Assembly (NCBI GenBank): GCA_016783485.1
Contig: JADHWM010000003.1
Coordinates: 1-59,314 of the forward strand
Direction: 5' to 3'
Origin: Candidatus Bathyarchaeota archaeon
GTDB lineage: Archaea; Thermoproteota; Bathyarchaeia; TCS64
DNA length: 59,314 nucleotides
Below, piece after piece: positions 1 to 59,314 of the stretch; within the stretch, counting starts at the first letter, position 1; the number at the start of each line of letters is the position of its first letter. The notes beneath the pieces are model-generated. The model was given only the letters and a program-made list of their open reading frames with translations, did no database searches and was not told the DNA's origin. A program made the translations under genes and the position numbers.

Positions 1-240
1 GATCCTCCGGGCCAGCTCTATCCCGTCCAGACCGGCCATCTGGAAATCGGACACGATGCAGTCATAGGTCACGCTCTCGAGCCGTTCCAGGGCGTCCTCG
101 GGTGAGGCCACAGATTCAATGGCTAGGTCTTCATCCGCCATCTCCAGGAACGCCTTGGCGTAATCCAGGTGGGTCGCCTCGTCGTCGACGTGGAGGACAC
201 GGATCTTGCTGGGTCTGGGAGATGGCTCTGGCTGCACCAT
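1..240 (-). CDS. Response regulator receiver (REC) domain protein, truncated by the window edge
   Basis: Reverse-complement translation MVQPEPSPRPSKIRVLHVDDEATHLDYAKAFLEMADEDLAIESVASPEDALERLESVTYDCIVSDFQMAGLDGIELARRI; DDE acidic pocket and VSDFQMAGLDG phospho-Asp motif. Not in the ORF track because it is open at the edge. Confidence 0.9.
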   Translation of the reverse strand, partial: MVQPEPSPRPSKIRVLHVDDEATHLDYAKAFLEMADEDLAIESVASPEDALERLESVTYDCIVSDFQMAGLDGIELARRI

Positions 241-410
241 GGCTGACAAGTAGAATTTCTTTACCCCGTCTATATACATTCTTACAGAACGCGATATACT
301 CCCAAAGCGCGAGTTGGCACATGGTTCTGGGGCTTCGCCGAGAGAGTGGGGATATTCTTGCCGTGTCCCCCCCTGAAAAATATTAAAAACATGAAAAACG
401 GGTTCAACCC

Positions 411-1772
411 ATGCCCGAATTTTCAGAGATACTCGACAACATCCCCGACAGGGAGAGATACTACACCGTAGACGAGCTCCACCGGAGGACCCTGGATCTG
501 GCGAGCGAGTACCCCGACAAGGTGGAACTCCTGGACCTCGGACCGTCCACCGAGGGGGAGACCATCGAGTGCCTCAAGATAGGGGATGGGAGATACAACG
601 CCCTGGTCCACGGCTTCCCCAACAGCGAGGAGCCCTACGGCGGCAACGTGCTGGACAACTTCTCCAGGGCCCTGGTGGAGAACGACGATATCCGGGAGGC
701 CCTCGACTACACATGGTATCTCGTGAAGTGCAGCGACCCCGACGCCGCCCGAAGGAACGAAGGGTTTCACAAGGGGCCCCTCACGCCCCTCAACTTCAGC
801 CTCAACTACTACAGGACCCCCTACAGCATCACCCCCGACGGCTGCTTCCCCATCAGGTTCGGCCCCCTGGACCTGAACAGCCCCGTCCCGGAGACCCGGG
901 CCCTCATGAAGGTCCTGGACCGGGTGAAGGTCCACCTCATCAGCGCCCTCCACATGATGAAGTGGGGGGGCATCAGCTACATGGTGCCCTTCCCGTGCAC
1001 CGGACTCTACGCGGACCTCCAGAACAACGCCCGAAGGTTCAACGTATTCCCCCGGAAGAGGCCGGGGACGATGCTGGCCCCGGGGATCATGCACGCGGAG
1101 TACCTGACCCCGGCCCGGAACTGGGTGAGGCATCATGCGGTGGGGAACACCAACATCGAGCCCATCCAGGGCTGCGACGCCTACGAGTACGCCCAGGTGC
1201 TGAACCCCGACGCGTTCATCATCATCCCGGAGTGCTGCATCTGGTACGAGCCCCGGATGCTGGACGACCGTGTCAGCGAGTCCACCCTGGGGGAGGCTTT
1301 CCAGTACGGGAACGAGGTGACCAACCGGGCGAACAGCTTCCTCCTGGACGTCTGGGGGAGGGCGCTGCCCCACATGGTGACTGAGACCCCGTACAGGTTC
1401 ATGGTGGAGGACTACATGGAGCCCCTCATCAGTAAGTACACCAACGTGAGCAACCCCCCCTTCAAGTTCGACGCCAGGGTCCACGCCCGGAAGGCCACCG
1501 TGGCCGAGAAGATCGGGATCGAGGGGCACGACGACATCTACAGGATGTTCAAGCTGGGGGGGCTGAGGAGGGCCCTGGACGAGGAGTTCGAGGCCACCGG
1601 GAGCCCTGAGGTGGAGGCGCTGAGGGACGAGGCCCACGCCGAGCTGCTGGAGTACGACGGCTTCCTCCATGCGAATTACGATGTTGTGAACCATCCCATC
1701 AGGAATCTGGTGGGGATGAGCACAGGATGCCTCATGCACAGCGCCCTCTACGCTAAGACCCTCCAGCGGTAA
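411..1772 (+). CDS. M14-family zinc carboxypeptidase-like protein
   Basis: 453 aa ORF; HGFPNSEEPYGG resembles the M14 HxnE zinc motif of the GFPHPNEP type; SALHMM and later conserved blocks. Confidence 0.75.
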   Translation: MPEFSEILDNIPDRERYYTVDELHRRTLDLASEYPDKVELLDLGPSTEGETIECLKIGDGRYNALVHGFPNSEEPYGGNVLDNFSRALVENDDIREALDYTWYLVKCSDPDAARRNEGFHKGPLTPLNFSLNYYRTPYSITPDGCFPIRFGPLDLNSPVPETRALMKVLDRVKVHLISALHMMKWGGISYMVPFPCTGLYADLQNNARRFNVFPRKRPGTMLAPGIMHAEYLTPARNWVRHHAVGNTNIEPIQGCDAYEYAQVLNPDAFIIIPECCIWYEPRMLDDRVSESTLGEAFQYGNEVTNRANSFLLDVWGRALPHMVTETPYRFMVEDYMEPLISKYTNVSNPPFKFDARVHARKATVAEKIGIEGHDDIYRMFKLGGLRRALDEEFEATGSPEVEALRDEAHAELLEYDGFLHANYDVVNHPIRNLVGMSTGCLMHSALYAKTLQR

Positions 1773-1987
1773 TTCCGGGTTTATACCTTTTTTGGGAAAA
1801 TAGTGCGCACGTTATCTCCGGAGATGTTCCATACTTTCTCCTCCGCCTCGGCTGCGCGCTCTGCGGCCTCTCGCGCGATCAGGGTGAAGTGAAGAACAGA
1901 GTGTGGGGGGGACGGGGATCAATGTTGCGGGCGCGGAACTGTTCCAGGGAGTATTCAGGGTTTTTGATGTTCTCTTCAGCGATTCTC

Positions 1988-3184
1988 TCATGGTTGTGGT
2001 TCCTTGGCTAGGAAAAATAGGATGAGCATCGCCATGAGCATCATCGCCCCGTGGGAGAAGCCCATGGCCTGGTACCCTGAGAGGAGAACTATCAGGCCGC
2101 CCAGCCCCGTGCCCAGCACGCCTCCGAGGCTGAATGTGGCCTGGCTGAGAGACATCACCGTTCCCCTGAACCTTGGCACCTGCTCAAGCGTGAGGGCGTT
2201 CGCCGCGGTGAAGACGATGGCCGAGAAGGTGCTCCCCAGGAACCTGGCCCCCGTGGAGAGCCAGAGGTTCGGGATGTTGAGGTAGGCGAAGATGGACAGG
2301 GCGGCCAGGGCGGCGGGCCAGAGCATCGTGGTCTTCCTTCCGAACCGGGAGACGAGGCGTCCGCAGATGCGGGTCCCCGAGATGAAGCAGACCGAGGAGC
2401 CTATGACGAGGAGGGAGGCCTGGGCCGTCGAGAGGCCGAACTGCTCCCTGTAGTAGGAGGGGGCGTAGGAGACCATCGCCATGTATGCAGCGGAGATGAA
2501 GGCAGTGCCAGCTAGGCATGCGACCGCAGAAGTGTTCGTGAGGACTCCCTTGAAGCCCTCCATGAGGCCCGCCCCCTCTCCTCGTTCTCCCTTGTTTTCT
2601 TGTCCCGACGGCACGAACCTGACCGCGAGGAACAGTCCCAGCATGGAGACCGGCAGCACGAACCAGAGGAAAGACCCTCGCCAGCCCACGAATCCGGAGA
2701 TGTATCCTATAATCGGGGCCCCTACGAGGTGGGCGCCCGACATGCCGGCGATGATCCAGCTGAGGGCGTTGGCCCTCTGCTCGGGGGGAAAGTGCTCGGC
2801 AACCAGTGTGAAGGCCATCGGCCCTACGAGGGACCCCGCCATCCCCGTCAGAGCGTAGACGGCGAGGAGCACCGTGAAGCTGGGGGCCAGTATGCAGCCG
2901 GCCGTCGAGGCTACGAGAAGGCCAAGCCCCCCGATGAGCAGGGATTTGGGTCTGAAACGGAGGCTGAGGGCGCTGATAAGGAGGGCGGACAAGACCCCGA
3001 CGATGGAGGCCGCCGTCCCCACCTGCCCTGTGACGCCGACCGCCTGTCCGAAGGATTCGCCTATATCGATGAGGAGGAGGCCGGTCACGATGCCCGGGGG
3101 CATCGTGGCGAAACGGGAGATCACCAGGGACGGGAGGACCATCCGCCCCGGGTTTCCGACCGTTTCGGCCTCAGCGTCGCCCAT
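1988..3184 (-). CDS. Major facilitator superfamily transporter
   Basis: 398 aa with about 12 hydrophobic segments and MFS-type glycine-rich helices. Confidence 0.85.
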   Translation of the reverse strand: MGDAEAETVGNPGRMVLPSLVISRFATMPPGIVTGLLLIDIGESFGQAVGVTGQVGTAASIVGVLSALLISALSLRFRPKSLLIGGLGLLVASTAGCILAPSFTVLLAVYALTGMAGSLVGPMAFTLVAEHFPPEQRANALSWIIAGMSGAHLVGAPIIGYISGFVGWRGSFLWFVLPVSMLGLFLAVRFVPSGQENKGERGEGAGLMEGFKGVLTNTSAVACLAGTAFISAAYMAMVSYAPSYYREQFGLSTAQASLLVIGSSVCFISGTRICGRLVSRFGRKTTMLWPAALAALSIFAYLNIPNLWLSTGARFLGSTFSAIVFTAANALTLEQVPRFRGTVMSLSQATFSLGGVLGTGLGGLIVLLSGYQAMGFSHGAMMLMAMLILFFLAKEPQP

Positions 3185-3291
3185 TCAATTCACCGGCTCC
3201 ATTTTCTCGCTGCTGTGCGTGTTAAAGCCTCAGGTTCTATCCATTATTTATAATGCAGGCTGCCCGCGGGGAGACGTGGTTGACGCCTTCT

Positions 3292-3825
3292 CTATGAGCT
3301 GAAGTAGCCGTCGGCGTCGGTCGTCTCCGGCGGCAGGCCCCTCTCGACCCTCATCTTGGATTCCTCGCCTGCCAGGTACTCGAACCACATCCACCAGTCG
3401 GGGTTGTCGTATCTTTTCCTCTGCTCCTCGATCACGGGCCTCCACTTGCGCCACTGCATGGATGCCCCCAATCCCTGCAGCAGGTGGTAGACGGAGTCCC
3501 GGTCGATGAGCCCCCGGTGCAGGTGGTAGCCGATCCCGTCCAGGTATGTCCACAGGCGGTAGCGTTTGGTGTAGTTGTCCCGGTTCACCGAGGAGTCGTA
3601 TTTCCTCAGGAAATCGTCGTAGTCGGTATATTCGGCCTCGAGGAGTTCGGTGTAGTCGTTGAGCCACTCCTTGGTGAGCAGGTTCTCCCTCAGCTGCATC
3701 AGCGTCTGCGTCCTCCTGGCCTTGTTCGCGTTCCGTATGGTCAAAATGTAGTATGATAATCCCGCGAGGACCCCGAAGATGGCCACAACGTCCCGGGTCA
3801 TCTGCAGTGTGACTGGATCAATCAT
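3292..3825 (-). CDS. Hypothetical protein with N-terminal membrane anchor (DUF4760-like architecture)
   Basis: 177 aa; single N-terminal hydrophobic helix (VVAIFGVLAGLSYYILTI) followed by a charged helical domain. Confidence 0.6.
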   Translation of the reverse strand: MIDPVTLQMTRDVVAIFGVLAGLSYYILTIRNANKARRTQTLMQLRENLLTKEWLNDYTELLEAEYTDYDDFLRKYDSSVNRDNYTKRYRLWTYLDGIGYHLHRGLIDRDSVYHLLQGLGASMQWRKWRPVIEEQRKRYDNPDWWMWFEYLAGEESKMRVERGLPPETTDADGYFSS

Positions 3826-3907
3826 CCTAGATCGAAGATTATGAGGTTGAACTGCGGAAAAGAGTATGGGGGAAGGATGAAAGGTGAAGTGAGGGTAACA
3901 TTATGGA

Positions 3908-4525
3908 TTATAACGTCCATCCGAGTAGCTTAACCGCTTGAATTATGTCTTCCTTGATCATGCGTCTCTTACTTCGTTCAATAAAAAAGGCTGGACCCGC
4001 TTGAAGATACGAAGGAAACACACGGATCTCCCCGTAATAATACTCGTCTCCCCTGATCTTATACGTAGAACCGACTGGAATCACTCGTTCTCCCAGTCGC
4101 CGTTTAGCGATATAGTTGACCGCTTTGATGGCGAAATCACCCATGAGCATGATCACCTTGACGTTGGGGAAAAGGGCCAGTTCTCCTTCGAGGCGATGCG
4201 AGCAGTTCTTTATGGTTGCCGCTTTTACGGTGTATCCCTGTTTTCCGCATTTAATCGCTGTTGTGAAGTAGACTCCTCTCTCGACTAGGTCATTTATTGA
4301 TTCTACTTGGATTCCTGCGTCTTTGAATGCTTGGACTGTGGTTTGGCTGAAAAGGGATTCTTTTCCAGAGTAGTAATAGTCGGTGTGTTCGTGTGGGGCT
4401 GCTTCGGAGACCATGATCATCTGGATGGTTTCTGGGATTATCTCCGCTTGAGGTATGATGTACTTTGAATTGTCTACGTCTAGACATGGGAAAGTGGTGC
4501 AGCTTATGTGTTCACCCGGCTTCAT
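3908..4525 (-). CDS. Uracil-DNA glycosylase superfamily-like protein
   Basis: 205 aa; IMVSEAAP near the N-terminus, TTAIKCGKQGY, and VKVIMLMGDFAIKAVN resemble UDG family 4/5-like motifs. Confidence 0.55.
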   Translation of the reverse strand: MKPGEHISCTTFPCLDVDNSKYIIPQAEIIPETIQMIMVSEAAPHEHTDYYYSGKESLFSQTTVQAFKDAGIQVESINDLVERGVYFTTAIKCGKQGYTVKAATIKNCSHRLEGELALFPNVKVIMLMGDFAIKAVNYIAKRRLGERVIPVGSTYKIRGDEYYYGEIRVFPSYLQAGPAFFIERSKRRMIKEDIIQAVKLLGWTL

Positions 4526-4581
4526 AGAAAATCCTCAGGTACAGTTACGGTGAGGTGAGCATAAGATTGTTGGATTCAAAG

Positions 4582-4678
4582 TTTGGACCGTCAAAAACGT
4601 TATAGACGTAAAGGATCAGTTGTCACTCAAGGTTCTATTGGTTAACTGGTGGAGTCCTAGCCCCGAGGTGGGGGGCTA
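4582..4678 (+). promoter_or_regulatory. Shared upstream element, copy 1 (promoter-like box, AAGGATCA, two stem-loops)
   Basis: TTTGGACCGTCAAAAACGTTATAGAC-GTAAAGGATCA followed by AGGTTC... hairpin and TAGCCCC-GAGGTGG-GGGGCTA hairpin (4658-4678). Aligns with copies at 5069, 5882 and 6518. Confidence 0.75.
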
Positions 4679-4711
4679 TACAAATACCAAGATAGAAAGG
4701 AGACATGAAAC

Positions 4712-5011
4712 ATGAAGGTTGTAAAATACTATGAATTTGCCGTAGAGGATCAAGATGAGATGTTTGAAAAATGGGGAAAGTATCTAGAAAAAAGTGCCAA
4801 GACGCCTGAGAAATATCCAACGTATATTTTTGGACCATCTGCGCTCGCCAAAGTTGGTGAATATATGAAAGGTATCTCGATAATGGAAGTTGACAATGAA
4901 GAGCAACTGATAAACTATTTACTCGAACTCTCACCCCCGCTCAAGGCCAAGTTTGAGCTCTTGTATGATGGCGGAAAGTACGTTCAAGCCTATATGACGA
5001 GGAAGAAATAG
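4712..5011 (+). CDS. Small protein, probable dimeric alpha/beta-barrel (DUF3303/EthD-like) fold
   Basis: 99 aa MKVVKYYEFAVEDQDEMFEKWGKYLE...; AAAGGAG ribosome-binding site just upstream. Confidence 0.65.
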   Translation: MKVVKYYEFAVEDQDEMFEKWGKYLEKSAKTPEKYPTYIFGPSALAKVGEYMKGISIMEVDNEEQLINYLLELSPPLKAKFELLYDGGKYVQAYMTRKK

Positions 5012-5068
5012 CTTGAAGAGTCAATGGATACTATCCCCATCTTTTTTCTTGAAACCCCTCAGAACTTT

Positions 5069-5161
5069 TAGACTATCCAAAATGTTTTAGACCTGAAGGA
5101 TCCGTTGACATTCACGGTTCTACTGGCTAACGGTTGAACCTAGCCCCGAGTTGGGGGGCTA
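5069..5161 (+). promoter_or_regulatory. Shared upstream element, copy 2
   Basis: TTTTAGACTATCCAAAATGTTTTAGACCTGAAGGATCC, GGTTC(5116-5120)/GAACC(5136-5140) stem and TAGCCCC/GGGGCTA stem (5141-5161). Confidence 0.75.
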
Positions 5162-5196
5162 TACAAGTACCAAAGGAGATGAGAAGTGAAACACAG

Positions 5197-5460
5197 ATGA
5201 CTATAGCACAATATTATTTCGACTGGAAGGGACCAAGAGACACAGTGAAGGAATACGGAGAGAAACTAGTAAAAGCCTGTGAGAAAACAGGAACCAAGTT
5301 CCATGGTATTTATGGACCCGGTCAGGACAAATGGAACTTTGTTGCTATGATAGAGGCAGAAGACATGCAAGAATGTATGAAGCCATTTCAAGAAGCTGGT
5401 GGTATGCCTGAAAACATGCCTCACTTCATCGTGAAGTTCTTCAATAAAGTCTACCCCTAA
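5197..5460 (+). CDS. Small protein, probable dimeric alpha/beta-barrel (DUF3303/EthD-like) fold
   Basis: MTIAQYYFDWKGPRDTVKEYGEKLVKACEKTGTKFHGIYGPGQ...; the ORF track start (5134, TTG) lies inside the leader, while ATG 5197 follows AAAGGAGATGAG. Confidence 0.65.
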   Translation: MTIAQYYFDWKGPRDTVKEYGEKLVKACEKTGTKFHGIYGPGQDKWNFVAMIEAEDMQECMKPFQEAGGMPENMPHFIVKFFNKVYP

Positions 5461-5490
5461 ATATTCAATAACCTCCTTCCAGAACCCCCC

Positions 5491-5526
5491 CTCTTTTTTC
5501 TTGAAACCACTCAGATGCTGATTCTA
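5491..5526 (+). repeat. Shared 3' element (T-rich tract plus GAAACCACTCAGATGCTGATTCTA)
   Basis: ctcttttttcttgaaaccactcagatgctgattcta; related copies at 5041-5062 (partial), 6421-6463 and 6881-6929. Confidence 0.7.
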
Positions 5527-5600
5527 AGGATGATTACGAGGAGTTCCATAGTTAGTTGTATATAATTCAATGAGGATTTCTTGAATGAGGAGGCCCATGG

Positions 5601-5837
5601 TTGTCAGTTAAAGACCGGATGGAGGACATGCTGAATGCGATCGAAGAGGCTGGCAGCGATGGTGTTGAGATGAAGGATCTGGTGAAGAATTACTATGAGA
5701 AATGGGGATTCAGGCTGTCTACCATCAAGGGTTATGTTCATGATCTCGAGGAGCTTGAGAAGGTCAGGATTGTGGGGACGAGGATCTACCATGCCAGCTT
5801 TGAACCTCCAAGGGGATTGGTTCGTTCCACCAGATAG
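5601..5837 (+). CDS. Small winged-helix-like DNA-binding protein
   Basis: 78 aa MSVKDRMEDMLNAIEEAGSDGVEMKDLVKNYYEKWGFRLSTIKGYVHDLEELEKVRIVGTRIYH; wHTH-like pattern, TTG start. Confidence 0.55.
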   Translation: MSVKDRMEDMLNAIEEAGSDGVEMKDLVKNYYEKWGFRLSTIKGYVHDLEELEKVRIVGTRIYHASFEPPRGLVRSTR

Positions 5838-5881
5838 TAGTGGGTTTCACGACACTAACATTGTTTCACATATAATCTTGT

Positions 5882-5971
5882 TTTGACTCTCAAAAACGTT
5901 ATAGACCCGAAGGATCAGGTGAAGTTCAAGGTTCTACTATGGTAGTGGAACCTAGCTCCAATGGGGAGATT
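5882..5971 (+). promoter_or_regulatory. Shared upstream element, copy 3
   Basis: TTTGACTCTCAAAAACGTTATAGACCCGAAGGATCAGGTGAAGTTCAAGGTTC...GAACCT stem, then CTCC/GGAG hairpin in place of TAGCCCC/GGGGCTA. Confidence 0.75.
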
Positions 5972-5973
5972 AT

Positions 5974-6354
5974 TTGGTTAAAGTGAATGGAAAAAAAGTG
6001 GAGTGGGATAGAGCACCGAATTTTGTGAATGATGTTCAGAGAAAGGTGCTCTGGAAGGACGAGAAAACAGGAGCTTTGTTCGCTATCTATAGAATCCCGA
6101 AGGGTCTCGACTCTAAAGAACAGTTTCCTCATAGCCATCCCCTTGCGAATCAATTTAGGTTTAACATTTCTGGAGAAATGGAGATGCCTAATGGCACAAT
6201 AATATCATTTTCAGAAGACGATTACGGATTCAATTATTGTCCTAAAAACGAGGAACATGGCGCTGTACCAAAGGGGGTCAAAGTCCACAAGGACTGGATT
6301 TACCTCCACTACTTTGATGGACCCGATGATTGGGATGACTCTGATAGGGACTAG
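5974..6354 (+). CDS. Cupin-like small protein
   Basis: 126 aa; FPHSHPLANQFRFNISGEMEMPNGTIISF...EEHGAVPKG is cupin-like; TTG or internal GTG start. Confidence 0.55.
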   Translation: MVKVNGKKVEWDRAPNFVNDVQRKVLWKDEKTGALFAIYRIPKGLDSKEQFPHSHPLANQFRFNISGEMEMPNGTIISFSEDDYGFNYCPKNEEHGAVPKGVKVHKDWIYLHYFDGPDDWDDSDRD

Positions 6355-6420
6355 CCGGTTATTCATGAGACTTTTTCTTCATAAATCATCAATGGACTCC
6401 TGCTAGCCCCTAATCCTCGT

Positions 6421-6463
6421 TCTTTTTCTTTAAACCACTCCTATGCTGAATCTAGTGAAGAAT
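6421..6463 (+). repeat. Shared 3' element
   Basis: tctttttctttaaaccactcctatgctgaatctagtgaagaat. Confidence 0.65.
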
Positions 6464-6517
6464 AGATCATTGGGGATGAATGAGGTATTATACTTACCAC
6501 AATGCTTGCATATCTCA

Positions 6518-6590
6518 TTTTGACTGTCCAAAACGTTATAGACAGGAAGGATCAGGTGAAGTTCAAGGTTCCGCTGAGATAATGGAACCT
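6518..6590 (+). promoter_or_regulatory. Shared upstream element, copy 4
   Basis: TTTTGACTGTCCAAAACGTTATAGACAGGAAGGATCAGGTGAAGTTCAAGGTTCC...GGAACCT perfect stem; lacks the second hairpin. Confidence 0.75.
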
Positions 6591-6609
6591 GGATCAGAGG
6601 TTGAAGAAA

Positions 6610-6870
6610 ATGCCTGAAATGAAATATTTCATCGTATACGCAAACTGGAAACCAGAAATTCAAGGACTAGACAGCGTGAAGGAAGCCATGGAGAAATACA
6701 CGAAAGTAATCGAAGAGGCTGGATGCAAAGTGAAGCTCTGGGGTTCAGCTCTGGGTGTTCCAGAGACTGCGCTAATCGTCATAAAAGGCAGTCCTGAAAA
6801 CTACTTGAAATTACTCCCACTACAGGCACCGTATACGAACACAAGAACCCATGTAGTGCTAACGTTCTAA
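6610..6870 (+). CDS. Small protein, probable dimeric alpha/beta-barrel (DUF3303/EthD-like) fold
   Basis: MPEMKYFIVYANWKPEIQGLDSVKEAMEKYTKVIEEAGCKVKLWGSALGVPETALIVIKGSPENYLKLLPLQ; preceded by GAGG. ORF track starts 9 nt earlier at TTG. Confidence 0.65.
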   Translation: MPEMKYFIVYANWKPEIQGLDSVKEAMEKYTKVIEEAGCKVKLWGSALGVPETALIVIKGSPENYLKLLPLQAPYTNTRTHVVLTF

Positions 6871-6880
6871 ACAAAAGACT

Positions 6881-6929
6881 CCCCTTTTTTATGAAATCAC
6901 TCAGATGCTGATTCTAGTGAAGAAAAGAG
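6881..6929 (+). repeat. Shared 3' element
   Basis: cccctttttt-atgaaatcactcagatgctgattctagtgaagaaaagag; the adjoining gaaaagagtatgggg also occurs near 3855-3872. Confidence 0.65.
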
Positions 6930-7314
6930 TATGGGGACAGGCATCCACCCGTGAACCCTCCCCAAACAACCCTAAACACCAAAACAACCCACAAAACAAA
7001 CCCTGATAGAGGGGGGGAGGGGGGGGGTCATGCATCGGAACCTGAATAATCAATCCCTAGACGAAAGGAACCTGAAACCCCTCCCGATCACCATCGAATC
7101 ATGTCAAAAGGAGCACTTATACATACCCAAAAAACGCCCCACCAGAGGAGGCTCCTCCACAAGCCACAGAGGCTCCATTCATGCAACCCAGAAGCTATCA
7201 AGAACCAAACAACAACAAAACAAACCAGAAAAAACCCCCCAAAACCAAAAATAACCCACAAAACACCCCTAACCACACCACCCACCCCAGGAAAAAAATC
7301 CACCACATAAAAAG

Positions 7315-7389
7315 TGGGCCGGGCCGGATTCGAACCGGCGGCTTCCGCCTCGTAAAGGCGGCGTCCTAACCAGGCTGGACCACCGGCCC
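7315..7389 (-). tRNA. tRNA-Val (anticodon UAC)
   Basis: Reverse complement GGGCCGG TG GTCC AGCCTGGTTA GGAC G CCGCC TTTACGA GGCGG AAGCC GCCGG TTCGAAT CCGGC CCGGCCC A: all four stems pair perfectly; no encoded CCA, no intron. Confidence 0.95.
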
Positions 7390-7421
7390 CCAGATACAAC
7401 ACCCGCAACCCAAATATACAA

Positions 7422-7949
7422 CTATCGAGAACCCAGCATCCCCACGATCTCCCCGTGGAGCGCCCACATACGCGCCACCGCCGGGTGGTCCTCCCCCAGC
7501 TCCTCCGCCATTCTCCCTACCGTCACACCGAACTCCACCTCCCCCGCCCCCTCAGCCAGTTTATCAGCGTAGCACACCAGCTTCTCCTCCAACGAGTCAG
7601 GCACATACACGCCCACGGGTAACCCCAGCTCCAACGCCTCATCCGCCGGGATGCCCGCCCCCACATGCCTCTCGATGATCCTTACCACGGCCAACGGGAG
7701 CCCCAGCCCCCTCGCCAACTCCCCCCCCACAGCCCCATGCCCGATGCCATGAGTGACGCTCCTACCCAGATCATGGAGCAACGCCCCCGCCTCCACCAAA
7801 GCGAGATCCACATCGAACCCCGCATCGACAAGCTCACCCCCGATCCGAGCAGCCAACCCCGCCACATTCACACAGTGACGGACAACCCCCCGACTGCACC
7901 CAGCATCCCTAAGAATCCCCAGGGCCTCACCCCGCCCCGGGAGGCTCAA
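7422..7949 (-). CDS. HD/HDIG-domain phosphohydrolase-like protein
   Basis: 175 aa; HCVNVAGLAARIG...LLHDLGRSVTHGIGHGAVGGELARGLGL HD motif. Confidence 0.85.
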   Translation of the reverse strand: MSLPGRGEALGILRDAGCSRGVVRHCVNVAGLAARIGGELVDAGFDVDLALVEAGALLHDLGRSVTHGIGHGAVGGELARGLGLPLAVVRIIERHVGAGIPADEALELGLPVGVYVPDSLEEKLVCYADKLAEGAGEVEFGVTVGRMAEELGEDHPAVARMWALHGEIVGMLGSR

Positions 7950-8464
7950 GCCTCGAGCTCTCCCTCGATCTCCTCGATCTTTCCCTCGAGGAAATCAATG
8001 TAAACCTCATTATCCACCGGCTTAAGGGGCTCCCCGCAAACCGGACAATTAAACACCATATCCATGGCCTCCTCGAAAGTGATCCGGGGGCACTCCCCCG
8101 ACCCACAACGATAGAACTCGTGATCCAGCTCATGCCTCAGCCTCGTCTTCAGCTTCCTCAGGATCTTACCCTTCATCCCCGTAATGAAAGCCTCGATCAA
8201 CTCCTGCTGGAGCCTCCACTGAAAAATGAACCAACCAGTATCTTTATCCCTGAACCGCCTAGACGTCACCAGGCTGTGATTATAGAACCGGTAAAGGATC
8301 TTCCTAACCTCGTTTATCTGTATCTCCGTCTGCTCTGCGATCTCCTCCACCGTGATCTCATTCACACTCCTGATCGCATCTATTATCATGACCCCCTCCT
8401 CCCCCCCGAGGATCAACGCGATCTGGTCCACGGTCTCATCGCTGACATTACTATACAAGCTCAT
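7946..8464 (-). CDS. tfe: Transcription initiation factor E, alpha subunit (TFE)
   Basis: 172 aa; N-terminal wHTH and C-terminal zinc ribbon (YRCGSGECPRITFEEAMDMVFNCPVCGEPL). Confidence 0.9.
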   Translation of the reverse strand: MSLYSNVSDETVDQIALILGGEEGVMIIDAIRSVNEITVEEIAEQTEIQINEVRKILYRFYNHSLVTSRRFRDKDTGWFIFQWRLQQELIEAFITGMKGKILRKLKTRLRHELDHEFYRCGSGECPRITFEEAMDMVFNCPVCGEPLKPVDNEVYIDFLEGKIEEIEGELEA

Positions 8465-8512
8465 GACTCTTCCCGGATTCCACTATAATAGCCACATCGC
8501 CGGACTTAAAGC

Positions 8513-9034
8513 TTAAACCCCGGCCTCGACCCGCTTCCCCCTGGCCTGGGGGACCACCCTCTTCCTCGCCCCCTGGAACGAAATCCCCGGCTCCTTCCCC
8601 TCCCGGAGCTCGTGGAGGAACACCGCCAATGCGCTCACCTCCGAATGGGGCTGAGAAGTCACGCCCACATTCCAATCCACCATACCAAATATCTCCCCCG
8701 GCACTTTCGCGCCCCCAACGACCACAAGGAGATCCGAACCCTCCCCCCTGATCTCGGGGATCACCTCCTGAACCGGGAGCCCATACATGGTGAGATGAAC
8801 GACCCGCCCTCTCCACCCAGAGATCACGCTCCTCCACCTCTCGGAGAACTCGAAAGTGAAAGGCCCCCCCCACTCCGAGACAACCCTACCGATCGACTCC
8901 TCTAGGCCCGGGTCCCTATCCCCCGTATAGGTGGCTCCCGAGGCCCCGAAAGCCCGAGCCGCCAAGACCACGTGGGTGCTCAGCCGCTTATCCCTGGAGG
9001 GGCGATGCCCGAGGCGGAGGACGTGCACATCCAT
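8513..9034 (-). CDS. trm56: tRNA (cytidine(56)-2'-O)-methyltransferase (aTrm56)
   Basis: VLRLGHRPSRDKRLSTHVVLAARAFGA and GGAKVPGEIFGMVDWNVGVTSQPHSEVSALAVFL are aTrm56 signatures. Confidence 0.9.
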   Translation of the reverse strand: MDVHVLRLGHRPSRDKRLSTHVVLAARAFGASGATYTGDRDPGLEESIGRVVSEWGGPFTFEFSERWRSVISGWRGRVVHLTMYGLPVQEVIPEIRGEGSDLLVVVGGAKVPGEIFGMVDWNVGVTSQPHSEVSALAVFLHELREGKEPGISFQGARKRVVPQARGKRVEAGV

Positions 9035-9129
9035 ACCGTGGGAAAGGAGCCGAGGGACCTAAGCCTTTTCGGTCCCAGCAAGCGACCACACCGTTAAATC
9101 CCTGAAGGACCAAACTCACCGTCGATCCC

Positions 9130-9744
9130 ATGGCCGCGCGAGACGAGGAGATACCGAGCCTCCCACTCCACACCCGGAGGAGAGTCCTCGGCTACCTCGT
9201 GCCCCTCCTCAGCTTCCCCATCCTCATCTGGAAGGCCTACTCCATCTCCCTCATCCTATCCCAACCCAGCCCCCAGCTGGTCGGCCCGGAGCTCCTCAAC
9301 GACCTCATCACTATCTCATTCAGCCTCGTGCTCCTCCTCCTCATCCCCCACCACAGCCCCCTCTACACCAACCGCTGCTGGCTGACCCCCAAAGGCCTCA
9401 AGATCACCCGCACCCTCAAAGGAACCAAGATCCTCCCATACGACACGATAGACCGACTGGAACTCTTCATCCGAGACGAGAGACAGGGGAAACCCTCCAA
9501 GGAAGCCCTCCAATACGCGAGGGACCACGTCAACGATCTCCGGAAAACCGGATTCAAATTCATCGACTACACAAACAACGAGACCAAGATAGCCCTCATC
9601 TACACCGGAGAAAAGATCTACATGATCACCCCCGCCAACCCCAAGGCATTCGCCCAGAAACTAGGGAACCGTATCAGGAAACTCGGCGTCAAGACAGTCA
9701 CCCTCACCCCGAAGGGAACTCGCGTCAAAGAGGGCGCCCCGTGA
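9130..9744 (+). CDS. Membrane protein with two N-terminal TM helices and PH-like domain
   Basis: 204 aa; two hydrophobic segments, then LTPKGLKITRTLKGTKILPYDTIDRLELF. Confidence 0.6.
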   Translation: MAARDEEIPSLPLHTRRRVLGYLVPLLSFPILIWKAYSISLILSQPSPQLVGPELLNDLITISFSLVLLLLIPHHSPLYTNRCWLTPKGLKITRTLKGTKILPYDTIDRLELFIRDERQGKPSKEALQYARDHVNDLRKTGFKFIDYTNNETKIALIYTGEKIYMITPANPKAFAQKLGNRIRKLGVKTVTLTPKGTRVKEGAP

Positions 9745-9793
9745 AGCCTTGGGCCAGCAAAGGATATAGCGCAGAACACAACTCTGCTGAACC

Positions 9794-10480
9794 ATGACAA
9801 CCCCGATAGAATACCCCTTCATCCTGGTCAACCTCAAGACCTACGAGGAAAGCCTGGGACCCAAAGCAGTGGCCCTAGCATCCATCGCGAGGGAGATCTC
9901 CCAGCAGACCGGCGTCTGCATCGCAGTCGCCCCCCAGACCGTCGACCTCAGCCCCGTCATCAAAGCCGTTAAAATCCCCGTCTTCGCCCAGCACATAGAC
10001 CCCGTGGGATACGGCCGCTTCACGGGCCACGTCCTACCGGAGGCCATAGCCGGAGCCGGATGCGTGGGGACGCTGATCAACCACTCGGAGAGACGGCTCC
10101 CCCTGGAGGCCATCGAGGCCACGGTGAAAAGGGCGAAGGAGGCCGGCCTATTCCAGGTGGTCTGCGTCGACTCGGTGGAAACCGGGCGATCCGTCGCCCC
10201 CTACTCCCCCGACGTCATCGCGATAGAGCCCCCTGAGCTCATCGGATCCGGGATACCCGTCTCCAAGGCGAGGCCCGAGGTCGTCTCGGGATCCGTGGAT
10301 GAATGCAGAAAGGTCAACCCCGACGTCAACGTCCTCTGCGGGGCAGGCATCACCAGCGGAGAGGACGTCTCGGCAGCCCTGAGACTCGGCTCCGCCGGGG
10401 TCCTCGTCGCCAGCGGAGTCGTGAAGGCTGCGGACCCCAGGGCGAAGCTCCTGGACCTGGCCCAGGCGATGAGTGAGTAA
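9794..10480 (+). CDS. tpiA: Triosephosphate isomerase
   Basis: FILVNLKTYEESLG, LINHSERR, VVCVDSVETG, VLCGAGITSGEDVSAALRLGSAGVLVASG. Confidence 0.95.
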   Translation: MTTPIEYPFILVNLKTYEESLGPKAVALASIAREISQQTGVCIAVAPQTVDLSPVIKAVKIPVFAQHIDPVGYGRFTGHVLPEAIAGAGCVGTLINHSERRLPLEAIEATVKRAKEAGLFQVVCVDSVETGRSVAPYSPDVIAIEPPELIGSGIPVSKARPEVVSGSVDECRKVNPDVNVLCGAGITSGEDVSAALRLGSAGVLVASGVVKAADPRAKLLDLAQAMSE

Positions 10481-10485
10481 CCCCC

Positions 10486-11847
10486 CTACTTCAGGGATTC
10501 CACTACAGACTCGATGAGCGACTTATGCTCCTCGACGAGGGCCTCAACCCTCTCAGGGCTCCCGGCCTCGGCGTAGATCCTGAAAATGGGCTCCGTCCCG
10601 CTGGGCCTGAACAGCACCCAGCTCTCATCGTCGTAGATCAGCTTCACGCCGTCGATGGTCTCCACCCGCGGCGCATCCACCCTCCCCCGGAGAGCCTCCA
10701 AAACCGCCTCCTTCAGCTCCTCGGGGCACGAGATCCGGTCTTTAAGCTGAGAGTACTGGGGCAGCTCCCCGAAGAGCTGCGAGAGGGGCTTACCCGTCTC
10801 GGCCATGACCTCCATGATCAACGCCAGCGCCATGGAGCCGTCCCGGACCTGGAGATGGGGGCCATACATGATCCCCCCGTTCTCCTCCCCCCCGAAGGGT
10901 ATCCCCTCCTCGACCATCCTCCGTGAGACCACGACGCTCCCCACCCGGGTCCACACCACGCTCCCCCCCGCCCCCGACACCACCTCCTCCAGAGCCCTGG
11001 ACGAGTTCACGGGGGAAGCCACCCGCCCCCCGGGATTCTTCAGGATAAACTCCCTCGCCAAAAGCGCGAAGGAACGGTCCCCCCAGTGAACCTCCCCCCG
11101 CTCATCCACGAATATGGAGCGATCCCCATCCCCATCATAGGCCACGCCTAGATCGGCCCCCGAGGCCCTCACGAGAGCCTGCAACGTCCCAAGATTATCC
11201 GGCCTGGGCTCGGAGACCCGGTTCGGGAAGCTACCGTCCACATCGACATTCACCGTATAGACCTCCCCCGCCAGAGCCCGGGCGATCCCAGGGGCAGATA
11301 ATGCGGCGACGCCGTTACCCGGATCGACTGCGACCTTCAGCCTCGCATCCCGGACTCTCCCGATGTCCACATGGGAGATAACGGCTTCCTGATACGCCTC
11401 GAGGGCCTCAAGCTGATGCACGGTTCCGATCCCATCCCACGGCGAGAGTTCGGGGCCATCCCCGAAAAAGATCTCCTCGATCTCAGCCTCCTGACCCCTG
11501 GAGGCCTCCACCCCATCAGCGGCGATCACCTTCATCCCGTTAAACTCCGGCGGATTATGCGAGGCGGTGATCATGACCCCCGCGTTCAGCCCGTTTCTCC
11601 TCACGGCATGCTGGAGGGCCGGAGTGGGCAGCATCCCGGTGTCGTGTACGCTGCACCCGACGGAGAGGAGACCGCACACGGCGGCGTCCCGGAACATGGG
11701 GCTCGTGATCCTCCCATCCCTCCCGACGGCGACGCTCCCCCCGAAATATGCGCCGATGGAGGCGGCGAGCCTCGTGACCAGCTCCACCGTCAGCTCCCTG
11801 TTAGCGACTCCCCGGACCCCGTTCGTGCCGAAGAGGCGCCCCATCAC
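10486..11847 (-). CDS. glmM: Phosphoglucosamine mutase / phosphomannomutase
   Basis: LFGTNGVRGVAN, MITASHNPPEFNG, VAYDGDGDRSIFVDERG, LFRPSGTEPIFRIYAE. Confidence 0.9.
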   Translation of the reverse strand: MMGRLFGTNGVRGVANRELTVELVTRLAASIGAYFGGSVAVGRDGRITSPMFRDAAVCGLLSVGCSVHDTGMLPTPALQHAVRRNGLNAGVMITASHNPPEFNGMKVIAADGVEASRGQEAEIEEIFFGDGPELSPWDGIGTVHQLEALEAYQEAVISHVDIGRVRDARLKVAVDPGNGVAALSAPGIARALAGEVYTVNVDVDGSFPNRVSEPRPDNLGTLQALVRASGADLGVAYDGDGDRSIFVDERGEVHWGDRSFALLAREFILKNPGGRVASPVNSSRALEEVVSGAGGSVVWTRVGSVVVSRRMVEEGIPFGGEENGGIMYGPHLQVRDGSMALALIMEVMAETGKPLSQLFGELPQYSQLKDRISCPEELKEAVLEALRGRVDAPRVETIDGVKLIYDDESWVLFRPSGTEPIFRIYAEAGSPERVEALVEEHKSLIESVVESLK

Positions 11848-12935
11848 ATCACCTGGCGGGGCTGGAGAATGCTCTCGCTCACCGTCTTAGAGGGGCAGAT
11901 GGTGACCCCCTCCGTTATCGTGACCCCATCGGTGATGGTGGCATAGTCCCCGATGAGGCTCCCAGACTCCACCTTTACCCACTTCTCGATGCTCGCGTTC
12001 TCCCCGATGATAGCGTTCCTCACCGAGGAGTAATCCCCGATGGACGCCCCAGGGAAGATAATGGAGTTCTCGATCCTGCACCCCTCCCCGACATGGACAT
12101 GGTCGGAGATCGAAGCGTTCGGCCCGATAACAGAATGAGCCCCCACGTTGACACTCGCACCCAAATATGTTGGCTCCAGAATCTTCGCGGTCTCATGGAC
12201 CACGCGATCCTCACCCATATCCTCGCGGGTGAGTCTTTCGAGGATGTGTCGGTTCGCCTCGAGGTACGCTTCGGGGACCCCGACGTCGAGCCAGAGGCCG
12301 TGGACCTCGTAGCCGTAAAGCTTTCCCTGATTTGCGAGGATCGGGAACACCTCTTTTTCCGTGGAGACCTTCCTCCCGTCCGGGATGTAATCCAGAACCT
12401 CCTTATCGAAGACATAGATTCCAGCATTGATGAGGTTGCTCGGGGCTGTCCCAAACTCCGGCTTCTCGACGAACCTCGCGACCCTGCCGTCGCCGTCGAG
12501 CTCGACAGCCCCATACCGGGTTGGGTCTGGCACCCGGACGAGGGCGATGGTTGCTATCCCCCCGTTGGATTTGTGGAACTCCACGAGGCGCCTGTAGTCG
12601 ATGTCCGAAATGATGTCGCCGTTGAGGATCAGGAAAGGCTCGCCGTCTACGAGGTGCTCCTGGGCCTTCTTGATGGGACCCCCTGTTCCTAGGGGCCTCC
12701 CTTCCCGAGAGTAAATGATACCCAGGTCGAACTTCGTTGGGCCAAAATATCTCACCAGCGCCTCAGCCATGTAGTTAACGGCTAGGACGACGGTGTCCAC
12801 CCCCCCCTCGGAGAGGTTCTTCATCGTCCAGTCCAGCATGGCCTGATTGGCCAGCGGGAAAAGCATCTTGGGGCGGGTGCAACTCAGAGGCCTAAGCCTT
12901 GTGCCGAACCCTCCTGCTAAAACGAGGGCCTTCAT
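11844..12935 (-). CDS. NDP-sugar pyrophosphorylase with left-handed beta-helix (GlmU/GMPP-like)
   Basis: MKALVLAGGFGTRLRPLSCTRPKMLFPLANQAMLDW; C-terminal hexapeptide-like repeats. Confidence 0.9.
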   Translation of the reverse strand: MKALVLAGGFGTRLRPLSCTRPKMLFPLANQAMLDWTMKNLSEGGVDTVVLAVNYMAEALVRYFGPTKFDLGIIYSREGRPLGTGGPIKKAQEHLVDGEPFLILNGDIISDIDYRRLVEFHKSNGGIATIALVRVPDPTRYGAVELDGDGRVARFVEKPEFGTAPSNLINAGIYVFDKEVLDYIPDGRKVSTEKEVFPILANQGKLYGYEVHGLWLDVGVPEAYLEANRHILERLTREDMGEDRVVHETAKILEPTYLGASVNVGAHSVIGPNASISDHVHVGEGCRIENSIIFPGASIGDYSSVRNAIIGENASIEKWVKVESGSLIGDYATITDGVTITEGVTICPSKTVSESILQPRQVM

Positions 12936-12996
12936 CTATAGATCGATTCTATCATGACACGGAACCGTTTATGAACGTTTTGCGGGCTAGTAACGG

Positions 12997-13770
12997 CTAG
13001 CTGCTGTATTTCAGCATCCTGTCGAGCTTCTCGTGCTCGAACCGCTCGTAGCGCTCCAAGGAACCTAGATCGTACCAGAACGCCTTGCTCACATATGCGC
13101 CGACTGGCTTTCCCTTCTCGATGAGGTATGGGACCAAGTCGCCCATGATATCGAAAGAGCCATCATCCTCCCCTTTGTGCATCTCATTCATCTCCTTGAC
13201 GACCGATCCGCTGATCACAAGGATACCGACGCTCACAGGGTCCTCTATTTCCGGCTTCTCGTGGAACCTCTTGATGAATCCGTTCTCAATATCTGCCGTC
13301 CCGACCCTGATGCGGAATCCGCGGGCCAAGGCCACGGTCGCTGCGGCGCCCGATTCGATGTGCTGTGAAACCATCTTCTTCAAGTCGAAGTCTGAGAGAA
13401 TGTCGCCGTAATAGACTAGAAGATAATCGTCGCTGCTGATGATCCCCTGCCTGTACGCGTTCACGATGGCGCCGGCGCTCCCCTTGAAACCGGGCTCGTC
13501 GAGGACGTAGTGGACCTTTACACCGAATCTGCTGCCGTCATCGAAGTAGTTCTGGATCTGCTGGTGCTTGTAGCCCACGAGGAGCACTAGGTCGCGTATC
13601 TCGTGATGGGCGAAGAGACGGACAATGTAGTCGAGGACTGGCTTCTCGTCCTCACCGACGGGGATCATGCATTTCTGGAGGTAGTATGTGAGGGGGCGGA
13701 ACCGTGTCCCTTGGCCCCCGGCCAAGATCACCCCTCGGATCTTGGGCTCACCCATTTTCATCCCTCCCAA
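12997..13770 (-). CDS. NTP_transferase family nucleotidyltransferase
   Basis: GVILAGGQGTRFRPLTYYLQKCMIPVGEDEKPVLDYIVRLF. Confidence 0.9.
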   Translation of the reverse strand: MGGMKMGEPKIRGVILAGGQGTRFRPLTYYLQKCMIPVGEDEKPVLDYIVRLFAHHEIRDLVLLVGYKHQQIQNYFDDGSRFGVKVHYVLDEPGFKGSAGAIVNAYRQGIISSDDYLLVYYGDILSDFDLKKMVSQHIESGAAATVALARGFRIRVGTADIENGFIKRFHEKPEIEDPVSVGILVISGSVVKEMNEMHKGEDDGSFDIMGDLVPYLIEKGKPVGAYVSKAFWYDLGSLERYERFEHEKLDRMLKYSS

Positions 13771-13955
13771 GCGGCTGTCATGATCCCGCCGGCGAGGGCG
13801 ACGAGGATGCCGACGGGGGCGAAGATGCCCGGGTCGATGGCTCCCACATCTGCTTGCATCGAGTAGAATGTGATGACGAGCCCGAGGGCCAGCAGCATGA
13901 CTCCGAACACGTTCACAGCGAGCTTCGAGATGGAAAGCCCTTCATCCCCCGACAT
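13758..13955 (-). CDS. Small membrane protein, two TM helices
   Basis: 65 aa MSGDEGLSISKLAVNVFGVMLLALGLVITFYSMQADVGAIDPGIFAPVGILVALAGGIMTAAWEG. Confidence 0.6.
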   Translation of the reverse strand: MSGDEGLSISKLAVNVFGVMLLALGLVITFYSMQADVGAIDPGIFAPVGILVALAGGIMTAAWEG

Positions 13956-14004
13956 AGATCTTTCACCTGTTACATCCCGTAGGCTAATATAAAATTAAGG
14001 CGGA

Positions 14005-15096
14005 TCAGAGGCTCTCCAGCTTCTCCGGGAGATACTCGTCGACGATGTAGGTGAGCCCCAGAGCACTGAAGGCCTCGAGCTCCGCCTTCTTCCCCATCTT
14101 TAGGAAGATGTCGATCTCCCTCTGCCAGAGCTCGTCGACGTATCGGGGATCGTCTTTGATCTCTTTGAGCCTCTTCAGGTCCTGCTCCGTCAGGTTCTCC
14201 GTGGGCAGTTTATACTTCAGGACATCGGTGCCCCAGACTCCTATCCACTTGGCATCGGGGGTGGTGAGTCCCCTGAGGTGAGCTGCGACGGCTGAGCCGG
14301 AGATGATGACCATCGCGATGTGTAATCCCCACGGGTCCCCGTCGGTGAAGATGTAGATGGGGAGCCCCATGTCCTTGTTCAGCCGTCGAATCACCATGCG
14401 GGCGGAGCGGCTGGGGATCCCCTCCGTCTGTATGAGTATGGCGTTATGCTTCTCGTGGACCTTCTCCTCGACGAACCGGGAGAACATGGCGTCCTTCTCG
14501 ATGACGATGACCTTGTCCGCTGTCGTGTCGACTAATTTAGAGCTTGTGAGGCTGCGACCAATGGGCGCCCCATCGGGGTTGTCTGTGAGATTCTTCATCC
14601 GCCCCTCATAAGCGGGTGGGAATGTATACTCGATGTTAAGGTCTCCGAAGATGGCGCCCCTATCCTTGGGGTAGATGTTCATGGACTCCCGGGGCGTGTT
14701 CAGGGCGACCTCGAGGTCGGTGATGGTGTAGTCCGACTCCGTCTGGCCTGTGAACTCGATGTCCCTCTGGCCCCTTGCGGAGTAGTACACCTCCCTGAGG
14801 GTGCTGGTCTTCTTGAGGCGGACGAGCTCCCTGGCGAACCATGCGGTCCATAAGAACTGGGTGAAGGGTCGGATGTTACGGACATTCCTGCTGTGCCGGC
14901 GCACCGTCCTGTCGCCGAGGATGAACTGGCGGAGCTCGTCGTCGTAGTTGATGTTGTCGGAACTCCTGCTCTGCATCATGATCCAGGGGAACTCCCGGTT
15001 CTGGATCTGCTCGTAGATGAGGGAGCCCAGCTGCTTGAGGCTGGTCTCCGTGGCCTCCCTCCGCCGCTCTGTCTCATTTATCACGCTATCCGTCAA
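14005..15096 (-). CDS. top6A: DNA topoisomerase VI subunit A
   Basis: 363 aa; TOPRIM IVIEKDAMFSRFVEEK and FTDGDPWGLHIAMVIISGS. Confidence 0.95.
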   Translation of the reverse strand: MTDSVINETERRREATETSLKQLGSLIYEQIQNREFPWIMMQSRSSDNINYDDELRQFILGDRTVRRHSRNVRNIRPFTQFLWTAWFARELVRLKKTSTLREVYYSARGQRDIEFTGQTESDYTITDLEVALNTPRESMNIYPKDRGAIFGDLNIEYTFPPAYEGRMKNLTDNPDGAPIGRSLTSSKLVDTTADKVIVIEKDAMFSRFVEEKVHEKHNAILIQTEGIPSRSARMVIRRLNKDMGLPIYIFTDGDPWGLHIAMVIISGSAVAAHLRGLTTPDAKWIGVWGTDVLKYKLPTENLTEQDLKRLKEIKDDPRYVDELWQREIDIFLKMGKKAELEAFSALGLTYIVDEYLPEKLESL

Positions 15097-16660
15097 TTGT
15101 GGGGACCTCCTTGATTTTCTGCTCCACCTCCGGGATGGCTCTGCTTACTGCGGTGAGGAGGGGCTCGATGTCCGGGAGTATCTCCTTGTCGGACAGCTTC
15201 GTGGAGAACTCTGCTATCTTGGGGAGATATTTGGCGAATATGTCCAGCCTCCGCCGCTCCCTGGCTATCCTGATGCTGCGGGAGATGAATAACCTCAGGC
15301 TCCGGGCCGATGTCCTGATCACGTTGGTGAGCTCCTTCTCCACCTCGGGCTGGTCGGCCATGTACTCCTTCCCGACGGTCTTGTAGGGGATCTTCGTGGA
15401 GCATACATGGACGACGACCACCATGGGGGTGTCGCTGGAGACGTTGTAGGTGTCCCAGTGGATGTTCTTGTTGACGACCTTCCAGACGACCCCGCTCGAC
15501 TCGTCGAAGAGGAGGGGTATTCTATTGGCGAACCTTATGATTGTGGTGCCCGTCTTGAACTGTTTCCTGATGGAGGGCCCCGTGGCGATGGCGGCCTCTA
15601 CGATGAAGGGGAATCCAAGATAGGTGGAGGGTTTCCTTGAGACCACTTTGAGGAAGTCGTGCTCCGTGAGGCCTAGTTCCTTCCTTATACCTTTCTCGAG
15701 GAGCTCCTCTCCTATTGGTGAGAGGCAAGTCGCGTCGGGGCGCTTGAAATCCTTGAACTCCCTTGCAGCCCGGACGAGGGTGACTATATCCTCCGGTTTC
15801 ATAGAGCTGGGCCTCGTCCTGTTCCCAATCTCCGCTGATTTCAGGAAATTATCAGCGGTTTTGGAGCCCACCCCTTGGAAATGCTCCGTCATGAACTCCT
15901 TCATGGACTTCGCCTTGGTGATCGAGACTAGCCTGCGGAAGTTCTCCACGTCGATCCCGTGTGGGTGAGGCTTCACAGCCTGGGGCAGCGGGGGCATCAT
16001 ATCGGTTCCCCTCTCGAAGCGGAACAGCCGCCCCACTGGATCCACGAAGGTCAGGTCGGCGTAAGGGCTCACCATCGCCGTCTGCTTCAGATAATCCAGG
16101 AGGCGGCTCTTGATCCTGCTGTAGTCGCCCTCCATCTGGAGGTGGACCACGGTGCCCCTCCAGCCTTTCTTGTTTCCCAGTACCTTGTGCTTGAGGATCA
16201 TGGGCTCGTTGCGCTCGATGTCGATCATCATTGTGAACTCGTGGATGTCGCCACCGGTGCTCGAGGTGATCGTGACGGGTTGATGGGTCGTGATCTGCCC
16301 GTAGAGGATAGTGATAGTGCCCCCGAGGCCGAAGGTACCCCTCGACTGTTGGAGGGTGTACTTTGAACCATAGAATACCCGGCAGAAAGCTGAGGGGATC
16401 TGGTCCGGTGGTAGGCCAGTGCCATTATCCTCGATCCTCATGATGTATGTGCTCGTGTCCCCCTCGGAGGAAGAAACCTCCGTGAGCCTCAGGAATATGT
16501 CTGGTGGAACCCTCTGTCTCTCGCAGGCGTCCAGCGAGTTCTCGAGGAGTTCCCTAACCGCTGCGTATACTGCTCTGCTAGGGTTGCTGAATCCCGCGAT
16601 TTCCCTGTTCCTGTAGAAAAAGTCCGAGGGGCTAATCGACTGGTAGACTATCTCCGTCAT
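15086..16660 (-). CDS. top6B: DNA topoisomerase VI subunit B
   Basis: GHKL motifs ELLENSLDACERQ, RIEDNGTGLPPDQIPSAFCRVFYGSKY, RGTFGLGG. Confidence 0.95.
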   Translation of the reverse strand: MTEIVYQSISPSDFFYRNREIAGFSNPSRAVYAAVRELLENSLDACERQRVPPDIFLRLTEVSSSEGDTSTYIMRIEDNGTGLPPDQIPSAFCRVFYGSKYTLQQSRGTFGLGGTITILYGQITTHQPVTITSSTGGDIHEFTMMIDIERNEPMILKHKVLGNKKGWRGTVVHLQMEGDYSRIKSRLLDYLKQTAMVSPYADLTFVDPVGRLFRFERGTDMMPPLPQAVKPHPHGIDVENFRRLVSITKAKSMKEFMTEHFQGVGSKTADNFLKSAEIGNRTRPSSMKPEDIVTLVRAAREFKDFKRPDATCLSPIGEELLEKGIRKELGLTEHDFLKVVSRKPSTYLGFPFIVEAAIATGPSIRKQFKTGTTIIRFANRIPLLFDESSGVVWKVVNKNIHWDTYNVSSDTPMVVVVHVCSTKIPYKTVGKEYMADQPEVEKELTNVIRTSARSLRLFISRSIRIARERRRLDIFAKYLPKIAEFSTKLSDKEILPDIEPLLTAVSRAIPEVEQKIKEVPTIDG

Positions 16661-17250
16661 CTTTTTCTCAAGTCCGCCTTCTGCCCGGGGCTCTCATACC
16701 AGAGTTCGCCCCTATCTTTTTTCATTTTCCTTCGCCACGCGTAGAGGTAGTTCCACACGGTCTTGTGGAATGAGCCCTGGATGAGCTTCATGAGGGCCTC
16801 CCGGGCCGCCTCGAGGCCCTCGGGGTTCCCGATGTAGGCGACAGTACCCCCGTAGACGCTTATCCGGGTCTCCGTGATCTCCTCGATGAGCTCCCGGGAA
16901 CGCCCGTTCTTCCCTATAATTCTGCCCTTCACCCTCGCGATGGCGTTCTTCGAGTCGCCGACGTACTCGCCGAGATCGATGATGTGGAGGTCAAAGTCCT
17001 CCTTGGCCAGGATCTCCGCTCGCTGGGGGCTGAAGCCCCTCCCGATAGCCTTCACGACGTTCCGGACCGTGAAGATGGCTGTGACGTCCCTGTTCCCGGG
17101 GTTGAGGGTGATCTCGACGGATCCCGACTCGCTTTCGACCTCTATGGTGACGCCGAAGTAGCTCTCTATCCTCCTCTTGGCATTCCCCTTGGGACCAATT
17201 AGGGCGCCGACCCGATCCCGGGGGATCTTAAGATAGGTCTTCTGACTCAC
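16657..17250 (-). CDS. KH-domain protein (archaeal Dim2/Krr1-like)
   Basis: IPRDRVGALIGPKGNAKRRIE and VKGRIIGKNGRSRELIEEITETRISVYG; context RIO1-KH-top6B. Confidence 0.9.
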   Translation of the reverse strand: MSQKTYLKIPRDRVGALIGPKGNAKRRIESYFGVTIEVESESGSVEITLNPGNRDVTAIFTVRNVVKAIGRGFSPQRAEILAKEDFDLHIIDLGEYVGDSKNAIARVKGRIIGKNGRSRELIEEITETRISVYGGTVAYIGNPEGLEAAREALMKLIQGSFHKTVWNYLYAWRRKMKKDRGELWYESPGQKADLRKR

Positions 17251-18088
17251 CCTTCACCCACGTCTCCACGTCCTCGGAATCGACGACATCCACTCCGAGC
17301 CGGTTGAAATAAGCGTTTATGTTGGATATATCCCGTTTCAGGAGGGGCCCTGCCAAGGGGTGCTCTATGAGGAGGGCCTGAGAGACGTCGAAGATGACTG
17401 GAGCCTCCTCCCAGACCATGATGTTGTACTCGCTCAGGTCGCCGTGGACCACGCCGGCCTTCGTGTAGAGGAGCCTCGCCTCGTCGAGGGTCTTGAGGTA
17501 GAACGCCTCGGGGTCCTCGGGGTCGATCTCCCTGAGCAGGGGGGCGGGGACACCGTCGTCCCCGATGAAGGACATTACGAGGATGTTCCTGTTGAACGCT
17601 AAGGCCTTGGGGCTGTTTACCCCCGCCTGCTCCGCGAGCTGGAGGTTCTTGAACTCCTTCTGAGTCCAGGTGTAGACTATCCCTCGAGGAGTTTTCCTTA
17701 TCCGTTTGAACCTTCGGTCGCCCTCGATGTACTTGAGCATCCCTCTCCGGAAGTCCGCCGTGGTCGTGTAGTAGATCTTGATGGCCAGCTCCTCGTCTTC
17801 GGGTCCGATGCCCCAGTAGACCCGAGCCTCTTTCCCAGCTTTGATGACTCCTTCGATGTCCTTGATTTTTCCTTGGCGTATGAGCTTGTCGATGCCCTCG
17901 ACGGTGAGGTGGTCGAAGACCTCCTCCATGACATTGTAGTTCTCCTGCCGTTTAGTGAGCATGTGGTCTCTCTCCTCCATGCTCCTCTCGGCTGCCTCGG
18001 CCTTCTTATCCGTGCGCTCTCGATCTGACACTTGTCTATGCCTGCCTGGTCTCCGTCCTCTTCTCGCATTGGTCGTCGAAAGAGACAA
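17228..18088 (-). CDS. RIO1-family serine kinase (true start possibly ATG at 17980)
   Basis: GVIKAGKEARVYWG, VVHGDLSEYNIMVWE, VIFDVSQAL. Confidence 0.92.
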   Translation of the reverse strand: MSLSTTNARRGRRPGRHRQVSDRERTDKKAEAAERSMEERDHMLTKRQENYNVMEEVFDHLTVEGIDKLIRQGKIKDIEGVIKAGKEARVYWGIGPEDEELAIKIYYTTTADFRRGMLKYIEGDRRFKRIRKTPRGIVYTWTQKEFKNLQLAEQAGVNSPKALAFNRNILVMSFIGDDGVPAPLLREIDPEDPEAFYLKTLDEARLLYTKAGVVHGDLSEYNIMVWEEAPVIFDVSQALLIEHPLAGPLLKRDISNINAYFNRLGVDVVDSEDVETWVKGESEDLS

Positions 18089-18296
18089 GGACGATGTCCC
18101 CGAGTTTGCTCACTCGGATTGGTTTACCCCTTGTCCTCCTTTTATCCCTTTATAGAGTGATCCGAATCTTAAAAATCATTTCCATGCCGATTTGGCTCTA
18201 AAACCGATTTTTACCTCAATATCTCTAAAACCGCTCCTAAAATCACCTTATTTCCTAGATAAAATGGAAATATTATCATTTTCCGGGGTTCCTTAT

Positions 18297-18983
18297 TCAC
18301 AAATCGATGGGAACCCTGCTCCCAAGGAACACTCCGTCAAAGTCCACCCGGGAAGAATACGCGTAGACCTCGACACCCTTCCTATTGGCCTCTTTAAGGT
18401 TCGCAGCGAAATCGGGGGCTGTCTCTGTATTGGGCCTGAAGCTGTTCGCATCAGGCCGTTGGATGAGGAAGAATACAGCTGACCTACCCTGCGTGAGGCC
18501 CCTGGTCAGAGTCAGGAGATGGCGGCTTCCTCTCTTGGTGGGGGCGTCTGGGAAGAGAGCGACGCCGTCCCTGATGAGGGTGCACGACTTCACCTCAAGG
18601 AAGAGCTTCCCTGAATCACTTTCGAGGAGAAAGTCGAGGCGTGACTCGCCGAAAGTGTACTCTGCTTTTTTGATACGAAAGTCTTTGAATGGTTCGATGT
18701 TGCCTCTGTCGACTGCCTCGTGGACTAGCTTGTTCGGGACATTGGAGTCGACGCTCACCAGGGTCCCCTGGTGGTCAACGAGAGTGAGGTTGTACTGGGT
18801 CTTCCTGGTATCTGATTGCACTGGTATGAGGTAGACCCGGGCGCCATGATAAAGGAGTTCCTTCATCCTGCCGGGATTCGGGATGAAGCAGGGGGTCTCA
18901 ACGCCATCCACGAGGACCACCCCGAGGAACCGGTTGGGCCTAGACTGGAAAACCGCCGGCACGAGGCGCCCACTGAACCTCAT
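18297..18983 (-). CDS. sfsA: DNA/RNA nuclease SfsA family
   Basis: RPNRFLGVVLVDGVETPCFIPNPGRMKELL, LFLEVKSCTLIRDGVALFPDAPTKRGSRHL. Confidence 0.92.
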   Translation of the reverse strand: MRFSGRLVPAVFQSRPNRFLGVVLVDGVETPCFIPNPGRMKELLYHGARVYLIPVQSDTRKTQYNLTLVDHQGTLVSVDSNVPNKLVHEAVDRGNIEPFKDFRIKKAEYTFGESRLDFLLESDSGKLFLEVKSCTLIRDGVALFPDAPTKRGSRHLLTLTRGLTQGRSAVFFLIQRPDANSFRPNTETAPDFAANLKEANRKGVEVYAYSSRVDFDGVFLGSRVPIDL

Positions 18984-18992
18984 ATCGTGGCC

Positions 18993-19784
18993 CTACCCCA
19001 GGGTCTTCAGGATCTCCTCGAGGGTCCACTGGCTCGAAGCGGCCACGAGCTTCAGCGTAGTCTCCCTGGTGAGCTCCAGGTCGTCTTCCGTAGCGCCCTC
19101 TGTGACATATGCTCCCCCGGCCTCCCTGAGGATGAGGAGCCCCGCTGCGACATCGGTGATCCTAAGCTTCCCTCTAACGTCGACGTGGGCGTCCACGATT
19201 CCCGAGGCGAGGTGGCACAGAGCGAGGGCGGAGGATCCCGTCTGGCGGAGGTGCCCTGCGCTCGCTATCAACTGTTTGACCCTATCGACGGGGGCGCCCT
19301 TGCTGATATCCAGGGAGACGAGGGCCTCTTTCACGAGCTTCGATTTGGAGGGGGCGATGCGTTTCCCCGTCCTCCATGCTCCTCTATTCCTTTCGGCCCT
19401 GTAGACATCCCCGGAATATAGATCTTTGATGAGGCCTAACGTCACCCCCGACATGCGGGGTGTCTCCGAGAGAGCCATGCTGGTGCAGGCGAAGGGGATG
19501 CCTCTCGCCAGGTTGGTGGTCCCGTCGACGGGGTCGACGACGAGCACGGGGCCCTGCTCCCCGATTTCGTAATCGCCTTCCTCGCTCACGACCCGAACTG
19601 GAAAACCGGCATCGCTGAGAGTCTCCCTGATCGCCTGCTGGGCTTCTGAGTCTAGGAGTTTTTTGAGACCGTCGGCGTCAAGGGAGGCCCTGCTCAGGAG
19701 GGCTTTCCTGACATTTGTGCGGACGTTCTCCGCGGCCTCAAGCAGGACGGGAGTCCACCGAGCGCTTAAGATGGGTTGAACCAT
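18993..19784 (-). CDS. Inositol monophosphatase / FBPase-like family
   Basis: VVSEEGDYEIG, VLVVDPVDGTTNLARGIPFA, RITDVAAGLLILREAGG. Confidence 0.9.
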   Translation of the reverse strand: MVQPILSARWTPVLLEAAENVRTNVRKALLSRASLDADGLKKLLDSEAQQAIRETLSDAGFPVRVVSEEGDYEIGEQGPVLVVDPVDGTTNLARGIPFACTSMALSETPRMSGVTLGLIKDLYSGDVYRAERNRGAWRTGKRIAPSKSKLVKEALVSLDISKGAPVDRVKQLIASAGHLRQTGSSALALCHLASGIVDAHVDVRGKLRITDVAAGLLILREAGGAYVTEGATEDDLELTRETTLKLVAASSQWTLEEILKTLG

Positions 19785-19892
19785 TCTCTCTCATCAAATG
19801 TTATCCTCATGGTTAACATTTTTGAGCCTAACAATTCTTTCGAAGAAAGCATGATTCGGGGTAAGGCACAGAGGGTCAAAGAGCTATATCCG

Positions 19893-20786
19893 TTAGAATG
19901 AGACCATAGATTTATAGAGATTGTACCGTCCCTCGATATCCTCGATGGTCAGGGGCAGGAACCTCTCAATGCTGAACTCCTCAACGGCGAATGAGCCCAT
20001 CACGTTCCCGTAGACCACGGCCTCCCTCATGACGGACTCGTCTAGACTCCCGCTCCGGGCCAGGTGACCCATGAATCCCCCTGCGAAGCAGTCACCCGCC
20101 CCCGTGGGATCCGTGATCTTCTCCAAGGGATAGCCACACGTGGGGAAGACCTTTTCCCGGGTGAAGAGGATGGCCCCGTGTTCCCCTTTCTTTACGACGA
20201 TAAACCTCGGGCCCCAATCGAGGATCTCCTTGGCTCCCGTGATTATGTTTGGGGCCTGGCATAGCTGCCTCACCTCGTTGTCGTTTAGGACCATGCCGTC
20301 GACCCTGGAGATGACCTCGATGAGCCCCTCCCTATCGGTGTTGATCCAGTATTCTATGGTGTCCGCAATGGTGAGGCGGGGACCGTCCACCTGGTCGAGG
20401 ACGCTGAGCTGCTGCTGGGGACCCACGTTACCCAGGTAGAGGAACTCCGCATCCTTGTACTCCTCGGGCACTACGGGGTCCCAGCCTCCGAAGACGTTCA
20501 GCTCCGTGGCGATTGAGGTCCGGGCCCCCAGGTCGAATCCGAAGCTCGAGACGTAGTGGAAGCTCTTCCCCTTCTCGACCACGAGTCCTGCGAGGTCTAG
20601 CCTGTCCCTGAAGATGTTCATGTACTCCTCTGGGAAATCGTCCCCCACGATCCCGATGAGGCCCGACTCGGCGAAGAAGCTCGCGGCGATGCTGGAGTAG
20701 GTCCCCGAGCCCCCGACCAGCTTGGATACGCTCTTGAAGGGGGTCTCGGTGGTGTCGAGGCCGACGGTGCCAAGGTTGACGATCAT
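19893..20786 (-). CDS. PfkB-family carbohydrate kinase
   Basis: VGGSGTYSSIAASFFAE and ITDPTGAGDCFAGGFMGHLA. Confidence 0.9.
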   Translation of the reverse strand: MIVNLGTVGLDTTETPFKSVSKLVGGSGTYSSIAASFFAESGLIGIVGDDFPEEYMNIFRDRLDLAGLVVEKGKSFHYVSSFGFDLGARTSIATELNVFGGWDPVVPEEYKDAEFLYLGNVGPQQQLSVLDQVDGPRLTIADTIEYWINTDREGLIEVISRVDGMVLNDNEVRQLCQAPNIITGAKEILDWGPRFIVVKKGEHGAILFTREKVFPTCGYPLEKITDPTGAGDCFAGGFMGHLARSGSLDESVMREAVVYGNVMGSFAVEEFSIERFLPLTIEDIEGRYNLYKSMVSF

Positions 20787-20854
20787 TCAACCACTGGGGG
20801 AAATGATGGGCGGTTCCCCTTATTATTTTACCCAATTTTCAATGGGTTTAACGG

Positions 20855-22009
20855 TCAATCGCCGGCGTAACTGAATTCGCCTAGCCTGCTCGTTATCTTG
20901 AGGGAGTTGCCTTTCTCGCTCTTCTCGCAGTGTCCGATGATCTGGACGCCTATCCCGAAGCTCTCAGCGATGCGAATCACGTCCTGGGCTGCCTCGGGTT
21001 CCACTATGAACTCGATGCCTATCCCCATGTTGAAGTCCTCGTACATTTCCCTCCACTCCACCCGTCCCTCCTTTTGGATGAGGTGGAAGACTGGGTCGGG
21101 CTCGGGCAGGGCGTCCTTGACATAACGCACTCCTTTCCCGAGGCCGAGGCACTTCGTCTGGCCTCCACCCGTGTTGTGGACCATGCCGTGAACCGAGTCC
21201 CCGACGCCTTCCAAGACCTTCGCTGCGATAGGGGCGAATATCCTGGTGGGCGACGTCAGGGCTTCACCGACAGTCATCCCGAGCCCATCCGGGCGATCCT
21301 CGTAACCGTAACTCCCCGTGAATCTCGCCCTGTCTGGGTGAGCGAGCTCGGGATATCTTTCTAGGTATTCTCCGCGCATCAGGCAGTTCCTTGCGAGGGT
21401 GTGACCGTTGCACATTATCCCGCTGTTCGCCTCCTCCTCGTAGCCGACCTTTCCGCCGCTCCGCAGGCCGACTATCACGTCCCCGGGGGAGATCTCGTAG
21501 CCAGTCACAACTTTGTCAAGTTCTACCCTAGCAAAGAGAGCCCCGCATACGTCCAGGGTCTTCATCTGGTCGGGGAGGTCTGCGGTCTCTCCACCCCCGA
21601 ATAAAACGGGCAGCCCGTTCTCCTCGAGCATCTTGAACGTATCCGCGAATCCCTGGGAGAGGGCCGCGAGCATCTCCACCCTGTCGATGAGAAGGGTGTT
21701 GTACGCTATGTAGTCTATGAAGGATATGGCTTCAGCCCCGACGCAGATGACGTCGTCGATGTTCATTGCGACGGCGTCCTGGGCCAGCCCTTTGAACCAT
21801 GAGGGATCCCCCGACTCTTTGTAGCAGAGGTAGCTCATGATGGGTTTGCTCCCCGCAGAGTCCGCGTGGGAGACGAGGCCCATACTCGGGTTCGTGGGGT
21901 CCCGGGTGATGACGCAGAAGGCTCCCGGGTAGAGGTTGTCCACGACGCCTTTGAACGCCTGGATGCCCTCCTTCTTCACGTCGACGCCGAGGGCTTTGTA
22001 TCGGGACAT
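20855..22009 (-). CDS. PurM-like (AIR synthase-related) protein
   Basis: SHADSAGSKPIMSYL, AMNIDDVICVGAE, LFGGGETADLPD, GMVHNTGGGQTKCL. Confidence 0.85.
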   Translation of the reverse strand: MSRYKALGVDVKKEGIQAFKGVVDNLYPGAFCVITRDPTNPSMGLVSHADSAGSKPIMSYLCYKESGDPSWFKGLAQDAVAMNIDDVICVGAEAISFIDYIAYNTLLIDRVEMLAALSQGFADTFKMLEENGLPVLFGGGETADLPDQMKTLDVCGALFARVELDKVVTGYEISPGDVIVGLRSGGKVGYEEEANSGIMCNGHTLARNCLMRGEYLERYPELAHPDRARFTGSYGYEDRPDGLGMTVGEALTSPTRIFAPIAAKVLEGVGDSVHGMVHNTGGGQTKCLGLGKGVRYVKDALPEPDPVFHLIQKEGRVEWREMYEDFNMGIGIEFIVEPEAAQDVIRIAESFGIGVQIIGHCEKSEKGNSLKITSRLGEFSYAGD

Positions 22010-22065
22010 CTCGGCGAAAATATGGAGTCACTCATCTTAAAGTTATGGACGAGGCTAGAGCAGTC

Positions 22066-23634
22066 TCAGGGGTGGGAGATGGATCCTATCTGGTCGACGA
22101 TAGCCTCTTGGAGCCTGATATAGTCGCCGTCGCTTATCCAGCCTCCCCGCCGGAGCCTCGTGAGCCCGAGCATCATCTGGTCCACCGCCTCCCTGCTCCG
22201 GAACAGGTTCAGCCTCTCCGCCTCCTGGCGGTATGCCCGGCCCACCTGGTTATCCCTCCCGAGGCTCCTCACAGCCCTCTCCAGGAACCGATCCGAGAAC
22301 CCCCCCACGGGCCTGATCAGCATGTTCACCTTACTCTCGAGATCGTCCGCTAGCATCCGCCTGAACCTCGAGAATAGGCCGGGGCTGCCCACCACTTCCA
22401 CCGGGGGATAGAAGTCGAACCTCTTCCGACCGAAGTGGAAGACGTAGAAGGGTATGTTTATCTCGAGGTCTCCCTCGTCCAGCTCTACCTTGTATTTGTC
22501 GAGGGACTTGAGCTTGTTTCTCTTTCTCCGGCTGAGGGCATCGATCTGACCCGAGATCGCCTTTGCTTCGGCCAGTATCTCCGCTTCGAGGGATTGGATC
22601 TCCTCGAGCCTGTCCCGAGTCTGGGCTCGTTCATCCGCCAGCTTCTCCTCGTCGCCCCTCAGCTCGGCGTCGAACTGGACCCTCAGGACCTTGATCTCGG
22701 CGTCCCTCTTCCCCTCGAGGCTCTTCACCGCTTTCTCGAGCTCCCCGAACTTTTTCTTGAGCTCCCTCAGGGCCTTCTCGGAATCAAGCGTCCCTTTGTC
22801 ATCCGTTGATTTCAGTTGGTCCACCCTTTTCTCCGCCCGGGTGAGCTTCCTCTTGCGCTTGGTCCGCTCCTCCCTCAGTGGGCCCGTCTGCCTCTTGTAG
22901 GATGAGCGGACACGGGTGATTTCCCTGTCCAACTTCTTCTTGAGCCCACCCCTCTTCTTCTCGAGGGCTCCTTTCAGGCGTTCCTGGATCTTTAGGCTGC
23001 CATCCTTGATGTTCAGGGACTCTTCCTTCAGCACTTTCCGGGCTGTGTCCAGGGATTCTTGGAGACCCTTCTTGGCATTCTCTAGGGTTTTCTGGTCCTC
23101 CTCGAGAGTTTTATGGAGCCTTATAAGGGAGTCCAACACAGCTTTGACCTCCGCGTCTTCGAGGATCGGGTTGAAGATAATGGAATTAACATCGGACTCT
23201 GGCTCCATGGTCCTTTCGAGCAGCCCGTTTATTTCCCCGAGCTTCGGAGGCTGGGCCACAAGCCCGGTGAACGTCAGGGTCTCCTGCCCCGTGAAATCCT
23301 TGAAATGACCTGAGAGCCCCTTGAGCCCTTTGAGATAGTTCTCGGGCTCCACCGAGACCTTGTCAACAGCCTTGATGAAGGGCTCCACGTCCGGGATGAG
23401 TTTGTACCTGAGGCTGGTCTTGTGGAGCCCGAGGAGATCGACCATCACCGATCCCCCATCGTATCGCTTGAAGAGAAGTGGATAGGTCGCGAAGGAGGCA
23501 GCCTCCAGGACCCCCGTCCCTCTCCGGGAGTCCCCCACTATGAAGAGTGAGGCGAGCTCGAGCTCTTTGGTGAAAGGTTGGCCTCTGCTGCCGTCATCTA
23601 AGACATATGGGACAGTCAGTCTCTTCGAGCTCAT
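22066..23634 (-). CDS. Large coiled-coil protein of unknown function
   Basis: 522 aa; long central K/E/R-rich heptad region flanked by globular ends. Confidence 0.7.
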   Translation of the reverse strand: MSSKRLTVPYVLDDGSRGQPFTKELELASLFIVGDSRRGTGVLEAASFATYPLLFKRYDGGSVMVDLLGLHKTSLRYKLIPDVEPFIKAVDKVSVEPENYLKGLKGLSGHFKDFTGQETLTFTGLVAQPPKLGEINGLLERTMEPESDVNSIIFNPILEDAEVKAVLDSLIRLHKTLEEDQKTLENAKKGLQESLDTARKVLKEESLNIKDGSLKIQERLKGALEKKRGGLKKKLDREITRVRSSYKRQTGPLREERTKRKRKLTRAEKRVDQLKSTDDKGTLDSEKALRELKKKFGELEKAVKSLEGKRDAEIKVLRVQFDAELRGDEEKLADERAQTRDRLEEIQSLEAEILAEAKAISGQIDALSRRKRNKLKSLDKYKVELDEGDLEINIPFYVFHFGRKRFDFYPPVEVVGSPGLFSRFRRMLADDLESKVNMLIRPVGGFSDRFLERAVRSLGRDNQVGRAYRQEAERLNLFRSREAVDQMMLGLTRLRRGGWISDGDYIRLQEAIVDQIGSISHP

Positions 23635-23692
23635 GGGACCCTCCCTAACCTAGATTACACTCTCGCCTAAAAAAATACGGTATTCTATCCCG

Positions 23693-24757
23693 TCAACGGA
23701 ATTCCCAATATTCTCGGAGGTGTCTCTTAACGTCCCCGATGATTCTCTCGGTCTCCTTGAGCACGGCCTCGGAGCTTATCGGGGGCGGAGCCAACTCTAC
23801 ACTCGGATTCTCCTCGCCCATCGCCCCGGTGAGGAGTGAGAGCCACCCTTCGGCGACGGTGGCCGGGTTGTAGCCGCTGCAGCAGAGGTCGACGACGCCG
23901 CAACCAGCCTCCTCCGCTGCCTGGGACGCGGCCTTCCCGATTGTCCAGAGCCCTTGGAAGGTCAAGATGAGGCTCCCGAGGCCGTCCATGAAGTGGGGGT
24001 CTGTGCCCCCGTTTCTGATGATCGCCTGGGGCTTGAACTCACATGCTAGGGGTTTGAAGACCTCCTCGAGGAACAGTGCCATGCAGCGGTCACCTGCGCC
24101 CGGAGGGAGTGGCACGTTCACCGTGAATCCAGCACCTTTACCCTCCCCGATCTGTTCGATGAAGCCCGTTCCAGGGTAGATGGTGAGGGGGTTCTGGTGC
24201 ACCGAGACGAATAGGATCCGGGAGTCCTCATAGAAGATGTCCATGGTGCCGTTCCCAGCGTGGACATCGGAGTCGAGGATGAGCACCCTCTCCAGGCCGT
24301 GGCGCTCGATGAGGCTCTGAGCGCAAACAGCGACGTCGTTGAAGACGCAGAAACCTCCCCCGTATCTCCGCCCAGCGTGGTGGAGCCCCCCGCCGACACC
24401 GAACCCTATCTCGGCGGCTCCCGTGGCGACTAGTTCCCCGGCCAGCACGGATCCCCCGACGATGAGACGCGCCGCCTCCACTATGGACGGGCTGAGGGGG
24501 GTGTCGCCCGACAGCGGGATGTAGTGTCCGCTTCGATTCTCAACTTCCCTGATGTAGGACTCTGGATGGATCAGCTCCAGAAGCTCATCGCCGGCGGGTT
24601 CGGGCTCCAAGACGGAGACTCTCGGATCGTTTAGAAAACCATGGGTCTCCAGGAGGCTCATGAACTTAGGGAACCTGTCGCTCCTGAAGGGATGGCCTGG
24701 GCCGAAGTCGTATCCGGAGATCCCCTCATGGTAAACCACGGCGACCGGTTCCATCAA
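23693..24757 (-). CDS. Histone deacetylase / AcuC-family amidohydrolase
   Basis: GGGLHHAGRRYGGGFCVFNDVAVCAQ, ILDSDVHAGNGTMDIF. Confidence 0.9.
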   Translation of the reverse strand: MMEPVAVVYHEGISGYDFGPGHPFRSDRFPKFMSLLETHGFLNDPRVSVLEPEPAGDELLELIHPESYIREVENRSGHYIPLSGDTPLSPSIVEAARLIVGGSVLAGELVATGAAEIGFGVGGGLHHAGRRYGGGFCVFNDVAVCAQSLIERHGLERVLILDSDVHAGNGTMDIFYEDSRILFVSVHQNPLTIYPGTGFIEQIGEGKGAGFTVNVPLPPGAGDRCMALFLEEVFKPLACEFKPQAIIRNGGTDPHFMDGLGSLILTFQGLWTIGKAASQAAEEAGCGVVDLCCSGYNPATVAEGWLSLLTGAMGEENPSVELAPPPISSEAVLKETERIIGDVKRHLREYWEFR

Positions 24758-24837
24758 GCTTCACCCGATGCATCATTACTCTCGATCGGGAAAGATAAGG
24801 GGATATCCCTGACCGCTTCGATGGCGCTCGCTGCGGG

Positions 24838-26370
24838 TTATTCAATGATGATTCTCTCGAGGCGGGTCTGATTCACCACGTAGATCCGGATGCCGTGCAC
24901 CTCCTCCTTTAGTAACAGCAGGTCAGGATATTCCCGGCTCACCACCGCCCAGACGGGGTGGGATCGGCTTCCGCAGTGGAGCCACAGGGTCACGTTGTAC
25001 CTGGCAAACCATCTGGCGTATCTCGCGGGGTCGGTCACTCCGTAGTAGTGGGGGGCATAATGATTACTCAGGAGATCCTCGGGGCTTACACCCCACATTG
25101 AGACGAGCCTATAGTTCGCCGTTGGATGGTCGCAGACGATGGTCCCGTTAACGTAGTGGCTTGATGCCGCATCCGCGACATCGAAGATGTCGAGGGTCTC
25201 GCCCTGAAAAGTCCCGTAGGCGGGGAGGATGGCGTTCATGGTTATCAGTTCTAGCACCAAAACCGCGACTGTAAGGGGGATCCACCTGGCATGGCTCCGG
25301 GACACCCTCAACTCCACTCTATAGATGAGATAGGCGAGGAGCACTGATCCCACCGCAGCCAGGGGCAGGCTCATCCTGAGCATGTAAAGGAGATGCTTCG
25401 GATCCCCCGGGTAGTACGTGATGAAGATGGGCCCGAACACCACCGCGGATATGAGGAAGAAGAGGAAGAGATGGTATCTCCTCCATCGGCGCCGAACCAT
25501 GTGGGCAAAGGAGCCTGAGAGGGCGACGGCCGAGCCCAGGAGGAGCTGGCCCGTGGCCTTCCCGGGCCAGGCGCGCAGCTTGTCTCCCAGCCACATCGTC
25601 ATGAGGCGGGGGAGGGGTAGGCCCAGCCCTCGCTGGGTCCAGCCTCCGAAGACGCTGAAGAGGCTCCAGTAGAGGGGATAAATGGCGTTAGAGGTCCAGT
25701 GCCTGAACAGGAAGCAGAAGAGGCTCATGACTATGAGCCAGCTGAGGGCGAAGGCTTGGATCCTCTGAGAGGCCCTCTCGATCGCGACGGCCCCGGCGAC
25801 GAATATCAGGGAGACGAGCCAATACTCGGTCCTAGACTGCGCCGCGAGGGCGAGGAACAGCCCCGACCAGCCGGGCTTGGTGTTGAAGAGGGCGAGGGAT
25901 AGGAGGGCGAAGAACAGGGCGAGGGGTTCCTGGAGGGCGACGATGTCGAATATCCCGGCCACGGGGTATAGGGCGTAGATCAGGCCGGCGGAGAGCCCGA
26001 CTCTCCAGTAAAAGTTGTCCCGCCCGATGATGTAGATCAGGTACGTGTTCGCTCCGGCGAGAATGATGTTCAGTATTCGGTAGGGCAGGATGGAGGCTGT
26101 AGACATCACCCCTAGGAGGAGGGTCTGAACCAAGTGGGGTACGACCCCCCAGTAGTACTCGCACCCGTTGAGGTCCCAGAGCCTCCCCCTCTGGAGGCCG
26201 ATCTTGAGCGTCATGTAGGATATCTGCCAGTGGTGGTAAGAATCGGAGTTCCAGTCGACGGGGATGGAGGCCCAGACGAGGATGCGCGGTATGAAGGCGA
26301 TCAGGGAGAAGAAGATGTACGTGTATCTGGGGTTCGAAAGGATTGGGTAGAGGCGTTCGTCGAACCCCAT
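24838..26370 (-). CDS. Polytopic membrane glycosyltransferase (GT39-like/ArnT-like)
   Basis: 510 aa, many TM helices; NSDSYHHWQISYM early acidic motif. Confidence 0.7.
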   Translation of the reverse strand: MGFDERLYPILSNPRYTYIFFSLIAFIPRILVWASIPVDWNSDSYHHWQISYMTLKIGLQRGRLWDLNGCEYYWGVVPHLVQTLLLGVMSTASILPYRILNIILAGANTYLIYIIGRDNFYWRVGLSAGLIYALYPVAGIFDIVALQEPLALFFALLSLALFNTKPGWSGLFLALAAQSRTEYWLVSLIFVAGAVAIERASQRIQAFALSWLIVMSLFCFLFRHWTSNAIYPLYWSLFSVFGGWTQRGLGLPLPRLMTMWLGDKLRAWPGKATGQLLLGSAVALSGSFAHMVRRRWRRYHLFLFFLISAVVFGPIFITYYPGDPKHLLYMLRMSLPLAAVGSVLLAYLIYRVELRVSRSHARWIPLTVAVLVLELITMNAILPAYGTFQGETLDIFDVADAASSHYVNGTIVCDHPTANYRLVSMWGVSPEDLLSNHYAPHYYGVTDPARYARWFARYNVTLWLHCGSRSHPVWAVVSREYPDLLLLKEEVHGIRIYVVNQTRLERIIIE

Positions 26371-26725
26371 CGCATACTGTCATATATTTTTGAATGTTAT
26401 TAAGGTGCTCTTTAGCTCGCGCCTGCGAGCGGGGGCAGTTCCTCGTTGCCACCGGGGGTGGGGGTATCTGGCTCATAAGGGGGCCCTGAAAGAGTGGCGT
26501 CTTAGGGCGGATGACTCCTCTGGGAGCCTTCCTGAGCGGAAACTTGTACGAAAATGATAGCTCTTCGCCCTGACTCGTCCTTTCATGGGCTCCCCTCGTC
26601 ATGAGCGTCGCTTTCATAGTTATCGTCGAGGAGCCTGAACCGAGGGAAATCTGGCGTCGTAGCCTGTTCAGAGAGCTTCCGCTAGCGTTGAGAAATTAAA
26701 AAATTAGAGTTCTGATAATAATATA

Positions 26726-27106
26726 TCAGGAAATGGCCAGCTTGAGGGCTTCCTTTGTCTCCGCTGGAAAGTCCTTCATAAGGCTAGATATCACGGTCTG
26801 CGCGACGTACTTTTTGAAAGAAGTCTCGTTCAGCTTTGGCCTGTAGACCCTGTGGTAACCGCCCTTGCCTGTCCGCTCATCGTAATCGAGGACGCCCTCG
26901 TCCACCATTGCGTTGAGGAAGTTGATTATGGACGCGCGGCTGATTGTCTTACCCACAAGCCTGTCGTTGACGTGGCTCCAGACCTCTCTCGAGATGGCGC
27001 CCTCCTCGTTTCTTTCCCAGACGAACCTCAAGGCTTCTTCCTGGTAGTCACGGAAGACCTTTGAGAGACCGTCGCTCGCCGGATTAAATATCAGTGTCAT
27101 ATTCAA
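26726..27106 (-). CDS. Winged-helix transcriptional regulator (BlaI/penicillinase-repressor-like)
   Basis: 126 aa; GAISREVWSHVNDRLVGKTISRASIINFLNAMVDEGVLDYDERTGKGGYHRVYRP. Confidence 0.7.
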   Translation of the reverse strand: MNMTLIFNPASDGLSKVFRDYQEEALRFVWERNEEGAISREVWSHVNDRLVGKTISRASIINFLNAMVDEGVLDYDERTGKGGYHRVYRPKLNETSFKKYVAQTVISSLMKDFPAETKEALKLAIS

Positions 27107-27390
27107 GTCACCGAATGTCTGCTCATCGTTGGGGTTTAAATATAAACGTTTTGTATGAGATAACTGATATTTTCTACTCTTTGTAAAAAACTATTATTTT
27201 TTTTACATTTTTCTTGCATAGGAGTGGTTTTATATCTTAAATATGAAAGTAAAGATTAAAAAAACGGCATTCCCAAGATTCCGACGTTTTAATGAAATAT
27301 TAATATAATGATGCCGGCCCCTCATCCGGTGGTTTTCCGCACATCGAGGAACGGGGTGGGGTTATCGTGATCGTTAACCTTTCCCAACAG

Positions 27391-28248
27391 TCACGGGGGC
27401 GTAAGCGGATCGATGTTATCGGTTGCTATGGAGCGGAGCATCTCCTGGGGGATCTTGAGGTCTTCGTGGGTCGCATACCTGTTGATGTTCAACATCATAT
27501 CCATGTAGGGTCTCTGGCGGACCCCCGGGTAGTCTGTCCCAAATATGAGCTTGTTGATGACTCCGAGGTTGAGGGCGGTGAGGAGGTCTTTCCAGAGCAT
27601 GAAGGGATAGCTCGGATGGTTGATGTTCCCGTAGGGCCAGCTTATATCACACCAAACGTTGGCGTGTTTCCGGGCGACATAGAGGGTCTCGTCCACCCTG
27701 GGATAGCCGAGGTGGGCGAGGACGATCTTGAGTTCGGGGAAGCTGTAAGCGACCTCGTCGATGAGGGCTGGATCCGAGTGTTTCAGCAGGTCCCCGGGGT
27801 CGGGCATCCCCGCGTGGTGGAACATGATGGGCATCCCGATGCCCGAGGCGGCCTCGTAGACCGGGAAGACGTCCGGATCGTTCACGAAGTATCCGTCGGT
27901 GGTGGGATAGAGCTTGAGCCCAAAGAGTCCGAGTTCCCCCCTCTGCTTCAGGACCTCGTCCCCTGACCCCCCGTGTGTGGGATTGACGTAGCCGAACCCG
28001 ATGAGCCTGTCGGAGGCCCGGGAGACGAAGGCTGAAACCTGTTCCGGGGATGTCCGTTTGTCGGATAAGACGACGGCTTTCTGGAACCCCGCCTCATCGA
28101 GGTCGGCGAGGAACTCCTCCAGGGTGACTGAGACGACGGTCGGGTTCTCGATGTCTGCGTACTCCGTCATGGAGATGTGGCAGTGATAGTCCACCCTTGG
28201 GGAATCATTGCTGGTTGCAGGCTTGTCTGCCTGCCTTGTAAGAGTCAA
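27391..28248 (-). CDS. Amidohydrolase (amidohydro_2) family protein
   Basis: VDYHCHISM, MPIMFHHAGMPD, IVLAHLGYPR, LIFGTDYPGV. Confidence 0.88.
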   Translation of the reverse strand: MTLTRQADKPATSNDSPRVDYHCHISMTEYADIENPTVVSVTLEEFLADLDEAGFQKAVVLSDKRTSPEQVSAFVSRASDRLIGFGYVNPTHGGSGDEVLKQRGELGLFGLKLYPTTDGYFVNDPDVFPVYEAASGIGMPIMFHHAGMPDPGDLLKHSDPALIDEVAYSFPELKIVLAHLGYPRVDETLYVARKHANVWCDISWPYGNINHPSYPFMLWKDLLTALNLGVINKLIFGTDYPGVRQRPYMDMMLNINRYATHEDLKIPQEMLRSIATDNIDPLTPP

Positions 28249-28390
28249 ACTTGTTCATCCTAGCTAGATGAAAACGTGGCTTAAGGATTTTGAGGGTCTG
28301 AGGCGACTTCTTCCGTCCTTCGGAATATACTATTAACTTGGCAATTAGTGAGCTTTTTCTTCTCTTTTCCTCTTTTTATAAAACAAAACG

Positions 28391-28443
28391 TATAAATATT
28401 AGGCTGGACTAAACCTGTTGGTACGGATTTAGGTAAACCTAAA
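28391..28443 (+). promoter_or_regulatory. Promoter of FTR1 gene with DtxR-like palindrome
   Basis: TATAAATA (28391-28398); TTAG-N6-CTAA (28399-28412); TTTAGGT-AA-ACCTAAA (28428-28443), perfect 7-bp arms. Confidence 0.65.
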
Positions 28444-28445
28444 AA

Positions 28446-29318
28446 GTGATTCAAATGTTCGAAGGACTGATTCCTAGCCTACTCATCACGTTCAGGGAGG
28501 CTCTCGAGGCTGCGCTGATCGTGGCGATCATGGTCACCTACCTCAAGAAGGTGGGGAAAGGCGAGCTGACCCGTTACGCTTACATGGGCTCCGGGGCGGC
28601 CGTGGCGATAAGCCTCGTCCTGGGCGTCGCGATTCAGATGGTCTACGGCGGGATGAGCAAGGTTGCCGCCGAGCTCTTCGAGGGGGTCGCATCTCTGACC
28701 GCGGTGGCCGTTCTCACATACATGATCTTCTGGATGACCGAGCACTCGAAGAACATCCGGGGGGAGCTCCAGGACAAGATCGACGTCGCCGTGAGCCAGG
28801 GGGAGCTCTACAGCGTCGCCTCCCTCGCGTTCGTGGCGGTCTTCCGGGAGGGGCTAGAGACCGTGCTCTTCCTCACCACTACGTTCTTCCAGGACGCGGC
28901 GGGGACAATCATAGGCGTTGTAGTTGGCGCTGCGATAGTGCTTGTGCTGGCGGTGCTCCTGATGAGGGGGAGCTACCGGCTGGACATCAAGAAGTTCTTC
29001 GGGTACACCAGTGTCATCCTCATCGTCTTCTCGGCGGGGCTCGCAGGATACGGGGTCCACGAGCTCATCGAGGCCGGGGAGAACCTTGGTCACGACTTCG
29101 GCGTTCTCGGTGAGAAGCCATTCGACATCAACCCGCCGGTGAATCCCGACGGGACCTACCCCGTCCTCCATGAGAAGGGGGTCGCGGGCTCGATTCTGAA
29201 GGCGCTGGTAGGCTACGACGGGAACCCGGAGTGGTTCAGGATCATCGTCTACTTGGGCTACTGGCTCGTCGTAGGATCATACGTCTTCAGGACCTACGGT
29301 AAGCCCAGGGATATCTAG
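28446..29318 (+). CDS. FTR1-family iron permease
   Basis: Two REGLE-type motifs (FREALEAALIV, FREGLETVLF) and 7-TM pattern; GTG 28446 or ATG 28455 start. Confidence 0.88.
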   Translation: MIQMFEGLIPSLLITFREALEAALIVAIMVTYLKKVGKGELTRYAYMGSGAAVAISLVLGVAIQMVYGGMSKVAAELFEGVASLTAVAVLTYMIFWMTEHSKNIRGELQDKIDVAVSQGELYSVASLAFVAVFREGLETVLFLTTTFFQDAAGTIIGVVVGAAIVLVLAVLLMRGSYRLDIKKFFGYTSVILIVFSAGLAGYGVHELIEAGENLGHDFGVLGEKPFDINPPVNPDGTYPVLHEKGVAGSILKALVGYDGNPEWFRIIVYLGYWLVVGSYVFRTYGKPRDI

Positions 29319-30601
29319 GCCGCATCGGTGAACTGGGGGAGGAGGTCTGCGTGGGCCTCCATGAGGGCTTTGAACGCCTTTTTACCCGCCTCCAGGTCGT
29401 GGACCACGGGGTCAGCGAGGATAGCCTGGAGGGCGAGGTCATTGTCTCCGTGAACCCCGGCCTCGACAACGAGGTCAGTGACCAGGGTCTGGATGTTGCA
29501 CAGGGCGGCGAGGCCCTCGGGGAGCTCACCGACGCCGATGGGGTTTATGCCGCTGCTGTCGACGAAGGCCGGGGTCTCGACGATGGCCCCGTCGAGGAGG
29601 TTGGGGATCTGGCCGTCGTTGGGGAGATTGGCCTGGAGCTCCGTGTGGCGGCTGTTGGAGACGATTCCCCCGATGATGTGCATCATCCTCTCCCCTGAAA
29701 ACCTGCCCTTGACGTCGAGGGGCTCATCACCCTTGATGATTCCGTTGATCTTCCTCCAGTTCCTCTCCCCGTGCTCCTCCATCCTATCGATCCAGTTGAA
29801 GCCCCGGGCCTCATCGGGGCAGGCCTGCCAGGCGTAGGCGAGGTACTCCCCGGCGTGGTTGTCGTCGGTGCTGGGGTAGAGCCCGAACTTATTGTACAAG
29901 GCCCTGCAGAGGGGCTGGAACCCCGGGGTCTTCTCGAGGGCATCGTCGAGGAGGGGGTAGGCGTCGTCGCCGTTGGTGAGCCGGAGGTGCTTGAACCAGC
30001 TGAAGTGGTTGAGCCCGGCGGAGACTCCGTCGAGGAGGCTCTTAGGGACGCCTATGATCTTCGAGAGGCGTTCGAGCTGCCCCTCCACCTCGTGGCAGAG
30101 TCCCACGACCTTGATGTCGGTGTAGCGGTCGATGGCAAGGCAGAGGCGGGGAACCGGATTGGTATAGTTGAGGAGGAGGGCATCGGGGCAGCAGTCCTCC
30201 ATGTCAGAGCAGATGGCGAGGACGGGAGGGATGTTCCTCATGGTGTGGAAGAGGCCCCCCGGACCCCCGTTCTCACCGATCACCTGCTTGATCCCGAGGT
30301 TGAAGGGGATCTCCCAGTCCATGCGCCAACGGTTCATCCTGTCCACTGCGATGGAGAGGACGACAAAGTCGGCGTCCGCGAGGGCGTCCTCCCTGTCGGC
30401 GGTCCACTCCACCTCGATCCCGCTCCCTGTGACCTCGACGATCCTCTCTGCGAGGGAGCCCATCTTCTCAAGCTTCGCCTCGTCGATGTCGTAGAGGATC
30501 AGGTTGGCTCTGCAGAGGGCCTCGATATTGGAGGCGTCGAGGACGGAGTTGTATCCGAAGACGCTGCTCCCTGCCCCGATGAGGACTATGCGGGGGGTCA
30601 T
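29315..30601 (-). CDS. Glycoside hydrolase family 4 (alpha-galactosidase/6-phospho-glucosidase type)
   Basis: IVLIGAGSSVFGYN, LNYTNPVPRLC, VVGLCHEVEGQ. Confidence 0.88.
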   Translation of the reverse strand: MTPRIVLIGAGSSVFGYNSVLDASNIEALCRANLILYDIDEAKLEKMGSLAERIVEVTGSGIEVEWTADREDALADADFVVLSIAVDRMNRWRMDWEIPFNLGIKQVIGENGGPGGLFHTMRNIPPVLAICSDMEDCCPDALLLNYTNPVPRLCLAIDRYTDIKVVGLCHEVEGQLERLSKIIGVPKSLLDGVSAGLNHFSWFKHLRLTNGDDAYPLLDDALEKTPGFQPLCRALYNKFGLYPSTDDNHAGEYLAYAWQACPDEARGFNWIDRMEEHGERNWRKINGIIKGDEPLDVKGRFSGERMMHIIGGIVSNSRHTELQANLPNDGQIPNLLDGAIVETPAFVDSSGINPIGVGELPEGLAALCNIQTLVTDLVVEAGVHGDNDLALQAILADPVVHDLEAGKKAFKALMEAHADLLPQFTDAA

Positions 30602-30647
30602 GAAGATCAGGTAGTGGGTAAATCTAGGCCATAAAACGTTTGAGGAG

Positions 30648-31268
30648 TCAGAAGAGCTCGATGCCGAGGAAGGCGTTGGCTAGGAAGATGATGCCGAAGA
30701 GGATGAACAGTGCGGCGGCGACGTATCTCAGGTAGCGCTCCGGGACGAGCTTCATCAATCCTTTACCTATGACCACCCCGCTCCCGGTGATGAGGGCGGC
30801 CCCCAGAAGGATACCAAGGAACACCATGCCGGGGTTCCCGTATCGGGCGGCGAGGACGAAGGAGGCGAACTGGGTCTTATCCCCGAGCTCCATGAGGGAG
30901 ACGAGGCTGAACGCCGATGCGAGGGCACCCCTCCCGGACTCCTCGACCTCATCCCCGTCGTCCTCTCCCCTGAGGGTCAGCACCCCGAAGATGAGGAACA
31001 GCCCCCCTGAGATCACGTTGATCCAGAAGGAGGGTATCAGGTCGGCTATGAAGCCCCCCACCAACACGCTGGCCCCGTCCACCACGGCGAAGGCCCCGAG
31101 GGCCCCGGCGAAGACGAGGAGGGGCTTGTGCTTCATGGATAGTGTGATGACGGCGATGTGGGTCTTATCCCCGAACTCCATGAGGGAGAAGAGGGTGAAA
31201 GAGGCGATGAGGGGCGTCAGGTCCATTTCCCTGTGACGGGGGATGCATCGAATAAAATTCTTTTGCAC
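30648..31268 (-). CDS. UPF0016/GDT1 (TMEM165) family cation transporter
   Basis: Duplicated SLMEFGDKTHIAVITLS and SLMELGDKTQFASFVLA (E-x-G-D-K-T/S) motifs. Confidence 0.93.
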   Translation of the reverse strand: MQKNFIRCIPRHREMDLTPLIASFTLFSLMEFGDKTHIAVITLSMKHKPLLVFAGALGAFAVVDGASVLVGGFIADLIPSFWINVISGGLFLIFGVLTLRGEDDGDEVEESGRGALASAFSLVSLMELGDKTQFASFVLAARYGNPGMVFLGILLGAALITGSGVVIGKGLMKLVPERYLRYVAAALFILFGIIFLANAFLGIELF

Positions 31269-31362
31269 CCGATGAATGCACTCGCATATATTGTCAAACA
31301 GATTCGTTGCGTGGGTCTCAGAGAGAATAAACCCGGATTTTCGTTAAAATGAATGCCGGAGG

Positions 31363-31512
31363 CTACCGATTGTTCTCACCGGGGATTAGGACACCGCAGT
31401 AGAGGCACACCACAGTCCTGGGGACGACGTGGTCGCAAGCTTCACACAGGTAAAGTGCCTCGTGGATAGGCTTCGTCACATCGATGTTTTCCAGGAGAGC
31501 CTCTTGGGCCAT
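31363..31512 (-). CDS. Small zinc-ribbon protein (49 aa)
   Basis: Reverse-complement translation MAQEALLENIDVTKPIHEALYLCEACDHVVPRTVVCLYCGVLIPGENNR*; two CxxC pairs. Not in the ORF track. Confidence 0.7.
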   Translation of the reverse strand: MAQEALLENIDVTKPIHEALYLCEACDHVVPRTVVCLYCGVLIPGENNR

Positions 31513-31673
31513 GGGCATCGGGTGAAATCCTCATCCGGTGTTATAAAAGGATCGCAGGCCCCGGGGCGGGAGAGGCGACTGAAAGTGTAAGGCCGATGTT
31601 CATCTGCGTTTGTGCTTCACAGTGACGGCTACGCAGCCAATTCTTATATGGGAACTCGAGTTGAATTGGAAAC

Positions 31674-32486
31674 ATGAGGCCCCAACCCATCTACACCCCG
31701 AAGGGGGACGCGCAGATGCGGGTGGCCTGCTTCGTCTCAGGCTCGGGGACCAACGCGAGGCGGATCATCGAGAGGTCCCTCGAAGAGGACTCCCGCTACG
31801 AGGTCTCCCTGATCTTCACGGACGTCCGGGACGACGTCCTCCGGAAGAGCGGGGAGAAACGGTGCAGGGCCAAGGACATCGCAGACGAGTATGGCATATC
31901 CTACGTGTGTGAGGACATCCGGGACTTTTACAGAGAACGGGGGGTGAAGAGGACCGACCTCAGCCTCCGCCCCGAGTTCGACCGCCTCGTCGTCGAGAAG
32001 TTGGCCCCCCACGGGGTCGATCTCGTCGCCCTCGCGGGCTACATGAGCATCACCACGCGTCCCCTCCTCGACGCCTACCAGGGGAAGATGGTTAACGTGC
32101 ATCCCGCGGACCTCTCCATCATGGAGGGGAACGAGCGGAAGTACGTCGGGATCCACGTGGTGAGGGACGCCATCCTCGCCGGGGAACGCGCGCTCAGGGC
32201 CAGCACCCATGTGGTCCGGGAGAAGGTGGACCACGGGGAGGTCCTCGTCGTCTCCGAGCCCGTTCCCGTCAGTCTACCGGAGGGCGTCGTCCTGGACGAG
32301 CTAGCTCAGGATAAGAAGCTCCTCGGGGCTATCGTCGATGAGCACCAGGAACGGCTGAAGAAACGGGGGGACTGGGTGATCTTTCCATTGACGATCCAGA
32401 TGATAGCTGAGGGAAGATTCGCCCTCGACGGAGCCGGAGGCGTATGCGTCGATGGGGCTCCCGCTCCCGGGGGATACAGGCTCTAG
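31674..32486 (+). CDS. PurN-like formyltransferase family protein
   Basis: VACFVSGSGTNARRIIERS, LVALAGYMSITTRPLL, MVNVHPADLSI. Confidence 0.85.
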   Translation: MRPQPIYTPKGDAQMRVACFVSGSGTNARRIIERSLEEDSRYEVSLIFTDVRDDVLRKSGEKRCRAKDIADEYGISYVCEDIRDFYRERGVKRTDLSLRPEFDRLVVEKLAPHGVDLVALAGYMSITTRPLLDAYQGKMVNVHPADLSIMEGNERKYVGIHVVRDAILAGERALRASTHVVREKVDHGEVLVVSEPVPVSLPEGVVLDELAQDKKLLGAIVDEHQERLKKRGDWVIFPLTIQMIAEGRFALDGAGGVCVDGAPAPGGYRL

Positions 32487-32572
32487 GGCTACGGGAGGGC
32501 TTTCCCGATCTTCTCGGCTATTCCGGGGGTAGCTCTCAGACAGCCTGAAATAAAGTATCAGTTGATAGGATT

Positions 32573-33670
32573 ATGAGAGCTTGGGTTGTGAATCCTGTGA
32601 GCGGATCCTATTATCCAACGAGTTGGGATGACTGGGAGACCCGGCGCCCCGAGGAGCTGGGCCTGGACTCGGCGATGGTGGATGAGGCGATCCACTACGC
32701 CTCGGATCACGAGACACCTTTCGCCAGGGATCTGGCGAGACGCATCGCGACCTCCGTGGCGGGGAAGAAGTGCGACGACGGGGAGGTCCTGGGGCCGACG
32801 AGGCCGCGGGGCGGAGTCAACGGCCTCGTGCTGAAGGACGGTTACATCGTGGCCGAGTGGGGGGAGACTAGGCGTGTGGACATGACTTTCAGCGTATCCA
32901 AGAGCTACCTCTCCACGTGCGCGGGCCTTGCCCTGGATGACGGCCTCATCAGGGATGTTCATGACCCTGTGGGGCTCTACGTGAAGGAGGGGCACTTCGA
33001 CTCCCCTCACAACTCCAAGATCACATGGCATCACCTCCTCCAGCAGACCAACGAGTGGGACGGCACCCTCTGGGACAAGCACTACTCGGCTGGGAACACC
33101 GACGACGTCCTCCTCGAGCCCAAGGAGCCCGGCACCTACTACGAGTACAACGACGTCCGGGTCAACCTGACCGCCCTCTCCCTCCTCAATGTCTGGAGGA
33201 GGCCCCTCCCCCGTGTGTTGAAGGAGCGGGTCATGGATCCCATAGGGGCATCCTCGACGTGGAGGTGGCATGGTTACAGGAACTCTTGGGTCGTCATGGA
33301 CGGCCTCAGGGTGCAGTCGGTGAGCGGAGGAGGCCACTGGGGCGGAGGGATGCACATCTGCTCCAGGGACCAGGCCCTCTTCGGGCTCCTCTTCCTCCGC
33401 AGAGGCAGGTGGCTGGACCGGCAGCTCATCTCCGAGAGATGGATCGATATGGCCACCGCTCCTGGTGATGTGAACCCCGTTTATGGGTACATGTGGTGGA
33501 TGAACCACGAGCGCTGGCCCAGCGGCCCCGAGTCGGCGTTCAGCGCCATCGGCGCCGGGGGCAACTACGTTTGGTGCGACCCGGAACACGACCTGGTGAT
33601 CGTGACCAGGTGGATAGACCCCCCGGAGATCGATGGGGTCGTCGAGCGTGTGCTCTCCGGGTTGAAGTAG
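32573..33670 (+). CDS. Serine hydrolase, class C beta-lactamase-related
   Basis: TFSVSKSYLSTCAGLA (SxxK) and YEYNDVRVNL (YxN). Confidence 0.88.
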   Translation: MRAWVVNPVSGSYYPTSWDDWETRRPEELGLDSAMVDEAIHYASDHETPFARDLARRIATSVAGKKCDDGEVLGPTRPRGGVNGLVLKDGYIVAEWGETRRVDMTFSVSKSYLSTCAGLALDDGLIRDVHDPVGLYVKEGHFDSPHNSKITWHHLLQQTNEWDGTLWDKHYSAGNTDDVLLEPKEPGTYYEYNDVRVNLTALSLLNVWRRPLPRVLKERVMDPIGASSTWRWHGYRNSWVVMDGLRVQSVSGGGHWGGGMHICSRDQALFGLLFLRRGRWLDRQLISERWIDMATAPGDVNPVYGYMWWMNHERWPSGPESAFSAIGAGGNYVWCDPEHDLVIVTRWIDPPEIDGVVERVLSGLK

Positions 33671-33673
33671 GGG

Positions 33674-34612
33674 TCACTGGCGGGAGAAGAACTCCATCTG
33701 GTAGGAGTCCTCGTCGAGGACCCCGAGCCTCTTCATGGTGACCCTCAGGGTGGCCGTGTTCTCCTTGCTGAACTCCTGGAGGGGCTTCCGGGGCTTCCCC
33801 ACGTTCGCCCCCACCATGTTCAGGGCGGCCTTGAGGGGCACGGGGTTCGTCTCGGCGTACATCATCCGCATCAGCGGGAAGTAGGTGAAGAATGTCTCCC
33901 GGGACTTCACAACGTCTTCAAAGTTCTCCCAGGGCTTCGAGATGACCGCGAGCTCCCGGGGGGCGATGGAGCCCGTCACGTTGCTGGTGCCCTTCCCCCC
34001 TGATGCGAGCACCGGGAAGATGAGGGCGTACGTGGGGCAGTCGCAGCAGAGAACGTTGAGCCTGCCCCGGGTGAGCTCCACGACCCTGAGGACCCCGTAG
34101 GGGTTGGGCCCCGCCTCCTTGAGGGCCACGATGTTCTCCAGATGAGCAAGACGGGCCACGGTCTCCGCCTCCACGTTCACCCCCGTCCTAGAGGGGTTGT
34201 TGTAGATCACCAAGGGTAGGTCCACCGCCTCGGCGACGTCCTTGAAGTACCTGTAGAGGGCGTCCTGGCTCGGCCTGATGTAGCCTGGTTGGACGATGAG
34301 CCCCCCGTCTGCTCCGGCGTCCTTGGCGTACCGGGCGTTCTCGATAGTCTGCTTGGTGGTGGACGCCGAGACCCCGACTAGGGCGGGGACCCTGCCCTTC
34401 GCCGCGGCGAGGGATTCGTCGATGATCTTGGTCCTCTCGTCTGGGCTCAGGAGGGTCGCCTCGCTGGTGGAGCCGAGGAGGAGTATCCCGTCGCTCCCGT
34501 TCTCCACCTGGAAGTCGACGAGGCTCCGTAGGATGTCGTAGTCTACCTCGTCGTCATCGTTGAAGGGGGTGACCAGGGCGGGCCAGGATCCCGCGACGTC
34601 GAGCTTCTTCAT
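33674..34612 (-). CDS. DapA-family lyase (dihydrodipicolinate synthase-like)
   Basis: WPALVTPFNDDDEVDY, GSTSEATLLSPDER, LVIYNNPSRTGV. Confidence 0.92.
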   Translation of the reverse strand: MKKLDVAGSWPALVTPFNDDDEVDYDILRSLVDFQVENGSDGILLLGSTSEATLLSPDERTKIIDESLAAAKGRVPALVGVSASTTKQTIENARYAKDAGADGGLIVQPGYIRPSQDALYRYFKDVAEAVDLPLVIYNNPSRTGVNVEAETVARLAHLENIVALKEAGPNPYGVLRVVELTRGRLNVLCCDCPTYALIFPVLASGGKGTSNVTGSIAPRELAVISKPWENFEDVVKSRETFFTYFPLMRMMYAETNPVPLKAALNMVGANVGKPRKPLQEFSKENTATLRVTMKRLGVLDEDSYQMEFFSRQ

Positions 34613-34638
34613 ACCGGTCTATTGGGTGCCCGGATGGA

Positions 34639-35541
34639 TTAGGATTTTCCTTTCAGGAAGCCTGGCTCGAGGTAGGCTGGATCGGGATATTTGTAGAAGC
34701 CCTTCCCGGTCTTGACTCCCAGCTCCCCCCGCTCGATCATCTCCAGGAGCATTTTGGGCGGGGCATCCCTATCCGCCCCGGACTCCTCGTAGTAGACCAT
34801 CTCGATGTCCCGGATCACGTCGAGGCCCACGCGGTCCATCATCCCGAAGGGGCCGTAGGGGGTCTCGTAGAGGGTCATCCAGGCCCTGTCCACGTCCTGG
34901 AAGCTTGCGACGCCCTGGTCCACGAGGTGGAGGCACTCCCGCTTGATGGCCCTCCAGACCCTGTTGAAGATGAACCCGGTGCTCTTCCTGAGGACCATGA
35001 GGGGTGTGATCCCGATGGAGACCATGAACTCCCGCACCCTCTCCAGGGTTTCGTCGCTGGTCCCCGTCCCCCGCATCAGCTCCACGATGCTCCTCCTCCA
35101 CGGCGTATTGTAGAAGTGGGTGTTGAGCACCCTGTCTAGGCGCCGGGTGGCGTCCTCTATCTTGGAGATGCGGATGGATGAGCTGTTCGTCGCGAGGATG
35201 GTGGCGTCGTCGCAGACGCTGTCGAGCTGGGCGAAGACCTCCCGCTTGAGATCAAGGCGCTCTGGGACAGCCTCTATGACGAGGTCGACTCCATCGACGG
35301 CCTCGGCCAAGTCGTCGTGAAAGGAGACTTGGCTCAGGGTGGCCTCGACTTCTTCGGGTGTGATTTTTTCCTCGCTCGTCCAGGTTTTGAGCTCGTGCCG
35401 GATGTGTTCGGAGGCTCTCTCCAGGGCTTCCTCGGATATGTCGAATAGCCTCACGGGGATCCCGTGGCTTGCGCACTGGAGGCTTATCTGCCATCCCAGG
35501 AAGCCGGCCCCGCAGAGGCACACGCTCTCGATGGGCTCCAT
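34639..35541 (-). CDS. 3-hydroxyacyl-CoA dehydrogenase
   Basis: VCLCGAGFLGWQIS Rossmann motif; LVIEAVPERLDLKREVFAQLD; NTHFYNTPWRR. Confidence 0.92.
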   Translation of the reverse strand: MEPIESVCLCGAGFLGWQISLQCASHGIPVRLFDISEEALERASEHIRHELKTWTSEEKITPEEVEATLSQVSFHDDLAEAVDGVDLVIEAVPERLDLKREVFAQLDSVCDDATILATNSSSIRISKIEDATRRLDRVLNTHFYNTPWRRSIVELMRGTGTSDETLERVREFMVSIGITPLMVLRKSTGFIFNRVWRAIKRECLHLVDQGVASFQDVDRAWMTLYETPYGPFGMMDRVGLDVIRDIEMVYYEESGADRDAPPKMLLEMIERGELGVKTGKGFYKYPDPAYLEPGFLKGKS

Positions 35542-35622
35542 GGGACAACCTACGTCTCCCTATTGTTTATGTCTTGAGAGATGGTGAGCCCTGGATAGGT
35601 GAAATAAAAAAAGGAAAATAAA

Positions 35623-35657
35623 ATTTACGGAAAGTTTGTAGATTTACGGAAAGTTTG
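35623..35657. repeat. Tandem 16-bp direct repeat (19-bp period) spanning the 3' end of the decaheme gene
   Basis: ATTTACGGAAAGTTTG at 35623-35638 and again at 35642-35657. Confidence 0.85.
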
Positions 35658-38085
35658 CCATAATGTCGTCGATTGCTGTACCGAGAGTTGCGGAATAGTC
35701 GCTCCCACCCTCGATAAGGTATCCGCCCATGTTTGTGTGCTGGTTGAAGGCTGCTAGTCCATTGGCGTCATCTGCTGTGATCAGTTTAGCTCTGTGGCAT
35801 CCGCCACATGCTCTCGCAGCAGGACCGGTGATATATACCGGCAAGTCGCCGATGTTTCTGTCTTCAACTGAATCAGTGCCAGACAAAGCGCCAGGTAGCG
35901 ACTTTGACTGATCCGGCACCTCGTATGTGCCTTCAATGTGGCATGACTCGCAGTTTGTAATTCCATGTGTGGGATACGGGAATCCGATGTGATGCTCATA
36001 GTGCAAGGCTTCGACTTCATCCTCGAAATCGATGTCGCCGATATCGAACGCCTGCATCGAGTGTATGGCATGGACGTAGGAGTCGATGGATCTCGACTGG
36101 AGTTCCAGGTGAGAGCCGCCGCTCAACGTTACGTGGCACAGCCTGCAGACAACGATACTCCCGCCTCTATCCGGCGAGTGGTAGTTCGTTGCTAGCGCGT
36201 CATGGCAGTTTTCACATTTCTCAACGTCCACGATGGGGCTGAAGTAGTCATCATCGAAGTCATTAGCAGTTAAGTCAAAGGTTCGGGAAGGAGCGTCGAG
36301 TGAAACCTCTTCGTCCTCCGCATCATACAGCATCGGTATTATTCCGATTTCCAGTCTCTTTATAGTACCATCAGCGATCAGGTCAGCCCATTCTGTCAAG
36401 TCATGCGTAACCGTCCATGCACCTGCGGCTTCCGATATGGTCTCGAAGTAGGCATGTTCGGTGCCAACTTCATATGCCCCTTTGGGTAAGTCACCGTCAG
36501 AGCGCGAAATTACACCATTGCCACTGCTGTCATAACGGTCGTGTCCATTGACGATGAAGTCTTTTGTGTCGTAGCCATAGAGGCCTATCAACACCTCTGG
36601 CACGATATCCGCTGAATCAAGCCCCCCGGCAGTTCCGGATGCACTGAGTTCAATGGTAAGTTCGTTGCCCGTTATAGATGCATCATCGATTGTGACGACT
36701 ATGGCGTCAGAGTACTTCAGACCCTCCTCGGCGTAGATCATCGTGTCATAACCGGGGTGAATGTCTTCGAAGTCCCCGAAAGCGCTTCCATCACTATGGC
36801 AGGCTGCACAATCTACAGTCTCTAAGACCATTTCGCCATGAATTGCTGCGGGCAGTAAGGTTGCTAATCCCGTCTCGGCAGTACCATACTCTTCGGAGCC
36901 AGTCACTGGGTGACAGCTCTTGCAAGTAGGCCCATTAAAGTTATCTTCCGTCAATATGACGTCAAGTTTGCCTTCGTGGCAGACTATACAGTTTGACATT
37001 GACTGAGGATATGGGAACTCCATGGCGTGAGACATGTGCACGTCGTTCATTAGTGTCGGTGCGTATTCTAACGAGGCTAGCTGCTCAGCTGTAAAGATAG
37101 ATGTGTCCTCGTCCGAACCATACCATTCAATCGCCTTTACAGGATCATCGACCAAAAGCTGCCATTCGTAGTGACCGCCTTCAGTGTTCTCCATGTGGCA
37201 GGCTTTGCACATGATGAAATCAGTTGTGGGATCATCGTTAACCTGGGTGACATAGTAGCCGTGCTTTAGGAATGGTACCGAGTGGCATTTCTCACAGCCA
37301 TCAACGTTGGCTGCAGAAACTTCATCAATGCCGTCTCCAGTTTCAAGCAGGCCTCCGATTGGATATTTGGCTTGCTGGACGCGAGAATTAGGCAATCTGG
37401 CGACGCCTCCATCATAACCGTATACCATGATGGCGCCATCCATATCGTCTAAACTGCTAGCTAACCTGGAGTCGTCACTGGTCAGGGTACTCGTGACCAC
37501 ACCAGTGGTGCTGTCAAAGGTCATATCCCCAGTCAGGGCCATTCTATCATCAGCCGGCTCGTACTGGAAAGCGGTCCCTGTCCACGGCACAAAGTACATG
37601 CGCACTCTGTCTGCGTCGGCGGGATCAAAAGGTTCACCATTCATTTCCATTACGAAAGTTATGACGTGCGTGCTTGGAGCTACATATTCGTAAGCCAAGT
37701 CTTCAACGGTAATTACGCCAACCTGATTCAATTCATCATAGGCGTCCTGGTGATCTGCACCAGCGGTTTCATGACAAACGACACAGGATTCTGGTTGGGC
37801 AGTAGGTGTATATGAGACTCCTGGGGGTCCAGCTGGACCAGTAGCACCGGTTGCACCCGCGGCGCCAGCGGCACCCGCGGCACCATCAGCACCATCGGCA
37901 CCCGCGGGACCAACAGGTCCTTGGGGCCCCGGACTAAGTACTCCGTATCCGATTGCTAGTATTGCTATTACGATTGCTGCAATTGCTAGTGTTTTGGAAT
38001 CAACATTACTCAATGTAATCGAGACAAAAGGTTCAACTTGAGTATAAATGTCTTGTTTCCGAATCCCATTGGTGAAAGAACCCAT
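35644..38085 (-). CDS. Membrane-anchored decaheme c-type cytochrome (OmcA/MtrC-like) with collagen-like stalk
   Basis: 813 aa with ten CxxCH: CVVCH, CEKCH, CKACH, CIVCH, CKSCH, CAACH, CENCH, CRLCH, CESCH, CGGCH; N-terminal TM (TLAIAAIVIAILAIGYGVLS) then GPQGPVGPAGADGADGAAGAAGAAGATGATGPAGPPG. Confidence 0.92.
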   Translation of the reverse strand: MGSFTNGIRKQDIYTQVEPFVSITLSNVDSKTLAIAAIVIAILAIGYGVLSPGPQGPVGPAGADGADGAAGAAGAAGATGATGPAGPPGVSYTPTAQPESCVVCHETAGADHQDAYDELNQVGVITVEDLAYEYVAPSTHVITFVMEMNGEPFDPADADRVRMYFVPWTGTAFQYEPADDRMALTGDMTFDSTTGVVTSTLTSDDSRLASSLDDMDGAIMVYGYDGGVARLPNSRVQQAKYPIGGLLETGDGIDEVSAANVDGCEKCHSVPFLKHGYYVTQVNDDPTTDFIMCKACHMENTEGGHYEWQLLVDDPVKAIEWYGSDEDTSIFTAEQLASLEYAPTLMNDVHMSHAMEFPYPQSMSNCIVCHEGKLDVILTEDNFNGPTCKSCHPVTGSEEYGTAETGLATLLPAAIHGEMVLETVDCAACHSDGSAFGDFEDIHPGYDTMIYAEEGLKYSDAIVVTIDDASITGNELTIELSASGTAGGLDSADIVPEVLIGLYGYDTKDFIVNGHDRYDSSGNGVISRSDGDLPKGAYEVGTEHAYFETISEAAGAWTVTHDLTEWADLIADGTIKRLEIGIIPMLYDAEDEEVSLDAPSRTFDLTANDFDDDYFSPIVDVEKCENCHDALATNYHSPDRGGSIVVCRLCHVTLSGGSHLELQSRSIDSYVHAIHSMQAFDIGDIDFEDEVEALHYEHHIGFPYPTHGITNCESCHIEGTYEVPDQSKSLPGALSGTDSVEDRNIGDLPVYITGPAARACGGCHRAKLITADDANGLAAFNQHTNMGGYLIEGGSDYSATLGTAIDDIMANFP

Positions 38086-38284
38086 TGTTGCTGTTTTCGC
38101 AAGGATTAAGGAATTGTTATGATGTCTATGATAATAATTCGCTCCAAATACGATATATTCTGATTGTTAAATGCCAAGTAATTTTCCTTCAAAGAAAAAA
38201 GAAAAGGCCATCGTATTATAACAAAATGCATCTCTGAGGGCCACTCCAAGTCGACTATAGGCTCTCTCGCGTAATCCTCAGAAT

Positions 38285-38671
38285 CTACGCTGAGATCTTT
38301 GCCACGATCGCCTCGGTCAGTCTCTTCACATCATCGACCCTGAGCTCGAGCAGTCTATCCCTCGTGCCACCCCCGCAGTAGACCGTCTCGAAGCCAACGA
38401 GGGCCTCGTCTACGATGACCTTCATCGGGGTCTTATGGCCTATGGTTGGGGTCCCCCCGGGGGGGTAGCCGCTGATGGCCTCCGTCTCCGAGAAGGGCAT
38501 GAGCCTGACGTTCTTGGTGCCCAGGGCCTTGGCCGCAGCCTTGAGATCGACCCTACTGTCCCCGGGGACGACGAGGAGGGCGTATCCCCCTTCCCGGGTC
38601 TTGGAGACGAGGTTCTTGGTGATCCTGTGGAGGTCGATGCCCGTGGCCTTGGAGGCGTCCGCGGTGTGCAC
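38285..38671 (-). CDS. YbaK/ProX-type aminoacyl-tRNA deacylase; coding similarity probably extends upstream of the called GTG
   Basis: GYALLVVPGDSRVDLKAAAKALG, FSETEAISGYPPGGTPTIGHKTPMKVIVDE; in-frame upstream TDLEAYLEENGIWHRFIEKSET. Confidence 0.85.
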   Translation of the reverse strand: MHTADASKATGIDLHRITKNLVSKTREGGYALLVVPGDSRVDLKAAAKALGTKNVRLMPFSETEAISGYPPGGTPTIGHKTPMKVIVDEALVGFETVYCGGGTRDRLLELRVDDVKRLTEAIVAKISA

Positions 38672-38741
38672 TGTCTCCGATTTCTCGATGAACCTGTGCC
38701 AGATCCCGTTCTCTTCCAGATAGGCCTCGAGATCCGTGGGG

Positions 38742-39665
38742 CTACGCCTCCCTATGGATGGGGGCGGTCATGCAGTGGGGGCCTCCCCCTCCGATGCTGA
38801 GCTGGCTCCCGGGGATCCCGATGACGTCGAAGCCCCGTTCCTCGAGGATCCCCATGATCCTCTCGTTCCACTCGTAGCTGACGCACTTGCCCCCGCCAAG
38901 ACCCACGATGTTGGTCCCGAACATCCGGACCTCGGTGTCGTTGGCGTAGATGAGTTCCAGGCCCTTCCCCGTGAGGTAGTCCTCGAGGAACTGGAGCCTG
39001 ACGCCTTCGCCATCGTAGACGTAGCTGGGGAAGAGGCCGAGGCTGCCCTTATGGAACAGGGCGAGGTCGGGAGACATCACCATGAGGGCGCCGTCGAGGT
39101 GGACCCTGAAGCTGGGCAGGGGCACCGCCACGAACTCCTTCACCGCCTCCCCCAGCATCCTCTCCCTGACCTGCTCGACGCCCACCTCGTTGGAGCGGGT
39201 CCCGTAGCCCATCATCACCGTCTCCTCGTCGAGCCAGACGAAGTCGCCCCCCTCCACGAGACCGGGGGGCGTCACCTTTAGAGCAACTGGAATCCCAAGC
39301 TCCTCCATCGCCTTCTCGGTGAGGAGGGGCTCAGGAAACCGGGGCTGGTAGGTCATCCTGAGGATCATGGCCCCCAGGTTGTTAATGGCGATGACATCCC
39401 GGGTGTAGACGAGGTTGGGGAGCCTAACGGCGATCCGCCTGTGGTCCTCGTCGAGGAGGTCCCCCAAGAGGGCGACCTCGATCCCCTCCCCTTTGAGGGC
39501 ATCGGTGAAGGCGTCGTGCTCCCGCTGGAACTCCTTCCAGTAGACGACGTCCCTGAAGAGGTAGGCGTCCTTGTTTCCGGGCGTGATGAGCTTCAGCTCC
39601 TCTGTGGGGCGGTGCATCAGCACCTTCCTGAGCCTGCCGTACTCGGTCTGAGCGCCAAAATCCAT
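38742..39665 (-). CDS. Arginine deiminase/DDAH-type amidinotransferase superfamily
   Basis: LPNLVYTRDVIAI, GLVEGGDFVWLDE, FRVHLDGALMV, GGGGPHCMTAPI catalytic Cys. Confidence 0.92.
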   Translation of the reverse strand: MDFGAQTEYGRLRKVLMHRPTEELKLITPGNKDAYLFRDVVYWKEFQREHDAFTDALKGEGIEVALLGDLLDEDHRRIAVRLPNLVYTRDVIAINNLGAMILRMTYQPRFPEPLLTEKAMEELGIPVALKVTPPGLVEGGDFVWLDEETVMMGYGTRSNEVGVEQVRERMLGEAVKEFVAVPLPSFRVHLDGALMVMSPDLALFHKGSLGLFPSYVYDGEGVRLQFLEDYLTGKGLELIYANDTEVRMFGTNIVGLGGGKCVSYEWNERIMGILEERGFDVIGIPGSQLSIGGGGPHCMTAPIHREA

Positions 39666-39791
39666 TCCTGATCCCTAGGGTTAAGGATGGCGGGTGATTA
39701 AATCGTTTTCCAACAACCTCGACATGAACAAAGGACGCGAGAAACGGCGACGAATCCTCGTCTCAAACTCGTCTTTGTTTCCGCTAATGTA

Positions 39792-40085
39792 TCACTTTAC
39801 GTTCAAGGGGGGCCTCGTCACCGTTACCGGTGAAAAAGCCCGGGGAAAGACTTGAGGCGCCTCCACCGGGGGCTCGGGGGCGACATACTGGGGCTCCACG
39901 ACCCCCTGGGGTTCTATGAGCCCCCAGAAGCTGTCGCGGGTATCGGAGTATATCCCCCTAGTCTCGCCTAGGAATCCCCTGAAGTATAGGGGACCTGCGG
40001 AACCATCGGATCCGCGATGCCGTGAATCGTTTCTCCGTTCCTTTCTTTCGTTCTTCCTTGTCAAAACGCCCACATCCATATTCAA
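39792..40085 (-). CDS. Possible proline-rich hypothetical protein
   Basis: 97 aa ORF in an otherwise empty gap; no recognisable family. Confidence 0.25.
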   Translation of the reverse strand: MNMDVGVLTRKNERKERRNDSRHRGSDGSAGPLYFRGFLGETRGIYSDTRDSFWGLIEPQGVVEPQYVAPEPPVEAPQVFPRAFSPVTVTRPPLNVK

Positions 40086-40182
40086 ACGAGTGTTTCAATA
40101 GGAAAAGGGATGTATAATATAAAGATATTGCTTGCATGCACAAACCTTTTTATACTTTTTAAATGAGTTTTAACATATTGCA

Positions 40183-40770
40183 ATGAAGGCTATGAAAGTC
40201 GTTAACGATCCTGAAGAGTTCCAGCTTTTAGCAGATGGCACCCGCAGAAAGATCATCTTCCTCCTGAGGGCCACCGAGATGACGGTCAGCCAGATCGCTT
40301 CAACCCTCGGGGTCACCCCCCAGGCGATCTACCACCACATCAAGAAGCTCCAGAACGCGGATCTGGTCATCGTGGAGCGAGAGGAGCGGGTGGGCCATCT
40401 CATCGAGAGCTACTACAGGGCCACCGCTGAGGCGTTCCTGTGCAGCGTCGGGGTCACCCCCAGCGGCAGGGAGTTCTTCGAGAAGCAGACCAAGACGACC
40501 CTCGACGCCCTCGTCAAGATCGGCTTCAAACTGGAGTACGACGAGGACGACATTCAGTCCCTCATCGAGAAACAGGACGAGCTCCTCAAATGCTGCAGCG
40601 AGAAGGACTTCGAGGAGAACCTGACGGACACTCTGGACGACCTCGACAACAACACTCTAGCGTTCGTCAAGGACTTTGGGAAGCTGCTTGCGATGACGGA
40701 TGAAGAATTCGAAAAGCATCAGCAGCTGAATAGAGAGTTCAGAGACGCGTTAAAGTCTCTGGAAAAATAA
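40183..40770 (+). CDS. ArsR-like winged-helix regulator
   Basis: LLADGTRRKIIFLLRATEMTVSQIASTLGVTPQAIYHHIKKLQNADLV; C-terminal LLKCCSEKDF. Confidence 0.85.
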   Translation: MKAMKVVNDPEEFQLLADGTRRKIIFLLRATEMTVSQIASTLGVTPQAIYHHIKKLQNADLVIVEREERVGHLIESYYRATAEAFLCSVGVTPSGREFFEKQTKTTLDALVKIGFKLEYDEDDIQSLIEKQDELLKCCSEKDFEENLTDTLDDLDNNTLAFVKDFGKLLAMTDEEFEKHQQLNREFRDALKSLEK

Positions 40771-40796
40771 GAAAAAATTTGTAACTCGGACTCAGC

Positions 40797-41591
40797 CTAG
40801 AGAGGCTTGAACGCCTCGACCTCGGCGCTGTACACGATACCCATGAAGCCCCTCTTGTCGACGATCCTCACGTTCTCGAAGCCAGCGCTCTTGATCTTCC
40901 CCGTGTATTCGTTAACGTCGAGGGCTCCCGAGACGCACGCGGCCCAGGCATCGGGGTCGTTCCTGATGGACTCGGGGAGCGCTCCGTCGGTTACGATGTC
41001 GGAGACCATGATCCTCCCCCCGGGCTTGAGCACCCTGTACGCCTCTCTGAAGACCTTGTCCTTGTCGGGGGCGAGGTTGATGACGCAGTTGCTGATGATT
41101 ACGTCGATGGTTCCATCCTCCACGGGGAGGTCCTCGATGTCCCCCTTCCTGAACTCGACGTTCTCGAATCCGAGCTCGTCGGCGTTCTTGGTCGCGAGGT
41201 CCAGCATCTCCTGGGTCATGTCGACGCCGATGGCCTTCCCGGTGGGCCCCACCCTCTTGGCGGCGATGAAGACGTCGATGCCTCCTCCGGAGCCCAGGTC
41301 CAGGACGACCTCGCCCTCCTTGAGGCCCGCTAGGGCCGTGGGGTTCCCGCATCCCGCGCTGGCCATCTGGGCTGCGTCCGGGAGGTCGCTGAGCTCGTCC
41401 AAGGCGTACCCGATCTTCTGGGCGTAGTCCCCGGCGGAGGTTGGCCCGCAGCATGAGGCCGCGCTGGGGGCGCAGCAACTCGCGGTCGTGCTGGGGGCGC
41501 AGCAGCTCACGATCGTGGTGGCTTGCGCCCTCTTGGCTACCTCCGAGTAGTGTTCTCTCACGTTTTCTTTGATCGTTTCGCTTTCAGGCAT
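40797..41591 (-). CDS. arsM: Arsenite S-adenosylmethionine methyltransferase
   Basis: [56 protein letters not shown]-terminal [22 protein letters not shown]. Confidence 0.9.
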
Positions 41592-41604
41592 TCAATCACC
41601 ATAT

Positions 41605-41660
41605 TATTGGATATCCGATAGTATTGTCGGGAATGATTTAAATGTATTGGTTCTCCAATA
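41605..41660. promoter_or_regulatory. Two matching palindromic operators in the arsM/PadR intergenic region
   Basis: TATTGG-ATAT-CCGATA (41605-41620) and TATTGG-TTCT-CCAATA (41645-41660), exactly 40 bp apart, flanking the AT-rich GATTTAAAT (about 41634-41642). Confidence 0.75.
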
Positions 41661-41669
41661 TGATTGACC

Positions 41670-42029
41670 ATGTCCGAGGACTGCTGCGAGAGCACCAAGG
41701 CTCCCCCCAGCTGCTGCGACATGAGGGGGCTCCTCTCGTTCAGCATCCTCTGGCTCCTCACCAAGAGGGACATGTACGGCCAGGAGCTCGCCAACGAACT
41801 CGCCCAGCGTAGGGGCACACGACCCAACCCGGGCACGTTGTACCCTGCTCTCGCAGAGCTCGAGAAGAGAGGAAACGTGGAGACCCGGAGAGAGGGCCGG
41901 AAGAAGACCTACAGCCTCACCGAGCAGGGCAGAGAGAGCGCCAGGGTCTCCTGCGAATACTTTTGCAGGGCCTACGGGGAGATCTTCCAGGAGTACGGCT
42001 CCGAGCAGAAGGCCAATGTAGTGCCGTAG
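41670..42029 (+). CDS. PadR-family regulator with N-terminal Cys-Cys motifs
   Basis: MSEDCCESTKAPPSCCDMRGLLSFSILWLLTKRDMYGQELANELAQRRGTRPNPGTLYPALAELEKRGNVE; ORF track start is 2 codons earlier (TTG). Confidence 0.85.
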   Translation: MSEDCCESTKAPPSCCDMRGLLSFSILWLLTKRDMYGQELANELAQRRGTRPNPGTLYPALAELEKRGNVETRREGRKKTYSLTEQGRESARVSCEYFCRAYGEIFQEYGSEQKANVVP

Positions 42030-42123
42030 GTCCGTAGCCTATAATTCTACGTTCCTTACTGAGGCCAGCGTCGGCTATCGGACAAGGCTTATCAGGAGTT
42101 CTGCGAAGACAATCAGGGTTACT

Positions 42124-42243
42124 ATGAGCGGACGCACAGTGACCTGCCCCTCCTGCGGCTACACCGCCAGAGTCAGAGCCAGATCCGGGAAGACAGAGCT
42201 CAGATGCCCCCAATGCCAGAAAGACTTCTCCATCTGGGCGTGA
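42124..42243 (+). CDS. Small zinc-ribbon protein (39 aa)
   Basis: MSGRTVTCPSCGYTARVRARSGKTELRCPQCQKDFSIWA*; two CPxC pairs. Not in the ORF track. Confidence 0.7.
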   Translation: MSGRTVTCPSCGYTARVRARSGKTELRCPQCQKDFSIWA

Positions 42244-42373
42244 AAAGCACCAAGTCGCCCGGCATCCATGGATCTCCGTATTAACCATCTAAACAAGCGG
42301 TGTTTTTCACTTTCTGGCTGGGTTCCGTGAAAAACGTTTTCTGGGTGGTCCGGGAGACTGTAAGGCGGTCAAT

Positions 42374-43807
42374 TTGGTCGACTTACTGATCACTGGCGGT
42401 GTCGTCGTCACGATGGGCCTTGGTCGAAGGGTCATCGATGATGGAGGGGTCGCATTAGAGGGGAGCCACATTCTCGATGTGGACACCTCAGCCGAGCTGA
42501 CATCCCGATACAAGGCGAAGAGAGTCATCGATGCCACCCACAAGATCGTGATGCCCGGCCTCTTTGACGGCCACAGCCACGCGGGCCACGGCCTCCTCAA
42601 GAGCCTCGGCTATCACAACCAGCTCTGGTACAAGGCGTGCGAACAGATCTACGCTGAGGGCTCCCCCCCGGGGTTCTGGCGCGCCGAGGCTCTCCTCACC
42701 TCTCTGGAGCGCCTCAGGTTCGGGGTCACGTGCAGCCTCACCTTCCTAGGGGGCGGGGACAGCGTGATGAGGACCGACGACCCGGTCTACGGTGTGAGCC
42801 ACTGCGAGGCCGTAGAGGATGTGGGGATCAGAGAGTTCCTCGCTGTGGGCCCCCGGAGGCCCCCTTTCCCCCGGAAGTACTCCCGTTGGGACGGGGCGAC
42901 CAAGACGGATTTAATGGTCTCCTTCGAGGACCAGCTGGCGACGAGCAGGGCGCTCATCGAGGGCTGGGACGGAGGGGCCGACGGCAGGGTCCGGATCGCA
43001 ATGATGCTCCCCACGTCTCACCCCGAGCATGGAGGCTTCACAGGGGAGGAGCTCGAGGAGCTCAAGTACATGGCGGGGGCCGTCCGGAGGCTCTCCAAGG
43101 AGAAACGCGTTCTCTTCACCCAGGACGGCCACACCAAGGGCACCGTGAAGTTCGCCCACGAGGAGCTGGGCCTCCTAGGCCCCGACGCCCTCCTGAGCCA
43201 CTCCACCGACCTTACCGACGAGGAGATAGAGCTCTGCAGGAAGACCGGCACTCGGATAGTCCACAACCCCAGCGCCGTCGCCTCGATGACCGCCCGGTGC
43301 CCCGTCCCCGAGCTCCTCGACGCGGGGGTCACCGTGATGCTGGGCTCTGACGCCTCGGCCCCCGACAGGAGCTTCGACATGTTCCGCCACATGTTCCAAT
43401 GCATGAGGTACCACAGGCGCCACTACAGGGACGACAGGGTCCTCCCCCCGGGGAAGGTCCTGGAGATGGCGACCGTCGACGCCGCGAAGGCGATGGGCCT
43501 AGGGAATGAACTAGGCTCTCTGGAGCCCGGGAAGAGGGCCGACGTCATCCTGGTGGACGCCCGTAAGCCCCACATGTACCCCCTGAACATGGCTGCGGAT
43601 CGAGTCGCCTACTACGCCAACGGGAACGACGTGGACACGGTCATCGTGGACGGGGAGGTCCTCATGGAGGGCTGCGAGGTGAAGACCGTCGACGTCGACG
43701 AGGTCCTGGACCTGGCCCAGGAGGAGGCTGAGGCCATGATCGACAGGAACGGTCTCCGGCACCTCATGGACTACACCGAGGGGTACTGGGGCCGGAGCAG
43801 GTACTGA
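42374..43807 (+). CDS. Metal-dependent amidohydrolase (SAH/cytosine deaminase-like)
   Basis: HKIVMPGLFDGHSHAGHGLL, HNPSAVASM, VMLGSDASAPDRSFDMF, LEPGKRADVILVD. Confidence 0.88.
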   Translation: MVDLLITGGVVVTMGLGRRVIDDGGVALEGSHILDVDTSAELTSRYKAKRVIDATHKIVMPGLFDGHSHAGHGLLKSLGYHNQLWYKACEQIYAEGSPPGFWRAEALLTSLERLRFGVTCSLTFLGGGDSVMRTDDPVYGVSHCEAVEDVGIREFLAVGPRRPPFPRKYSRWDGATKTDLMVSFEDQLATSRALIEGWDGGADGRVRIAMMLPTSHPEHGGFTGEELEELKYMAGAVRRLSKEKRVLFTQDGHTKGTVKFAHEELGLLGPDALLSHSTDLTDEEIELCRKTGTRIVHNPSAVASMTARCPVPELLDAGVTVMLGSDASAPDRSFDMFRHMFQCMRYHRRHYRDDRVLPPGKVLEMATVDAAKAMGLGNELGSLEPGKRADVILVDARKPHMYPLNMAADRVAYYANGNDVDTVIVDGEVLMEGCEVKTVDVDEVLDLAQEEAEAMIDRNGLRHLMDYTEGYWGRSRY

Positions 43808-43816
43808 GGTGAAGGG

Positions 43817-44332
43817 ATGGAGAAGACCCTGAGCTCACGGCTCCTACACGAGGGGGGGAACTTCGACTTCCTCGTCGACGAGGTGGAGCTCCCCAACGGC
43901 CACGTCACCCAGAGGGACATCGTCCGCCACCCCGGAGCAGTGGCCATCGTCCCAATACTCGGCGACGGTAGGGTCGCGCTCATCAGGCAGTTCCGATACG
44001 CAACCGGGAAGACGCTCCTCGAGATCCCCGCGGGGACCCTGGAGCGGGGGGAGCCGCCCCTAGAGTGCGCTGCGAGGGAGCTGAGGGAGGAGACCGGCTA
44101 CGAGGCCGAGGAGCTCGAACCCCTCCTCAGCTGCTTCATGGCCCCGGGATACAGCGACGAGGTGATCCATTTCTTCGTGGCGAGGGGCCTAAGGGCCGTG
44201 GGGGACGACCCCGAGATCGACGAGGAGATAACCCTGGAGCTCCACAGCCTCGAGGAGGTCCGGAGGATGATCGAGGAGAACGTCATCGAGGACGCCAAGA
44301 CCATCGTGGGCATTCTCTCCCTGAAAGGGTGA
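43817..44332 (+). CDS. NUDIX hydrolase (ADP-ribose pyrophosphatase-like)
   Basis: GTLERGEPPLECAARELREETGYEAEEL NUDIX box. Confidence 0.93.
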   Translation: MEKTLSSRLLHEGGNFDFLVDEVELPNGHVTQRDIVRHPGAVAIVPILGDGRVALIRQFRYATGKTLLEIPAGTLERGEPPLECAARELREETGYEAEELEPLLSCFMAPGYSDEVIHFFVARGLRAVGDDPEIDEEITLELHSLEEVRRMIEENVIEDAKTIVGILSLKG

Positions 44333-44461
44333 GCCATGGGGCGGCAGAACAGTATAGTGCCAAGGGAGTCCTCAGAGGGGCGAGCCATATGCTTCGACCA
44401 TTCCCTTTTATTCGTGTATAAACCAAGCCTTCCTGATCCAGAGAAAGGGGAGAACTGCGCT

Positions 44462-45574
44462 GTGAAGATCGGAGTCACATGTTATCCCACCGTGGGGGGC
44501 AGCGGCATCCTCGCGACCCGCCTCGGCGTCGAGTTCGCTAAGAGGGGCCACGAGGTCCACTTCGTCACCTACGAGAGGCCCGTGGCGATTCAGGGCGGCG
44601 ACCCCGAGAATGTCCACGTCCACCTCGTCTCCGTCCTCGAGTACCCCCTCTTCAAGTATCCCCCATACACCATCGCCCTCGCCTCGGAGATGTTCAGGGT
44701 CTCGGAGCAGCAGGACCTCGACGTACTCCACGTCCACTACTCGATCCCCCACTCCACGGCGGCCCACCTTGCCCGTCAGATGACCGGGGTCCCCTACGTG
44801 GTAACCCTCCACGGCTCCGACGTCACCATTCTCGGGAGCGATCCGTCGTACCTCCCGGTGAACACCCACACCATCGAGGAGGCGGACGCCGTCACCGCCG
44901 TCTCCCGGTTCATGGCCGACGAGGCCTACGCTAGGCTCGGGCTCAAGAAGAAGATCAGCGTCATCCCCAACTTCGTCGACGCCGACACCTTCGCTCCGAC
45001 CCCCTGCGATGAGACTGACTTACGCAACGGAAGGGACGTGGTGATAACCCATATCTCCAACTTCCGGCCGGTGAAACGGGTCCACGACCTCGTCTACGCG
45101 ATGAAGATGGTCTCGAGGAAGGCCCCGGGGGCCAGGCTCATGCTGGTGGGGGACGGCCCCGACAGGATCAGCGTCGAGAGGCTCGTGAAGCGCCTCGGTC
45201 TCGAGGAGCACGTGATGCTCACCGGGTTCAGGAGCGACGTCGCGAACGTGCTCAACTGCAGCGACGTGGTGGTCCTGTGCAGCGAGACTGAGAGCGCGCC
45301 CCTCACCCTCCTGGAGGGGATGAGCAGCGGGCTCCCCGTGGTCGCGACGAGGGTGGGCGGGATACCGGAGATCGTGGACGACGGGGTCAACGGATTCCTG
45401 GTGCAGTCGAAGAACCCCGAAGCGATAGCTGAAAGGATCTTGGATCTAAATGCAGACCCCAAGTTGAGGCGTCGCCTTGGGGAAGCGGCGAGGAAAACCG
45501 TCTTGGAGAGGTACACCGCCGAGAAGGTCGTGGGGCAGTACCTCGAGATCTACGAGAATGTGACCCGCGGTTAG
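44462..45574 (+). CDS. bshA: BshA-like N-acetyl-alpha-D-glucosaminyl L-malate synthase (GT4)
   Basis: (V/M)KIGVTCYPTVGGSGILATRLGVEFAKRGHEVHFVTYERP, EYPLFKYPPYTIALASEM, DVLHVHYSIPHSTAAHLA, VVTLHGSDVTILGSDPSY, ADAVTAVSRFM; BshA-specific blocks. GTG 44462 start preferred over ORF-track start 44336. Confidence 0.87.
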   Translation: MKIGVTCYPTVGGSGILATRLGVEFAKRGHEVHFVTYERPVAIQGGDPENVHVHLVSVLEYPLFKYPPYTIALASEMFRVSEQQDLDVLHVHYSIPHSTAAHLARQMTGVPYVVTLHGSDVTILGSDPSYLPVNTHTIEEADAVTAVSRFMADEAYARLGLKKKISVIPNFVDADTFAPTPCDETDLRNGRDVVITHISNFRPVKRVHDLVYAMKMVSRKAPGARLMLVGDGPDRISVERLVKRLGLEEHVMLTGFRSDVANVLNCSDVVVLCSETESAPLTLLEGMSSGLPVVATRVGGIPEIVDDGVNGFLVQSKNPEAIAERILDLNADPKLRRRLGEAARKTVLERYTAEKVVGQYLEIYENVTRG

Positions 45575-47325
45575 AGGTTTACGTAGAACATCGAAGAGTT
45601 CGGGGTGTTCTCGCTGTACTGGCGGAGGAAGACTCCCATGAGGTCCCCGACCCCGGCCACCGTCGCGACGTCGAGCCATGCCCAACTGACCTCCTGGCCG
45701 AAGCGCTCGGGGCTGAATTTGCCCAGGGCGGAGGACATGTAGAGTTCTATCTCCTGGGCCTGCGTCTGCTTTCTACGCATCTCCTGTATCAGCGTCTTCC
45801 TGTCCCCGGGTTTCCTCAGGCTACCCTTGATATCCTCGATCTCAGCCTTGAGCCCGGAGAGCGTGTCTTCGAGCATCCCCGCTGTCGCCTCGATGCATCC
45901 CCGGATGGCTATGTGGGCTCCCCTCAGCCCATCGGGGTCGCCAGAGTTCCTCGCCTCGACCCAGCTGCTCAGGGCTTCGAAGAGGCCGCCATCGGTGAGG
46001 CAGCAGCATCCCCGGGACATCAGGGTTTGGGCATAGCTGTCGTTCCAGGGAGTGTTGTAGAAGAGCCGGGTGTACCTCAAGAAGACCGGGAAGGGCAGGC
46101 TGAGGGCCCTGGCGCCGGGGATAACCTCGGCGTAGTAACTCGTCTCCCCAGGCCCCCCAACGTGGGCGAGCACCGGGACCACGGAGTCGACGATGATCTG
46201 GCGGGAGTCGACCCTCGGTGAGATGTTCTCTACGATATCGGTGAGGTCGGGGCTTCCGGCGTCGAAGGTGAACTCGTGGACCGCGCCGCACCGAGGGCAC
46301 TTCCCAGACACGCTGGCCGTGGCAGAGCCCGCCTCCCGACTGTATTTGAGTTCGACCCGGGACCCGTTGCATCCTGATGCCTGGCATTCGAGGAAGAAGG
46401 GGACATAATCGGGCTCCCTGAGGCCGATCCCAGCTCTGTGGCCTGAGGCCTCGACGAGTTCAGCCGCCAGGTTGGTCGCCTCGATGAATCTCTCCCGGTT
46501 GGTATCCACGAGTAGGAGCTCGTACCCCGACTGGAACAGCCTGCGGGAGCCGGGCATCGAGAAGGGCAGAATGGGGACTCCGAGGTCCGACTCCAAGTTG
46601 ATGAGGGTGCCGATGGTCTTGGTGGACCAGTCCGAAACGTTCTCAGTCGAGTAGTAGGCGCCCTTCAGAATGGTGATCGCGTGCTCCAGATTGAGGAGCT
46701 CCCTGTCCCTGACATGGGGGTCGGCGTCCCTGAGGAGGCCCTTGTAGTTTCCCCGTAGATTCTCCAGGGCCTTGACGAGCCAGGGCTCGGGGGGGTTGGG
46801 GAGCTCGTAGATGGGTACGCTCTCGTACTCGGGACCCGCGGGGTAGCTGAAGAGGAGGCCCCTGGGGGAGGGGCTGGGGACCCGGGTGTTGAGGAGCTCG
46901 GCCTGGACGCCGTCGTAGTCGGCGACGAAGAAGAGGGGGGCATAGCCCTCTCCGCCGAGGCCGCTCAGGCTGCTGATGTAGGCGATCTTGTTGAGGATGA
47001 GGCTGGATCCCCCGAGGGCGTAGGGCTGCTGCCCCGTCTCGATGGCTCCCCGGTCGAGGCGGTCGATGTTCTCGGAGGCCTTCGAGGTGAGGACTCCGAG
47101 CCCCCTCATGTTGGCCTTCATCGACTTCTTGAGGTCCTCGATCTCGTCGGGAGCTGAACCGTACGCCTCCCTGATCCCCCCCAAGAGCTTATAGGCCTCC
47201 CCCATGGTGGCGGGTATGCGCCCCCAGAGCTCCGTCGCCGTCTCCCCCCGGGACCCGCTCTCAACATAGTCCGTGTAGAGCCTGTGAGCGGGGGGGCTGC
47301 TCTCTTGCTGCGTCAAATCGACCAC
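45571..47325 (-). CDS. bshC: BshC-like putative cysteine ligase (bacillithiol biosynthesis)
   Basis: 584 aa; VPVLAHVGGPGETSYYAEVIPGARALSLPFPVFLRYT matches the BshC core; C-terminal coiled-coil region; internal CxxxxC...CPRC ribbon. Confidence 0.75.
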   Translation of the reverse strand: MVDLTQQESSPPAHRLYTDYVESGSRGETATELWGRIPATMGEAYKLLGGIREAYGSAPDEIEDLKKSMKANMRGLGVLTSKASENIDRLDRGAIETGQQPYALGGSSLILNKIAYISSLSGLGGEGYAPLFFVADYDGVQAELLNTRVPSPSPRGLLFSYPAGPEYESVPIYELPNPPEPWLVKALENLRGNYKGLLRDADPHVRDRELLNLEHAITILKGAYYSTENVSDWSTKTIGTLINLESDLGVPILPFSMPGSRRLFQSGYELLLVDTNRERFIEATNLAAELVEASGHRAGIGLREPDYVPFFLECQASGCNGSRVELKYSREAGSATASVSGKCPRCGAVHEFTFDAGSPDLTDIVENISPRVDSRQIIVDSVVPVLAHVGGPGETSYYAEVIPGARALSLPFPVFLRYTRLFYNTPWNDSYAQTLMSRGCCCLTDGGLFEALSSWVEARNSGDPDGLRGAHIAIRGCIEATAGMLEDTLSGLKAEIEDIKGSLRKPGDRKTLIQEMRRKQTQAQEIELYMSSALGKFSPERFGQEVSWAWLDVATVAGVGDLMGVFLRQYSENTPNSSMFYVNL

Positions 47326-47384
47326 AAATCTAGTGCTGACGGCTGATCATCCCTTCCCGGCCTAAAAATCCTTGTGGAGGAGGA

Positions 47385-48338
47385 TCAACCGAGCTTCAGG
47401 AGCCTCGCGGCGTTCCCGTAGAATATCTTCTCGATGCTCTCCTCGTCGAGGCCGATGGCGCGGCAGGCCTCGAGCTGCTTCACGAGGTAGATCTCGCTGA
47501 ATCCTCGGGGGAAGTAGCTGGAGTCGGTGGCGAAGATGAGCCTCTCGGGGCCCACTGTCTCGGTGGCCTTCTTGAAGAGCTTCTCGAGGTCGAGCTCGTA
47601 GGGTAGCCAGCGCATCCACTGGTTGGATCCCGAGGTGTCGATGAGGACGTTGGGGCAGCTCCAGCAGAGCTGGAGGAGCTCCCGGATGTATCCGGAGCCG
47701 AAGTGGGGGACCACGAAGTTCAGGCGGGGGAACATCTTGGCGGGCTCCCAGAGGCTGAGGGGGTTCATGTTCCTCAGGTCGTATGATGGGCCGCCCCCGC
47801 CCCCCAGGACCCCGAAGTGGATCACCACGGGGACGCCGAGCTTCTCGCAGGCCTCCCAGACGGGGTATCCGGCCTCGTCGTCGATGGGTCGGGTCTGGCT
47901 CGATGCGATGACCTTGTATCCTTTGAGGCCGAGCTCTTTGACCGCCCGCTCAACCTCCTCCCCGGCCCCCTCCTCGAAGAGGGCGTGGTGGGCGAACCCT
48001 GTGAACCTGTCGAGGTGCGTCTCGACGACCTTGGCGAGGTTGTCGTTTCCCCCTCCCGTGACGAAGTTGATCACATTGACGCCCTTGGAGTCGATGTCGG
48101 CGACCCACCGTTCGGCCTGCTCCTCGTCGGAGCGGTCCCGGGCCTCGGGGGGCTCGAACTCCCATCGTTTCCGCCACTCGTCCCTGTACTTCCTGGACTG
48201 CTCGATGAAGATTCCCATCCTCTCCTCGCCGTATTTGCCGACGAGCCTCTGCCTCCAGCCGCTTCTGCCGTACCAGTTGGCCGTGGGGAAGTGGGCGTGG
48301 AAATCGATGACCTTGATGCCGTGCTTCGTTTCGCTCAC
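47385..48338 (-). CDS. Amidohydrolase (amidohydro_2) family protein
   Basis: IKVIDFHAHFPTANW, VPVVIHFGVLGG, NFVVPHFGSGYI, LIFATDSSYFPRG. Confidence 0.88.
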   Translation of the reverse strand: MSETKHGIKVIDFHAHFPTANWYGRSGWRQRLVGKYGEERMGIFIEQSRKYRDEWRKRWEFEPPEARDRSDEEQAERWVADIDSKGVNVINFVTGGGNDNLAKVVETHLDRFTGFAHHALFEEGAGEEVERAVKELGLKGYKVIASSQTRPIDDEAGYPVWEACEKLGVPVVIHFGVLGGGGGPSYDLRNMNPLSLWEPAKMFPRLNFVVPHFGSGYIRELLQLCWSCPNVLIDTSGSNQWMRWLPYELDLEKLFKKATETVGPERLIFATDSSYFPRGFSEIYLVKQLEACRAIGLDEESIEKIFYGNAARLLKLG

Positions 48339-48404
48339 CCGTAATGGAATACCTCACATTTAGCGAGGCCTTTAACCTTATCTCCCATGCACGGGATTTG
48401 TGGA

Positions 48405-49076
48405 TTATAACAGGGACCTGGTCGCCTTCTCCGGGAAGAAGGGGCTGTTCTTTGCGAGGGGCTCCACGAGGAACGCCTCGGCGTACCCGCAGCCCCCCTG
48501 GGTCCCCCTGAGCTCCGCCTTCTTCTCCATGAAATCCTGGTAGTACCCCCACTGGAACTTCGCGAGCTGTGACGCATACGCCCCGATGGCGGCCTCCTTC
48601 CTAGGCCAAACATCGGAGACGTCGACGAAGACGTGGGGGCTGGGGATGAGGGTGTTCACCTCCATGAGCAGGAGCCTCTCCACGACCCAGGCATCTTCGT
48701 AGATCGTCGCGTGGCCCGCCCACTCCACCGCCTCCTTGACGAGCTCGTGGGCGGCCCTGTGCTCCCGGTGGTAGTCGAAGGGGAGGTGGGTGATGACGAC
48801 GCTGGGCCGCCTGTCCACGATGACGTCCGAGACCCTCCGGATGAGCTCCGATGTGGGGTCGATGCTCCCCTCGGGGAAGATGATGGGCTCCTCGATCCCC
48901 AGGGCCTCAGCTGCCCGCCTCAGCTCGGGGCCCCGCTCCGCGTCCGAGCATGTGAGGCTCAGGGCTCCCACCCTGTGCCCCGCCTCCGCATGGAGGGCGA
49001 GGGTACCCCCGCACCCGAAGGTCTCGTCGTCGGGGTGAGCGAAGATCGCCAGGATTCCTCCGGACATCTCAGTCAA
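48405..49076 (-). CDS. bshB: PIG-L/LmbE deacetylase, BshB-like
   Basis: ILAIFAHPDDETFGCGGTLALHAEAGH; VVITHLPFDYHREHRAAHELVKEA. Confidence 0.75.
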   Translation of the reverse strand: MTEMSGGILAIFAHPDDETFGCGGTLALHAEAGHRVGALSLTCSDAERGPELRRAAEALGIEEPIIFPEGSIDPTSELIRRVSDVIVDRRPSVVITHLPFDYHREHRAAHELVKEAVEWAGHATIYEDAWVVERLLLMEVNTLIPSPHVFVDVSDVWPRKEAAIGAYASQLAKFQWGYYQDFMEKKAELRGTQGGCGYAEAFLVEPLAKNSPFFPEKATRSLL

Positions 49077-49130
49077 CGGTATTCCCGTCTGCCCGGAGCT
49101 TAAAAGGGGTTTCCGAGGGAGTGTAGGTGG

Positions 49131-49679
49131 CTACTCGAGGAACGTGGCGACCTCGTGGACTCCCTTCTTGGGGGGAACGCGGCCCTCGATGTCTGTGTAT
49201 CCAACAGCGACCGCCGCGACCATCTTCCAGGGAACCCCCGCGTACTTCGTGAGGGCTTCCGGGGCATAGAACACGTCCGCGATCCAGAGACTCCCAAGCC
49301 CCAGATCGAAGGCCCGAAGGAGCATGTTCTGGATCGCGGCGGCGACGCTGTGGACCTCGGAGTCCCAGCCCTCCTCCCCGGCGTTCCAGACCATGATCAC
49401 CACGGGGGCCTGCTCCATGACGCCGCAGGACCAGGTGGCGGAGCCCGACTCCTCGAACCCGTGCTTCTCGATGAACACGTCGAGGGCCCCACGGAAGGCG
49501 TCGGTGAGCCCCTTCTTAGCGGCCCCGGTGTAAACAGTGAACCTCCACTGCTGCCCGTTCTTCGCCGAAGGAGCCCAGGTACCGGCTTCGATGATCTCCT
49601 CGATGAGCTCCCGGGGAACGGGGGTATCTTTGTACTCCCGGATGCTCCGCCTCCCCTTGATGGCCTCGATCAACTCCAT
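49131..49679 (-). CDS. Nitroreductase family protein
   Basis: MELIEAIKGRRSIREYKDTPVPRELIEEIIEAGTWAPSAKNGQQWRF. Confidence 0.93.
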   Translation of the reverse strand: MELIEAIKGRRSIREYKDTPVPRELIEEIIEAGTWAPSAKNGQQWRFTVYTGAAKKGLTDAFRGALDVFIEKHGFEESGSATWSCGVMEQAPVVIMVWNAGEEGWDSEVHSVAAAIQNMLLRAFDLGLGSLWIADVFYAPEALTKYAGVPWKMVAAVAVGYTDIEGRVPPKKGVHEVATFLE

Positions 49680-49751
49680 TGCAGTCGCAACGGTAGGGGA
49701 ACGGTGGGTGTAAAAATATTATGGGAAACGGACGCCCACTGACCGCAGCAG

Positions 49752-50762
49752 CTAGACCCAGCCCGTCTCGTCGCCGATCTTCAGGAGCGTGTAGAGTCTG
49801 TCCCCCGGGTAGACCACTCTCCTCGGGAACATCGAGTGGACCACACCTGTGACGGGGGCGGTTATCTCGGCCAGGACTGATCCGTCGAGGTCCGTGATCC
49901 TGCCGATAACCTCTCCCACCTCGGGGATGTCTCCCTGGTCGGCTACGGCGGTGAAGACCCCGGCGACTGGCGCAGTGACCCCCCGCCACTCCATGTCCAG
50001 GAACCTCTGCCACTCGGGCTTCTTGAGCTCGCCTTCGAGCATTCCGAAGTGCTTGAGGAGGTTCACGGTCCCGTCGACGTGGGCCATCACGAACTCTTCT
50101 AGAGGCTGGGTGCGGTATCCGAGGCCCGCCTCGCTGATGATAGAGGCTGTCCCCGCGGCCACCGCCTCGTAGATGAGTGTGCCGGGGCTGGTGTGGCCGA
50201 TCTCCGGGGTGCCCGGGAGGACATACCTTAGCCCGAAGGCCTCCGCCATGGCCTCGCTGGTCTCGTCGATGGGCTTCCCTATTTTGAGGTAGATGGTGTG
50301 GTCGAGGTGGCTCTCGGGGAGGTCGCCTCCCCGGAAGTCGACGTGGTAGTCCGCCTCTTTGACGAGCTGGAATAGGGTGTGGGCGACAGCGCGTGTAGGA
50401 GTACCGTTCGGGTCCCCGGGGAATACTGCGTTTATGTTGAGGCCATCGAAGGGTGTGACGCTGCTCCGGAGGTTGAGCCAGCGGGTTCGGAACCTGAAGA
50501 CGGGCATGTTCACCACGGGGACCGTGATGAATCGGCCCTTGAGCCCCTCCGGCTCGATGAGCCGGTAGAGCCTGGACGCCGCCTCGACTCCGCAGTATTC
50601 GGTCGGGTAGAGGCCCCCTGTCACGATAAGGGTGGGCCCGGGCTCTCCGCCGTTTACGACGCCGACGGGCATCTCAACCTTCGCTGCTAGGTTGTCCAGC
50701 ACATTGACGTATCCGAAGTCCTTACTCCCGGGTTCCACTTCGAGGGGCTTGAAGTCTCCCAT
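49752..50762 (-). CDS. AspA/AstE-like protein lacking both zinc-ligand histidines (probable pseudoenzyme)
   Basis: GPTLIVTGGLYPTEYCGVEAASRL (HGxE His absent) and YHVDFRGGDLPESH (LHGG replaced by FRGG); aligns with the adjacent ORF. Confidence 0.8.
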   Translation of the reverse strand: MGDFKPLEVEPGSKDFGYVNVLDNLAAKVEMPVGVVNGGEPGPTLIVTGGLYPTEYCGVEAASRLYRLIEPEGLKGRFITVPVVNMPVFRFRTRWLNLRSSVTPFDGLNINAVFPGDPNGTPTRAVAHTLFQLVKEADYHVDFRGGDLPESHLDHTIYLKIGKPIDETSEAMAEAFGLRYVLPGTPEIGHTSPGTLIYEAVAAGTASIISEAGLGYRTQPLEEFVMAHVDGTVNLLKHFGMLEGELKKPEWQRFLDMEWRGVTAPVAGVFTAVADQGDIPEVGEVIGRITDLDGSVLAEITAPVTGVVHSMFPRRVVYPGDRLYTLLKIGDETGWV

Positions 50763-50763
50763 C

Positions 50764-51762
50764 CTAGCTGATCTCCCGGATGTCCTTCCCTATCTCATAG
50801 GTGACATCCCCCTCCCAGATAGCGGGGCTCGTCACCATGTGGATGACCCCGTCGGTGGGGACCGCGATCTCCTCCAGGGTCTCCCCCCAGAGGTCCTTGA
50901 TGACCCCGAGCACGTCGCCCTCCTCCACCATGTCCCCGGCCCGCACGTTGCTGATGAAGAATCCCCCGCGCTCGGCGTATAGGTGGTAGGGGCTGTAGAG
51001 CTTGGCCCTCGGCGGGACCTCGGGCTCCCCGGGGAGCATCTCCAGCTTCTTCATCACGTTGTAGATGCCCTTGATGACCCCCTCGACGATGTCGCTCTGG
51101 CAACGCCCCATCCCCCCGGCCTCGGTGCCCACCGTCATGGGGAACTCGAGGCTGGTGCCGCTCTTCCTGGGGGGGCTCTCCCTGATCCACTCGTAACCGA
51201 AGGCCCTGCAGAGGGCGAGGTTCTCGGCGTCGTATGCTGCGTCGCCTTTCTGGCGGTACATGGTGCCTGTGAGGAGGTCTTCCTCGAGGTCTCCTCCGTG
51301 GAGATTGAGCCTGTAGTCTCCCTGGCTGAGGACCTCGCGGTGGAATGTGGTGGCGACCTGGTAGGTGATCTTGGGAACGCCGCTGCCTCCCCGGGGTATC
51401 TCCTCGACGTAGTGGCCTGTGAGGTCCCTGTAGTCGACGGGGTTGCCGTGCATCCAGCGGGCCTCGAAGGCGAGGGTGTTCACCATGGGGACGATGATGA
51501 CCTTACCGTTCACATCTGCTGGGTCGAGATCTCTCATCACCGTGAGTGTGGCCGCGGGGCCGTTGTACTCGGAGCCATGCTCCCCTCCGTTGATGACGAG
51601 GGTGGGGCCGTCCCCGGATCCGTTCACCAGGGTCAGCGGGATCCTGTGGGGGCCTGCGGGTTTCTCCGAGATATTCAGGTATCCCTGCTTCTTGGTGCCC
51701 TTCGGGGCTACAAGGTCTTGGACTTTTAGAATGTCGGACAAAGTTATCGAACCTGATATCAT
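50764..51762 (-). CDS. Succinylglutamate desuccinylase/aspartoacylase-family metallohydrolase
   Basis: GPTLVINGGEHGSEYNGPAATLTVM and YRLNLHGGDLEEDL; intact ligands. Confidence 0.85.
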   Translation of the reverse strand: MISGSITLSDILKVQDLVAPKGTKKQGYLNISEKPAGPHRIPLTLVNGSGDGPTLVINGGEHGSEYNGPAATLTVMRDLDPADVNGKVIIVPMVNTLAFEARWMHGNPVDYRDLTGHYVEEIPRGGSGVPKITYQVATTFHREVLSQGDYRLNLHGGDLEEDLLTGTMYRQKGDAAYDAENLALCRAFGYEWIRESPPRKSGTSLEFPMTVGTEAGGMGRCQSDIVEGVIKGIYNVMKKLEMLPGEPEVPPRAKLYSPYHLYAERGGFFISNVRAGDMVEEGDVLGVIKDLWGETLEEIAVPTDGVIHMVTSPAIWEGDVTYEIGKDIREIS

Positions 51763-51826
51763 TGCCCCGTTTGCTGCATAAGTCTTTCATCCTGCCCCGG
51801 GAAGCAACGGTTATTACCCTTGTGGG

Positions 51827-52750
51827 ATGTCAGCCCTCTGTGGGACCTGCATGAGGAGGCTCGAGGGAAAGGTTGTACTGGTCACCGGCTCCGGGAGGGG
51901 TTTCGGTCGCTCCATGGCCCTGGCATTTGGCCTAGAGGGGGCGAAGGTCGTCTGCGTGGCGAGGACCGTCTCAGATCTAGAAGGGACCCGGGACCTGCTG
52001 CTTTCATCCGGGGGCGATGCGGAGGTCTTGCGGGTGGACCTCGTCGTCCCGGAGGAGATCGATTCCCTGAGAGAGGCGGTGGAGGAGGGCTTCGGGGGCC
52101 TCGACGTCCTCGTGAACAACGCCGCTACGAGCCCCTGGAAGACCCTGGACGAGACGACCGTGGAGGACTGGGACAGGACCCTCGGGGTGAACCTCCGGGC
52201 GCCCTTCCTCCTCGCGAAGGCGTTCAAGGGCTCCATGGCGGCCCGGGGCGGGGGAAGCATCATCAACGTCACCTCCCGGTCGGCGGAGATGGGCTTCGTC
52301 GCCGAGGTCGGCTACTGTCCCTCCAAGTACGGGCTGGAGGGGCTCACCCAGTGCCTCGCGCTGGAGCTGAGGCCCCTCGACATCGCCGTGAACAGCCTCA
52401 ACGTCTCGACACCCGAGGGTAGGAGGCTCAAGCCGACGGAGCTTACCCTCCGTGAGGCCGCTGAGATCCCCGAGGCGGAGAGGTCCGGGTTCGCCAGCGA
52501 GGCGGAGATGGTTGAGGCTTTCACGGATGCCTGGACCTTCCTAGCATTGCAGAGGGGGAGCGGTGTCACAGGGCAGAGGCTCAGCACGAAGGGCCTAGCG
52601 GAGGAGTTGGATAGGGATGGGTGGGATGGCGTCGAGGAGAGGCTGAGGGGCAGGCTGACCAAGGCCGTCTATCAGCCCTACGGTTTCCCCCGGAAGGTCC
52701 GCTATCAGACCCCCGGCGGGGGCTGGGACGAGCTGGTTTTTGAGCCCTAG
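51827..52750 (+). CDS. Short-chain dehydrogenase/reductase
   Basis: LEGKVVLVTGSGRGFGRSMALAFGLEGAKVV, LVNNAATSPW, VGYCPSKYGLEGLT (YxxxK). Confidence 0.93.
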   Translation: MSALCGTCMRRLEGKVVLVTGSGRGFGRSMALAFGLEGAKVVCVARTVSDLEGTRDLLLSSGGDAEVLRVDLVVPEEIDSLREAVEEGFGGLDVLVNNAATSPWKTLDETTVEDWDRTLGVNLRAPFLLAKAFKGSMAARGGGSIINVTSRSAEMGFVAEVGYCPSKYGLEGLTQCLALELRPLDIAVNSLNVSTPEGRRLKPTELTLREAAEIPEAERSGFASEAEMVEAFTDAWTFLALQRGSGVTGQRLSTKGLAEELDRDGWDGVEERLRGRLTKAVYQPYGFPRKVRYQTPGGGWDELVFEP

Positions 52751-53778
52751 CCCTCGAGCTCGCTCTCAATCCCCGAGACGGTATCCTCGAAACCGGGGTC
52801 GTCCGCGAGGTTCGATGTCCTGAGGGCGATCCCTTCGAGCCCCGAGGGACTCAAATCCCGGCTTTTCGCGACTTTAAACTGCTCATGCTCCCAGACGGTT
52901 CTCTCCATGATCCTTTCCACTCCATGGAGGCGCATGAGGGCGACTGAGACGGCGTCGGAGGCGACCCTGCTCCCGCTCGCGATGATGATCCCGGGCGCCG
53001 CGGCCTTCCTAGGTGTGAGTTTCTTGTCGACGAGGATCTTGGTGGCGTCTGCGACTACGAGATCGGCGGAGTAGGCGAGATTGAGGTCCACCATCTTCTC
53101 ATGGAAGGCGTGCCCATTGTGGAGCCACTCCCGACCCATCGAGTCGAGCATTCCCACGGCGAGCTTGAGGCTGATGGTGAAGGTGGCGTTGCTATGAGGC
53201 CTCATTATAGGGGTGAGGATCACCCTCTCGGCATCGTAGACCCGTCGGGGAATCTTGATGCCCTCGGGCCACGATGCTGCCTCGGGGGGCTTCACGGTGA
53301 CCCACTCGTCCTCCTCGAAGAAGCAGACCCCTAAGCCCAAATCCTCGACGACCTCCAGCATCCCCAGGTTCTCCAAGGTGTGGCGGGTGGGGAGTCCTCT
53401 CGCCCTCCCGGAGGTCTCCCCGAGGACGATCTTTCCTGCCGGCACTCCCGCCCCTAGGAGGCCGTTGGCGATGGCTCTGAATGTTTCCGGGTGGGTGTCC
53501 CGGGGATAGGGGTCGTCGGTGTTGCAGTTGGGCTTGATGAGGAACTTCCCTCGGGCGCCCTCGACGATGGGCCCCAGCCCCCCGAGTAGGGAGGTCGCCT
53601 CGCTTATCCCGCAGGACCTGTCGTCCGACCTGACGATCGCCACTAAGGCCTTCCCATTCTCGGTGTACGCGTTGGCTCTCAAAGGCTTGTAAGGCATAGT
53701 TGGGCCCCATGGCGGGTCTTTGAGGAGCCGGTTGTAGAGGGCCATCGAGCCCTCGTTGTTAACCTCCATATTGGACAA
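52747..53778 (-). CDS. DUF362-domain protein
   Basis: GKALVAIVRSDD, KFLIKPNCNTDDPYPRDTHPETFRAIANGLLGAG, VILTPIMRPHSNATFTISLKLAVGMLDSMGR. Confidence 0.85.
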   Translation of the reverse strand: MSNMEVNNEGSMALYNRLLKDPPWGPTMPYKPLRANAYTENGKALVAIVRSDDRSCGISEATSLLGGLGPIVEGARGKFLIKPNCNTDDPYPRDTHPETFRAIANGLLGAGVPAGKIVLGETSGRARGLPTRHTLENLGMLEVVEDLGLGVCFFEEDEWVTVKPPEAASWPEGIKIPRRVYDAERVILTPIMRPHSNATFTISLKLAVGMLDSMGREWLHNGHAFHEKMVDLNLAYSADLVVADATKILVDKKLTPRKAAAPGIIIASGSRVASDAVSVALMRLHGVERIMERTVWEHEQFKVAKSRDLSPSGLEGIALRTSNLADDPGFEDTVSGIESELEG

Positions 53779-53865
53779 TTCTTCGGGTTGAGCCCGGATA
53801 TAGTTTTCTGGTTAGTGTATTTGGAGTGTAGAAAAAATCCGAGGATGAAATAGGAGGAAATAGTG

Positions 53866-55836
53866 CTATTTCAGGTATCTGTCGAACCATCGGACGATGT
53901 GCTGCAGCCGCTCCCTCCTGTGCTTGGGCTTCCCGTCCCTGGAGAGGCCGTGGGGCTCGTCGGGGAACCTGACGAACTCGGTGGTTCTCCCCAGCTTCTT
54001 GAGGGCGATATAGAGCTGCTCCCCCTGCTCCATGGGGCAGCGGTGGTCCTCCTCGCTGTGGATGATGAGCATCGGCGTCACCATGTTCTTGACATAGGTT
54101 ATCGGCGACTTTTCCATGCAGAGCTTCGGGTCGTCCCAGGGATCCTTCCCGTTCACCAGCTCGTGGGTGGGCAGGGTCATCCATCCGATGTCGCTGGTCC
54201 CGTGGAAGCTGTACCAGTTGCTGATGCTCCTCATGGTGATCGCCGCCTTGTACCTGTCGGTGTGGCCCACGATCCAGTTGGTCATGAAGCCCCCGTAGCT
54301 GCCCCCGAGGACCCCGAACCTCTCCGGGTCGACGAAGCCGTAGTTCTCGATGACGTGGTCCGTGGCTTCCATGATATCCATGTAGTCCCTCTCCCCCCAG
54401 GCCCCAGAGATGAGCCCGGCGAACTGCTCACCGTAGCCGATGCTGGCCCGGGGATTGGTGTAGACGACGACGTACCCGTGGTCGGCGAGGACCTGGAACT
54501 CGTGACAAGCGGAGTCCAGTTTGAAGCCGTAGGCCCCCCGGGGGCCCCCGTGGATCTGGATGCACGCAGGGTACTTCTCCCCCTCGCGGAATCCCCGGGG
54601 CTTCACGATCCAGCCCTGGACCTCGACGCCATCGCTCGCGATGAACCAGAACTCCTCTGGGGGGCTGATCCTGAGCTTCCTCAGGAGGCCCTTGTTCATC
54701 TCGGTGAGTTTCCTCTGCTCCGCGTCCAGGATGAAGAGCTCGGCGGGGGTCACCGCGTCCGACGCGTTGAAGGCGATCTTCGTTCCCGAATCGTCCAGGC
54801 TGAAGGAACCGATATCGATCTCCCCCTCCGTGACCGGAGCCACTCCTCCGTCCAGGCCGATCCTGTGAAGGTGGGTGGTCCCGTGGTGGGGGAACAGGGC
54901 GTAGATATGACCAGAGTCCGGGGACCACTTCAGGTTTGGTGACCCGCCCGCGGTCCTGTCGAAGTCGCCGGTGAGGCATCTCGCGCCCCCCTCCTTCAGG
55001 TCGAGGACGTAGACCTCTATGTTCTTGTGCCAGACGAGGCCCGGGTCCTTGAGCTCTCTCCCCGAGAAGGCGATGTACCGCCCGTCGGGGGACCACTCCA
55101 GGGTTCCGATTGGCCCCTTCCCCTCCAAGAGGAGCTCCGGCTCCCCGCCCTTCGCGGGAACCGCATAGATGTTCCTGTGGAACGATTTGTCCGCGTCCTC
55201 CCCCATGATGGCGACGAAGGCGATCCTCTCAGAGTCGGGGGACCAGACAGCCGCTTCGACGTCGAAGAGGCCGTCTGTGACTTGCTTGGCCTTCCCTCCC
55301 TTGGCTGGGGCCACGAAGAGGTGGGGATACCTCCCGACGCTGAAACCCTTCCCGTCGTGCTTGTACTTCATCCTGCGGATGATCTTGACATCGCTGCCCT
55401 CGGCCTTCTCCCCCTTGAAGACGTTGGCGAGGAAGAGGATGCTCCTGCCGTCGGGGGACCAAGCGGGGTTCCGAACCGCCTCATCAACCCGGGTAACCTG
55501 CCGAGCCTCGCCACCGTCAGCGGGGATGACGAAGAGCTGGGCCTTCTTTTTCTCGTCCTCGGGGTCGCCCGGGCTGGGGCGGCTCGACGTGAAAAGGACC
55601 CTGTCCTCCTTCGGAGACCATCGGGGATTGGACGAACTCTTCTCGCCGGAGGTGAACTGAACGGGCTTCTTCGCCTCGAGGTCGAGGAGCCAGATCTGGG
55701 TGTCGTACCTGTCTTCCTCCATGTTGACTTCGGAGTATGTGAACAGGACCCTTGAGCCGTCGGGGCTGATCTGGGGGTCCCCCACAGGGGCCATGGGGAA
55801 CAGGGGCATGACTTCGATCTCTTCGAGTTTCTGCAT
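53866..55836 (-). CDS. S9 family prolyl oligopeptidase / acylaminoacyl-peptidase
   Basis: Beta-propeller repeats (SPDGRxxxF) and FGVLGGSYGGFMTNWIVGHTDRYKA. Confidence 0.95.
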   Translation of the reverse strand: MQKLEEIEVMPLFPMAPVGDPQISPDGSRVLFTYSEVNMEEDRYDTQIWLLDLEAKKPVQFTSGEKSSSNPRWSPKEDRVLFTSSRPSPGDPEDEKKKAQLFVIPADGGEARQVTRVDEAVRNPAWSPDGRSILFLANVFKGEKAEGSDVKIIRRMKYKHDGKGFSVGRYPHLFVAPAKGGKAKQVTDGLFDVEAAVWSPDSERIAFVAIMGEDADKSFHRNIYAVPAKGGEPELLLEGKGPIGTLEWSPDGRYIAFSGRELKDPGLVWHKNIEVYVLDLKEGGARCLTGDFDRTAGGSPNLKWSPDSGHIYALFPHHGTTHLHRIGLDGGVAPVTEGEIDIGSFSLDDSGTKIAFNASDAVTPAELFILDAEQRKLTEMNKGLLRKLRISPPEEFWFIASDGVEVQGWIVKPRGFREGEKYPACIQIHGGPRGAYGFKLDSACHEFQVLADHGYVVVYTNPRASIGYGEQFAGLISGAWGERDYMDIMEATDHVIENYGFVDPERFGVLGGSYGGFMTNWIVGHTDRYKAAITMRSISNWYSFHGTSDIGWMTLPTHELVNGKDPWDDPKLCMEKSPITYVKNMVTPMLIIHSEEDHRCPMEQGEQLYIALKKLGRTTEFVRFPDEPHGLSRDGKPKHRRERLQHIVRWFDRYLK

Positions 55837-56166
55837 CTCAATCGTTTGGTTGTTCGGTGTGATGGACTTAAAATCTTAGCCCCTGAAACTGGAGACATCG
55901 GGGGGTTCTTCGTGATACTCGCGCGTGCTGGACTCAGGTAGGGATAGAGAGGCTGTGTGGAAAGAAGGCTTCACCCCTGACTCAAGGTCATCCCTGTCTT
56001 GTCTTCGGAGTGGCCCCTTTCACACACAAATGCGCAGAGATCGCTTTCCCCACGGTATATGAATAGTTTATTACGGAATCCGATATAGTGCGGATCTTTA
56101 TTCATCCACCATGATGAAAACTGCAATTTTTTTGCATGAAAAAAAGGGGTGAGAGGGCTATTCAGA

Positions 56167-56418
56167 TCAGAGCATGGAGAACAGGCTGACTGTCCTCGTC
56201 TTCTCGATGGGGCACTTCTGCCAGGCATCGGAGCCGATGTAGTTCTCGAAGTCGCGGTAGGATCCCTTCAGCATGAAGCAGTTTCCCTCTGGGGTTCCGA
56301 AGGGTCCCCAGGGCCCCTTCATCTTCAAGTTGTGTGCCTTGAGTGCTTCCACGAACTCGTCCCACGCCTTCTTTGCATCCTTCAGGCTCATGGTCTGTTT
56401 AGATTCTCCGTAGATCAT
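56167..56418 (-). CDS. Small protein, distant relative of the 4.7-6.9 kb small proteins
   Basis: MIYGESKQTMSLKDAKKAWDEFVEALKAHNLKMKGPWGPFGTPEGNCFMLKGSYRDFENYIGSDAWQKCPIEKTRTVSLFSML; shares the ...K.WG..G.PE...I.KGS...Y pattern with the 6610 ORF. Confidence 0.65.
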   Translation of the reverse strand: MIYGESKQTMSLKDAKKAWDEFVEALKAHNLKMKGPWGPFGTPEGNCFMLKGSYRDFENYIGSDAWQKCPIEKTRTVSLFSML

Positions 56419-56429
56419 GTAGTGCGTGA

Positions 56430-56500
56430 ATGGCGTTTTTCTCTCTCCTCTGGCGTTTAACCGCCATTATATGATCCTTTTCTATACAAATTGACTTTAA
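56430..56500 (-). promoter_or_regulatory. Degenerate fifth copy of the upstream element
   Basis: Reverse complement AAAGTCAATTTGTATAGAAAAGGATCATATAATGGCG-GTTAAA-CGCCAGAGGAGAG; shared GTCAA..TATAG..AAGGATCA then hairpin (56451-56466). Confidence 0.5.
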
Positions 56501-56602
56501 ATGAAAGTTGACTCTCCCCTGCTAACATTATAGGGTAGATGTTTTTCACATGTTATAGCATCGTCTTAGCCTATCCGTGCGCGTTGAGTAACGAGCATGT
56601 GG

Positions 56603-57199
56603 TCACTCGATTGTGCTGTGTTTTTTCCTCATCGAGGCCTCGGAGACCTCGAGGCGGGCCATGAGCTCGGCGATGAGGCCGTCGAGGAAGACGGCGCAGG
56701 TGTCCTCGAAGAGGGTCCCCATGGGGGCGAGGGACTCGTGCTCCCCCAGGAGCTGGCGGCTCTGGTAGTCGCTCTCCTCCGCCACGGCCTCCCTCCCGGG
56801 CACCACCACCAAGTGGTCGGAGGTCTGGGCCAGCTCGGAGTCAGGGTAGCTGGTCACCGCGAAGATCAGGGATCCCAGCCGCTTCGCCATATTGGCGGCC
56901 GTCGTGGACATGGCGCCGCTCCCTGAGCCCGAGATGATGATGACTATGTCCCCCTCCCCGATGGCGGGGGTGATGGTCTCCCCCATGACGTAGACGTCGA
57001 TGCCCACGTGCATGAGGCGCATCGCGAAGGCCTTCCCGACGAGGCCGCTCCTCCCCGCACCCAGGACGAGGGCCTTCCTCCCATCCCTCTTAACATGCAT
57101 TAGGGTGTCCAACAATGTCTCCACTTGGCCCGGATCGATGGCGTTGATCGCCCGGTTTATCCCCCGTAGGATCTCCTCGGATGCCTCCCACCAGCTCAA
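56603..57199 (-). CDS. SIS-domain sugar isomerase (6-phospho-3-hexuloisomerase-like)
   Basis: GRKALVLGAGRSGLVGKAFAMRLMHVGIDVYVMGETITPAIGEGDIVIIISGSGSG. Confidence 0.88.
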   Translation of the reverse strand: MSWWEASEEILRGINRAINAIDPGQVETLLDTLMHVKRDGRKALVLGAGRSGLVGKAFAMRLMHVGIDVYVMGETITPAIGEGDIVIIISGSGSGAMSTTAANMAKRLGSLIFAVTSYPDSELAQTSDHLVVVPGREAVAEESDYQSRQLLGEHESLAPMGTLFEDTCAVFLDGLIAELMARLEVSEASMRKKHSTIE

Positions 57200-57297
57200 A
57201 AAGCTCTCCGGAACAGGATCGGCGGACCAATTAAAAAGATGAACGACTCGCCCCCGGTTTTAAATTCAGTTGCGAGGCAGTCATCTGTGGTGATCTA

Positions 57298-57933
57298 ATG
57301 GTCGAGATTATGGATGGGATCCACTCCTTCGACTTCTCCGAGTCAAAGAACCATGGCATGGAGCTCTGGTTTCTGGATTGCCCGGAGGGCGTTGTCCTCG
57401 TCGACACCGGGATGGGGGATGAGGTCCTGGGGATGGTGGAGGCTGAGCTGGGCTCCCTGGGGAAGGGATGGGGGGACGTCAAGATTGTCCTGATCACCCA
57501 TAGGCACGGGGACCACGTAAGGAACCTCGCGAAGGTGAAGGCGCTCACCGGAGCCCCGATCTACTGCCAGGCGGAGGAGGTCCCCGCCATCAAGGAGCAG
57601 ACCGGGGTCGAGCCCGAGGGTCTAGCCCACGGGGCCAATTTACCCTACTGCGGGGGGATCGAGGTGATCCACGTGCCGGGCCACACCGAGGGGAACTGTA
57701 GCTACCTACTCAAGGAGCGGGGGATCCTCATCGCAGGGGACACCATCTTCGGGGACGAGGAGGGCAACATCAACGAGCCCCCGGAGAAGTACTGCGTCGA
57801 CGTGGAGCAGGCGACCCGGGAGCTAGAGAGGCTCCTCGCGTACGACTTCAACGCTCTAATCTACACCCACGGGAAGGACATCCTCACAGGGGCCAAGGCG
57901 AAGGTCGAGGCACTGGTGGAGCGGACTCGCTGA
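57298..57933 (+). CDS. Metallo-beta-lactamase-fold hydrolase
   Basis: LVDTGMGDE, LITHRHGDHVRNL, HVPGHTEGNCSYL, AGDTIFGDE. Confidence 0.92.
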   Translation: MVEIMDGIHSFDFSESKNHGMELWFLDCPEGVVLVDTGMGDEVLGMVEAELGSLGKGWGDVKIVLITHRHGDHVRNLAKVKALTGAPIYCQAEEVPAIKEQTGVEPEGLAHGANLPYCGGIEVIHVPGHTEGNCSYLLKERGILIAGDTIFGDEEGNINEPPEKYCVDVEQATRELERLLAYDFNALIYTHGKDILTGAKAKVEALVERTR

Positions 57934-57981
57934 GCTTCTGTCCTTCAACAGCTTATCTCACCTTACACCTTTTTTCATGTT

Positions 57982-58295
57982 ATGTCCAAAGCGCATAAGC
58001 TGAAGATCACCGTTCTCAGGACTCTCGGGCCATCCGATGTCTTCGATGAGCTGCCGGTGAGCAGGCAGGACTGGATGGTCCCATGCACGCTGTACTAGGA
58101 GGGTTAGGAGTTCCATGTGGGTGAGGACCTTGCCATGCCCGATTGGTTCTGCCATCTGCCTGGCGCGCCATTTACCACAACGTGAAGGCTCTCGGCTACG
58201 GGGGCACGCATCCGTATCACGAAGAGGGGAACCTGGCGGTGAACTGCTGCACCGGTGAGCTGCGTCCCGTGGTCTTCAAGATCGAGAAGCTGTGA
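57982..58295 (+). pseudogene. TIGR04076-family protein, disrupted
   Basis: Reads MSKAHKLKITVLRTLGPSDVFDELPVSRQDWMVPCTLY*EG*EFHVGEDLAMPDWFCHLPGA/[frameshift]/IYHNVKALGYGGTHPYHEEGNLAVNCCTGELRPVVFKIEKL*. Confidence 0.8.
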
Positions 58296-58304
58296 GGCAG
58301 TCTT

Positions 58305-59099
58305 CTAGAGCCCTCTTTCTTCTCTCCCTATGGGGCAAGCTCTCTGGCATGTCATGCACATGAGGCGGGTGTTCCTTGTGACCGTTGGGGAGTGCACATC
58401 GAAGACCTTCTGGAGTCCCGGTGGCCCATCCTTGATTGAGTCGTAGCTTACCTGCCCCGAGAGCAGCCCGATCCACTCGTCGTCGTGGGGCCCCGCCAGG
58501 CACCTGTTGGGGTCGACTACGTAGGGTGTGAGGGCCCCGACGGGGCAGGCCTTGACGCACTCTTCGCAGTCGCCGCAGAGGTCTCCCTCGTAGGGCTTGT
58601 CTGGTTCCAGCTCGACGTCGGTGAGGACGGCTTGGAGCCTGAGCCAGGGGCCGTACCTCGGATTGATGATGAGCGCGTTCTTCCCAAAGCCCCCGAAGCC
58701 CGCGAGCTGGGCCATCCTCTTCTTGGGGAGGAGGTCCCCCGCGATCCTCGCGGCGTGGCCCTGCCTCCTCAGCCATCTCACGAGCTTCCGGGCGTTTATC
58801 TCCATCCTCATGTACGCGTAGGCCTCGAACCTGTCCCCTTTGAAGCTGATCATCTCGCAGACGTCGTCCCAGGCGTGGTAGCCGAGGACGATCACCGACC
58901 TCGCCCCCTCCATGTAGTCCCCCGTCTTTTTCGTTTGATCGTTGATCTCCCATCCCACCCAGTAGCTGGGGACGGCGTCGAGGCTCTCCGCGGTGATCAC
59001 CCCGACCAGGTCCGCTCCGACGTCCTCCCAGGGGCTGAAGGACTGGGCGTAGGCCTTCACCCTCTCCGTGAGTTCTGTCCTCTCTGCGTCCTCGCTCAT
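58305..59099 (-). CDS. 4Fe-4S epoxyqueuosine reductase (QueG)-like protein
   Basis: CGDCEECVKACPVGALTPYVVDPNRC and CMTCQRACPIG cluster motifs. Confidence 0.8.
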   Translation of the reverse strand: MSEDAERTELTERVKAYAQSFSPWEDVGADLVGVITAESLDAVPSYWVGWEINDQTKKTGDYMEGARSVIVLGYHAWDDVCEMISFKGDRFEAYAYMRMEINARKLVRWLRRQGHAARIAGDLLPKKRMAQLAGFGGFGKNALIINPRYGPWLRLQAVLTDVELEPDKPYEGDLCGDCEECVKACPVGALTPYVVDPNRCLAGPHDDEWIGLLSGQVSYDSIKDGPPGLQKVFDVHSPTVTRNTRLMCMTCQRACPIGREERGL

Positions 59100-59314
59100 G
59101 ATGATGGTGCCTCGATCAATACCGCCTCAACGAGCCTTGGATAGGTTTCCCTCGGCCCCGATTTATCATTTTCAGGCGCAGGCCCTTTCAATAATTATAG
59201 GTTTTAGGGCCGATGAGATGCTTTTCAACCAGCCGCTTCCCCCACACACGAGTAGACCAAACTCAAAACTCACATGATCGCCGTCAACAGAGAAGAACCC
59301 ATGCCTCACAGGAC

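Follow-up and report, generated by a model that had tools for sequence, protein, structure and literature searches.

A low-GC island in a Bathyarchaeota genome carries single-gene cassettes with common promoter, leader RNA and 3′ modules

The window analysed here is a 59,314-nt stretch of the genome of a Candidatus Bathyarchaeota archaeon, and it contains an array of four small genes, each placed between a recurrent leader and a recurrent 3′ element. The array is built of modules that recur in other genomes, its base composition is foreign, its leaders specify covarying RNA structure, and one of its genes has been exchanged with respect to a sister genome. We consider it reasonably probable that the units are horizontally spreading single-gene expression cassettes with common control modules, a reading that includes both a regulon and recombining ends.

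The array lies in an island at about 3850–6940, which is the segment of lowest GC in the whole window (42%, compared to ∼59% around it; 2.4-kb windows to the right of 7000 have a mean of 59.6% and an s.d. of 3.3). Both ends of the island are copies of a short element, R1, that have 15 identical bases in common (GAAAAGAGTATGGGG, at 3857–3871 and 6922–6936). The best reading is that the island is foreign and was horizontally acquired. By GC content the foreign segment is larger than the 4582–6929 that the preliminary description of this DNA gave for the array. The features of the island and its borders are as follows.

3292–3825, − strand: DUF4760 gene, adjoining the left R1 copy
about 3850–6940, no strand: low-GC island with the cassette array inside, defined by composition; its ends coincide with R1 copies
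3852–3871, + strand: R1, left copy, three mismatches to GTGAAGAAAAGAGTATGGGG; this copy is on the 5′ side of the DUF4760 gene as well
3884–3909, + strand: R3 element
3908–4525, − strand: uracil-DNA-glycosylase-superfamily (UDG-like) gene (Pfam PF03167, 6.5e-07), within the island and divergent from unit 1
4549–4576, + strand: degenerate R3-like stretch directly before leader 1, read from the sequence
4582–4640, + strand: leader 1, comprising palindromic box, BRE/TATA (AAAACGTTATAGA), conserved spacer and start of hairpin H1
4631–4657, + strand: H1 of unit 1
4659–4688, + strand: H2 hairpin of unit 1 with its tail; 4667–4670 and 4685–4688 are proposed to pair as a pseudoknot
4712–5011, + strand: unit 1 CDS, DUF3303/DABB-like, 99 aa
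5034–5066, + strand: 3′ element 1, T-tract and truncated L, running into leader 2
5067–5125, + strand: leader 2
5116–5171, + strand: H1, H2 and tail of unit 2
5197–5460, + strand: unit 2 CDS, DABB-like, 87 aa
5486–5536, + strand: 3′ element 2; homology to the sister genome G001 begins exactly at its L part (5500)
5601–5837, + strand: winged-helix-like gene, 78 aa, assigned by eye, no Pfam match
5881–5939, + strand: leader 3; G001 homology ends at 5935
5930–5970, + strand: H1 and degenerate H2 of unit 3
5974–6354, + strand: unit 3 CDS, Cupin_7-like, 126 aa; a DABB-like gene is at the same place in G001
6414–6472, + strand: 3′ element 3; G001 homology resumes at 6420
6518–6576, + strand: leader 4
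6567–6589, + strand: H1 of unit 4, which has no H2
6610–6870, + strand: unit 4 CDS, DABB-like ferredoxin fold, 86 aa
6881–6936, + strand: 3′ element 4, T-tract and L (to 6916) followed by R1 (6917–6936); right end of the island
7314–7389, − strand: tRNA-Val (TAC), first conserved chromosomal gene to the right of the island

The four leaders, on the + strand at 4582, 5067, 5881 and 6518, are 76–88% identical over 59 nt, while the proteins encoded behind them are only 20–22% identical to each other. Both the near-identity of the leaders and their much stronger conservation relative to the proteins had been pointed out beforehand, as had the kinds of protein: three are DABB-like and one is Cupin_7-like, where three small alpha/beta-barrel-like proteins and a cupin-like one were expected. 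The distance of 5–40 nt from leader to CDS did not hold, since ∼20–56 nt separate the end of H1 from the start codon. The cupin scores under the Pfam cut-off. Many cassette proteins belong to the DUF3303/GYD/NIPSNAP-like dimeric alpha-beta barrels by family or fold, but the three DABB-like proteins of the window are below Pfam detection, and a PDB profile search with the DABB proteins returned repeat-protein noise only. The AF2 model of the unit 4 protein (pLDDT 82) has a beta-alpha-beta-beta-alpha-beta order and resembles dimeric ferredoxin-like proteins and antibiotic monooxygenases. Many proteins with this ferredoxin-like DABB fold act on small compounds that are reactive or aromatic, which would suit a stress or detoxification response. 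The winged-helix-like gene at 5601–5837 is inside the array without a leader of its own and was considered as a common regulator. It occurs only in G000, G001 and G011 (3 of 27 genomes of the family) and is thus missing from most carriers, so this role was rejected, and no regulator common to the carriers was found.

The leader is a composite of three separable modules with different distributions: a promoter, H1, and H2 with its tail. The promoter module combines a palindromic box (TTTGGAC-T-GTCCAAA) with a TATA element. In 24 leaders the inverted repeat is centred ∼11 nt before a TATA-like TTATAGA, and it is perfect in some copies (TTTGGACTGTCCAAA). The centre of the box is 61% self-complementary, compared to mostly 15–40% elsewhere. 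Archaeal BRE/TATA promoters can carry upstream activator sites, and the leader is like them in its A-rich BRE, its TTATAGA, the distance of about 21–25 nt from the TATA centre to the predicted start, and its upstream inverted repeat. It differs from an ordinary archaeal promoter in that conservation runs through the spacer to the start site, and in that the conserved block is common to unrelated genes across distant genomes. A box where an archaeal activator could bind is what would be expected if the units were simply an ordinary regulon, with a common promoter and terminator, local duplication, and no mobility beyond background gene transfer; the evidence that bears on this explanation from the other side is given below.

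The motif TTCAAGG, which precedes H1, lies 21–25 nt from the best TATA-like centre in 9 of 15 measured cases (the scan covered 24 of 31 loci), and this spacing spans two promoter types, the leader promoter and TTAAATA promoters. The transcript is thus predicted to begin with H1. Six distances fall outside this range (18 and 32–42 nt); they are quoted as scanned and include cases like L137, in which the scan skipped TTAAATAT at the usual distance. The H1 hairpins (n = 26) have a mean z of −3.3 relative to simple mononucleotide shuffles. In two cases (unit 1 and the G003 copy) the minimum-energy fold of the full UTR does not contain H1. When all leaders were aligned automatically, H1 was misplaced and no consensus structure emerged, so structure was counted on two restricted alignments, A7 (sequences of matching H1 length) and A8 (H2 alone). 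With 11 sequences and 17 pairs, 94.6% of the cells of A7 are paired, compared to 36–60% when the alignment is slid, and its covariation score was reached by none of 500 shuffles.

A8 consists of 30 sequences of H2 and its tail (AGCUCCGAGGUGGGGAGCUAUACAAGUACCAAG), with six stem pairs and four pairs between loop (GGUG) and tail (UACC). Its cells are 94.0% paired, compared to 33–58% when slid, a control that is biased towards the H2 structure because the structure was proposed from some of the same sequences. Five pairs show two-sided changes, compared to 1.1 in shuffles (0 of 500 reached this number). An earlier count on 19 sequences did not differ significantly from shuffles; significance came with the 30 sequences, for which more distant families had been added. 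The six-pair stem was also returned independently by RNAalifold. We conclude that the H2 stem is a covarying RNA structure. Four of the five two-sided pairs are in the stem and one is in the pseudoknot, where 89% of the cells are paired. With a single two-sided pair, the pseudoknot is less strongly supported than the stem, and we regard it as probable rather than established.

H2 and its tail are located in the 5′ UTR, between the promoter and the start codon, as judged from the predicted transcript start. H2 begins 51–57 nt before the start codon in 23 of 28 cases, with a tie-break that favoured ∼54 nt where there was a choice of start codons. Where only one candidate was present, the distance is mostly 53–55 nt, with L211 (55 nt) and L223 (70 nt) as exceptions. 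This nearly fixed distance points to translation as the process affected. H2 is full and has the conserved tail in units 1 and 2, is degenerate in unit 3 and is absent from unit 4, and thus is not required by every cassette. This is a correction to the preliminary description. Using a structure-aware model, H2 and its tail were found to precede genes in Bathyarchaeia of five families (f1, f3, f10, f12 and f25) and in G257, a record labelled Thermoplasmata, often together with another promoter, without the leader promoter or without H1. As whole-model matches, those in f3, f10 and f25 are weak (E of 5e-4 to 7e-3); a core of ∼33 nt is nearly identical. Two genomes of different families, G246 and G013, have a gene whose proteins are 88% identical, with H2 and tail before both, which fits joint transfer of a gene together with its RNA element.

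In size and shape, H2 and its tail recall H-type pseudoknot riboswitches such as preQ1-I. In general likeness, both are short hairpins in which the loop base-pairs with a tail that is rich in A and lies directly before the ribosome-binding region. The sequence of H2 is unrelated, however, its Shine-Dalgarno sequence is outside the pseudoknot, and it is archaeal. That H2 is a ligand-binding riboswitch, with the ligand defining the system, would agree with a compact covarying hairpin, a probable pseudoknot, a near-invariant loop and tail, and its presence in the 5′ UTRs of many unrelated genes. Those genes do not form one pathway, however, and no obvious expression platform is seen. Stem variants of unit 1, unit 2 and G13_9060 have no matching change in the Shine-Dalgarno region, so that a simple anti-Shine-Dalgarno switch is not supported. 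The element would fit a constitutive enhancer of translation, or a site for protein binding, just as well, and we regard the riboswitch explanation as quite unlikely. No credible match to Rfam 15 (E up to 1) was obtained for window positions 3000–9500 or for loci L203, L205, L209 and L216, and no account of the leader or H2 was found with a few word combinations in open-licence papers. Within these searches the leader RNA seems to be undescribed; the preliminary description had supposed this of a regulon or cassette system.

The preliminary description had looked to relatives for further copies of the leader. Such copies exist, so the outcome that it had set as refuting its proposal did not arise. 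With a sequence-only model, strong matches to the promoter leader (up to E 1e-17) were found in 6 of 257 Bathyarchaeia genomes (G000, G001, G003, G006, G013 and G016), all of one family, and the copies are often clustered. Three more leaders are present in G257 (CP070751, 5.16 Mb), whose loci have a uniform GC content of 40–43%; the Thermoplasmata label is the record's own. Among 400 sampled genomes of the class of G257, the full leader model matched G257 alone. Viral carriage was considered on account of four exact matches to the leader pattern in viral contigs, which were judged to be chance because the remainder of the leader is missing from their surroundings. Neither the L pattern nor the H2 pattern had a match in viral contigs, and plasmid and phage records gave no match. 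Five of eight pattern matches in genome contigs (Bacteroidales, Saprospiraceae, Bacillus, Kordia and Thermoanaerobaculia) are likely chance by the expected rate.

A T-rich tract and a further element had been noted downstream of the units, and four copies are present, at 5034, 5486, 6414 and 6881. The fetched loci contain 43 copies, most of them ∼10–65 nt after the stop codon of a gene on the same strand. These genes are diverse: DABB/GYD, SnoaL/DUF4440, cupin, alpha/beta hydrolase, DUF362-like, flavin reductase, C_GCAxxG, and secreted and membrane proteins (some named by eye). The description as a single 3′ element holds for its left part, L (CTTGAAACCACTCAGATGCTGAT), which is constant and forms conserved DNA downstream of the T-tract terminator; the right part needs refinement, as L is often joined to one of three alternative boundaries, R1, R2 or R3. 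A recognisable R is present in 20 of the 43 copies, and R elements also stand alone, without L. R1 gave 71 matches with up to three mismatches in 7 of 9 genomes, and the reversed-pattern control gave none in any genome; together with the E-values of the leader matches, this shows that the pattern is not due to chance. Solitary R1 copies, read in reverse, usually have a start codon about 23–50 nt downstream of them, often that of a DUF4760-like gene for a membrane protein. From this placement, R1 may be the promoter of another gene group, a position like that of another promoter class and one that favours an ordinary regulon. It also weakens the view of R elements as directional cassette sites only.

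Comparison with the sister genome G001 gives evidence of exchange. Contig 50 of G001 is syntenic with the window to the right of the island, with 93% identity over 4.8 kb. Inside the island, homology begins at 5500, the first base of CTTGAAACCACTCAGATGCTGATTC and left edge of L, spans the winged-helix-like gene into leader 3, and breaks off within the first arm of H1, at 5935. It returns within the T-tract of the 3′ element, at 6420, continues through unit 4, and stops at 6914, at the end of L. Between 5935 and 6420, the window has the cupin gene and G001 has a DABB-like gene. G001 also has a cupin-like gene on the reverse strand, between two degenerate L copies (L077, 9098 and 8622). Thus, in this one genome pair, the coding part has been swapped while leader 3 and the 3′ element were kept, which bears out at unit 3 the earlier proposal that the coding part and the control parts are not tied together when the latter are duplicated or exchanged. 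The breakpoints come from this one sister pair. Homologous recombination between the repeated modules would suffice for the swap. An empty-site comparison in G002 was uninformative, since the locus is rearranged. For an ordinary regulon, one would not expect a leader at an orthologous position to be followed by unrelated genes in the two genomes, nor foreign GC across the whole island, further copies in a record whose label is that of another archaeal phylum, or conserved DNA downstream of the terminator, and we consider that explanation unlikely.

Breakpoints at element edges, small diverse genes with a recurrent 3′ element and a patchy distribution are also expected of an integron-type system, in which L/R would be an attC-like site and a tyrosine recombinase would move the cassettes. 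Integrons exist in archaea, Thermoproteota included (PMC9668308). Integron cassettes likewise stand in arrays, mostly hold one small gene each, from diverse families and with a recurrent 3′ element, and spread between distant lineages. They are mostly promoterless and co-oriented, however, while those described here have their own promoter, in many cases a structured 5′ UTR, and mixed orientation. The attC core pair RYYYAAC/GTTRRRY was not seen by eye in L/R or the leader. The tyrosine recombinase profile PF00589 has no match in the single-contig carriers G006 (92% complete) and G003 (76%), yet G006 has 18 R1 copies and three 3′ elements. Matches in other genomes are not linked to the elements, with the exception of one in G001 (C13), which is ∼1.2 kb away from a leader and separated from it by a reverse gene. 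The evidence does not support integron membership, and this explanation is very unlikely.

We therefore return to expression cassettes that spread horizontally with common control modules. Each would bring its own archaeal promoter, in which a palindromic box for the binding of a factor directly precedes the BRE/TATA. The 5′ UTR would open with H1, to which many members would add H2, its loop pairing with the tail ∼50 nt before the start codon. The cargo would be an accessory gene, mostly a small DABB/GYD/DUF3303, SnoaL, cupin or similar gene, and the cassette would close with a T-tract terminator and then L, often joined to an R1–R3 boundary. The palindrome may bind one activator, making the cassettes a regulon, the 5′ RNA may control stability or translation, and the repeated ends may be points at which cassettes recombine, by homologous recombination or through the action of a dedicated enzyme.

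A stronger version, which we think improbable, is an undescribed cassette system in which genes move between L and R by a dedicated non-integron recombination and arrive under one activator and under regulatory pseudoknot RNAs of a new class. If it were true, foreign genes would be wired into one response on arrival. The array offers a concrete case of uncultured archaea importing ready-to-express genes with promoter, RNA leader and terminator attached. It also provides an RNA motif, new and compact, whose covariation has been measured and which is open to in vitro work. The set of elements can serve as search models for more islands in Bathyarchaeia and their neighbours. If one signal drives the promoters, many unannotated DABB, SnoaL and cupin genes would be joined in one response.

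The palindrome TGTTTCACGTGAAACA lies 5′ of leader 3 in the sister genome G001; in the window, this leader precedes the cupin gene of the array. It is the same sequence as the bacterial parS consensus; this identity may be due to chance, or the palindrome may belong to another factor. Compared with the G001 copy, the counterparts in the window and in G013, another Bathyarchaeia leader carrier, are degenerate.

Palindrome TGTTTCACGTGAAACA and counterparts
L077, ~9990–9970, reverse strand
Window, ~5863–5880
L085, ~15135, reverse strand

A second copy of the cupin gene (L047, contig C25, ~6620–7100) is present in G000, the genome of the window. The leader of this copy lacks hairpins H1 and H2, and the gene's reading frame contains an in-frame TAG. 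In G001 (L086, contig C13, 12045–14200), a leader copy is located ~1.2 kb away from a tyrosine recombinase of ~420 aa, with a reverse-oriented nitroreductase-like gene between them. A 0.3-Mb stretch (C1, 1.63–1.94 Mb) of G257 (CP070751, a 5.2-Mb record labelled Thermoplasmata) holds elements on both strands, including two of the three leaders and the majority of the record's 3′ elements.

The H2-tail, a hairpin and tail of 5′ UTRs, is also found 5′ of genes for secreted repeat proteins (~500 aa) in genomes of two different families.

H2-tail before secreted repeat protein genes
L162 (G000, contig C97), 2034, reverse strand
L208 (G245)

In G013, genes are arranged in tandem (L159, contig C99, 1600–5400), each with boundary sequence R1 or R2 reversed upstream; these genes share an additional promoter-like stretch, GTTTTAAGCGGTGATGCGCCCC. 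R1 in reverse also recurs 5′ of genes of a DUF4760-like membrane-protein family.

DUF4760-like family sites
Window, 3292–3825, reverse strand
L180, L181, L182, L184, L187, L189, L085 and L159

This family is apparently expanded in the carrier genomes examined.
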